Below are positions 1-40,180 of a stretch of 40,180 nucleotides of DNA, piece after piece (the first letter of the stretch is position 1; every line of letters begins with the position of its first letter). The notes under the pieces are model-generated. The model made no database searches. It saw nothing but the letters and a program-made list of their open reading frames with translations, and was not told the DNA's origin. Source of the DNA: a virus; the IMG/VR virus record IMGVR_UViG_3300030329_004267, positions 6,906 to 47,085 of that record; one strand, written 5' to 3'. The translations under genes were made by a program, and so were the position numbers.

Positions 1-1
1 T

Positions 2-143
2 AAAGTCAATAGTTTTTACAATCTGTTACAATGGATTAAAATAAAATATAACAAAGTCAAGTATTATTACAATCTGTTACACTAACTAAATCCAGTTTTT
101 GACAAAGTCAAGTATTATTACATATTGTTACAATTTATTACAA
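2..143. repeat. Three 51-bp-spaced iterons with phased TTACAA half-sites
   Basis: A 30-bp unit beginning AAAGTCAA starts at 2, 53 and 104, exactly 51 bp apart. Each unit ends in a pair of TTACAA-like half-sites whose starts are 10 bp apart (16/26, 67/77, 118/128), and the third copy has an extra half-site at 138. Ten-bp phasing puts the half-sites on one face of the helix, as expected for cooperative protein binding. An origin iteron array or a regulatory operator array are the two natural readings. More copies could lie upstream because the array touches the window edge. Confidence 0.8.
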
Positions 144-160
144 TTATTATCTTGTATAAT
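128..160 (+). promoter_or_regulatory. Possible activated promoter downstream of the iterons
   Basis: A perfect TATAAT hexamer lies at 155-160. No good -35 hexamer sits 16-18 bp upstream; instead phased TTACAA half-sites occupy 128-133 and 138-143. This suggests a promoter that depends on an iteron-binding protein, reading rightward into the non-coding leader. It is only a pattern match in very AT-rich DNA. Confidence 0.3.
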
Positions 161-208
161 ATAAATATATATTGTATATGCTTTTTTAATGAAATTTTCA
201 ACGAAAAC

Positions 209-240
209 GGGGGAGGGGAGCAACAAAAGAAGGGGGTGGG
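209..240 (+). other. G-rich tract, possible G-quadruplex
   Basis: Four G runs lie on one strand: 209-213 (5 G), 215-218 (4 G), 232-236 (5 G) and 238-240 (3 G). The loops are A, a 13-nt A-rich loop, and T. Such a tract stands out strongly in this AT-rich sequence. It meets the loose G3+ pattern for a G-quadruplex, although the middle loop is long. It lies between the iterons and the structured leader. Confidence 0.45.
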
Positions 241-340
241 TATTTCGTATAAAAAGAGAGACACCCATTCTGATATTATTTTTTGAAATTTATGATTTTT
301 GTCTTTATTAGATAACTAACTTTGCTTTTTTGGTGGGTTT

Positions 341-562
341 AGGATAGAGAAGTCTTACCCCTAGGTAACTATACCTGGTTCTTCCTATCCTGTTCCTTGC
401 TTTTTCGGAGCCTGTGCAATTGGATACTTAATAATTCATTGTTTATTAAGCGGGTAAGCAATGTTTAGTTCAATGAAACTCTAATATGGCCTTCTTACCT
501 TCGACTGACCTGTGGCTTTATATACCCCTTGTTCTAACCACTTAAAACACATGCGGAACAAG
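341..562 (+). ncRNA. Structured leader or small RNA with four stem-loops
   Basis: The non-coding stretch 144-675 has no convincing gene. Within it I see consecutive stems. AGGATAG 341-347 pairs with 385-391, with GAAG/CTTC (349-352/381-384) stacked inside, and 361-367 with 372-378 closing an ACTA loop. CTTAATAA 427-434 pairs with TTATTAAG 443-450. GGGTAAG 452-458 pairs with 494-500. CTTGTTC 528-534 pairs with GAACAAG 556-562. Two of the pairs (362/377 and 452/500) are wobble pairs that hold only in + strand RNA, which fits rightward transcription. The family is unknown to me, and no energy calculation was possible. Confidence 0.4.
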
Positions 563-641
563 TTTTCAACCAATATACACATGTGATGAGGTCTTAATAT
601 ATATACAAATGTACCTAATGTCCAAAATATTTTTTTATTTT

Positions 642-670
642 TTGTTTAAAAGTTAATGATTTCTTATATT
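642..670 (+). promoter_or_regulatory. Candidate promoter for the virion arm
   Basis: TTGTTT at 642-647 and TATATT at 665-670 are 17 bp apart and stand just before the ATG at 676, which has no Shine-Dalgarno sequence. A transcript from here would have almost no leader. AT-rich DNA makes chance matches common. Confidence 0.3.
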
Positions 671-675
671 ATTAT

Positions 676-1419
676 ATGGATTTTAAAACTATCAAAGGCG
701 TTAATCATTATTTATATGATAATTTGCAAGAATTTGAGGTATTCAATAAAGGTGGTTATGCTGTTAGTGATTGGAGAGATGCTCAAGATGGTGAATGGGC
801 TTGTACAGATGATGGATATGTATGTCAAATCCTAAAAAAAGGGTTTATTGCTGGCAAACCTTTTGTCAGAACTGTGTGTGGAACTTATTTTGTTAACTCT
901 AAAAAGAGAAAAATGCTTGGTGAAGAGGGTATTGCTGAGTGTATATACTCATTTTCGGGTACTTATGATGCTCAAAGGCAGTATTCTAAGAATAAAATGA
1001 ATGGTAAAGAGTTTATGTTCGCTCAATATGTAGCTTCTGGTATGGAGGTTGTAGAAGCTTTTAAGAAAGCTTACCCTTCTGCAAAGAGTGAAAACTATAT
1101 AAAGACTCAATCACAAAAAATTTTAAAAAAAGAAAAGGTTCAACAAATGGTAAAAGAAGAAATAAAAAATATACTTCATGAAGAAGGTGTTACACCTGAA
1201 TGGCTTATTGCTCGATATAAAGATATTGCAGAATTAGCTGAACGTGATGGTGATAAATTGCGTTCTTTAGAGTCTTTATCTAAAATATCGGGTTTATTCG
1301 ACACAGAAAAGAAACAAGAGCAGCTTACTGTATGGGCTGGTTTTACCCCCGAACAAATGAAAGCAATAAAAAATGGAAACGAAACAAAAGTTATCGCACA
1401 CGCAGAAAAAGAAGGCTAA
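676..1419 (+). CDS. terS: Terminase small subunit
   Basis: Likely recognises phage DNA and delivers it to the large terminase for packaging. Residues from about 108 onward look like small terminases of the Terminase_2 type: a helix-turn-helix pattern (FAQYVASGMEVVEAFKKAYP, then a QSQKILKKEKVQQMV helix) followed by a long helical region and a charged C-terminus. The roughly 107-residue N-terminal part is unusual and unassigned; it has scattered cysteines and several aromatic residues. At 247 residues it is longer than many small terminases. The ATG has no Shine-Dalgarno sequence, and promoter-like hexamers lie directly upstream. It is the first gene of the rightward arm, one lysozyme block before the large terminase, which supports the call. 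Confidence 0.72.
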   Translation: MDFKTIKGVNHYLYDNLQEFEVFNKGGYAVSDWRDAQDGEWACTDDGYVCQILKKGFIAGKPFVRTVCGTYFVNSKKRKMLGEEGIAECIYSFSGTYDAQRQYSKNKMNGKEFMFAQYVASGMEVVEAFKKAYPSAKSENYIKTQSQKILKKEKVQQMVKEEIKNILHEEGVTPEWLIARYKDIAELAERDGDKLRSLESLSKISGLFDTEKKQEQLTVWAGFTPEQMKAIKNGNETKVIAHAEKEG

Positions 1420-1612
1420 AGATAAGATAGACCCTTGTATTGTTTGTGATAAAGAACTGTATTTAGACGATAAATACTCTAAAAGAGCAGGACTTTTAGA
1501 TGAAAATGATGAATGTGTAGGTTGGATGTGTCCATATTGCAACACAGAATTTGATTTTAACAATAAAGTTACGTATATTATGCCAATGGAAGTTAGTAGA
1601 GGAATAACTTAA
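1373..1612 (+). CDS. Small zinc-ribbon protein
   Basis: A 79-residue protein with a basic N-terminus (KKKAKDK) and two CxxC pairs, CIVC near residue 22 and CPYC near residue 53. This is the spacing expected of a zinc ribbon that binds one metal ion. It overlaps the small terminase by 47 bases in another frame. The ATG at 1373 has no clear ribosome binding site, so it is probably translated by coupling, and a non-standard start further in cannot be excluded. Sitting between terminase subunits, it may help packaging or bind nucleic acid, but that is a guess from position. Confidence 0.6.
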   Translation: METKQKLSHTQKKKAKDKIDPCIVCDKELYLDDKYSKRAGLLDENDECVGWMCPYCNTEFDFNNKVTYIMPMEVSRGIT

Positions 1613-1627
1613 ATAAGGAAATAATAT

Positions 1628-2032
1628 ATGAGTCTTTTAGAAAGCGTAAAAAAAAATGAAGGATACAAAGCCATGGTTTATAAGGACAGTTTAGGTATAG
1701 ATACTATAGGGTATGGTTTTGCAATTAAAGATTTAGAGCTTGACGAAGATATTTGTGAAGAAATATTGGTTCGTAAGCTTAAAAACCTTAAAGATAGAGT
1801 AGAAAATAAGTTTTCTTGGTTTAAATATATGCCTCCACATATCAAAGATGTTGTTTTAGAGATGTGTTATCAGTTAGGAGTAACAGGATTCTCAAAGTTT
1901 AAAAAAACTATATCTTACCTGCAAGACAAAAAATGGGGAGAGGCTTCAGAAGAAATGCTTGATAGCTTGTGGGCTAGACAAACTCCTAACAGAGCAAAAG
2001 CTTTAAGTAATATAGTGAAGGAGGTTCAATAA
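1628..2032 (+). CDS. Phage lysozyme, glycoside hydrolase 24 (T4-type)
   Basis: Endolysin that cleaves the beta-1,4 bond between N-acetylmuramic acid and N-acetylglucosamine in peptidoglycan. The N-terminus matches the T4 lysozyme catalytic region in both motif and spacing: Glu11 (NEGYK), Asp20 (VYKDSLG) and Thr26 (DTIGYGF). The later helices (CYQLGVTGFSKFKKT, ARQTPNRAKAL) also match the family's C-terminal lobe. At 134 residues it is slightly shorter than T4 lysozyme. There is no signal peptide, so release needs a holin; candidates lie at 12551, 14536 and 14985. AAGGA precedes the ATG. Its place between the two terminase genes, far from the holin candidates, is unusual. Confidence 0.92.
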   Translation: MSLLESVKKNEGYKAMVYKDSLGIDTIGYGFAIKDLELDEDICEEILVRKLKNLKDRVENKFSWFKYMPPHIKDVVLEMCYQLGVTGFSKFKKTISYLQDKKWGEASEEMLDSLWARQTPNRAKALSNIVKEVQ

Positions 2033-2033
2033 A

Positions 2034-2477
2034 ATGAAAATATATAAAGGTGGCGAAGTTATAAAAGATACTGAAGTAGGTAAAGATAAAAGTTTACCTA
2101 TATATAATATTCCTTTTTTTGGACCATCTGTTTCAGCTAAAGGTGTTGCTGATAAATTAGGAAAAGAAAGACCTCCTTATATGTTAGAGAGATTGACAGA
2201 AGATTTGAAAAAAGAACTTAATTTTAAAAACCAAAAAAAACCTACATGGAATATAAATAATCCTCTTAAAGGTCCTGCAAGAGTCGCAAAAAACGTAGGA
2301 ATGTTTGGTGGTGCTTTAGGTGTAGCATTGATAAATGGCCTTATTAATGACGTTATTGGCACCTTTTTACGTGGTGAAGGCAGTCTAAATGAAAGTTTAA
2401 AAGCGAATCCAACACGAGACAGGTCTAAAGATTTCGATATACGTAAAATATTATTCCCTAAAAAATTTAAAAAATAA
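2034..2477 (+). CDS. Unknown protein with one hydrophobic segment
   Basis: A 147-residue basic protein I do not recognise. Residues about 89-112 form a glycine- and alanine-rich hydrophobic stretch (MFGGALGVALINGLINDVIG) that could be a membrane or packing helix. It is flanked by lysine-rich sequence, and the C-terminus is strongly basic (FPKKFKK). AAGGAGG precedes the ATG, and the gene starts one base after the lysozyme stop. Its stop abuts the GTG start of the large terminase (TAAGTG), so the terminase is probably translated by coupling to it. A lysis accessory or virion protein are both possible. Confidence 0.65.
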   Translation: MKIYKGGEVIKDTEVGKDKSLPIYNIPFFGPSVSAKGVADKLGKERPPYMLERLTEDLKKELNFKNQKKPTWNINNPLKGPARVAKNVGMFGGALGVALINGLINDVIGTFLRGEGSLNESLKANPTRDRSKDFDIRKILFPKKFKK

Positions 2478-4043
2478 GTGGCCAACTTAAACCTTAATGG
2501 CAATGTCAGTAAAAATGAAGAAACACTTCATCTTGCTTATAACGATTTAATAACTTTCGGAAAATTATTTTCCCCACAAGATTTTTTGGCGTCTGCGACG
2601 CCCCCATTCCACGAGGAAGTGGGTAAAAAACTTTTAGATAAAAAAGTACAACAATTAGCTCTAGTTTTGCCTAGAGACCATGCTAAATCTACTTTAGCTG
2701 CTACTGCAATTCTTCATCGTATGTTGTTCGCCACTAAAGAAGAGCCTGAATTTATATGTTGGGTTGGTGAAGCTCAAGACCAAGCTACTGATAATGTTGC
2801 GTGGCTTCAAAACCATATATATGATAATCCAGCTATTCACTATTATTTTGGGGACCTTGAAGGAGACAAATGGACTAAAACTGAGTTTACTACAAAAAAT
2901 GGTTGCAGAATGATTGCTAAGGGTGCTTCACAAAGATTGCGTGGTAAAAAACAGTTATCTACTAGATATACTGGTATTGTTCTTGATGATTTTGAATCAG
3001 AACTTAATACCAAAACCCCTGATTCGAGACAAAATATAAAAGATTGGGTTACAGCTGCTGTATATCCTGCTATTGATTTTGATAAAAAGGGGTTTCTATG
3101 GTGTAATGGAACAATAGTACATTACGATAGTTTTTTAAATAATATAGTGAGAAGTTATCAGGAAGCAGGAAAAACAGGCGAAGAATATTCGTGGGATGTA
3201 CTTACTTATAAAGCTATTCTTGATAATGGTAAACCTTTATGGCCTAGTCGTTGGCCTCTTAAAAAACTAGAAGAAAGAAAGCAATTTTATATAGATTCGG
3301 GGGTTGCAGGTAAATTTTATCAAGAATTTATGAATCAAGCAAAATCTCCTGAAGACCAAATATTCCAAGAGGAGGATATTAATGATAACTATTATAAAGG
3401 AAAAATTAAATTTAGCAGTGAAGCGGATTCGTGGTTTTTGGAACTCGATGACGGAACAAAACCTTTTGTTAACATTTATATCGGCGTTGACCCTGCCAGC
3501 ACGCTTAGCTCTAGGGCTGATTATAGTGTTATTATGGTTATTGGTGTTACCGCTGATAATGATTATTACATTATTGAGTATTGGAGGAAACGAGTCTTAC
3601 CAATGGAGTGTGCCGATGAGATATTTAAAATCGCTAAACGATACTCGCCAATCAGAAGAATAAATATTGAAACTATAGCATATCAAGAAATGCTTAGAGA
3701 TTATATAATGAAACGCTCTAAAAAAGAGGGATTATTTCTTCCTGGCATTCATAAAGGTATTAAAAATTATGGAAATCAGAAAAAGAAAGATAGATTATTT
3801 GAAGGGCTTCAACCTATGTTTAAAGCTGGAGCTGTTCATTTAAAAAAGAATATGCATGAGTTTATTGGAGAGCTTCTTGATTTCCCTAAAGGGTCTCATG
3901 ATGATTGCATAGATGCATTTTGGTTAGCTACTCAATTTGCAAAAGGTAACCCAAGTGCAGGAAAAGTTGTAAAAGAAAAAGGAAAAAAGGGTTGGTTCAG
4001 AAGGAAAAAGCGCTATAATTGGATTTCTGGAACTAGAATATAA
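2478..4043 (+). CDS. terL: Terminase large subunit (packaging ATPase and nuclease)
   Basis: Motor that pumps DNA into the prohead through the portal and cuts the concatemer. The ATPase domain shows a terminase-type deviant Walker A (LPRDHAKSTL, residues about 64-73, Lys70) and a Walker B with catalytic glutamate (IVLDDFE, about 167-173). The RNase H-like nuclease domain has its acidic residues in IGVDPAS (about 335), NIETIAY (about 395) and SHDDCIDAF (about 474). The 521-residue length is normal. The start is GTG, directly after the preceding stop, with no Shine-Dalgarno sequence of its own, consistent with translational coupling. The lysine/arginine-rich C-terminus may contact portal or DNA. 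Confidence 0.95.
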   Translation: MANLNLNGNVSKNEETLHLAYNDLITFGKLFSPQDFLASATPPFHEEVGKKLLDKKVQQLALVLPRDHAKSTLAATAILHRMLFATKEEPEFICWVGEAQDQATDNVAWLQNHIYDNPAIHYYFGDLEGDKWTKTEFTTKNGCRMIAKGASQRLRGKKQLSTRYTGIVLDDFESELNTKTPDSRQNIKDWVTAAVYPAIDFDKKGFLWCNGTIVHYDSFLNNIVRSYQEAGKTGEEYSWDVLTYKAILDNGKPLWPSRWPLKKLEERKQFYIDSGVAGKFYQEFMNQAKSPEDQIFQEEDINDNYYKGKIKFSSEADSWFLELDDGTKPFVNIYIGVDPASTLSSRADYSVIMVIGVTADNDYYIIEYWRKRVLPMECADEIFKIAKRYSPIRRINIETIAYQEMLRDYIMKRSKKEGLFLPGIHKGIKNYGNQKKKDRLFEGLQPMFKAGAVHLKKNMHEFIGELLDFPKGSHDDCIDAFWLATQFAKGNPSAGKVVKEKGKKGWFRRKKRYNWISGTRI

Positions 4044-4049
4044 TAACTA

Positions 4050-4079
4050 TTGATTATTAATACAAATATTTTTTATATT
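4050..4079 (+). promoter_or_regulatory. Candidate promoter before the portal gene
   Basis: TTGATT at 4050-4055 and TATATT at 4074-4079 are separated by 18 bp in the only gap between terminase and portal. The portal ATG follows 7 bases after the -10-like hexamer and lacks a ribosome binding site, as at the small terminase start. The two sites share TTATATTA. Confidence 0.3.
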
Positions 4080-4086
4080 AAATACT

Positions 4087-6114
4087 ATGATAAAAGAAGA
4101 TAAAAGAGCAAAAGCTATAAAAGATTTTCATAGACGTTGGACTGATGCACGTAAAGATTGGGAAGCAGCAGCAAGAGAAGATGTAGATTTTTATTTAGGA
4201 AATCATTTTTCTCCTGAAGAAGTTGATGCGTTACAAGAACGTAATCAGTCAAGTATGCCAATGGATAGACTTTATTCAGCTATAGAACAATTTAAAGCTA
4301 TAATAACATCTAAACCTCCTAAATTTTCTGCTGTAGCTAGAGAAGATTCTGATAATAAATTAGCAAATATATGGAAAACTTTATTAGAATATATATGGGA
4401 CATATCAGATGGAGACGAAGTTTTTAAACAATCTGTTCATGATTATGCTGTTACAGGTCTTGGATATTTTTATGCTTATGTAGATAAAGAAGCTGATTAT
4501 GGTAGAGGTGAAGTTAAATTTTCAAATATAAATCCATTTAGAGTTGCAGTAGACCCAAATTCTAGGCATAGATATTTTGATGATGCTTCTGGAATAGCGG
4601 TATCTAGCATCTTAACTAAATTTCAGTTATTAGATTTATACCCTCAATTATTAGAAGTACCCGAAGGTCAAGAAAAGCAGTTAATAGATTTAATTGAAAC
4701 AATGCGTGATGATGAAGATTATCCTAATTCTACTAATAAATATACATCTCAATCATTTACTCCAGATGTTGTTAAAGATTATGACACATCTCAACAGTCT
4801 GAAAAATATAGGCTTATAGAATTTTATTCTAAAGTAAAAGTCCCTTATTATAGAGTAGCTAATATGCAAACAGGTCAAACTCAAGTTATTGACCAAGAAG
4901 GATTAGAAGTATTAATGTCTCAAAAAGAAGTTGTTGAAGCTCAAAAACAAGGTTTATTAGATTTTGTTCAAGTTCAACAAACTAGAATTAAACAAAGTTG
5001 CGTTCTTGGGCAAATAGTTTTATACGAAAGAATATTAGATACAGATACATATCCTGTAATTCCTATTCCTAATATTTGGACAAATACACCTTATCCGATG
5101 AGCGATGTTAGAAAAAATAAAGATTTTCAAAGGTTCCTCAATAAGACAGTGTCTCTTATTACCTCTCATGCACAGGCAAGTTCTGGTCTCAAACTACTTA
5201 TCCCTCAAGGAAGCGTTCAAGATATTGAAGAGCTTGAAAGGGATTGGGCGAATCCAAATGCTACAATTGAATATGACCCTTCTTTTGGGGAGCCACATTT
5301 TCCTTCACCTCAACCTTTAGCATCGTCAATTATGCAGTTACCTCAGTTAATCGAAAAATATATAGATTTAAATATGGGTATATTTGAAATGATGCAAGGA
5401 AATACAGAAGTTGCTCCTACTACATCTTCAGGAACTATGATGTTGGAAGATTTTGGGCAAAGAAGAAGTAAATCTAAATTACGTGACATTGAAGGAAGTT
5501 TAAAAAGATTAGGAAAGGTTGTTTATAATTTATCTAAATCTCATTATAACTTTGAAAAAAAAGTAAGAATTGTTCAGCCTAATAATGATTTAAATGAATA
5601 TACAATAAATAAAAGATTATATGATGATAAAACTATGGCATTACAGTCTATTGAAAATAATATTACTGAAGGTCAGTTTGATATAAGAGTTATAGGAAAT
5701 TCAACAATGCCTTCTAATAAATGGGGGGAATGGCAAATATATATGGAAGCTTATCAAGCTGGGCTTATCGATAGAACGGAAGCTCTCAAGAAAACAGAAA
5801 TATTTGATAAGGAGGGAGTATTGTCAAGAACTGATGAAATTGCAAAACTTCAAAATATGATAGGTCAGTTACAAGAACAAGTTAAAAAAGTTTCTGGTGA
5901 CCTACAAACAGCTCAAAGAGAGACTGTTCAATCTAATCAAAAGACTGAAGTTGAGAAATTTAAAGGAAGATTAAAACAAATTGAACTAGAAACAAAGTCT
6001 GCTAACAAATTATCTGTTGGTAGGCTAAAAGACACAGTTAACCTCGAAAGGGAGAAAATCAGAATGAATGGGGCCACAGGTCCTGCTGGTGAAACTCCTG
6101 AAGAGACATTGTAA
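4087..6114 (+). CDS. Portal protein (P22-like)
   Basis: Forms the dodecameric ring at the capsid vertex through which DNA enters and leaves. The N-terminal part (KDFHRRWTDARKDWEAAARE, then DFYLGNHF) and the region around residues 540-600 (ITEGQFDIRVIGNSTMPSNK) match the architecture of P22-type podovirus portals, and 675 residues is close to the usual size. Residues about 595-655 are glutamine/lysine-rich and should form a coiled coil, equivalent to the helical barrel or scaffold-contact region. It sits between large terminase and scaffold, the standard order. No Shine-Dalgarno sequence is visible before the ATG. Confidence 0.85.
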   Translation: MIKEDKRAKAIKDFHRRWTDARKDWEAAAREDVDFYLGNHFSPEEVDALQERNQSSMPMDRLYSAIEQFKAIITSKPPKFSAVAREDSDNKLANIWKTLLEYIWDISDGDEVFKQSVHDYAVTGLGYFYAYVDKEADYGRGEVKFSNINPFRVAVDPNSRHRYFDDASGIAVSSILTKFQLLDLYPQLLEVPEGQEKQLIDLIETMRDDEDYPNSTNKYTSQSFTPDVVKDYDTSQQSEKYRLIEFYSKVKVPYYRVANMQTGQTQVIDQEGLEVLMSQKEVVEAQKQGLLDFVQVQQTRIKQSCVLGQIVLYERILDTDTYPVIPIPNIWTNTPYPMSDVRKNKDFQRFLNKTVSLITSHAQASSGLKLLIPQGSVQDIEELERDWANPNATIEYDPSFGEPHFPSPQPLASSIMQLPQLIEKYIDLNMGIFEMMQGNTEVAPTTSSGTMMLEDFGQRRSKSKLRDIEGSLKRLGKVVYNLSKSHYNFEKKVRIVQPNNDLNEYTINKRLYDDKTMALQSIENNITEGQFDIRVIGNSTMPSNKWGEWQIYMEAYQAGLIDRTEALKKTEIFDKEGVLSRTDEIAKLQNMIGQLQEQVKKVSGDLQTAQRETVQSNQKTEVEKFKGRLKQIELETKSANKLSVGRLKDTVNLEREKIRMNGATGPAGETPEETL

Positions 6115-6128
6115 AAGGAGAGTCTATT

Positions 6129-6863
6129 ATGACAAATCAAGATAGTGGAAATCAAGCAATTGGTGAATCCACAGGCGTAGAAGAAGGGCAAACAACTGAA
6201 CAGAGTTCTGACTGGGAGAAACAGGCAAAATATTTTCAATCAGAAAAGGATAAACTGTATCAAGAAAATCAACAACTACAAGATTATAAAAAAATAGGGG
6301 AATTTTTGGAGTCACGTCCAGACATCACTCAAGTCGTAACTAATATGGCTGCGAATGATGTAGGTGGCCAACCACAAGGACCTCAGCGTATAACTTTAGA
6401 GAAAGATGAATTTGACCCATGGGAAGCCTATAATAAACCGTCTTCAAAATCATATCAATACAGAATGCAAGAAATGTCTGATGTAGTTCAATCGGCAGTT
6501 TCAGAACAAGTTAGTGATGTAAAACAAACACAAAATATGCAAACATTAAAAGGTGAGTTAGTTAAACGTGGTTTAAATGACGAACAGATTAATGATTTTG
6601 TACAATTTGCATCTAAAAATCCTGCCGAATATGGCATTGATGGAGTTCTAAACATGTGGCAAGCTGTATCTGGTAATGAGAATAATGAAAGCGATGCTAG
6701 CCAAACTAATGCTGCACCACGCCCATTGGACCATGTTAGGGAAACACAGAATAATCCTGCTTATGGAGGAATATTAGGTGGTGAAACTCCTAATGTTAAA
6801 AATGATGTTGATGAAATGTGGGATGGCGTTTTAAAAGCTGGTAGTCGTAAAAACGTATTGTAA
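6129..6863 (+). CDS. Capsid scaffolding protein
   Basis: Directs prohead assembly and is then removed. The 244-residue sequence is acidic, rich in Gln, Asn, Ser and Asp, and has a short predicted coiled coil (KYFQSEKDKLYQENQQLQDY, residues about 37-56). These are typical of scaffolds, which vary too much for sequence recognition. Position is the main evidence: directly between portal and major capsid protein. AAAGGAG precedes the ATG. No protease motif is visible, so the scaffold may leave intact. Confidence 0.75.
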   Translation: MTNQDSGNQAIGESTGVEEGQTTEQSSDWEKQAKYFQSEKDKLYQENQQLQDYKKIGEFLESRPDITQVVTNMAANDVGGQPQGPQRITLEKDEFDPWEAYNKPSSKSYQYRMQEMSDVVQSAVSEQVSDVKQTQNMQTLKGELVKRGLNDEQINDFVQFASKNPAEYGIDGVLNMWQAVSGNENNESDASQTNAAPRPLDHVRETQNNPAYGGILGGETPNVKNDVDEMWDGVLKAGSRKNVL

Positions 6864-6884
6864 AAAAATAACTAAGGAGAAATA

Positions 6885-8216
6885 ATGGCTACTTATAATA
6901 GTGGACAAGTAAAATTCGGTACTCCTGGTGCGGTAATTGATAGTACGATACCATCAAGAAGACTGTATGACTTTAGTGATAGAGTCGCAGAGTTATCCCC
7001 AGAAGAGTCTCCGTTTTTTGTATATTTGTCAAAAGTAGGAAAAGTTCCAACATCAGATAGTCAATTTAGATTTTTAGAAGATAGAACTAAAATATCTATA
7101 ACTGATAGAACTTTTACTACATCAAGTAATTTAGGAGCTATAGCAGAAGACACTACAGACACTATGACTGTATCTTCTTCACCATGGTTAATTAAGGGAA
7201 TGGTTGTGATGGTTTCATCAACTATTTCTGGTATGGGTGAAGGAACAAATGCAGCAACATGTGTAATTACTGCAGTAAATTCTGCTACAGAGATAGAAGT
7301 TAGATGGTTGCGTGAAAATTCAACATCAGCAGTTTCTATTGATGGCTCAAGTACAGCTGTAAATTGCCAAGTAATTGGTACAGCTTACGCAGAAGGTTCA
7401 GGCGCTCCAGATGTATGGTCTCAAGAGCTAGACAATGATTATGGTTATACCCAAATCTTTAAAACAGCTTGTGAAATGTCTAATACAGCTAGAGCAACAG
7501 TTTATCGTGGATATGCTGATGAATGGCAAAGAATATGGAATCTTAAATTAAGAGAACATAAAATGGATATTGAAAGAGCAATGCTTTTTGGTCAAAGAGC
7601 TTCAGTTGGTGGAACACAGTATACTGAAGGTATCGTTGGTCATATTATTGCTGAAGGTGGAACTCCTGCAGTAGATTCAACTCAGCTTTCTTATTCAGAA
7701 GGTAAAGCTTATCATAAATCTATAGCTTCAGGCAGTATGACATATGATAACTTCCTTTCTGACTTAGAGGTTGTGTTTGACCCTGCTAGAGGTGGAGCAT
7801 CTTCTAAATTGGCTTTATGTTCTTTACCTGTAATTTCTTTATTTAATAAGCTTGGAGATGGCGCTTTTGTTGATGCTTCATTGGGTCACAGCAGCAATCC
7901 TTTTGCTTATAATTTTGAATCAGGCAAAGGTTCTTTCGGTCATAAAGTGATGAAAATAGAAACAGTTCATGGTGACATGACTCTTGTAAAAGAGCCTTTA
8001 TTTAGAGGACTAGCTTCTACTTTTATGGCTTTAGTTGATTTAGACCATGTATCTTACCGACCTTTAGTTGGTAACGGTGTGAATCGTGATACATCAATAA
8101 CTACTAATGTACAACAAGCTGACGAAGATTTACGAAAAGATATGATTCTAACAGAAGCAGGTCTTGAAGTTTCTCTTCCTGAAACTCATGCGTTGTTTAA
8201 CATAGAAGGAGCTTAA
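6885..8216 (+). CDS. Major capsid protein (SU10/DUF5309-like)
   Basis: Forms the icosahedral shell; expected to have the HK97 fold. The N-terminal motif (SPEESPFFVYLSKVGKVP, then FRFLEDR) is typical of the family named after the SU10 major capsid protein. Residues about 85-160 are Ser/Thr/Val-rich and look like an inserted beta domain (MTVSSSPWLIKGMVVMVSS), probably on the capsid surface. The C-terminal half has the alpha/beta pattern of the P and A domains (ALCSLPVISLFNKLGDG, MKIETVHGDMTLVKEP). Length is 443 residues. A strong AAGGAGA site precedes the ATG, and the gene follows the scaffold. Confidence 0.87.
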   Translation: MATYNSGQVKFGTPGAVIDSTIPSRRLYDFSDRVAELSPEESPFFVYLSKVGKVPTSDSQFRFLEDRTKISITDRTFTTSSNLGAIAEDTTDTMTVSSSPWLIKGMVVMVSSTISGMGEGTNAATCVITAVNSATEIEVRWLRENSTSAVSIDGSSTAVNCQVIGTAYAEGSGAPDVWSQELDNDYGYTQIFKTACEMSNTARATVYRGYADEWQRIWNLKLREHKMDIERAMLFGQRASVGGTQYTEGIVGHIIAEGGTPAVDSTQLSYSEGKAYHKSIASGSMTYDNFLSDLEVVFDPARGGASSKLALCSLPVISLFNKLGDGAFVDASLGHSSNPFAYNFESGKGSFGHKVMKIETVHGDMTLVKEPLFRGLASTFMALVDLDHVSYRPLVGNGVNRDTSITTNVQQADEDLRKDMILTEAGLEVSLPETHALFNIEGA

Positions 8217-8218
8217 TT

Positions 8219-8671
8219 ATGAGAAGTGATGTATTAAACTCAAGTAGTAATAGCTACGGTCAACAAGTAGACAATTGGAAGTTTTCAGCTAAAACTGCAG
8301 CTTTTACGGCGGCTGACGGATTTTGTTATCTCGTTACTGACGCAGATGGTTGCGCTGTTACTTTACCTGCACCAAATGTTGGAGATAGAATTAAAATAGT
8401 TTTTGGATGTGTTACAAGTAATAATCATACTATTACATGTGATGCAACAACTACTTTATTTAGTGGATATTCTCTTATGTTGGATGCTGATGGTACAGCA
8501 GCTCAATGCAAAGTTTTTGCAGCAGATGAAACAGATGATGATGTTTTCACAATGAATGGTGGGACAACAGGCATTTCTGGAACAGTTGAACTTGTAGGGC
8601 TAAGTGATAAAATGTGGCAAATAGAAGCAGTTGTGTATTCTGAAGGAACTGCAGCTACACCATTTGCATAA
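8219..8671 (+). CDS. Probable capsid decoration or head-fibre protein
   Basis: A 150-residue, almost entirely beta-rich, acidic protein starting three bases after the capsid gene. The pattern (GFCYLVTDADGCAVTLPAP, GDRIKIVFG, then a hydrophobic strand near residue 85) is common in small surface proteins of tailed phages that follow the capsid gene. No catalytic motif is visible. Several cysteines are present (residues about 36, 44, 63 and 74). The function is inferred from position and composition. The next gene is separated by a non-coding stretch with stem-loops. Confidence 0.6.
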   Translation: MRSDVLNSSSNSYGQQVDNWKFSAKTAAFTAADGFCYLVTDADGCAVTLPAPNVGDRIKIVFGCVTSNNHTITCDATTTLFSGYSLMLDADGTAAQCKVFAADETDDDVFTMNGGTTGISGTVELVGLSDKMWQIEAVVYSEGTAATPFA

Positions 8672-8690
8672 TCCGAATAAATAAGGATTA

Positions 8691-8735
8691 ATAGCTTGTA
8701 GAGCTATGGGAGTTATCGTATAAAGGATAGCTCCC
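8691..8735 (+). promoter_or_regulatory. Tandem and competing RNA hairpins after the capsid genes
   Basis: Hairpin A is ATAGCT 8691-8696 with AGCTAT 8702-8707. Hairpin B is a 10-bp stem, GGGAGTTATC 8708-8717 with GATAGCTCCC 8726-8735; it contains one U-G pair that exists only in + strand RNA. A competing stem joins GAGCTAT 8701-8707 to ATAGCTC 8727-8733 and would destroy both. There is no U-run after it, so it is not a classical terminator. It may be an RNA-processing, stability or attenuation element that sets levels between capsid and downstream genes. Confidence 0.5.
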
Positions 8736-8810
8736 GAATCTACTAAAAATATAACTTTAAAATTTAACAACCCATTCACGCACAGCCAGTGCTTAGGGTA
8801 GGAGGAAGAC

Positions 8811-9089
8811 ATGGCAACAAAAGGAATACATAAATATACAGTAGCAGAAGGCATTAATCTTCAATTAGGTCAAAATGGTTTTGATAAAGTAGACCAAGGT
8901 TCTGATGAGACAGGGCATTGGGTTGCAATATATAATCCTGATGCGAATGCAGTTGCAATAGATGCTACTTCTGCAATAGGAGATAGTTTAACAGATTTTA
9001 ATTTATTATCAGGAGATGTTATCTATGGGAATTTTACAGCTATAACAGTTGATACTGCTGGTAAATTTGTTTTAGCGTATAGAGGATAA
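8811..9089 (+). CDS. Small beta-rich structural protein
   Basis: A 92-residue protein with alternating hydrophobic strands (HWVAIYNPDANAVAIDATSA, GDVIYGNFTAITVD, KFVLAYRG). The glycine-aspartate turns and lack of helices suggest a small beta-barrel, probably a capsid decoration or cementing protein. A strong GGAGG precedes the ATG. It follows the hairpin region and abuts the next gene with one base between. I do not recognise a named family. Confidence 0.6.
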   Translation: MATKGIHKYTVAEGINLQLGQNGFDKVDQGSDETGHWVAIYNPDANAVAIDATSAIGDSLTDFNLLSGDVIYGNFTAITVDTAGKFVLAYRG

Positions 9090-9090
9090 T

Positions 9091-9564
9091 ATGCCAGGGT
9101 TATCAAATAGTTCTAAACATACAGGGCGTAAAGGCAGAGGTAGAAAAGTAAGAAGAAGACTTCGTATAATATCAAGTCTATTTACACAAGACTTTAATGA
9201 TGGTGATGTTAGCGATTGGACAGCAGCAACTGGAGCTAGCGTTTCTAATGGTTTAGCAAATAATAAATTAGTAGTTGCTACAGGAAGTGGTACAAGCAAC
9301 GCATATGCGTATAGAGAAATAACTTGCGAGCCTAATGCTTCACTTAATTTTTCAATTGGAGCTACTCTTGGTATAGGGACTGAAGGTAAAGTATGGATTG
9401 GTACTTCGGCTGGAGATAGTACACATAAAAGTCAAAATGTTACAGGTACTGGCACTGTTACATTTGGATTTACTCCAACTGGAAGCTCTTACTTTATATC
9501 TTTAGCAACAGTAGAGGCAAGAAATAATGTGACATGGGATAATTTAGTTATAACGGAGGCGTAG
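9091..9564 (+). CDS. Capsid-associated protein with carbohydrate-binding-like jelly roll
   Basis: A 157-residue protein with two parts. Residues 1-27 are very basic (RKGRGRKVRRRLR), apt to hold it on the capsid or nucleic acid. Residues about 32-157 resemble a carbohydrate-binding-module jelly roll: it opens with FNDGDVSDWTA, has the core AYREITCEPNASLNFSIGA and ends with ARNNVTWDNLVIT, the usual closing strand of such domains. It could bind host-surface glycans or mucus-like polymers, as decoration Ig or CBM domains do in other phages. Binding specificity is not visible. Confidence 0.6.
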   Translation: MPGLSNSSKHTGRKGRGRKVRRRLRIISSLFTQDFNDGDVSDWTAATGASVSNGLANNKLVVATGSGTSNAYAYREITCEPNASLNFSIGATLGIGTEGKVWIGTSAGDSTHKSQNVTGTGTVTFGFTPTGSSYFISLATVEARNNVTWDNLVITEA

Positions 9565-9571
9565 TATAATA

Positions 9572-10012
9572 ATGGCTAAAAAAGAATTTAAACCACATAT
9601 GATGTATGGTGATGGCAAGTCTAAAAAAGCTAATACTTATAAAGAACATTTAGCTTTAAAAAAGAAAGGTTGGAGCCATTCTAAACCTAAAGCGGCACAA
9701 GGTGGAATAGTTGGAAAAGGTGCCGATTTCAGACCGAACCATCCTATGTATAAGGCTCAAATGGATGTAAGTGGCTGGCAGACAATGGAAGATGGTGGTA
9801 AAATGAATGGACCTTCACATGATGAGGGTGGAATTAATATTAATGTTGAAGGCGGAGAAATAATTATAAATAAGAATGTTAATAACGCTGCTGGAAAACA
9901 TGAAAAAGATTTATTAAATTTAAACAATAATCCTGATGATTATATTATAGTAAAGAAAAATGAGATTGACTATAAGTGGCCATCAAATGACGCAAGAAAG
10001 CGAGGAAAATAA
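9572..10012 (+). CDS. Virion-associated protein with VEGGE motif
   Basis: A 146-residue basic protein. The centre contains HDEGGININVEGGEIIINK, the EGG(I/V)-x-VEGGE-x-VIN motif that recurs in structural proteins of many phages. Its biochemical role is not known to me. The N-terminal third is lysine-rich (KSKKANTYKEHLALKKKGW). The start is preceded by GGAGG, but at the long spacing of about 13 bases. It lies in a cluster of small capsid-region genes and abuts the next gene with one base between. Confidence 0.6.
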   Translation: MAKKEFKPHMMYGDGKSKKANTYKEHLALKKKGWSHSKPKAAQGGIVGKGADFRPNHPMYKAQMDVSGWQTMEDGGKMNGPSHDEGGININVEGGEIIINKNVNNAAGKHEKDLLNLNNNPDDYIIVKKNEIDYKWPSNDARKRGK

Positions 10013-10013
10013 T

Positions 10014-10448
10014 ATGCCAAAAGGAAAAGGCACTTATGGAAGTCAAGTTGGAAGACCTTCTAAAAAAGAAACAAATGAATATTTTGGTGGCGGGATAGCT
10101 ACTAATGATGCAAGAAATAGAGTTATGAATACACCAGGGGACGGATTAGATGACAGAACTGGTATAGGGGGTTCAATGCCAGGTGAAGATGCATTTCCTT
10201 ATGGAGTATGGAAAAAAGGTGGAAAGGCTTTAAAAAAGGGAAAATCTTTAAAGAACACAAAACCTGCTTTTAAAAATACAAAAGGTGGATTAAAGAATAC
10301 AAAAGGTGGAATTAAAAGTACAAAAGGTAAACCTAAAAAAGATAGGGGTTGGAAAAAAGACCTTTCACCAAAAGTGGTTATTAATGATGCCAGCACTTGG
10401 AAAAAAGGTAGAAGCTTAAAAGGTAAAAGTAAATTAAAGAGGTCATAA
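10014..10448 (+). CDS. Lysine-rich repeat protein
   Basis: I chose the ATG at 10014 because GAGGA lies just upstream and the preceding gene stops one base before it; a longer in-frame start at 9960 would overlap that gene. The 144-residue product is strongly basic. Its core is four tandem seven-residue units (KNTKPAF, KNTKGGL, KNTKGGI, KSTKGKP; residues about 80-107), followed by WKKGRSLKGKSKLKRS. Such a composition suits DNA or RNA binding, or neutralising packaged DNA, but no family is recognised. Confidence 0.6.
   Translation: MPKGKGTYGSQVGRPSKKETNEYFGGGIATNDARNRVMNTPGDGLDDRTGIGGSMPGEDAFPYGVWKKGGKALKKGKSLKNTKPAFKNTKGGLKNTKGGIKSTKGKPKKDRGWKKDLSPKVVINDASTWKKGRSLKGKSKLKRS
10251..10334 (+). 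repeat. Four 21-bp coding repeats (lysine heptapeptides)
   Basis: Units start at 10251, 10272, 10293 and 10314. The middle two are nearly identical at the DNA level, with a shared AATACAAAAGGTGGA core, suggesting recent slippage or duplication inside the basic protein. Confidence 0.8.
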
Positions 10449-10642
10449 TGGCAATTTTTGTATATTGTGAAGAATGTAAAAAATGTTTAAAGCCAGGTTC
10501 TTGTGAACATGAATTTAGTTTAAATCGTGAAAGTATGGGCAATTATATAAATATGAGAACAACTTGGAGTGGTCAAACTAAAGTAGAGTTTAATCAAACA
10601 ACTATGGCTGACGATATTAAAAGTAGAGGCGGTGAAATATAA
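10448..10642 (+). CDS. Small cysteine-rich (zinc-finger-like) protein
   Basis: A 64-residue protein whose N-terminus has closely spaced metal ligands: CEECKKCLKPGSCEHEF (residues about 7-23). A Cys4 or Cys3His zinc site is likely. The rest is polar and unrecognised (NYINMRTTWSGQTKVEFNQT). It starts in a TAATG overlap with the lysine-rich gene and ends in another TAATG overlap with the connector gene, so it is translationally coupled on both sides. The role is unknown. Confidence 0.6.
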   Translation: MAIFVYCEECKKCLKPGSCEHEFSLNRESMGNYINMRTTWSGQTKVEFNQTTMADDIKSRGGEI

Positions 10643-11349
10643 TGGCTTATCAAACTTTTGGAGCACAGATAACATCTTTAACAGGAATGGATTTAAGCAA
10701 TAGCACAAATCAGGGCTATGTTGATTCTTATTTAACTAATGCAGCAAGGGATGTATTGTCTATGGTTCCTTTTGAGCATTTAGCAGAATATTCAATAATT
10801 ACAACATTAAATAATTCTTCTACAACTTTATCAAATATTGATAATATGATTATATTAACTGTTTTAAGGAAATATGACCAAAAGTCTACAACAAGTGAAG
10901 TAGGTAGATATAGAGAGTGTAGAAAAGTTCCTTTTACTAATTTAGGTATAGCAGAAGAAGATTCAGGATATATAGAATCTAATTCAATTGAAGACCCTGT
11001 TTATTATACTTATAATAATACTTTATATGTTTTACCAAAACCAGACGCTACTTATGATGCAAAAGTATCTTATATTAGTTTACCTACTGTCCTTTATAGC
11101 GAGTCTGCAATTGCTGATTTTCCAAAATTACTAGAACAAGCTGTTGTTTATAGAGCCGCTGCAGATGCAGCAAGATTTTTACTTCAAGATGAGCAAGATG
11201 AAGATATTTATGTTCCTATTATAAAGGATTTAACAAATCAATTTGCAAATTCTTTAAAACTATTTTTAAGTAAATTTGGCAAAAACGAACCTATTGCACA
11301 ACAAAAAGTTTCTAAAAGAGATGAATTATTGAAAATGTTGGGAGATTAA
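10642..11349 (+). CDS. Putative head-tail connector (adaptor) protein
   Basis: A 235-residue protein. The helical start (VDSYLTNAARDVLSMVP), beta-rich middle and long C-terminal helices (FPKLLEQAVVYRAAADAARF, then a charged LTNQF-type helix) fit the fold of adaptor proteins that dock under the portal of podoviruses, such as P22 gp4-type or T7 gp11-type. The middle shows pairs of strands (TYNNTLYVLPKPD, AKVSYISLP), also common in these. Position after the capsid cluster and before tail genes supports it. The family is assigned by pattern, not by a search. Confidence 0.55.
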   Translation: MAYQTFGAQITSLTGMDLSNSTNQGYVDSYLTNAARDVLSMVPFEHLAEYSIITTLNNSSTTLSNIDNMIILTVLRKYDQKSTTSEVGRYRECRKVPFTNLGIAEEDSGYIESNSIEDPVYYTYNNTLYVLPKPDATYDAKVSYISLPTVLYSESAIADFPKLLEQAVVYRAAADAARFLLQDEQDEDIYVPIIKDLTNQFANSLKLFLSKFGKNEPIAQQKVSKRDELLKMLGD

Positions 11350-11634
11350 ATGAAAGTTAGAGATATTGTATCGCAAGTAGAAAAGTTATTTGGAAGACAA
11401 CCTCATAGGTATATTAATCAATTAATTGATGATGCTATTTCTGAAATTGGGACTAAAAGACAACATCGTGTTGATTATAAAAAAATAGATTTAGTGGAAG
11501 ACCAAAGATGGTATGATTTAGATACAGAGATAATTGATATTGTGAGAGTAGAAATTAAAGACAATAATGATAGATATAATATGATTCCTAAATTAGCTGA
11601 CTCTCATAAATTATTAAAAGAGGATGAAGTATAA
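11350..11634 (+). CDS. Small connector-region protein (N-terminal half of a split protein?)
   Basis: A 94-residue protein: an N-terminal helix (KVRDIVSQVEKLFGR), a second helix (YINQLIDDAISEIGTK), then strands (YKKIDLVEDQRWYDLD, IIDIVRVEI). GGGAGA precedes the ATG. It ends in a TAATG overlap with the next gene. Helix-helix-sheet followed by the strands and C-terminal helices of the next product looks like one adaptor fold carried on two polypeptides. No catalytic motif. Confidence 0.6.
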   Translation: MKVRDIVSQVEKLFGRQPHRYINQLIDDAISEIGTKRQHRVDYKKIDLVEDQRWYDLDTEIIDIVRVEIKDNNDRYNMIPKLADSHKLLKEDEV

Positions 11635-12035
11635 TGGCTACAGATAAAAGAACATATCCAAATGATTATTTTGCATGGTATAACGATGATGAAAGGTTAG
11701 CTATTGTTAATCTTGTAACTACAACTGATGACGACACTGGTGTAAAAGCAGGAGAATATGATACTTATAGTGGAAGCGATGTAGTAAGCGGAATAAGAAT
11801 AACATATCATGGTAAATACCCTAAAGTTGAAGATATGGATGATGATTTGTTTAAAGATATAGGTCTTGACTCAGGACTTCATCCTTGTGTTGTATGTTAT
11901 GTTAAATATAGGTTATATGAAGATAGAGGTGATATGCAAAGAGCTATGTATTTTAGAAAGATGTTTTTAGATATGTTTAATAAATATCCACTTAGAAAGT
12001 CTGGAGTAAGGCGACTAAGTGTGCCAAGAATGTAA
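11634..12035 (+). CDS. Small connector-region protein (C-terminal half of a split protein?)
   Basis: A 133-residue acidic protein. It begins with beta strands (YFAWYNDDERLAIVNLVT, GIRITYHGKYP) and ends with two helices rich in aromatic and basic residues (HPCVVCYVKYRLYEDRG, MQRAMYFRKMFLDMFNKY), a C-terminal helical hairpin typical of connector proteins. It starts inside the stop of the preceding gene (TAATG). Together the two products would equal one adaptor or tail-completion protein. Confidence 0.6.
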   Translation: MATDKRTYPNDYFAWYNDDERLAIVNLVTTTDDDTGVKAGEYDTYSGSDVVSGIRITYHGKYPKVEDMDDDLFKDIGLDSGLHPCVVCYVKYRLYEDRGDMQRAMYFRKMFLDMFNKYPLRKSGVRRLSVPRM

Positions 12036-12044
12036 GGAGAGAGT

Positions 12045-12539
12045 ATGGCAGGAGTAAATAGTGCAACATTAATTACAAAAATTTCAGAAAAAATTACACT
12101 AAATGGTAATAAATATGATAATGTTGTAGAAAAAAGAATAAGCGGAATATCAGATATATTCAAAAGGATTGTTACTTGTCCAGCCGATGTAGATACTACT
12201 ATATTTAGAAGTGGTGTAACTGTTGATGTGACTGATTCGTCTGTAGATGTTCAAGATGTAAAATATATAAGAGTAACTAATTTAGATGACACAAACTCTG
12301 TTAATCTTAATTTGCAAATAGATGTTACAGAAAGTGGTAGTGGCGCAAGCGCAGCTAATGAAACAGCTACTATTTTATTAGAGGCTGGTCATAGTTTTTT
12401 AATGGGGACATCTCACGATTCTGTTGCTGCATATGATACAGATGCAAGTGTTCAAACAACATTACATGATTTAGAAAGTATATTAATTGACCCATCTGCA
12501 AATGCAATTGATATAGAAATTTTAGTAGCAAGCAGTTAA
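12045..12539 (+). CDS. Beta-rich virion protein, paralogue of 16346-16834
   Basis: A 164-residue protein dominated by strands. It contains VKYIRVTNLDDTN at residues 72-84, LLEAGHSFLMG around 112-122, and ends DIEILVASS. The same three landmarks, at nearly the same positions, occur in the product at 16346, so the two are paralogues. The fold is probably a small jelly roll for a head or tail decoration, or a tail-ring subunit. AAGGAGAGAG precedes the ATG. No enzyme motif. Confidence 0.65.
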   Translation: MAGVNSATLITKISEKITLNGNKYDNVVEKRISGISDIFKRIVTCPADVDTTIFRSGVTVDVTDSSVDVQDVKYIRVTNLDDTNSVNLNLQIDVTESGSGASAANETATILLEAGHSFLMGTSHDSVAAYDTDASVQTTLHDLESILIDPSANAIDIEILVASS

Positions 12540-12550
12540 GAAAGGGAGAA

Positions 12551-12712
12551 ATGGACTTAGATACATTAAAAACAACAATTATTGGAAGTAGCGGACTTGG
12601 GGTTCAATTTTTAAGTTTCTTGCCTGAAATCGTTAAATTAGGCGTTGGAATCGTTACTATAGTATATCTTTTGTATAAAATAGCGTTAATTCATAAGGAA
12701 TTGAAAGGATAG
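12551..12712 (+). CDS. Small membrane protein, holin candidate
   Basis: A 53-residue protein preceded by AAAGGGAG. It has a glycine-rich, moderately hydrophobic N-terminal half (IIGSSGLGVQFLSFLP) and one clear membrane segment (LGVGIVTIVYLLYKIALI, residues about 30-47), followed by a short basic end (HKELKG). Size and layout fit class II/III holins, which permeabilise the inner membrane so that lysozyme reaches the wall. It is not next to the lysozyme, which lies about 10.5 kb upstream, so the role is inferred from shape only. Confidence 0.6.
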   Translation: MDLDTLKTTIIGSSGLGVQFLSFLPEIVKLGVGIVTIVYLLYKIALIHKELKG

Positions 12713-12713
12713 T

Positions 12714-13232
12714 ATGGCTGATGACGCGACAATAACATTAGATATAACTATGCTTCCTGATGATATATCAAAAACATTAGAAGATGAAACATTCTCATAT
12801 ACCCCTGCTGATAGCACAGAGGGTTGGTTTTATAAATTATTGGCTGTAACAAATGCAAGCACAGATTTAATTGCTAAAGAAAATTTTTTACAAAAAGGTT
12901 CAGGTGTTACAGGGACGGATGCTGGAAGTATTTTACCTACCATACATGGTGATGATAAAGTAAAATTTTTATTTGTAAAACATACAGGATATGCAGCAGA
13001 TGGAACTACAGCTAATACAGCAGATAGTATTTATTTAGTTTTTGATGCAGGTATAGCTGCTCATGGTGCAGTTGATGCTGTTGAAATTGGACCTGGAGAA
13101 TCTTGGTATGCTAAATTCGCTAATTTAACAGTAAATAGTTTGCATTGTATTTGTGGGCAAAAAGCTTCAGGTGGAGTTTCTAGTGGCAAAGTTCAAGCTT
13201 TAGTAGTTGCTGTTATAGATGATGTTACTTAG
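12714..13232 (+). CDS. Beta-rich virion protein, possible distant paralogue
   Basis: A 172-residue acidic protein. VKFLFVKHTG (from residue 83), EIGPGESWYAKF (about 123) and the closing strand KVQALVVAVIDDV echo, in order, the landmarks of the products at 12045 and 16346, although identity is low. It is probably the same fold and a structural role. It starts one base after the holin candidate stop; translation is likely coupled (GATAGTATG). No catalytic residues are seen. Confidence 0.58.
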   Translation: MADDATITLDITMLPDDISKTLEDETFSYTPADSTEGWFYKLLAVTNASTDLIAKENFLQKGSGVTGTDAGSILPTIHGDDKVKFLFVKHTGYAADGTTANTADSIYLVFDAGIAAHGAVDAVEIGPGESWYAKFANLTVNSLHCICGQKASGGVSSGKVQALVVAVIDDVT

Positions 13233-13250
13233 TAAAATAAGGAATAATAT

Positions 13251-14030
13251 ATGGATAAAGGCGTTGTTAAAAGGGTAATTGTTACTCCCGATAAGCACTT
13301 TCCCTTACACGACCAACCTTCAATCAATGTTTTAAAGAAGACGATTGAAGTAGTAAAACCAGATGCTTATGTAGATTTGGGAGATGTTGGAGAATGGCAC
13401 GCTTTTAGTGCCTGGAGATTTAAAAGAAAAAAAGCTCCACCACTAGAATTTTTGATAGATGATTTTGACCAAGATGTAAAAGATGTTAATGCAGGAATGG
13501 ACCAAATTGATGAAAGCTTGGATAAAGCAGGTTGTAAAGAAAAATATATTACTGAGGGTAATCATGATAATTGGCTTAATTTTGCAGTTGAAAAATATCC
13601 CTATATTCCTCAGTATAAATTTGCTAATGCTGTTAGTCTTGCTGACCGTGGGTATAAATACTACCCTATGGGGAAAAAGCTTAAAATGGGAAAACTTTAC
13701 TTTTATCATGGGCATCAATATGGTGGTCAATACCATACTGCTAACCATATTAGAAAGTTAGGATGTAATATAATGTATGGTCACTGGCATGATTTACAAC
13801 AAATGTCAGCGACACATATGGATGGTCCAAAAAGTGCTTGGAGTATTGGCTGTTTGAAAGATATGAAAGAAGAAGCAAATACTTGGCTTGGTGGCAGGCC
13901 TATAAATTGGGCACATGCATTTGCAATAGTAGATTTTTATGCACGAGGCTTATTTACAGTGCATATAATACAAATAATAAATGGAAAAACCTCTTTATGG
14001 GGGGAACTTATAAATGGAAATAAAAAATGA
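13251..14030 (+). CDS. Calcineurin-like metallophosphoesterase
   Basis: A 259-residue enzyme with the five blocks of the binuclear metallophosphoesterase superfamily: DKH (residues 14-16), GD (D45, in VDLGDVGEW), GNHD (103-106), HGH (153-155) and GHWH (177-180). It should hydrolyse a phosphodiester or phosphomonoester; nucleotides, nucleic acid ends, teichoic-type polymers and cyclic nucleotides are all possible substrates. No signal peptide. AAGGA precedes the ATG, and it overlaps the next gene by four bases. Its position among virion genes, not in the DNA-metabolism arm, is notable. Confidence 0.85.
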   Translation: MDKGVVKRVIVTPDKHFPLHDQPSINVLKKTIEVVKPDAYVDLGDVGEWHAFSAWRFKRKKAPPLEFLIDDFDQDVKDVNAGMDQIDESLDKAGCKEKYITEGNHDNWLNFAVEKYPYIPQYKFANAVSLADRGYKYYPMGKKLKMGKLYFYHGHQYGGQYHTANHIRKLGCNIMYGHWHDLQQMSATHMDGPKSAWSIGCLKDMKEEANTWLGGRPINWAHAFAIVDFYARGLFTVHIIQIINGKTSLWGELINGNKK

Positions 14031-14536
14031 GTGTAGGTAAATACGTAAGAGATACAGTAGATTATTTCTATGGAGATGATACAGCTTCTGGAATAGAAGA
14101 TTTAGCAAGTAATGTTGAAGATTTTTGGTTTGATGATTTCTACAAAAGATTTCCTCAATTTGAAGATGCTCCTAATAGGAAAACATTAATGAATGTATCT
14201 GAAACTGATTTAGATGCTTTAACTCATTTTTATGGCAATGTGTTATCTCAAGAACAGTATGGAACTCCTTTGACCTTATTGGCTGGATTATTTAATGAAG
14301 CACGTGGTTTATATCGTGGAAATAGATGGAAAGGAACAAAAGTTGATTTAATTAATAATTTTGCAGCATTACAAGATTCTAATAATAAGAAAAGTGAATA
14401 TGGAAATATATTGTCTCAGTTAATACAAGACGAGACTTATGAACCGTCAAATGAAGAAATGTTGGCAATGATTAATTATGCTTTAGAGCACACGGAAGAC
14501 CCTCCTGAGAGAGAAATGTATGGACAAAAAAAATAA
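14027..14536 (+). CDS. Unknown helical protein
   Basis: A 169-residue acidic protein with predicted helices and many aromatic residues (VEDFWFDDFYKRFPQFED), and the segment TPLTLLAGLFNEARGLYRG. It starts in an ATGA overlap with the phosphoesterase and ends in a TAATG overlap with a membrane/coiled-coil gene, so all three are translated together. I do not recognise a family; a virion-associated role is likely only from context. Confidence 0.55.
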   Translation: MSVGKYVRDTVDYFYGDDTASGIEDLASNVEDFWFDDFYKRFPQFEDAPNRKTLMNVSETDLDALTHFYGNVLSQEQYGTPLTLLAGLFNEARGLYRGNRWKGTKVDLINNFAALQDSNNKKSEYGNILSQLIQDETYEPSNEEMLAMINYALEHTEDPPEREMYGQKK

Positions 14537-14844
14537 TGGATATACTTACAATATTGGAACAATTTGGAATACCAGTTGCGGTAGCGATGGCGTTCGGATT
14601 TTTTATATGGAGACAGAACAGGTTCATTCAGGAAACTCTAATGACAGAACTAGACCAAGACTTCAAGAGGTTGGAAGGTATTATTATAAAATTGATAGAC
14701 CAACAAAAATTAGTACAAATGGAACAAAAGAAGCTTAATGGTATATTTAAAGCACAAGTAGAAATCATTGCTAGATTAAGTGGCAATGGTTTAAAAGATA
14801 AATTTCTTAGAATGATGGAAAAAGGTGGAATGACAGATGAATGA
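14536..14844 (+). CDS. Membrane-anchored coiled-coil protein, holin-like
   Basis: A 102-residue protein. One N-terminal membrane segment (FGIPVAVAMAFGFFIW, residues about 10-25) is followed by a basic RQNR and a long amphipathic coiled coil (ELDQDFKRLEGIIIKLIDQ and on). The layout resembles BhlA/UviB-type holin-like peptides or single-span spanin-like proteins. It lacks a lipoprotein signal. It is coupled by TAATG to the gene before and overlaps the 44-residue gene after. Lysis function is inferred. Confidence 0.55.
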   Translation: MDILTILEQFGIPVAVAMAFGFFIWRQNRFIQETLMTELDQDFKRLEGIIIKLIDQQKLVQMEQKKLNGIFKAQVEIIARLSGNGLKDKFLRMMEKGGMTDE

Positions 14845-14971
14845 TGATAGTTATTACAAATTAAAAGTTCCTAATGGGACATATAAAGCAGATAATATAT
14901 TTGTTTTATTATGGGAAATGTTTAAACATAGATGTTGGCATTTATTTAAACATAAAAAATGGATAGATTAA
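14837..14971 (+). CDS. Tiny basic/aromatic protein
   Basis: A 44-residue protein overlapping the previous gene by eight bases, with GGTGG about nine bases before the ATG. It has a polar, tyrosine-rich N-terminus (YYKLKVPNGTYKADN), a short hydrophobic helix (IFVLLWEMF) and a His/Lys/Trp-rich tail (KHRCWHLFKHKKW) suited to a membrane surface. It lies in the middle of the small membrane-protein cluster. The function is unknown. Confidence 0.45.
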   Translation: MNDDSYYKLKVPNGTYKADNIFVLLWEMFKHRCWHLFKHKKWID

Positions 14972-14984
14972 TTGGAAAGTAATA

Positions 14985-15131
14985 ATGAATAAAAGTCCGC
15001 AAAGAGTAAAAATAGAAACACCTATAGGTTCTATTGAATCTGATAGCGGTAATCATTTTGTTGATATAGCAAGTGTTATGCTTATTATTGTATGCGTTTT
15101 AATGTTTAAGAAGATATGGAGAACTTTATGA
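14985..15131 (+). CDS. Small single-span membrane protein
   Basis: A 48-residue protein with a polar N-terminus (SPQRVKIETPIGSIESDS) and one C-terminal membrane segment (FVDIASVMLIIVCVLMF) followed by KKIWR, giving a likely N-out, C-in topology. Its stop overlaps the start of the next gene (ATGA). It is the third small membrane protein within about 2.5 kb, so it may be a holin or antiholin partner. No motif identifies it. Confidence 0.5.
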   Translation: MNKSPQRVKIETPIGSIESDSGNHFVDIASVMLIIVCVLMFKKIWRTL

Positions 15132-16165
15132 GTGAAAAAATAGATAATTTAAAAGGAGTAATAAATGTAGGCGCATATGATGATTTGTCACAAGATGAAG
15201 TAAAAAAATTAATTGCTGAAGATTTTATGAAGATTTATGGTGGTTTAGATAGTTCACGTTTAAATGACGTTATTAAAGCTATTGATGAAACTAATTTTAA
15301 ATATGGCAATCCTTTTTTAGATATTGTAGGTGATTATGGAAGAGCTTCTTATAGTACAGGAGGAACTGAATATGGAAAAGTTCCAGAAAAATATCACCAT
15401 CAGGGTATACATGAAAGAAGTATTTCTGAAAAAAACCAAAAATGGAATGAAGAACATGGGTATCCAACAGATGCTGATTACTATGAAATAAGTATGCCAA
15501 AGTTAACACCTGAGGAATATAAAAGAGGTGTAAGAACACTTCAAGATACAATGCGCCTGTTTAAAGAGGGTTTTTTACATGGACCTATAACACCAGGTTA
15601 CGAATATGTTAAAGACCCTGATACGGGTGAGTATTATGCAGTTACAAAACAGGAGGGTTCTTTATTTGATGATTGGCTTGCAGAAATGGTTCATGCAATG
15701 CAATACGGAGGGAAGAGTGGTTTTGTTAGAGATTCAGTTGGTAAAGAATCTGATAGGCAAAGAAAATTTTATGGAACTCATTCGCATGGAGCAGGAGATG
15801 AAACCCAATATGATATACAGGAACAAGATAAATTATTAAAAGATTTTCCAGATATACCTAGAGGAGATGATGTTGAAGGTTTAAGACAATTGTTTAAAGA
15901 TGCGATTGGTGAGCCAACAATAGAAAGTGCGCATGATAGAGACGAAGGAATAGTATTTAATGAAATCTTAGAATTATTAGGTGAAACTCCAACTACAATA
16001 AAAGAAGGAAGTTACGAAGATATTTTAGATAGATTAGCAAAAGGTGAAATTGGAGAACCTGAATCTGTACTTGGTTCTAAATTTGGGGATTATGCTGAAA
16101 AAGCATTGTTAAGTGTAAGCCCGCTTTTTGGTGCTGCTTCGTTATTAAAAGGGTTATTAAAATGA
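15128..16165 (+). CDS. Unknown 345-residue protein with EMVHAMQ motif
   Basis: I chose the ATG at 15128 because GGAG lies five to six bases upstream and it overlaps the preceding stop as ATGA; an in-frame ATG at 15116 would add four residues. The protein has a His/Asp/Glu-rich middle: WLAEMVHAMQYGG near residue 182, FYGTHSHGAGDETQYD near 219, and ESAHDRDEG near 262. The E-x-x-H helix followed by further His and Glu residues recalls metallopeptidase-like phage proteins, but the match is loose. The C-terminus is hydrophobic (LLSVSPLFGAASLLKGLLK). It may be a virion enzyme; the call is uncertain. Confidence 0.55.
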   Translation: MSEKIDNLKGVINVGAYDDLSQDEVKKLIAEDFMKIYGGLDSSRLNDVIKAIDETNFKYGNPFLDIVGDYGRASYSTGGTEYGKVPEKYHHQGIHERSISEKNQKWNEEHGYPTDADYYEISMPKLTPEEYKRGVRTLQDTMRLFKEGFLHGPITPGYEYVKDPDTGEYYAVTKQEGSLFDDWLAEMVHAMQYGGKSGFVRDSVGKESDRQRKFYGTHSHGAGDETQYDIQEQDKLLKDFPDIPRGDDVEGLRQLFKDAIGEPTIESAHDRDEGIVFNEILELLGETPTTIKEGSYEDILDRLAKGEIGEPESVLGSKFGDYAEKALLSVSPLFGAASLLKGLLK

Positions 16166-16353
16166 TAATACCTAAAATGCTTATAAACGCTGTTGCTAAT
16201 AAATTGGTAAAACATTTTAAATTAGATAAAATAGTAAATTATGTATTTGAGGATAATGAATTAGATAATAAAACAAAAGAATTAGAAAATAGAATTAAAA
16301 TAATTGAAAGTATAATAGTGGTAAACAATAACAAAGGAGAGAACAATGAGTAG
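16162..16353 (+). CDS. Small amphipathic/coiled-coil protein
   Basis: A 63-residue protein with an amphipathic N-terminal helix (MLINAVANKLVKHF) and a charged coiled coil (ELDNKTKELENRIKIIESI, residues about 33-51). It overlaps the previous stop (ATGA) and the next start, so it is coupled on both sides. The function is unknown; the size and the pair with 16859 resemble short conserved phage proteins near tail genes. Confidence 0.5.
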   Translation: MIIPKMLINAVANKLVKHFKLDKIVNYVFEDNELDNKTKELENRIKIIESIIVVNNNKGENNE

Positions 16354-16834
16354 ATTATCGGCTTATAATGCTGGTACAATGACAGTTACAGTTGCAGAAG
16401 CTTTGACCTTGAATAATAAAGACTATGGTAGTACGCAAACTTTTTCTATTGCCAGTATTGCCAATGTATCAAGAAGGCTTGTTACTGTTACAACAACAGA
16501 AGCAGTTGTTATGACAATGAATGCCTCAGCAATGGGGGCAGGGCAACATATTGATGAAAAGGTTAAATATCTAAGATTTACTAATCTTGATGATACAAAT
16601 TTTATTACATTAACATTTAGAAATCAAGATAACGATGAAGTAGCTATTAAACTTGAGCAAGGCAAATCATTTATATGGGCTGGAGACGATGCAGATGGAA
16701 TGAATCTTGTTATGAATGCAACTCAAGATGCTGACGCTGCTTCTAGCACAAACTTTGGAAGTTTAACAAATGTTCAGGCTGACGCAGATACAGCAAGTTG
16801 TGATTTAGAAATATTTGTAGCTGAAACAGCTTAA
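16346..16834 (+). CDS. Beta-rich virion protein, paralogue of 12045-12539
   Basis: A 162-residue protein. VKYLRFTNLDDTN starts at residue 73, KLEQGKSFIWAG lies near 103, and the end is DLEIFVAETA. These align in order and position with the product at 12045 (VKYIRVTNLDDTN, LLEAGHSFLMG, DIEILVASS). AAAGGAGAGAA precedes the ATG. It is probably a virion decoration or tail-ring protein. It is separated from its paralogue by about 4 kb containing the phosphoesterase and holin-like genes. Confidence 0.65.
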   Translation: MSRLSAYNAGTMTVTVAEALTLNNKDYGSTQTFSIASIANVSRRLVTVTTTEAVVMTMNASAMGAGQHIDEKVKYLRFTNLDDTNFITLTFRNQDNDEVAIKLEQGKSFIWAGDDADGMNLVMNATQDADAASSTNFGSLTNVQADADTASCDLEIFVAETA

Positions 16835-16858
16835 TAACAAACAATAAGGAGAATAATA

Positions 16859-17044
16859 ATGTCAGGTTTTGGTAAAATAGTTGCTGGATATATATTCAAT
16901 GACGAAATGAAAGATAAAATGATAAAGAAAATGAATGAGAATGTAGATATTCCATTTATTTCAGAAAAAACAGAAGAAAAAATATTGGATGCTATCTGGG
17001 ATTCTGTAGAAGAAGTAGTTAAAGAAGCCTTAATAGAAGATTAA
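16859..17044 (+). CDS. Small helical protein
   Basis: A 61-residue acidic protein, mostly helical. A glycine-containing hydrophobic start (GFGKIVAGYIF) is followed by VDIPFISEKTEEKILDAIWD and an acidic helix (EEVVKEALIED). AAGGAG precedes the ATG; it ends in a TAATG overlap with the large nozzle-like gene, so it may set that gene's translation. The function is unknown. Confidence 0.5.
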   Translation: MSGFGKIVAGYIFNDEMKDKMIKKMNENVDIPFISEKTEEKILDAIWDSVEEVVKEALIED

Positions 17045-20000
17045 TGCCTAAACAATCTAAAACATTACGTGATTTTTCCAAAGGGTTAAACACAGAATCT
17101 GCTTTAACGGATGTTGATGATAAAAATTTAACTCGCTCAGTAGGCGTTAGTATTGAAAGGCCAGGGGTTTTAAGACTTTTAGGTAAAGCAAATGCTAATG
17201 TTATTATAAATAATAGTTCTGCCTATAAATTTAAAGATGATAATGATAATATTGTTTCTTTTGGTAATTCATCTAAGCATTTTGACCCTGGCCATGGACT
17301 TTATGCATTTTCTCATTCACACAATTATGGCGAGAGAAGTGCGATTACTGATGTAGTTTCAAAACAATCAGCTGATGATGGTACAGGTCAAGCTATACTT
17401 GCAAATACAACATATGTAACAATAGCTGATACTATAGGCGCTTCAAATGATGTTCAGGTTGGTGAAGTTGATTTTCAGGCAGGTGATATTGTAAGAATAT
17501 ACAATAAAAACTATAGCAAAGAATTAAATAATAGATACTTTCAAATATCATCCACAAATATAGCTAGCAATAGAGTTTATCTTAAATTAATTAAAGATGG
17601 TGAAGCAAAAAACTTCTGCTTAGTAGATGAAGGTAATAATAGAGTTGCGGCAGCTATAATAGATACTCATTGCACCATAAGCAGTGGTATAAATACAACT
17701 GACGTTCTTTTTGATATTGCTTCATCTTACTCTACTGCAAGACATCTTTTTGCTGCAGGTGATTATATAAAAATAGACGATGAAGTGATAAAAATTAGTG
17801 GAGTAAGTCAAAGTTCAAATACTAACGGAATTGCGGCTCTTGAAGGTAGAAGTCAATTAGGAACAACTGCTGCTACACACTCAAGTGGAGCTAAAATATA
17901 TAAATATACTTATGGGCCAGACCATTCTTTAACATGGTCAGGTGGAGGGTTAACAGGAACTGAAGATGGTTATATAGAAAAAGTGCCTCAAAGAAATTTT
18001 ACTAAGTATATAGCTTGTCAAAATTCTGAACTTATCAATCTATTTGTTAATGACACTTCTAACCACAGAACTTCTACAACTTTTTTAAGAGAAGAAGTTA
18101 TGGATTTAAAAAATAACCATGATGGTAGTAGCGTAGAAAATGGAATAGGGTTAACTAATTTTGGACCTACAACACAATTGTGGCCTAAAACCGCAATGTT
18201 ACCAGATATTTCTTTTGCATCTAACGCTTTAAGAGCGTCTCCTTCAAATAAAATTGGTCTAGATGACACAAATTACATGCCAAGATGGTTAGGTCATATA
18301 AATAAAAATACAATGTTTGGTGTTGATGATAGTAATACTTATATAAATGAATGGTATTATGATACTGCTTCGATTAAAAAGCCTTCTAATGCTATAGAGT
18401 CTAATGTTCGTTCTTCTCTTGGTTATCAAAGTGATTATGCAAAATCTAATGAAATTGGCACTCCTTGGGGACATAATTGGTTTTCTGCTAATTACTTGAA
18501 TGGTTATCACGATAATAATGAAATATCTGCTTTATCTAAATTTCAAGAATGTCAGTTTTGGGAAAGAGAAGGCTATGAAGATTCATCAGGAAATATTGTT
18601 GAAAAAGAAATAGATAATGATAATGATTTATATAATATATCTGCAGGAGATGCTATGATTTTTGGCACCAATTATGAAAGTGGAGGGGGTTCTCAGTTTA
18701 GAGGAAGAGTTCTATCTATGCAGAAAGATGCCACTTTCCCTGCGAATGGGACTGATTCTGATAATAATCCTGCTTATTCTAGTGAAACTTCAGATAATTT
18801 AAGATATATAAGATTAGCAGAGTCTAATTACAAAAGAAGTTATAATAAAGTTGCTACACTTACCAATGGAATGGATATAACTGACAATGATGGCGAATAT
18901 TTATTTATGACCTTGACTAAATCAATTTGGATTGGTCAATTTATTATAATACTTAGAAAAGAAGACACTAAGAAACTTTTTTGTCAAGTAAGAGATATAG
19001 AAATATTTGACGACTATCAAAAAGTTTATCTTATTTTTGGAAATATAGATGGTACTTTTGAAGCTAATGATGGTAATTTTGGAATAACAAGTTTTAACCA
19101 TGGTGACGAAGTATATGATGCTAGCCGAATGGAATATACTAAGCCAATTGCATCTTCAGAATTATTAAAAAATAATAGTGGTAAAGGTTATTTAGGCGCC
19201 TATCAATATGCTCTTGCTAGAACTTATAATTTTTGGAACAATGGTTCGTTTGGCAGTATGGCCTGGTCTGGGTATGATGGAGCTTCTCCTAATTTAAGTT
19301 GGAAAAGGGCAACAGCGTCTTTAGCTTTTGAATCAGACAGCGAAGAGGAAGCAGGAGCTTATGGTAGAGCTATAACTTCAATAACAAGAAGCGGTAATAC
19401 TATAACAGTTACAACTAATACTGCCCATGGGTTAAGTAGCGGTGACGCTGTAACTATTTATGGTAGTACAAATTATAATCACGATGCTGGAGCATTGACT
19501 ATAAATAAAGTAAATAATACAAGTTTTACTGCATTTAGAAGTGACTTTTCTTCAGGAAGTCCTGGCAATGAAACATATAGCAGTTCTAATTATGCTGTAT
19601 ATTATCGTTATTTAAGAGGCTTACCATCAACGGTTATTACAAAAGATGAATCTTTAGATGGAGAAAACTTTATATACCATAATTCAGTCCCTAGCAACAA
19701 TATTCAATATGACCTATCTGGGACGAGTCATATTAAAAATATATTAAGACCTGACACCGACTACTATGTTACTTATACATGTAGAAACTTTTATGCTACA
19801 GGTAGCGCTAAGTTTAGAATGACTTTAGGACAGGGGGCTCTTGATACAGATTTTGATTCTTCAGATACAAGAACATATCATGATATAGATGGTAATGCTT
19901 ATAAGACAACTGTTTTGTTAAGAACTCCTTCAGTAATCAAAGAAAACTATAGTTATGTAGTTTTAAATATTTCAACTATTGATAATTCATCTAATGGTAA

Positions 20001-22059
20001 TATAGGTTCGGCTTTATCAACAAACACTGCTAATAATAGAGCTAGAAGAACAATGTTAGGTGATTTATCTGTTGTGCCTGTTAATTATTCTTATGGAAAA
20101 ACAAATGTTACACTCCCAGATGCTGCTTTTATTGATAAAGAAAGAAGCGTTGATACTACAAGGAATTATCTTTATCCATCTTCATTTCTTTCTATTGGTT
20201 ATGAAAAGTATAAAAATACCACAAATAATTGGTCTATTAATGCAAAAGGTTATGATTTTTATGTGTCTTATTTATTTGACGGAGGACAAACACCTCAAGA
20301 ATCAACGCCAAAGTTTATGAAAAAAATATCTGTTTCTGAAAATAATAATGGTGGGGATAGTTTTAGATTTAGCGTATCTTTATGTTACTCTTCTTTAGGG
20401 GATGTTTTAGATATGTGTAACAAAAGAATGACAGGTGCTAGAGTTTATTTTAAAGAATCTGAACTTCAAGAATCTACCAAATTATATGCATTATTGGATA
20501 TTGATTTTGTAAAAGGTGTAAGAAAATCAAGTAATGAAAATTTTGTACCTTGGGCACCTGATTTTCAAAATGTAATACATTATAGTGATACAGGGTATGG
20601 GGGTGGAACTGCAGAAGGTGATTTTACTGCTTATGATGCTCCAGGTTCAAGGCCTTACAGTCAGGTTAAACCTGCTAATGAGGGTAGTCATGTTTACGGA
20701 TATTTTAAATTTGATGCACCCCCTAGAGTTTTAGAGTGGGGAACATTAAATTCATCTAATCCATTTGAAAAAGGTGATTTTTATGCTCAGTATAAAACAA
20801 GCGCTATACTTAAAGGAAAAAGATATATTGGTAATCTATCTATCAGACCTGATGGTATTAATCAGAGCACAAAAATAGCATCTAAAGTATATGAAAATTA
20901 CCCTAACGCAATAATAGCTTCAGAAGAAGGGTGTTATGATAAGTTTCCTTACGAAAGTGGATGGGTTAATTTACCAATAGATATAGAGTCTTCCCCAATA
21001 GTTAAATTGGAAAGTTATTTAGATTTTTTGGTTATACATAAAGAATTGTCTACTCATATACTTAATTTTAAAGAAGAAAATAAACCTATTTTAACAACAT
21101 CTTTATCTAATTCAGGGATTAAATGGAGATGTCAATCAATTGTTACTAATTCTGGCGTTTTTTGGATAAATAATACAGGCTGTTACTTTTTTAATGGTGA
21201 AAAAGTTGTTAATCTAATAAAAGGTAAAATATCGCAAGATTCATTAGGTTGGCCAAATAATCAAACAAATTTATATTATTGGGATATAAAAGCTGATAAT
21301 TTGCATATACCTTCTATAGGGTATGACGAAATTAATTCTCAATTACTTGTAATATCAAATAATAGAGCAATAGAATATAAAGATAATAACACAAATAATT
21401 TACAAAAGGATTCATTTATTTGGATATATGACTTAGAATCTCAAGCTTGGACAACCGATACTTGCGTTACAAGTAATAATAATTCACATTTTTTGAAACC
21501 TTACGGTAGCACAGTTAGCGGATATAGAAGTAATATTATTACTGAATCAGGAAATGATGCAATCTTTCTTGAAAAGAATTTTTTAGATAGTAATATTGAT
21601 TTATTAAAATGGTCTAATTCTTTACATAAATATACAGATTCAGAAGGGACCATTAAAGGTGATTCTAGAAAATTTGAATTTCAAACTAAGCAATTAGATT
21701 TTGGGAACCCTCATACAAAAAAAAGAATACATCAAATATATGTAACTTATAGATTAAACACATCTTCTCTTGATAGTGGAGGAGCTGGCGACATTGATAC
21801 TGATGTTGAATATTCTACAGATGGTGGTAATTATAGTGGTACTTTTGATACCGAAACTAGCACTAGTTACGAAAGTTCTTTCTCTAATACTTCAGGTAAT
21901 TGGGCAACAGCCTCTTTAGTACCCTCTGTTGCTATTGACTGTTATACATTTGCATTAAAAATAAGTAGCGGTACTCAAGAAGTTCCTTTTGATTTTGAAA
22001 TTAACGATATTACTTTTGTCTATAGAAGCAAAAGAATTAAAACTAAAGCTAGGGATTAA
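17044..22059 (+). CDS. Very large tail nozzle/stabilisation-like protein
   Basis: A 1671-residue protein. The start (LRDFSKGLNTESALTDVDDK, then RPGVLRLLG) is the entry pattern of tail tubular protein B and P22 gp10-like tail proteins. The C-terminal 350 or so residues match their propeller-type blades (LVIHKELSTHILNF, SNSGVFWINNTGCYFFNGE, FIWIYDLESQAWT) and the closing TKQLDFGNPHTKKRIHQI. Inserted domains include an IDDEVIKISGV...GRSQLGTTAATHSSGA beta module (residues about 235-285) and an FCCH-like barrel (SGNTITVTTNTAHGLSSGD, about 782-845). At roughly twice the T7 nozzle size, it has gained surface domains. Start and stop are TAATG-coupled to its neighbours. Confidence 0.72.
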   Translation: MPKQSKTLRDFSKGLNTESALTDVDDKNLTRSVGVSIERPGVLRLLGKANANVIINNSSAYKFKDDNDNIVSFGNSSKHFDPGHGLYAFSHSHNYGERSAITDVVSKQSADDGTGQAILANTTYVTIADTIGASNDVQVGEVDFQAGDIVRIYNKNYSKELNNRYFQISSTNIASNRVYLKLIKDGEAKNFCLVDEGNNRVAAAIIDTHCTISSGINTTDVLFDIASSYSTARHLFAAGDYIKIDDEVIKISGVSQSSNTNGIAALEGRSQLGTTAATHSSGAKIYKYTYGPDHSLTWSGGGLTGTEDGYIEKVPQRNFTKYIACQNSELINLFVNDTSNHRTSTTFLREEVMDLKNNHDGSSVENGIGLTNFGPTTQLWPKTAMLPDISFASNALRASPSNKIGLDDTNYMPRWLGHINKNTMFGVDDSNTYINEWYYDTASIKKPSNAIESNVRSSLGYQSDYAKSNEIGTPWGHNWFSANYLNGYHDNNEISALSKFQECQFWEREGYEDSSGNIVEKEIDNDNDLYNISAGDAMIFGTNYESGGGSQFRGRVLSMQKDATFPANGTDSDNNPAYSSETSDNLRYIRLAESNYKRSYNKVATLTNGMDITDNDGEYLFMTLTKSIWIGQFIIILRKEDTKKLFCQVRDIEIFDDYQKVYLIFGNIDGTFEANDGNFGITSFNHGDEVYDASRMEYTKPIASSELLKNNSGKGYLGAYQYALARTYNFWNNGSFGSMAWSGYDGASPNLSWKRATASLAFESDSEEEAGAYGRAITSITRSGNTITVTTNTAHGLSSGDAVTIYGSTNYNHDAGALTINKVNNTSFTAFRSDFSSGSPGNETYSSSNYAVYYRYLRGLPSTVITKDESLDGENFIYHNSVPSNNIQYDLSGTSHIKNILRPDTDYYVTYTCRNFYATGSAKFRMTLGQGALDTDFDSSDTRTYHDIDGNAYKTTVLLRTPSVIKENYSYVVLNISTIDNSSNGNIGSALSTNTANNRARRTMLGDLSVVPVNYSYGKTNVTLPDAAFIDKERSVDTTRNYLYPSSFLSIGYEKYKNTTNNWSINAKGYDFYVSYLFDGGQTPQESTPKFMKKISVSENNNGGDSFRFSVSLCYSSLGDVLDMCNKRMTGARVYFKESELQESTKLYALLDIDFVKGVRKSSNENFVPWAPDFQNVIHYSDTGYGGGTAEGDFTAYDAPGSRPYSQVKPANEGSHVYGYFKFDAPPRVLEWGTLNSSNPFEKGDFYAQYKTSAILKGKRYIGNLSIRPDGINQSTKIASKVYENYPNAIIASEEGCYDKFPYESGWVNLPIDIESSPIVKLESYLDFLVIHKELSTHILNFKEENKPILTTSLSNSGIKWRCQSIVTNSGVFWINNTGCYFFNGEKVVNLIKGKISQDSLGWPNNQTNLYYWDIKADNLHIPSIGYDEINSQLLVISNNRAIEYKDNNTNNLQKDSFIWIYDLESQAWTTDTCVTSNNNSHFLKPYGSTVSGYRSNIITESGNDAIFLEKNFLDSNIDLLKWSNSLHKYTDSEGTIKGDSRKFEFQTKQLDFGNPHTKKRIHQIYVTYRLNTSSLDSGGAGDIDTDVEYSTDGGNYSGTFDTETSTSYESSFSNTSGNWATASLVPSVAIDCYTFALKISSGTQEVPFDFEINDITFVYRSKRIKTKARD

Positions 22060-23864
22060 TGGGATTTAAAAATACAAAAAGGCCTTCTATAAAAGAAGGT
22101 AATAGTGGGGATATAAAGGTTGTTAAAGAATCTGGAAAAACCAACTTATATGCTAAAGTAAATAATATTTGGGATAGAATTGGCATTGATGTTATAGGAA
22201 ATCCTCCAAATGGTAGTGTAGCTTTTTTCCAAGACAACAATACATTACAATTTAATCAAAGTTTAATGTATAAACTTGGTGTTTTTAAATTTACCAAATC
22301 AATTGATGTAACAGGAGATATTAAAGTAACAAGTGCTAATAGAATAGGTGTAGAAGTGGAGTCTAGTTTTACAGGTCCAAGTGGCGTTCGAGTAAAAAGA
22401 ACAGGTGGAGATTCTGTTTCTTTATTGGCAAATTATTCAGGGTTTGGTGGTGGTTTATCAAGTACAGACGCTTTAAGATTTACAGTTAATGATGCTGATG
22501 CAGACAGTATTTCATCTCCTGCTATGTATATTGAAACTAATAATAGAGTAGGTATAGGGACAACAAGCCCTAATGTTAATTTACAGGTTGATGGCTCAGA
22601 CAATACTCAAATTCAGATAAGAAGTTCAGATGGAACAAAAGTTCCAATTTTAGCACTTAATAATACTGATATGAATTATCATTTAAGATGCGATGGTGGT
22701 AATGGCGATAAATTTATTATAAGAGATAATACAAATAGTGCAAACAGATTAGTAATAGATACAACAGGTAAAGTAGGTATAGGTACTACAAGTCCTTCAG
22801 TTAAATTAGATGTTAATGGTACCGTTAAAGCAACAGGGTTTACAATTGGTGGACATACAATAGATGATATTGATATTGGTAGTGAATTTGTTGATGCTGA
22901 CGACCATTTAATGAGTTCTGGCGCAATAAAAGAAAAGATTGAAGCTTACGGATATTCAACTACCACAGGAGATATAACAGGTGTCACCTTAACTGCTGAT
23001 GATTCTAATGTTGCATCAGATACTAGTGGTAGCGCAGATTTTACTATTGCAGGCGGTGAGGGTGTAGATACATCTGTTAGTGGAAGTACAGTCACAATAG
23101 CAGGAGAAGATGCTTCTACTTCTAACAAAGGTGTTGCAAGTTTTAGTAGTGATAATTTTGCGGTATCAAGTGGTGCTGTAACTATTAAAAGTGGTGGTGT
23201 TGATTTAACTGATGAAGTAACAGGAGTTTTACCTTCTGCTAATATGGATTCAGATACAGCACATTTATCAGGAGCACAAACATTTACAGGCGCTAAAACA
23301 TTTGATGATAATATCTTTATTAAAGAAAGTGCATCTGCTGATGCTGATGTAGCAGGTGACGGTCAATTATGGGTCAAAAATGATTCTCCTAATAATTTAT
23401 ATTTTACAAATGATGCTGGTAATGATGTTCAAATAACTGATGGAACTTCGTTAAAACAAACTACTTTTACCCATATTATAACACATAATTTTGATTGCGC
23501 AGGTTCAGGAGCAGTATATATTCCTTTTGGAGGAAGCCAAATAGAATCAGCTTTTGTTTCAGATGTAGTTTCTGATGATACTAGGTTTATAGCCCCTTTT
23601 GATGGAAAATTAATAAAATTAATGTTTCAATCAGCTTCTGCACCAAATCAAACTGATGCTTTATTACGTGTTAATGGTACTGATGGTGCTGGTGCGGCAA
23701 GCTTTACTGCTGGTCATGGCAACGCTGCAAACACAACTGTTATTTGTGTAATAAATGATAGTGCAAATTCATTTAATGCTGGTGATAGGTTGAGAGTAAA
23801 GATTGACCCTACTGATGCACCTGATGAAACTGCAATGACAAGTATATGGGAATTTACGTTATAA
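22059..23864 (+). CDS. Tail fibre, probable receptor-binding protein
   Basis: A 601-residue protein. It carries two VGIGTTSP repeats (residues 164 and 239) with the L-x-V-x-G(S/T) strand that follows each, and long Gly/Ser/Thr/Asp-rich beta stretches (TLTADDSNVASDTSGSADFT), all typical of trimeric phage fibres. The N-terminus (NTKRPSIKEGNSGDIKVVKE) would attach to the virion. The final 120 residues form a jelly-roll-like head (FIAPFDGKLIKLMFQSAS, then RLRVKIDPT) that is the best candidate for host binding. It starts inside the stop of the nozzle-like gene. Confidence 0.75.
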   Translation: MGFKNTKRPSIKEGNSGDIKVVKESGKTNLYAKVNNIWDRIGIDVIGNPPNGSVAFFQDNNTLQFNQSLMYKLGVFKFTKSIDVTGDIKVTSANRIGVEVESSFTGPSGVRVKRTGGDSVSLLANYSGFGGGLSSTDALRFTVNDADADSISSPAMYIETNNRVGIGTTSPNVNLQVDGSDNTQIQIRSSDGTKVPILALNNTDMNYHLRCDGGNGDKFIIRDNTNSANRLVIDTTGKVGIGTTSPSVKLDVNGTVKATGFTIGGHTIDDIDIGSEFVDADDHLMSSGAIKEKIEAYGYSTTTGDITGVTLTADDSNVASDTSGSADFTIAGGEGVDTSVSGSTVTIAGEDASTSNKGVASFSSDNFAVSSGAVTIKSGGVDLTDEVTGVLPSANMDSDTAHLSGAQTFTGAKTFDDNIFIKESASADADVAGDGQLWVKNDSPNNLYFTNDAGNDVQITDGTSLKQTTFTHIITHNFDCAGSGAVYIPFGGSQIESAFVSDVVSDDTRFIAPFDGKLIKLMFQSASAPNQTDALLRVNGTDGAGAASFTAGHGNAANTTVICVINDSANSFNAGDRLRVKIDPTDAPDETAMTSIWEFTL

Positions 23865-23930
23865 AAGGATTAGGAATTTTCAATATTATTTAATATATTA
23901 AAATGATAAAAACTAAGAAGGATTAAAGGT

Positions 23931-24698
23931 ATGGCGACTCCGCATGAAATATTGTTAACTCAAATTCAAAATAGAGTTAATAGGCGAGATAAAGTGAAAG
24001 CTGATAGAGAAGCTTCTTCAACTAAAAGAAAAAAAAGATTGCAAGATATAATAAATTTAGGACTTACTTTAGCGACTGCGGGTGGAACTTCTGCTCTTTC
24101 TTTAGGATTAAAAGGTTTATCTAAATTTGACAAATTAAAAAAGGTTATTGATGCGTCTAAAGGTTTGCAGAAAGCTGTTAAATTTTTAGATGTTGGAAGC
24201 AAAACAACTAGACTCGGAACTCATGCAGCTAAATTTGGAAACAAAGCCTTAAATAGGCTTATTTCTGATATTATAGTTAAAGATACAGAAACAATGAGAG
24301 ATGAGGACAAACTTGCTGGATACGGAACCGATTTAGCTACAACTGTAGCAAGTTACGGGAAATCTTTTGTTGAAGGTGCTGTAAACCCTGTATCGGGTCT
24401 TCCTTATGATGAGCCAGGAGCAATTCCAATTGAAGAGTCTGCTGGAGAAAGTATTATTGACCAAGGGGGTGTGTCTTCAATTGAACCGAATGTAGCTTCA
24501 AACGTACCTTCAGGGCCAACATTCTCTCAACAATCTGCATTAAACCAACTATCTAACCCATTCCCAAATATGCTAGGATATTCAACTGACCCTCATCAAA
24601 CACAAAGCATTTTAGGTAGTATAATATCTCAAGACCCGTCTGGGTACAAGGGTGGTGAAGCATATTATAATATAATAGACGACATAATGGAAAAATAA
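23931..24698 (+). CDS. Putative internal virion (ejection) protein, small
   Basis: A 255-residue protein. The N-terminus is a basic helix (RRDKVKADREASSTKRKKRL), followed by a hydrophobic Ala/Gly/Leu region (LGLTLATAGGTSALSLGLKG) and further amphipathic helices. The C-terminal third is Pro/Ser/Asn-rich. This layout and its place before two very long helical proteins parallel T7 gp14, the outer-membrane pore-forming ejection protein. There is no direct motif. AAGGATTAAAGGT precedes the ATG. Confidence 0.5.
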   Translation: MATPHEILLTQIQNRVNRRDKVKADREASSTKRKKRLQDIINLGLTLATAGGTSALSLGLKGLSKFDKLKKVIDASKGLQKAVKFLDVGSKTTRLGTHAAKFGNKALNRLISDIIVKDTETMRDEDKLAGYGTDLATTVASYGKSFVEGAVNPVSGLPYDEPGAIPIEESAGESIIDQGGVSSIEPNVASNVPSGPTFSQQSALNQLSNPFPNMLGYSTDPHQTQSILGSIISQDPSGYKGGEAYYNIIDDIMEK

Positions 24699-24708
24699 AG
24701 GATTTAAA

Positions 24709-25473
24709 GTGGCAAAAAATATAGATATTAAAAATTTATCAAGAACTCAACTAAGAAGCCTAGTTAATCAAATAAGTGCTTTAGGTGCTGCTGATGATAC
24801 TGAGCTTGCTCATATAACTAAAGAGGAAATGGAATTACTTAAAAATCTTGGTGGGAGTGGTCATGTTGACCCTGATACTGGTATCCAGTCATTTTCTAGA
24901 TTAAGTAATTGGCTTTATGGTCAATCTAGAGGTAAGTTAACATACAAACAATATTTAGATAAAAGTGCTGGCTATGGAACTTATAATAAATTATCAAAAA
25001 TGAATCTATCTGTTCCTAAAACTTATAACGAACTTCAAGATTTATTTAACAGAAGAGGAAAATTTAAAGGCTTAAAAGGAATTGATACTGGAAATATTTT
25101 AGGTTTTTTAAAGTTTAAAGAAGGTGGTTTTGGTAAAACATATAAAAGTGCGGGTGATTGGAGCAAGTCTATAGGCAAATCTAGTAATTATGTTGCTGGA
25201 CAATTAAACCCAGTACAATTATTAAAAGAAAAAATAGAATCCTCTTTAAAAAATATAGGAAAAGATAGAGATATTGCCTCTGGTAAAGCTAACTTAGAAC
25301 TTAAAACGCTTTCATCAGCAGGTACCCCTGCAATAGGTCGAAATCAAGATATTTGGGCTAAAGGGGCTATTGCTCAAAAAGGAATTGAAAATGTCGCTGG
25401 ATTTGAGGCTGACAAAACTCAATCATCGGGCGAAACTGAAGTTTTAGGAAAATTTACTGAGTTATACGGATAA
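24709..25473 (+). CDS. Putative internal virion protein
   Basis: A 254-residue protein starting with GTG, with AAGGAT five bases upstream. It is basic and rich in Ser, Gly and Lys. The N-terminal helices (NLSRTQLRSLVNQISALG) lead to a region with RLSNWLYGQSRGKLTYKQYL and a C-terminal low-complexity helical part. It stands in the ejection-protein block and stops one base before the next gene. No family is recognised; a virion role is inferred from context. Confidence 0.5.
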   Translation: MAKNIDIKNLSRTQLRSLVNQISALGAADDTELAHITKEEMELLKNLGGSGHVDPDTGIQSFSRLSNWLYGQSRGKLTYKQYLDKSAGYGTYNKLSKMNLSVPKTYNELQDLFNRRGKFKGLKGIDTGNILGFLKFKEGGFGKTYKSAGDWSKSIGKSSNYVAGQLNPVQLLKEKIESSLKNIGKDRDIASGKANLELKTLSSAGTPAIGRNQDIWAKGAIAQKGIENVAGFEADKTQSSGETEVLGKFTELYG

Positions 25474-25474
25474 T

Positions 25475-27946
25475 ATGGCAGACGATTGGATTTCTAAATT
25501 AACTAGTTCTATTTATGACGCTCAGCAAAACAGAAGTAATTTTATAGGCGGAGCTGAAGGTAGAGCTTTACAAAGATTAACTTCAATTGAATCAACTATT
25601 CATAAAGCGTTTGAAGGTGTTGATTTTAATAATGAGAATCAGATAGTTCGAGCAGAAAGTTATATTAATAGACAAATAAGTGAATTTAAAAGACAGTATC
25701 CTAACCAAGCTATACTTATTGACGGTCTAGAAGCAGATTCACAAGGTATCTTAACTCATTTAAGAGACATGCAAGCAAATTATAATAATGATTTAGTTAA
25801 TCTTAAAGTTGCTATTAATGAATCTAATCTTTTAGCTGAAGGTGGCTTAGATGCTGCTTTTTCAGCCTCTTCTTTTGCAGACAAAACGCTTCAAGAATCA
25901 GGATTAGCAAGCTTTCTTGGTGTAGATAGCATGGTAAGCGAAAATGTTATTAATGACCAAGTTTTACAATCTATAAAAAGAAACGAAAAAATTATAAATG
26001 ATTTTAACGCAAAGTATCTTATTGGTTCGCCTGATTTATCTGGGGTAGAAGGAGTTGATGGTCGAGTAGGAGCTAATAGATTTTGGAATGAAAATCTTCT
26101 ACCTATGAGCTTCTTTTCTGATACTCAACTACAACAAGAATTAAGTAAATCTCAAACAATTCTACCTTTCCTTAAAAACGAATATATTTCCAATAGGTAT
26201 GAGCATAAGGTTACATATGTTGACCAAGATGGAAAGGAAACAGTAATTAATACATTCTTAAATCCTGATGAAAAGAAAACGGTTGAGATGTTTTTAAATG
26301 ATGAAATAGATTATGCTCAATTTGCGCAGCTAAATGGCAAAATTGAAGAAAATAAAAAGTCTAACCAAAATGAAATACTTTCAAATACTCAATTATTAAA
26401 TCAAAATAGACAGCAAGCTCTTGTTAATATTGACCAATATTTTGCTAATTCGCCAAGAATATTAAGTTTAGATGTAGGAAGAAATGGTGCGGTTGACATT
26501 GACGGTACTAATCATATACCTGGGCAAGGTGACATAATAATCACGAGTTATCAAGATTTTATAACTAAAGTTATTAATAACCCTAATTTATCTCAAGAAC
26601 AAAAACAACAATATATAAACGCTTTTAGTGTACAAGAAGTTGAAGCTTTTGAGCTTACAAATAAAGGTCAAATTGTCCCATTATACGATGATGAAGAAAA
26701 GACAATATCCTCAACCTATAGCTTAGGGTCTTTAACAGATATTTTAAATAATACTGAAGCTCAGATTATGGAAAATAGCCAAAAATATCTATCATATGCA
26801 CCTGACACTGAATACATATATGACACAAGAGGAAATGTTATTGGTTCAACCCCTTCTGTACTCAATCCTAAACCTATGGAAGACTTATTGAATAACAAAG
26901 GGCAGAACTATATTTCTTTTGACCCAGTCTTGCAAGGAAAATTAGATGAAATGTATTTACAGAAAGGATTTAAAGCTCTTCCAGTAACGTCTGAGACTAA
27001 ACCATACGATTTTTCAGGATTTGATAGACGTACATATACAGGTGAGACTGAGGCTACAGGAGAACAAGCATTCTCTCCAGAAGAACTAGCTGCATCTTAC
27101 GAAGGCGAGTCTTTAACTGAAGATGAGTTTGCAAAAATAGCCGAAATGGAAAGCCAAGACCTAATTTACAGGGAAAGAATAAAAAAATTAGAAGAAGATT
27201 TTGAAAATCTTAAAATAGAAATAAAAGCAACAGAATCAAGGCAGGCTAAATATAAAACTTATACCGAAGCTAAAGAAGTTTTAAAAGATGACCTATCTGT
27301 TATAACGAGTGATGAAAATTTCCAGAAAATAGCAAAATCAACAAAATACTTGGGCAGTCTTGAAGGTAATGAAAAATTTACAGATATTACTGAAAATATC
27401 GAATGGTATGTAGGTATAGTTGAAGATTTATTAGATGATATAGAAAGGGGAGAGAGTCTCTTTAAACTTGGCGAGCCTCAACGTGATGATATTGAAAAAG
27501 AAATTAAAGATGCATTAAATATTTTAAAAACTAATATGGGAATTGGAAATGATTCGCAATTATTGAAAACAATTAATCTTGAATTTAGTATAGGGAATAC
27601 TGGTGTAAAAGCAACTGATAAATTAAAAAAAGATTTGGATTCAGAATTTAAGGCTTCTTCAAAAGATACCTTTGATAAAGAAATTGATAGTTCTCTAAAA
27701 AACCTTGAAAGTCAAATAAAAAATATTGAAAATATAGCTTTTGAAGATTCAGCTAATATAGGAAAAATTAGAACTGCTCTTAGAGAAATTAGCTCCGCTA
27801 TTGACACAATACAGAACAATGATAATCTATGGGGAAGTGCTGGAGAAAATAAGTCGAAAAGCGATAAATATTATTCACAAGTTAAAAAAGATATAAGTTG
27901 GATGTTAAATTATTTAGAAGCGGCAATTTATCGCAGAAATAAATAA
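25475..27946 (+). CDS. Large helical internal virion protein
   Basis: An 823-residue acidic protein, mostly alpha-helical. The C-terminal half has long charged coiled coils (RERIKKLEEDFENLKIEIKA, then LKKDLDSEFKASSKD). Size, helical content and gene order (after a small hydrophobic protein, before a giant one) match the T7 gp15 or P22 gp20 type of ejection protein, which forms part of the periplasmic DNA conduit. No enzyme motif is visible. The start lies one base after the previous stop, with only a weak ribosome binding site. Confidence 0.55.
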   Translation: MADDWISKLTSSIYDAQQNRSNFIGGAEGRALQRLTSIESTIHKAFEGVDFNNENQIVRAESYINRQISEFKRQYPNQAILIDGLEADSQGILTHLRDMQANYNNDLVNLKVAINESNLLAEGGLDAAFSASSFADKTLQESGLASFLGVDSMVSENVINDQVLQSIKRNEKIINDFNAKYLIGSPDLSGVEGVDGRVGANRFWNENLLPMSFFSDTQLQQELSKSQTILPFLKNEYISNRYEHKVTYVDQDGKETVINTFLNPDEKKTVEMFLNDEIDYAQFAQLNGKIEENKKSNQNEILSNTQLLNQNRQQALVNIDQYFANSPRILSLDVGRNGAVDIDGTNHIPGQGDIIITSYQDFITKVINNPNLSQEQKQQYINAFSVQEVEAFELTNKGQIVPLYDDEEKTISSTYSLGSLTDILNNTEAQIMENSQKYLSYAPDTEYIYDTRGNVIGSTPSVLNPKPMEDLLNNKGQNYISFDPVLQGKLDEMYLQKGFKALPVTSETKPYDFSGFDRRTYTGETEATGEQAFSPEELAASYEGESLTEDEFAKIAEMESQDLIYRERIKKLEEDFENLKIEIKATESRQAKYKTYTEAKEVLKDDLSVITSDENFQKIAKSTKYLGSLEGNEKFTDITENIEWYVGIVEDLLDDIERGESLFKLGEPQRDDIEKEIKDALNILKTNMGIGNDSQLLKTINLEFSIGNTGVKATDKLKKDLDSEFKASSKDTFDKEIDSSLKNLESQIKNIENIAFEDSANIGKIRTALREISSAIDTIQNNDNLWGSAGENKSKSDKYYSQVKKDISWMLNYLEAAIYRRNK

Positions 27947-27974
27947 AATTACAATTTACTAATTAGGATATTAA

Positions 27975-30900
27975 ATGAGTTATACAGTAGATGAATTTGT
28001 TAGTTATATTAGTCAAAAATATCCGCAATATAACCCTCAATTAAGAACAAAAGAAAGTATTTATGAATTAGGCAAACAGCTAGAGCCTAATATAGAAGTC
28101 CAACCTTTTTATAATAAAACAAAACCTACACATAAGTCAGCTTCTTTTTTCCCTAACCCAGATAGAGCTAATACATCTATCAGTCCTAACACTTTTCAAA
28201 TGCATATGAAAAACATGGAAGTTTTAACTAACGACCTTCAAAAAAGAATTTTTGATTATACACACCCTGAAATTAAGAAAGAGGCTTCAGATTATTTTGT
28301 AAATAATTTATCTGGAAGGGTTGGTGTTCAGCAAGAAGGTTTAGAAACAATAGGAAGCGTTACTAAAGGACCATCAATAGAGGCTATTACAAGTAGCGCA
28401 GAACATAACAAATTTGTTCAAGATAGATTTGATGACGCATGGGAGAGCGCAAAGAAAAACCCTCAAAATCGTTTATCTCTTAACATATTAGGTAAAATGT
28501 CTAATGCAATGAATACACTAGGAGCTATAGCATTAGATGGAAGTTGGAGCGCAGCATCTCTTGGTGGAATTGACTCAAACTCTTTAAATTCTGCTAAATA
28601 TGGTTATAATGAAAGCCTTGAAGGTTTGTTTTATGAATTAGTTTATGGAGAAAAGAAATTTGAATATTCTGTTGAAAATTATGACCCAGAATGGTACGAG
28701 CAAGTGCATGGAGGTTTAGTAGGATTAACAACACCTTTAAGTTTGCTATCAATGGTTGGTGGGGGTATATTGGCTAAAGGGATAACCTCAACTGTTATAA
28801 GGAAAAAAGGTGCGGAAGAATTAACAAAAAATATAGTTAGCCAGGGAGGTTTTAGAAATTTACTTTCAAAAGGACTAGAAACAAGGTTTATTGTTAGTGA
28901 TTTAAATAGAAAAATGGTTAACAAAATACCAATTAAAATGGTTCAAAAATACTCAGACGAAATTGCTGATGCAGCACTTTCAAGTTCAATAAATATGGCT
29001 TCACAATTTGCTGTTCTAGAAGCAGCTCATGGAAATCTTGGAACAAGAGTTCAGCTTAATAAATCTTATGACACTATGGACCAAGATTTGAGAACTTATA
29101 TAATGAAAGAATATGATTGGGATGGATTTTCCCCTATATCAGAGGAAATGAAAAGTAAAGTTGTAAGTTCACAAACTATAAAATCTGCTATCCATGGAGC
29201 TATGCTTGGAGGTATTGCAGGGTATGGTGGAGGAGCTATAGGTGGTTATTATCAATCTATCGGTAATGTTCTTAGACTTAAAAAATCAGCTGGTATTAAA
29301 TTAACTTCAGGTGAACTTAAACTTTTACAAAGAGCAGAAGGTTCTTTGCCTACGCTAGGGAAAATGGGGTATGAGATAGGAGTTTTTACATCACCTACTA
29401 TAAAAGATGAGTGGGAAGGTCTTAAAAGTGGCCAAGCTGAATCATTTGAAAAAGTTTTTACAGCTGCGCTTGTAAATGCTGGTATGGTTGGTGTTATGAA
29501 TGGTACTCAAGGCATGTTAAATAAGGGTAAATCAAGTCTTAGAAGTTGGCAAAACAAATTTAAAGAAGATATGCATTATAGGATGACAGAAGGTGAAAGA
29601 TTAAATGCTATACAAAAGAAGCTTGAATTTGAGGTGGAAAATAGTACAGGTGCTGCTAAAGAAGCATTTAAAATATCTTTAGAGGAAATAAAGGCTGAAA
29701 GGTCTAAAATAAAGCAAGAATTTGAATCTAACAATGGTAATGTAGAAAAAATAAAAAATGATTTAGAATCTAACATAAGGGAACTTTCAAACCTTTCGTC
29801 TGATAAGTCTCCTGGAGCGCTGAATAGACAAATACAACAAATATCAAAAGCTATACAAACTTTAAATGAATATATTGGTCTTACTGGCGACAAAGAAATG
29901 GCTAGTTTACTTAATAAATTTGAGGCAGATGTAATGTCTGGACTTAAAGGTCAAATGGGTGGGACCATAAAAACAAAAGCTGAGCTTATTGAATTATATA
30001 AAACTGTTAAAAAATCAAGGGGTGGAGATACTGAGATTATTTTAGTAGAAAGAGATGGTAAGCCTGTAAGTTTAAACCTTAAAAAAGACATATCTAAAAT
30101 TACCTCAAAGGATATTATTGATGCTATTAATCTTGAAAACAAAGCATCCAACAAAGCTGCGGCTGATTTAGCTATCTCATCTATCGAAAAAAACAATAAA
30201 ATTAGAGATTATAACTCAACAGAAGATTTTACAAGGGGATATGTCTTAGATAGCAAAGGTAACCCTATACCTGTTTCTAATAAAAAAACAAACAATGTTA
30301 GAAACAAGGGTGATTCAAGTAATTTTTCTAAAAGAAAATCTAGAAATGAAGAATTAAATAGAAGAGCTAAAGATTTAGCAGATACTCATGAAAAAATAAT
30401 TAATGATGGTGGTGGCTCTGCTATGAGTTATGAACAAAGGTCTGCCTGGGCTCAATCTAAAAGTATTATATTAAATGCTATAGAGAGATTTTATCTTGAC
30501 AAGGTTGATGTGTCTCTTGGTGGAGCAAAAAATTACAGACCTATAAATATGGTTAAAAATCAAATAAAAACATTAAATGAATTTGCTAAATTTTTAGCCT
30601 CAAAAGAAAAAAACCTTTTACAAGCAAACAACAAAGATTTTATTGAATTTTTAAGAGAAAATGGGAACATTAATAAAGCTAAAGCGTTAAAGGAATTTTT
30701 TGAAAGTAACAAAAAATCTCTTATTGCAAAAGATATTAAATTTGATGCTTTTGAAAAATATTCTTTAATGAGGCCAAAACCTGTAACAACTAGAATTGAA
30801 ACAGATACTAGGGGTTTAGAGAAGGTTTTATCTAGTAAGTTTAACTTTAAAATTGAAGAAATTAGAGATTTAAGAGAAATGTTTACTGGATTTAGAAGAT

Positions 30901-33900
30901 TTAAAGATATGCCTCCATCTAAACAGCTTGCTCTTCAAAAACAACTTAATAAATTTTTATCTAGAAATTGGGAAGGAAGAACTCCTGAAATTAGAGGAGC
31001 TGAAATGAGAATTAGAATTTCTCAAGAAAAAAATAAATTAAACAATAAGAATATATCTGACATTCTTCAAGAGTTTGGTGTTAAAGACGGTAAATTTAAG
31101 AATGTTAGAAATGTTGAAACTTTAAAAGAAGTTGAATCTTTTTTATCTGAAAAACTTGCTGTCACAGAAAAGAATACAATTATAAATTCATTAGAAATAT
31201 CTGAATTAGATATTGCAAATAAAGGTTATTTCCCAAGCGTTATTAAAAGATTTATTTCATTAGTTCCAGCAGCTTTTAATGTTAAAAAATATGTTAGTAA
31301 AAAAATATACCAAGCTCTTACTGGTTCAGATTTAATGCAAGAAAGAATTGCTGGTATGGGTGAAGCTCATATGTCTCAAATAAAAGAAATTCTCCCTAAT
31401 AAGTCTGATAGGAAAATGCTTAGATTTATTGATAAAGAGATGAGAAGAGAAGCAAAAACAGATAAAGAATTGCAGTTTATAAAAGATTTAGAAAAAACAG
31501 GTGAAGTTATAGTTGATGGTAAAAAGATTAGTGTTGATTCTGAATTTATACCATTTGACGCTGTTATTAAAGGCGGAAGTACAGCTTGGCAAGCAAAAAT
31601 GCATCATAAAAGATTCTTAAATCGTATATTTGAAATGCAGTTAGACGCTATGTACAGCACCTCTAAAAATAAAAAACATTTCTATAAAGTTCGCCAAACG
31701 CTTGAAAAAAGATTTTTAGAAAACTATATGACTAGGGTAATTAATCCTAAAATTAAACAAATACTTGTTACTAAATATGGAACAGACCAAAAGTGGTTTA
31801 AAGATTTTGCAGAAAAGATTCTTTATGAAAATGCAAGAGAATCTGCATTAAACAAAGGTTTTAAAAAGGGTAGCGACCAATATAAAAACCATATTAAAGA
31901 ATATGTTCAAAAAACAAGTAATAAAGGTGAGGCAACAAATCAAGTTTACAACTTTTTTTATAGCGGTATAAACTCTATTAACCCTAAGTTTTTATCAAGA
32001 AGGGTGGGATTACTTGGAGACAAAGATGGTTATATAACTTACAAAAATAGATTTGGTATAACAAGAAAAATAAAAGCATACTCTAGTAATTACGATGCTA
32101 TAATGCAAACATACTATAGAGGTATGGGACAATCTATAGCTGTATCTACTTATTTCCCTGAATTACATCCTTTAGCGAAAGGTAATAAAGGTGTGATGAC
32201 CACAGAAAAACTTACTAAAGTTTTAGGACAAATAAATCCAGCAGGAAGAGACTACACTGTAAGATTAATTAAGAAAAACTTTGGTCTTGAACATAGAGGG
32301 ATGTATGATTTAAGAACATTACAAAAATTTGTTGGAACTGTAGGTACAGGAATTGTTATGGCTGGTTTATCAATACCTGTTCTACCTGGATTAAAAAACT
32401 TTGCTATTGGTCAAGCAAGAAACGTTGGTGCTTATGGCGTTGTTAACACGCTTATAGGAATTGGTTCTGTTTTATCTGCTAAAGAAAGGAAGCTTGCTAG
32501 AGAAAGAGGTTATTTACAGCAAGGTATTCAATCGTTAGAATTTACAAAAAAGGATGCATATAAATATAATCCTTTTACTTTAGACAAAATGTTTACTTAT
32601 TGGAATTTAATGAAACCTACAGAGTTTATAAACAGAATATCAAGTAATGTAGCTTCAAGAATAACATTTGAAACTCAACTAAGGCAATATAAAGGAACTA
32701 AAACTATTCTTGGTACAGATTTAAAGCAAAATAATATGATTAGAGAAATATGGAGAGAAAGATTTAAATTCACAGAAGCTGAAATTGCTTTTATTGAAAG
32801 AAATTCCCTAGAAACGCTTTTAAATAAAGAAAGTAAAGGGGTTGATTATCTTCATGACAAAGTTGCTAGCCAAGGACATATTTCAACGCAAGGTTCAACA
32901 AATCCAAATGTCTTACCTATGTGGATGAGCAGCATAGCAGCTAGACCTCTTACTATCTTTTACAGAATAGCATCTCACGCTACATTTGATACTTATATTA
33001 ATTTTATAAAACCAGCTGTAAAATACCAAAATGCTTATCCTTTAATGAGGTTAGCTATTGCTCACCAATTAACAGGTTCTGCTTTAAATTGGGCTTATAA
33101 AGAAATATTAGGCAAAGAAAACCCTTTTGATGCATTTGATGAAAGCAAAATGGATGAAAAAGAAAAGTTTAACAATCAAATGGGGAAAGTGTTTTATGAT
33201 GTGAATGCTTCAGGTTTGTTTGGTGTAGTAGATTGGGGAACAAATTATATTCCATATTTAAAAAATGTGTCTACAATAACACCTATGTCACCTTCTTTAA
33301 TTAATATAGGTGAAAGTTTAGCATCTAACGTAAGTCAATTATTTTTCCAAAGACCTGGAAATTATTCAGGAGCTGAATGGGGAGCTGATAGATTTGCAAA
33401 CTTTATAAAAGAAGCTACAGCTGCTGGTAGTCAATATGATAAACAAGTAGATAGGCTTTGGGATAAAAACGAATTTGTAATAAAAAGAACTAAATTTAGA
33501 AAACTTTTTAATACTTGGCTCGCTTCAAATAGAACTAAAAAACAATTTAAAGATTTTGATTTTAAACCAATGTCATATATGATGTTAGAAGTAAAAGAAG
33601 TTTTTACTAAACCAGGTTCAACTCAAAAAGAAAAAGAAGTTGCTCTTATGTCTGTTTATAATGCTCTTGTTCATGAAGAAATGACTGTAAATGGTATATA
33701 TGGATTAGAGGCTCATAAAAAAGCAGTAAAAAGAATTAAATTAAGTATGAACCATTTAAGACCTATAACTACTAAGCTTGGAGGGGAAGAAAATAAACTT
33801 AACGAAAATGATTTAGTAGAGTTTTACAAAAGTTTAAAACCTGAGCTTCAAAAAGAGTTGCAAGCTATTGATGAAGAGTTTCTTGAAATTGATAAACTTT

Positions 33901-34076
33901 TAGAAAATATGTTAGGTAGTAAAAGTTTAATGAGAAGATATTCTATATTAGGGCATGTATCAAACATGCAAGACATAGATACAGCGCCTCACCATAAAGC
34001 GTTTCATGATGATTTTTATAACAGCTTAGATGACGAAGATAAAGCCTTATATAATAGATATAGAGTATTTTATTAA
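27975..34076 (+). CDS. Giant ejection protein (2033 residues)
   Basis: The largest gene of the window and the last of the virion arm. Residues about 235-280 (VHGGLVGLTTPLSLLSMVGG) and 405-425 (AMLGGIAGYGGGAIGGYY) are glycine-rich hydrophobic stretches. Residues about 520-625 and 640-720 are coiled. A strongly hydrophobic block lies around 1455-1505 (GTVGTGIVMAGLSIPVLPGL, then VNTLIGIGSVLS), where the sequence resembles large polyvalent phage proteins. T7 gp16-type proteins fill this position and span the inner membrane during DNA entry, but I see no lytic transglycosylase motif. The stop overlaps the stop of the opposite-strand nuclease gene. Confidence 0.6.
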   Translation: MSYTVDEFVSYISQKYPQYNPQLRTKESIYELGKQLEPNIEVQPFYNKTKPTHKSASFFPNPDRANTSISPNTFQMHMKNMEVLTNDLQKRIFDYTHPEIKKEASDYFVNNLSGRVGVQQEGLETIGSVTKGPSIEAITSSAEHNKFVQDRFDDAWESAKKNPQNRLSLNILGKMSNAMNTLGAIALDGSWSAASLGGIDSNSLNSAKYGYNESLEGLFYELVYGEKKFEYSVENYDPEWYEQVHGGLVGLTTPLSLLSMVGGGILAKGITSTVIRKKGAEELTKNIVSQGGFRNLLSKGLETRFIVSDLNRKMVNKIPIKMVQKYSDEIADAALSSSINMASQFAVLEAAHGNLGTRVQLNKSYDTMDQDLRTYIMKEYDWDGFSPISEEMKSKVVSSQTIKSAIHGAMLGGIAGYGGGAIGGYYQSIGNVLRLKKSAGIKLTSGELKLLQRAEGSLPTLGKMGYEIGVFTSPTIKDEWEGLKSGQAESFEKVFTAALVNAGMVGVMNGTQGMLNKGKSSLRSWQNKFKEDMHYRMTEGERLNAIQKKLEFEVENSTGAAKEAFKISLEEIKAERSKIKQEFESNNGNVEKIKNDLESNIRELSNLSSDKSPGALNRQIQQISKAIQTLNEYIGLTGDKEMASLLNKFEADVMSGLKGQMGGTIKTKAELIELYKTVKKSRGGDTEIILVERDGKPVSLNLKKDISKITSKDIIDAINLENKASNKAAADLAISSIEKNNKIRDYNSTEDFTRGYVLDSKGNPIPVSNKKTNNVRNKGDSSNFSKRKSRNEELNRRAKDLADTHEKIINDGGGSAMSYEQRSAWAQSKSIILNAIERFYLDKVDVSLGGAKNYRPINMVKNQIKTLNEFAKFLASKEKNLLQANNKDFIEFLRENGNINKAKALKEFFESNKKSLIAKDIKFDAFEKYSLMRPKPVTTRIETDTRGLEKVLSSKFNFKIEEIRDLREMFTGFRRFKDMPPSKQLALQKQLNKFLSRNWEGRTPEIRGAEMRIRISQEKNKLNNKNISDILQEFGVKDGKFKNVRNVETLKEVESFLSEKLAVTEKNTIINSLEISELDIANKGYFPSVIKRFISLVPAAFNVKKYVSKKIYQALTGSDLMQERIAGMGEAHMSQIKEILPNKSDRKMLRFIDKEMRREAKTDKELQFIKDLEKTGEVIVDGKKISVDSEFIPFDAVIKGGSTAWQAKMHHKRFLNRIFEMQLDAMYSTSKNKKHFYKVRQTLEKRFLENYMTRVINPKIKQILVTKYGTDQKWFKDFAEKILYENARESALNKGFKKGSDQYKNHIKEYVQKTSNKGEATNQVYNFFYSGINSINPKFLSRRVGLLGDKDGYITYKNRFGITRKIKAYSSNYDAIMQTYYRGMGQSIAVSTYFPELHPLAKGNKGVMTTEKLTKVLGQINPAGRDYTVRLIKKNFGLEHRGMYDLRTLQKFVGTVGTGIVMAGLSIPVLPGLKNFAIGQARNVGAYGVVNTLIGIGSVLSAKERKLARERGYLQQGIQSLEFTKKDAYKYNPFTLDKMFTYWNLMKPTEFINRISSNVASRITFETQLRQYKGTKTILGTDLKQNNMIREIWRERFKFTEAEIAFIERNSLETLLNKESKGVDYLHDKVASQGHISTQGSTNPNVLPMWMSSIAARPLTIFYRIASHATFDTYINFIKPAVKYQNAYPLMRLAIAHQLTGSALNWAYKEILGKENPFDAFDESKMDEKEKFNNQMGKVFYDVNASGLFGVVDWGTNYIPYLKNVSTITPMSPSLINIGESLASNVSQLFFQRPGNYSGAEWGADRFANFIKEATAAGSQYDKQVDRLWDKNEFVIKRTKFRKLFNTWLASNRTKKQFKDFDFKPMSYMMLEVKEVFTKPGSTQKEKEVALMSVYNALVHEEMTVNGIYGLEAHKKAVKRIKLSMNHLRPITTKLGGEENKLNENDLVEFYKSLKPELQKELQAIDEEFLEIDKLLENMLGSKSLMRRYSILGHVSNMQDIDTAPHHKAFHDDFYNSLDDEDKALYNRYRVFY

Positions 34077-34468
34077 ATTGATAATTTAAATATTTCTTTA
34101 ATAGGGACTAAAACTAATTGAGATGCATTATCATCTCCACCCATAACTATCTTAACCTTTTTCTGCTCATTTAATTCTTTAATTCTTTCTTTAAGTTTTT
34201 TAACATTTAAAATAAAACCACCAAGTATATCATCTTTATAAGATAATAAATGAACCCAAGCAGATGCTTCAGTTGTTGTTAAACCCGAAGGTTTTCCATT
34301 ACATCTTATTTCAATAGCTATATTGCCTGTATCTTTCCATTTATCTCTTTCTGTTTTTATTTCTATTTTAGAATTTCCTTCTAAAACACCTTGAACAAAT
34401 TCTTCTCCCATTTTACCGAACTTTAAATCAAGGTCAAACTCTTTACAATACCCTTTTGTTAATGGCAT
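34073..34468 (-). CDS. PD-(D/E)XK-type phage endonuclease
   Basis: I chose the ATG at 34468 because AAGGAG sits five bases before it; an upstream in-frame TTG at 34537 would add 23 residues. The 131-residue product has the restriction-endonuclease-like signature: GEEFVQ helix, then IEIKTE (E36-x-K38 active site), then DKWKDTGNIAIEI and the PSGLTTTEASAW segment found in small phage nucleases of this type. It probably cuts branched or host DNA. It is the last gene of the leftward arm and is tail-to-tail with the giant ejection gene, overlapping it by four bases. Confidence 0.7.
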   Translation of the reverse strand: MPLTKGYCKEFDLDLKFGKMGEEFVQGVLEGNSKIEIKTERDKWKDTGNIAIEIRCNGKPSGLTTTEASAWVHLLSYKDDILGGFILNVKKLKERIKELNEQKKVKIVMGGDDNASQLVLVPIKEIFKLSI

Positions 34469-34533
34469 CCATTCTCCTTTCTTGTATATGTTAAGTTCTC
34501 CGTTAAATTTGTTGTAAATATACTCAAGTGTAA

Positions 34534-34743
34534 TCAAAACAACTTATCTTCTAGTTCATTAAGTCTAAATTCAAGACCTTCAATAAACTTATCATCAATG
34601 TAAGTTCCATGAATTGTTGTTCTCTTTCTATTACATTTACATTTAGATATTAACTCTTTGTAAAAATTAATAACACCTCTTTTTCCAGGTGGCATTGAAT
34701 CTCCACCTTCATGCAGTTGAATTGGAACTATTTTTCTTCCCAT
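34534..34743 (-). CDS. Unknown 69-residue protein
   Basis: A small basic protein with a C-terminal amphipathic helix (FIEGLEFRLNELEDKLF) and a central KCKCNRKR cluster. AAGGAG precedes the ATG by five bases. It lies between the RuvC-like and PD-(D/E)XK nuclease genes, so a link to DNA processing is plausible. No family is recognised. Confidence 0.6.
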   Translation of the reverse strand: MGRKIVPIQLHEGGDSMPPGKRGVINFYKELISKCKCNRKRTTIHGTYIDDKFIEGLEFRLNELEDKLF

Positions 34744-34756
34744 TTTATCTCCTTTA

Positions 34757-35266
34757 TTATTTGTTAAAAAATTCTTCTTTTGCGTAATGTGCTATGAGAA
34801 TTGAATCTGCCATAGCTAAAGTTACTCTTTTAATATTTGGGTACAACTTCTTTGCTTTTTCTTTTAACCATTTTTTTCTCTCATTATATTCCATACCTTT
34901 AGGACAGTTAAAGTATTGAATCCATTTGCTAGGCAAAGTAGTATGTAACTCTATATCTTTCATTGCAATTATACCAAACCATAAACCATAATTAAATCCA
35001 TAAGCAAAAGCATGCCTAGAACCGTTAGTTGGCCTTGCCCATACCCTTTCAATTAAAATTCCTATATTATGTGGTGCTGTATTACCTATAAAATATTGGA
35101 AAAACATAGCCATATCGACAGGTTCTTTAGGACACTTAATACTTTCTATACCTTCATCAGAAATTAATGTAATTCCGCCTGATTTTCCTGGGTCAATCCC
35201 AATGAATTTAGTCAAATGGGAGAATTGATTTTTGGATTTGTTCTTCTTGTTCTGCTTCTTTTTCAT
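34757..35266 (-). CDS. RuvC-like Holliday junction resolvase
   Basis: An RNase H-fold nuclease of 169 residues expected to cleave four-way junctions formed by recombination-dependent replication. It shows FIGIDPGKSGGI with catalytic Asp25, then ILIERV with Glu73, and the C-terminal AMADSILIAHYA with Asp154, the order of RuvC acidic residues. The N-terminus is a lysine-rich extension (KKKQNKKNKSK). It overlaps the helicase 3' end by 59 bases; AAGGTG lies about eight bases upstream of the ATG. A TTG at codon 18 is a less likely start. Confidence 0.85.
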   Translation of the reverse strand: MKKKQNKKNKSKNQFSHLTKFIGIDPGKSGGITLISDEGIESIKCPKEPVDMAMFFQYFIGNTAPHNIGILIERVWARPTNGSRHAFAYGFNYGLWFGIIAMKDIELHTTLPSKWIQYFNCPKGMEYNERKKWLKEKAKKLYPNIKRVTLAMADSILIAHYAKEEFFNK

Positions 35267-36548
35267 TATTATACACCTTACATTTATCTCCTTTATACCC
35301 TAGATGAATATCTCCAGTCTGTCCATATCTAACTTTTCTAGCACATAAAGTAATTATATCTCTTCCTAAGTCACTCTTAGGGTTAACTTTGTATTCGTAA
35401 TAAACAAATAACACGTTCTCTGCTACCTGCTCAATAGCACCACTCTCTGCTAAATCTGAAAGCTGAGGTCTTCCACCGTTACCACGGTATTCTACATTTC
35501 TATTTAATTGTGAAGCTAATACAATGGCTGCTTTTTGTTCTTTTGCCATCCATTTGTAGTCATTAACTAACTTCTCAATTTGAAATCTTCTATCTAATTT
35601 AGACTCTAAAGCAATTAACTGAATATAGTCATCAAATATTACATCAGGTTTGAACTTCTTAACTTCGATAGACGAAGAAGAAAAATCCCTGAGATTATCA
35701 AACATAACGAAGTTATCTTTAGAATACTTCTTAACAATTTTCCTACGAACCCTTTCAAGCTCCTCAAGTCCTTTGTCATCATAAATCCCCTTTCTTATCA
35801 TTGAATAGGATAGGCTGTCAGATTCGAGGCAGATTAACTTTTTCATAACCTCAACATTAGGTAACTCTCTATTAAACAGCATGACACGGTATCCGTTATC
35901 AAGCATTCTCGACAGGAGGTTGAGCATATACGTAGTTTTCCCATGTCCAGGTCGTCCTCCAATGATACTCACTTCACCTCGTGTTAATCCACCTGCGAAT
36001 CTGTCAACACTTTCATATCCAGTTGAAATTAATTTTGATTCTCTAGAACTTATATCGTTTATAGCTAAGTTTAAAGAATCATCTATACTAAAATTTTGCG
36101 ATGGTCTAATTTCGATAAGACTTCCAAGTAGTGTGTGTGTTTCTAGAAGGGTATCGTGTGCATTCGATAGATTCTTAGAAGCCTTATCTTTAATTTCTGT
36201 TGCCTTTTCTATAAGCTGCCTTAATAAATATTTTTCATATATTTGGTGTGCATATGTTTTGCTCATACCACCAGTAGTGGCGCTAGTAAAACATTTAGTA
36301 ACGTATTCAGTATTTAATCCTATTAGCATTTCATCTTTATTCAAAGAATTGCAAACAGTAATCAAATCAATAGGCATTTGTTTTTTCTTTAAGTCTGTAA
36401 TTTTATCCCAAAGCATCTTTGCTAAGTCTTGATAAAAAACCGTTCCACCTCTTAAATATGGCGCAACGTTATCATATTCATCCTCGTAATTCATTACATT
36501 TCCGAGAATAATATCCTCCGTTTCCTCGCTAAAAGGAATTTCTTCCAT
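35208..36548 (-). CDS. dnaB: Replicative DNA helicase, DnaB family
   Basis: Hexameric 5'-3' helicase that opens the replication fork. The N-terminal helical domain spans about residues 1-125. The RecA-type domain has Walker A GGRPGHGKTT (197-206), the catalytic glutamate in FNRELP (Glu228), Walker B DVIFDDYIQL (302-311), SQLNR (346-350) and the SDLAESGAIEQ segment (364-374). Length (446) is typical. AGGAG lies eight bases before the ATG. No helicase loader or primase gene is visible nearby, so it may use host primase or load itself. Confidence 0.95.
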   Translation of the reverse strand: MEEIPFSEETEDIILGNVMNYEDEYDNVAPYLRGGTVFYQDLAKMLWDKITDLKKKQMPIDLITVCNSLNKDEMLIGLNTEYVTKCFTSATTGGMSKTYAHQIYEKYLLRQLIEKATEIKDKASKNLSNAHDTLLETHTLLGSLIEIRPSQNFSIDDSLNLAINDISSRESKLISTGYESVDRFAGGLTRGEVSIIGGRPGHGKTTYMLNLLSRMLDNGYRVMLFNRELPNVEVMKKLICLESDSLSYSMIRKGIYDDKGLEELERVRRKIVKKYSKDNFVMFDNLRDFSSSSIEVKKFKPDVIFDDYIQLIALESKLDRRFQIEKLVNDYKWMAKEQKAAIVLASQLNRNVEYRGNGGRPQLSDLAESGAIEQVAENVLFVYYEYKVNPKSDLGRDIITLCARKVRYGQTGDIHLGYKGDKCKVYNNEKEAEQEEQIQKSILPFD

Positions 36549-36578
36549 TGTATATGCTCCTTTCTCCTGTCCGAGACT

Positions 36579-36779
36579 CTAGTCTATATTTTTTTGCAAA
36601 TCATCCTGGATAGCTTTTACTATCGCAGTAGAAACCTCTTCCTTACTAACATTATTCACTTGATAAATATGTTGTCCATCTTGTGAAGGAAGTTGCTCAA
36701 GAGGATTTGCTTTAAAGTATAAACCCCAATTATTATTATCCAACAATTGTTCTATTATTTTTTGTAGGTCGTTTACCAT
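36579..36779 (-). CDS. Unknown 66-residue protein
   Basis: I chose the ATG at 36779 because AGAGGA lies just upstream; a longer reading back to 36944 would overlap the next gene extensively and has no ribosome binding site. The product has a helical start (VNDLQKIIEQLLDNNNWG), a short loop and a C-terminal acidic helix (STAIVKAIQDDLQKNID). It sits just upstream of the helicase in the leftward operon. A replication accessory role is possible but unsupported. Confidence 0.55.
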   Translation of the reverse strand: MVNDLQKIIEQLLDNNNWGLYFKANPLEQLPSQDGQHIYQVNNVSKEEVSTAIVKAIQDDLQKNID

Positions 36780-36801
36780 TTTGTCCTCTACTTGTTTGTA
36801 A

Positions 36802-37104
36802 TTACTTAGTTTTTTTTGATACAGCCTTGCTTGAGCTCTTTTTAGGAACGTCTTGTTGTTTATCAGATAAACTGTCCTTAGCTCCGTCTGAATCCTCTGA
36901 TTTCTGTTCAGATTTATTTTTTTGAATGTATTTTTTAAATCCATCTATATCCTCTTTATATTCGATATACCAATCAAGAAGCCTGTCTATTCCAAGAACA
37001 AACGCTCGATTTTCTTCAATGCTTTTAAAAGCAAGATTTATACCTTCTCTATTTTCCAGAACTATTTGATTTAGCTCCTTTATTGTTGGTTTTTTTCTTG
37101 ACAT
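36802..37104 (-). CDS. Unknown helical protein with Lys/Ser-rich tail
   Basis: The start at 37104 has an excellent AAGGAG five bases upstream, so I prefer it to an in-frame ATG at 37176. The 100-residue product has helices (IKELNQIVLENREGINLAFK, then DRLLDWYIEYKEDIDGF) followed by a disordered Lys/Ser/Asp tail. Its first 56 bases overlap the end of the preceding gene in another frame. It may pair with that coiled-coil protein. No family recognised. Confidence 0.6.
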   Translation of the reverse strand: MSRKKPTIKELNQIVLENREGINLAFKSIEENRAFVLGIDRLLDWYIEYKEDIDGFKKYIQKNKSEQKSEDSDGAKDSLSDKQQDVPKKSSSKAVSKKTK

Positions 37105-37270
37105 CTGTACTCCTTTTGTTATGTTTTTTGCTTTGAGACGCTTGTATTTTCTCAAATTTAACTCTAATACTTTCAAGTAATTGTATCATCTCCTCTACAG
37201 CACCTTCAAGCTTAAATATTCTTCTTTCATGCTTCTCTATATTATTTTCCATATCTATAGCTCTACCCAT
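37049..37270 (-). CDS. Small coiled-coil protein with basic tail
   Basis: A 73-residue protein with a long heptad-patterned helix (NIEKHERRIFKLEGAVEEMI, residues about 9-44) and a Lys/Ser/Asn-rich tail (QSKKHNKRSTDVKKK). AAGGAG stands five bases before the ATG. It is the first gene after the structured RNA at 37292-37367, which could therefore act as its 5' untranslated control element. The function is unknown. Confidence 0.65.
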   Translation of the reverse strand: MGRAIDMENNIEKHERRIFKLEGAVEEMIQLLESIRVKFEKIQASQSKKHNKRSTDVKKKTNNKGAKSNSSGK

Positions 37271-37291
37271 AATTTCTCCTTATTTAAGTTA

Positions 37292-37367
37292 AGACAGCCA
37301 CCCACATCGGTTAAGATAGTTGCGAAGTGTCGCAAAGGTAGGACATTCGGAACGTGAGTGACTGCCT
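37292..37367 (-). ncRNA. Multi-branched structured RNA, unknown family
   Basis: Read leftward. P1: bases 37367-37356 pair with 37303-37292 over 12 consecutive positions. Three of these are G-U pairs that would be A-C mismatches in the opposite RNA, so only the transcribed strand folds fully. P2: 37355-37343, ACGTT/AATGT with a CCG loop, directly stacked on P1. P3: TTGCGA 37335-37330 with TCGCAA 37325-37320, loop CACT. Single-stranded joints of 7 nt (37342-37336) and 16 nt (37319-37304) remain. The element lies between the SSB-like stop and the ribosome binding site at 37276-37281. There is no U-run after P1, so it is not a simple terminator. It could be a 5' UTR switch or an independent RNA. 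Confidence 0.65.
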
Positions 37368-37377
37368 ATAATTATTA

Positions 37378-38007
37378 TTAAAATGGAATTTCATCCAAAT
37401 TAGTTTTTTCTATTGTTTTATCTTTTCCATCTTCCCAAATGTTAAAATATTTAATAACAAGAGGTGTTGTATCAAAACCCTTACTATTCTTATAAGGTCT
37501 CCCATATTTAGTGGTAACCTTAACAGCCTTACCAAGAATTTCTTCCTCAACTATAGAAGGCAATTGTTTAACAGTAACCTCATTACCGTCTATTTCTTTT
37601 TTAACTTCTTTACATTCTAACCCAATGGCTTCGCAAAACTTTAAGTAACCCATATTCATATCAGGTCTTCCCTTAAAGGAATCATTAGGTCCTGGTTCTA
37701 AATATCTAAAAATACCGTCAGACCTTAATTTTCTTCCTATAAACTCTTTACCATCAACCATTTTGTCTTCAACTTTATACTTGTTACCTTCATTTTCTTT
37801 AGCTAACTGAACATAAAAGTTATATATTCTAGCTTTATATTCACCACCTTTAACATCATACACATTAGATTTTATATCAACAATATGTCCAACATATGTT
37901 CCAGGTACTGCTGGTACAAATACATTCTCTTTTTTAGGTGATTTGTTTTCAACGAAAAAACTACTCTCAGTAGAGCTGTCAAAAACATTATCTATTTCGT
38001 TTGTCAT
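37378..38007 (-). CDS. Single-stranded DNA-binding-like protein
   Basis: A 209-residue protein. The C-terminus NLDEIPF matches the acidic, hydrophobic tip of SSB proteins that recruits partners. The middle shows strands of an OB-type fold (TYVGHIVDIKSNVYD, YKARIYNFYVQLAKE, AVKVTTKYGRPY). An alternative is a DUF669-type accessory of phage annealases. It lies directly downstream of the Rad52-type gene, which fits protecting and presenting ssDNA for annealing. AAGGAG lies five bases before the ATG. Confidence 0.75.
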   Translation of the reverse strand: MTNEIDNVFDSSTESSFFVENKSPKKENVFVPAVPGTYVGHIVDIKSNVYDVKGGEYKARIYNFYVQLAKENEGNKYKVEDKMVDGKEFIGRKLRSDGIFRYLEPGPNDSFKGRPDMNMGYLKFCEAIGLECKEVKKEIDGNEVTVKQLPSIVEEEILGKAVKVTTKYGRPYKNSKGFDTTPLVIKYFNIWEDGKDKTIEKTNLDEIPF

Positions 38008-38020
38008 CTTTACTCCTTGT

Positions 38021-38479
38021 TTACTTTTTTGGTTTCCAGTTTTTAGGTGGATACCATTTACCGTTAAATTCAGTCATTTCAGCCCTATATTTACTACTAT
38101 CAAGGCTATATAAGTCTCTGCCTATACCAAACTGAACTGCCGCTCTCTTAAATGCATCACTTGCTTCACCCTTTTGTTTTTCAACATTAGATTCAGTTCC
38201 ACAATCCATTTTAGATACCACACCTATTGTGTTATCATCCCTAACAAAATTAATGGTAATTCTACAAAAAAGGTTACCTTTTATTTCTAAAAAGTCTGAA
38301 CCCCAATTTCCTACACCAACAACTTCGTCAAGTTTGTCTTGAACATACCTAGCATCAACATAACATAGCATATTACCTAACTTTTGACCTTGATAGGTAA
38401 AAGTATTACCAACTCTATATTTCCTCTCATTTTCAGGCGTTTCTGCATGTAGCTTTTTCAAGTCTTTTTCTTTTATCAT
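38021..38479 (-). CDS. Rad52/Sak-type single-strand annealing protein
   Basis: Promotes annealing of complementary ssDNA in phage recombination. The start at 38479 has AGGAGGT three bases upstream, so it is preferred to an ATG at 38521 inside the exonuclease gene. The 152-residue protein shows the Rad52-type core: YVDARYVQDKLDEVVGVGNW, the strand pair around LFCRITINFV, DCGTES, and the signature KGEASDAFKRAAVQFGIGRD followed by LYSLDSSKY. It forms an exonuclease-annealase-SSB trio with its neighbours. Confidence 0.9.
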   Translation of the reverse strand: MIKEKDLKKLHAETPENERKYRVGNTFTYQGQKLGNMLCYVDARYVQDKLDEVVGVGNWGSDFLEIKGNLFCRITINFVRDDNTIGVVSKMDCGTESNVEKQKGEASDAFKRAAVQFGIGRDLYSLDSSKYRAEMTEFNGKWYPPKNWKPKK

Positions 38480-38492
38480 TTTACCTCCTGTA

Positions 38493-39254
38493 TTAAAATG
38501 AAGGTGGTCTACAATGGTCATAAAATTGACAATACCTGCAATTCCAAGAACTGGCAGGACTCACGCCAAGATTAAACATAGGTAAACCACCCTTTATTTC
38601 TTCATTAACATTCTTCCAAAATCTCTTAGCTTTATCTACATAGTCAAGCGATACTGGAATTACTTTCATCCTTGAATCATCTTTCTTGTAGTAACACAAG
38701 AACATTCCATCAAGTCTTCCAAATTCTTTCTTTATTCCATATCCATAAGTTCCAAGCTGTAGCTCTTGGTGGTCAGATTGGTTGGGGGATTTATATTTTC
38801 TACCAAACTTTAGCGACCACGAAAAGCTAGCCATAGTTTTAAAATCATACAAATAAACTTTATCATTACATTCAATAACAAGGTCGTAGAAACCACGAAC
38901 ATTAAACTCAGGTATTAGAATCTCTTTTTCCATATGTATTTCAAACTTTTTTTCTTTTACTTCTTTTTCTTTTTTTAATAGATAACTATTATAGTTAACT
39001 ATATTAGTAAAGGCAGATTGTAAGTCTTCATGCACAATAGTTCCAAGTCTTAAAAGCCTGGAACTTCTTTTATCTGGGGGATTTGTAGGGTGTACGTTTT
39101 CCACACTAGAATAGTAAATCTTTCTAGCACAATTACCAGAGTTGCTCGCTTGAAAGTAATGTTCGTTACCTTTGTAGCGTTCTTCTTTATTTTTCTCGTT
39201 TTGTTTGTTTATGTAGTCTTCGTATACCTTTTCAATATCAACAGGGTTAAACAC
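38493..39254 (-). CDS. Cas4/AddB-like PD-(D/E)XK exonuclease with Fe-S cysteines
   Basis: A 253-residue nuclease, probably resecting DNA ends to feed the annealase. Motifs in order: SNSGNCARKIYY with Cys42; LGTIVHEDL with His75; GFYDLVI with Asp124; YDFKTM with Asp137 and Lys139; QLGTY (Q166-x3-Y170); and the C-terminal NCRYCQFYDHC with Cys239, 242 and 248. Cys42 plus the three late cysteines match the 4Fe-4S cluster of Cas4 and AddB. The start is GTG with AAGGA upstream and overlaps the regulator's stop by eight bases. No cas1/cas2 or CRISPR array is present, so this is a recombination nuclease. Confidence 0.88.
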   Translation of the reverse strand: MFNPVDIEKVYEDYINKQNEKNKEERYKGNEHYFQASNSGNCARKIYYSSVENVHPTNPPDKRSSRLLRLGTIVHEDLQSAFTNIVNYNSYLLKKEKEVKEKKFEIHMEKEILIPEFNVRGFYDLVIECNDKVYLYDFKTMASFSWSLKFGRKYKSPNQSDHQELQLGTYGYGIKKEFGRLDGMFLCYYKKDDSRMKVIPVSLDYVDKAKRFWKNVNEEIKGGLPMFNLGVSPASSWNCRYCQFYDHCRPPSF

Positions 39255-39411
39255 TTATCTTTCCTTGAGCGTAGCTATCAATTAGCTTTAATAGGCACTC
39301 GTTGTAGGTGTTCATTTCTCCTTGAAGCAACTTAATCTTAAATTGTCTCCAAGTATCTGGTGGTATATTCTTTATGATATACTGCTTTGATTTTACTTCA
39401 TTATTTTCCAT
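39247..39411 (-). CDS. Ribbon-helix-helix DNA-binding regulator
   Basis: A 54-residue protein matching the Arc/CopG fold: strand KQYIIKNIP (residues about 9-17), helix A DTWRQFKIKLL, a GEMNTY turn, and helix B NECLLKLIDSYAQ. Such proteins dimerise, put the strand into the major groove and often bind repeats. GAGG lies five bases before the ATG. It is the only recognisable transcription factor in the window. Candidate targets are the inverted repeat at 39430-39451 just upstream and the phased TTACAA iterons at 2-143 (inference). Confidence 0.75.
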   Translation of the reverse strand: MENNEVKSKQYIIKNIPPDTWRQFKIKLLQGEMNTYNECLLKLIDSYAQGKISV

Positions 39412-39429
39412 TATAACCTCTCATGTTAG

Positions 39430-39451
39430 TTAGGATTGCTATATAACCTAA
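39430..39451. promoter_or_regulatory. Possible operator upstream of the regulator
   Basis: An inverted repeat of TTAGG (39430-39434) and CCTAA (39447-39451) with a 12-bp AT-rich spacer lies 19 bp upstream of the ribbon-helix-helix gene, in the 74-bp gap between it and the micropeptide genes. The arms are short, so chance occurrence is possible. Confidence 0.3.
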
Positions 39452-39485
39452 TACATATTAAATTAAATAACAATAGTTATTTTAA

Positions 39486-39569
39486 TTATTCAATTACTAA
39501 ATAGCATAAATAGAACAGAAATGCTAAAAATATATAAATCTTTATGTCTATTTCATATAAAAATTCCAT
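39486..39569 (-). CDS. Membrane micropeptide, 27 residues
   Basis: A very short gene starting in a TAATG overlap with the 38-residue gene, with no ribosome binding site of its own. Almost all of it is one hydrophobic segment (IYIFLAFLFYLCYLVI, residues about 11-26) after an acidic start. It is kept only because it continues a coupled chain of membrane peptides; it could be chance. Confidence 0.38.
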   Translation of the reverse strand: MEFLYEIDIKIYIFLAFLFYLCYLVIE

Positions 39570-39685
39570 TATTTTGATAACCACGAAACAATTATCTTTA
39601 TCACTTTAAACCAAAATATAAAACCTGTTATAATTATAATCCACCAGGTTATTGGTCTGCAATATTTCCATAATAAACCCTTCAT
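39569..39685 (-). CDS. Membrane micropeptide, 38 residues
   Basis: GGAGG lies five bases before the ATG, and the start overlaps the previous stop as TAATG. The product has a Trp-rich membrane segment (ITWWIIIITGFIFWF, residues about 12-26) flanked by basic residues, then a second hydrophobic amphipathic stretch (VIKIIVSWLSK). It probably inserts in the host inner membrane. The role is unknown; host takeover or superinfection exclusion are typical of such early genes. Confidence 0.6.
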   Translation of the reverse strand: MKGLLWKYCRPITWWIIIITGFIFWFKVIKIIVSWLSK

Positions 39686-39777
39686 TACAACCTCCAATCA
39701 TCTTTTGATAACATTATATATGCAACACCCATAATCACAAGTGTGACAACTAATAATATAATTGTAGCTATATTCAT
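39685..39777 (-). CDS. Membrane micropeptide, 30 residues
   Basis: AGGAGG lies four to five bases before the ATG, a very strong ribosome binding site. The sequence is a single membrane helix (IATIILLVVTLVIMGVAYIM, residues 3-22) with a charged tail (SKDDWRL). Its start overlaps the stop of the 64-residue gene (ATGA), and its stop overlaps the next micropeptide start. Confidence 0.62.
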   Translation of the reverse strand: MNIATIILLVVTLVIMGVAYIMLSKDDWRL

Positions 39778-39968
39778 TTAGCCTCCTTTTTTGGTATTTG
39801 ATGTTCTCCAAAGATATTAATAAACATTTCTAAAATATCTTCATCGTCCCAAGAATCCCATCCCATTGTTCCAAATAACAATATTTCATGTAATTCTTTT
39901 TGAGACATTGACTCAGCTTCTCTGCGAGCCAACATATCTTTCATTTCCGCATAATTAGGTTTTTTCAT
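39774..39968 (-). CDS. Small acidic early protein
   Basis: A 64-residue protein: a charged helix (YAEMKDMLARREAESMSQKE), a leucine-containing helix, and an acidic Trp/Asp patch (GWDSWDDEDILEMF) before a short basic end. GAGAGGT precedes the ATG. It overlaps genes on both sides through ATGA. The acidic patch could mimic DNA or bind a host protein, but that is speculation. Confidence 0.6.
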   Translation of the reverse strand: MKKPNYAEMKDMLARREAESMSQKELHEILLFGTMGWDSWDDEDILEMFINIFGEHQIPKKEAK

Positions 39969-40108
39969 TTTTTACCTCTCTTTTTTTTGTTCCTTTCTTC
40001 GTGTGCTTCCGTTAAAGCCCATACAGCTTCACTAATATGGAAACACTCCATGCATTTATCAGAATCAAGAATTTTACATTCTTTTTGATGTTCTTCTATC
40101 CAATCCAT
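39965..40108 (-). CDS. Small Cys/His protein, possible zinc knuckle
   Basis: A 47-residue protein with Cys11, Cys19, Cys22 and His24 (KECKILDSDKCMECFH), a plausible single zinc site, followed by a helix and a basic tail (ERNKKKRGKK). AAGGAG lies five bases before the ATG. It is the first complete gene of the leftward arm inside the window and is coupled by ATGA to the next. The function is unknown. Confidence 0.55.
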   Translation of the reverse strand: MDWIEEHQKECKILDSDKCMECFHISEAVWALTEAHEERNKKKRGKK

Positions 40109-40180
40109 TTTTTCTCCTTTTAGGAATTATATCTTCTTTCATTTTTTTTATTATTTGTTCTTTGGTAAATACTCCTTCTC
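40074..40180 (-). CDS. Partial small gene running off the window edge
   Basis: An open leftward frame enters at the edge and ends at 40074, overlapping the 47-residue gene by 35 bases. The visible part reads EGVFTKEQIIKKMKEDIIP and then a basic stretch (KRRKNGLDRR). The start is not in the window, and no ATG follows the AAGGAG near the edge. It may be the end of a small early gene or a chance open frame. Confidence 0.3.
   Translation of the reverse strand, partial: EGVFTKEQIIKKMKEDIIPKRRKNGLDRRTSKRM

Follow-up and report, generated by a model that had tools for sequence, protein, structure and literature searches.

The locus studied here raises the question of what a compact structured RNA does in the gap behind a gene for an SSB-like protein. 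The window, that is, the whole 40,180-nucleotide stretch of DNA that was analysed, is part of a 47,085-base IMG/VR virus record (IMGVR_UViG_3300030329_004267, positions 6,906 to 47,085). Its leftward operon codes for a PD-(D/E)XK nuclease, an Erf/Rad52-like annealing protein, the SSB-like protein, a protein starting with MGRAIDME..., a DnaB-type helicase, and a RuvC-like resolvase. The ssb gene starts 13 nt behind the erf gene, and the RNA element lies in the 107-nt gap that separates the SSB-like ORF from the one starting at 37270. An initial annotation of this DNA had placed the element in that gap, just before a good ribosome binding site (RBS), and both the sequence and the ORF list bear this out. 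The features of the gap and its flanks are the following:

37378 to 38007, minus strand: SSB-like gene, 209 aa, with an acidic tail ending in DEIPF; the element begins 10 nt past its stop
37290 to 37368, minus strand: whole structured RNA element (ssb 3' intercistronic element), 76-79 nt, fold z = −4.8
37276 to 37281, minus strand: Shine-Dalgarno sequence AAGGAG of the downstream gene, read from the sequence and lying outside the closing stem P1
37049 to 37270, minus strand: downstream MGRAIDME... gene, small and coiled-coil-like, 73 aa, with a conserved start peptide

The minus-strand RNA from 37288 to 37370 folds at −29.8 kcal/mol (z = −4.8, with 0 of 200 shuffles equally good), against z = −1.6 for the plus strand of the element region, and this agrees with the coordinates, the leftward strand and the closing stem (P1) of the initial annotation. 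P1 had been described as a 12-bp stem; the stem itself stands, while its length is 14-15 bp: AGGCAGUCACUCAC(G)/(U)GUGGGUGGCUGUCU. Its three imperfect positions are G-U in the leftward RNA only, as had been claimed and as can be read from the sequence. P1 encloses an interior of ~46 nt and is followed downstream by UAACUUAAAUAAGGAG.

The pairing probabilities do not support the three-hairpin geometry that had been drawn for the element. The second hairpin, supposedly stacked on P1 (CGUU-CCG-AAUG), has a pairing probability of 0.0 both in the window and in the related locus L001. The third is possible, and a rival hairpin, with which it is mutually exclusive, competes with it; the 7-nt and 16-nt joining strands rest on these uncertain hairpins. 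The UGUC/GACA pairing of the rival hairpin is also drawn in two loci of the group called class Z below (L132 and L168, 0.69-0.75), and its probability is 0.0 in a third (L133). The parts of the element are listed here:

37353 to 37367, minus strand: P1 5' arm, AGGCAGUCACUCACG; mean pairing probability 0.98, and two changes in L001 retain pairing
37292 to 37306, minus strand: P1 3' arm, UGUGGGUGGCUGUCU; same basis as the 5' arm
37320 to 37335, minus strand: hairpin UUGCGA-CACU-UCGCAA, the third of the initial annotation; pairing probability 0.50 in the window and 0.71 in L001
37324 to 37348, minus strand: alternative inner hairpin GAA-UGUC/GACA-C-UUC; 0.46-0.47 in the window and 0.23-0.24 in L001
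37341 to 37346, minus strand: AUGUCC core motif on the 5' side of the interior; invariant in the window, L001 and L008
37306 to 37311, minus strand: ACCGAU motif adjoining the P1 3' arm; class Z elements resemble the window in the order AUGUCC, GACAC, ACCGAU

Two related phages carry copies of the element at the same place. The copy in L008 is identical and that in L001 has 3 substitutions and a 2-nt indel, which makes 0 and 3 substituted positions out of 76. The ssb, dnaB and erf genes of these genomes have diverged far more, at 16-23% of all sites and 25-40% of four-fold sites; at four-fold rates, the probability of finding no difference over 76 positions would be ~2e-15. Two of the L001 changes fall in P1 and keep the pairing (G-U to A-U and C-G to U-G), the third is at the inner edge of P1, and the indel is within the interior. 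A coding explanation for the element was ruled out, since the 2-nt indel in L001 breaks any frame. Among these three closest phages the unpaired interior is conserved equally to the stem, and this conservation exceeds the need of a plain exonuclease barrier. An exact scan of IMG/VR with the RNA pattern returned three copies only, and the covariance-model search that the initial annotation had proposed recovered the window, L001 and L008 and nothing beyond these three. The window type consists of only two distinct sequences, so it offers too few for covariation. In the closest relatives, two further multi-hairpin RNA-like folds were seen outside the SSB slot (L010 586-675 and L008 1411-1500, z about −4), and the window has a second strongly folding segment at 8671-8760 on the plus strand, with two long-stem hairpins (z −9.6, mononucleotide shuffles).

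The searches against known RNAs returned no family for the element. Rfam 15 gave 0 matches in the window at the gathering cut-off, the best hits below threshold had E of at least 0.58 and none was credible, and neither ARAGORN nor Rfam found a tRNA or tmRNA in the window. When the window and 23 related loci were searched with Rfam at gathering and permissive thresholds, only two tRNAs were found. The element gave chance-level pieces only in blastn against 50,697 phage records, and the RNA core and the MGRAI start had no match in the contigs of GTDB species genomes.

The gene in front of the element is probably an ssb, judging from the predicted structure of its product. The 209-aa protein is without a sequence match in Pfam, PHROG, PDB or the 50,697 phage records. 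Its AlphaFold model (pLDDT 86) has bacterial SSB OB-folds as best Foldseek matches (E 0.017, prob 0.97, low TM); 4klk, an SSB-like phage protein of the DUF2815 family, ranks lower. SSBs end in an acidic DxIPF tail, and the 209-aa protein does likewise.

To which gene does the element belong? The MGRAI start peptide, searched in IMG/VR, led to about 75 phage loci, and 60 distinct loci were found with an iterated SSB-like protein profile. A stem counted as long when it scored at least 28 on the mRNA strand and lay no more than 330 nt past the SSB-like stop, a definition that includes the window element, with a score of 35.0. This slot analysis was designed after the first examples, and its counts use one fixed score and threshold with controls: a long stem was found in 32 of the 60 SSB loci against 4 of 180 shuffled controls (p = 5e-19), and, within the same loci, in 15/28 gaps at the SSB slot against 4/104 other same-strand gaps (p = 4e-9). 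The remaining 28 of 60 loci, where a long stem was not detected within 330 nt of the stop, indicate that the element is not essential everywhere or is sited further away. Furthermore, in L118, L145, L156, L192 and L133 the element sits behind ssb, or behind ssb and a 49-aa HTH ORF, with another gene next. The element thus accompanies ssb through changes of the following gene and is tied to it: it belongs to the preceding SSB-like gene rather than to the following gene starting at 37270, to which it had been assigned. The involvement of the SSB-like product, also suggested at that time, gains circumstantial support, as the elements track the SSB-like gene across the phage family.

In many relatives, among them L133, L192, L024, L025 and L100, ssb and the element are separated by this conserved small HTH ORF of about 49 aa (...RATVYRHI.K). 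It resembles the C-terminal HTH of recombinases and is missing directly behind ssb in the window.

The same comparisons bear on the idea of a ligand-sensing riboswitch, or another cis regulator, in the 5' leader of the MGRAI gene. A good RBS does follow the element and the two inner hairpins compete; against this, the predicted fold leaves the RBS free, with no predicted pairing between the two, Rfam contains no matching riboswitch, and the element is found behind ssb even where the downstream gene is different. We consider this explanation very improbable.

The element is real and is an RNA of the leftward operon. Across strand-neutral stems, G-U pairs number 75 and A-C pairs 11 (p = 7e-13, a value that is too small because related loci are not independent, although the direction is clear). 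The G-U argument of the initial annotation thus holds as far as selection on one strand is concerned; by itself it does not separate RNA from single-stranded DNA, because G-T wobbles occur in single-stranded DNA too. In favour of RNA, the preferred strand in the 60 SSB loci is the coding one, with a long stem in 32/60 on the sense and in 3/60 on the antisense strand (p = 3e-9). This preference over the whole set makes it very improbable that the element is instead a single-stranded DNA structure exposed in replication, such as a priming, packaging or recombination site, even if its position among recombination and replication genes and the tolerance of single-stranded DNA for G-T wobbles would suit such a site. 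The earlier proposal of an unassigned, structured leftward RNA, absent from Rfam and selected on the mRNA strand, is supported.

The elements behind ssb were sorted by their interiors into classes X, W, Y, Z and B and the window type. Class X comprises 9 loci with the core AUGUCA...UUUAGAAA; its P1 is 100% paired and shows two-sided (compensatory) changes at 8 of 15 pairs. Class W has AGC...GCU and then an unpaired GUCGGA, with two-sided changes at 6/17 pairs, class Y has C/A-rich loops, class Z (L132, L133, L168 and L175) carries AUGUCCGCAAGACAC, and class B carries CGUGAG...ACCUUUC. Mapped on the tree of the SSB-like protein, the class labels require 15 changes, where shuffled labels require 30.8; class X forms one clade and the window type another, the latter being sister to L024/L025. 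As the labels follow this tree, the elements are mainly inherited with ssb while their interior turns over, and all the classes likely share a common descent, as judged from the slot.

The relation of the window type to class Z was also considered. Their local alignment has p of about 0.003 against shuffles, over 15 comparisons. Even without filters, the window-type covariance model failed to recover class Z or L024, so that the link rests on the slot, the order of the motifs and the SSB phylogeny, and we do not claim one family. The MAFFT alignment of the window and class Z misplaces the P1 3' arms and was left unused for covariation, and a pattern scan for class Z added only coding chance matches (L202-L205). 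Near the 5' side of the interior, AUGUC is present in 6 of 21 clade representatives, in regions chosen post hoc, whereas any 5-mer does so in 5 of 400 shuffles; this weakly suggests that an AUGUC core recurs among largely clade-specific interiors.

Three elements that had been candidates for the window family (L019 4742, L024 7630 and L025 10238) were dropped, as they belong to the other class, CGUGAG...ACCUUUC, which occurs in several slots. This P1-closed, multi-branched class was located at about 7630-7700 in L024, at 10238-10305 in L025 and at 4742-4808 in L019, and also behind ssb in L165, L141, L162 and L109; unlike the window type it is found in several gene slots and may be mobile. Longer P1-closed elements sharing CCGUGAGGnCAGCCAAGGGCUUU were noticed in L008 (about 5850-5960), L024 (519-620) and L025 (about 3600-3690); the sharing is clearest in L008 and L024, and the L024 copy begins just behind a tRNA gene (445-516). 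On the minus strand of L137, at about 150-700, several P1-closed structured elements follow one another in a single long stretch of non-coding sequence; the HTH ORF in front of them resembles the one that relatives have behind ssb.

A long stem that is retained, contents that change, and a fixed position behind ssb are best fitted by a 3' processing or stability element. We therefore tentatively read the element, with a probability of roughly 40%, as an intercistronic element, 3' in the ssb message, that governs processing and stability of that message and is perhaps bound by a protein too. The stem at the 3' end of the message would be an RNase processing site, a block to 3'-5' exonucleases, or both, so that the message from which SSB is made would outlast that of the following genes. 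In the interior, the clade-specific core (AUGUCC...GACAC...ACCGAU in the window type) could be the docking site of a protein or nuclease. Clade-specific interiors together with a recurring long stem are consistent with a function that resides largely in the stem, and how strictly each clade conserves its interior suggests a bound partner in addition. The equally conserved unpaired interior and the 28 loci in which a long stem was not detected weigh against the reading as a 3' processing or stability element. A more ambitious reading, possible though less probable, sees in a large uncultured phage family a dedicated, rapidly evolving RNA switch or docking site behind ssb whose interior is re-invented in each clade (the window type and classes X, W, Y, Z and B); the stem and the slot would persist and the interior would change because the RNA co-evolves with a partner from phage or host, such as SSB or a defence or decay factor.

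The tight linkage to the SSB-like gene is also what an autogenous operator would show, with the SSB-like or the 49-aa HTH protein binding the core and repressing or tuning the translation of ssb or of the downstream genes. The gp32 proteins of T4 and RB69 repress their own mRNA, through targets that diverged in sequence and are still recognised (PMC535899), and clade-specific interiors co-evolving with SSB would fit such a pattern. This explanation is nonetheless doubtful, given that the gp32 operators lie in the 5' leader and the element behind the gene, that the downstream RBS is outside P1, and that the window retains the element with no HTH ORF directly behind ssb.

Alternatively, the operon could release a trans-acting or stable small RNA, e.g., an sRNA, a decoy or a counter-defence RNA. 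The element is compact, closed by P1 and highly conserved in its interior, and similar P1-closed elements occupy other slots of related phages, one of them beside a tRNA gene. A strong linkage to a single slot is expected more of a cis element, and no promoter or terminator of its own stands out, with no intrinsic terminator (GC-rich hairpin and T run) at the element, so that a small RNA seems unlikely.

Structured intercistronic RNA is a known kind of thing in phages, while an ssb-linked element with clade-specific interiors in an uncultured phage family is, as far as searched, undescribed in the literature. The RNase III processing hairpins of the T7 type likewise have long imperfect stems between the cistrons of a polycistronic phage message, and the element differs from them in its strongly conserved interior and in that cleavage is here only supposed. 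The DUF2815 RNA (RF03084), a candidate sRNA, takes its name from a family of SSB-like phage proteins; the element scores 14.8 bits against it (E = 3.8, gathering score 41.2), and this chance-level overlap covers only the downstream RBS and the P1 3' arm.

STAXI RNAs, tandem pseudoknots near genes for SSB, topoisomerase, antirestriction proteins and the XerDC integrase (PMC2864571), resemble the element as unexplained structured RNA candidates often found near SSB genes. STAXI has two or three repeated pseudoknots with UUCG tetraloops, whereas the gap here holds a single long-stem element with no UUCG loop and no family at the gathering cut-off. The L17 downstream element, a structured RNA for which a 3' UTR role has been proposed (PMC2864571), belongs to a ribosomal-protein operon of Lactobacillales and Listeria, and its structure is unrelated as far as described.

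The likeness to gene 32 of T4 and RB69 lies in a structured or processed RNA at a phage SSB gene, regulation being a proposal in our case. In T4 the operator sits in the 5' leader and combines a pseudoknot with an A/U-rich tract, whereas the present element has a long stem and follows ssb. No T4 mRNA is more stable than that of gene 32, which RNase E cleaves near the stop codon (PMC3014915); by analogy this would be a precedent for control at this place. As covariance models fail across loci because interiors turn over by clade, the present elements illustrate that a gene slot can lead to structured RNAs which searches by sequence or covariance model miss. Phages need their SSB in quantity and at the right time, and the T4-type gp32 is the only one that we found with well-described RNA-level control; if our reading is true, the ssb 3' element would add a second case, rich in natural variants for comparison, in which to study how SSB dosage is controlled in phages.
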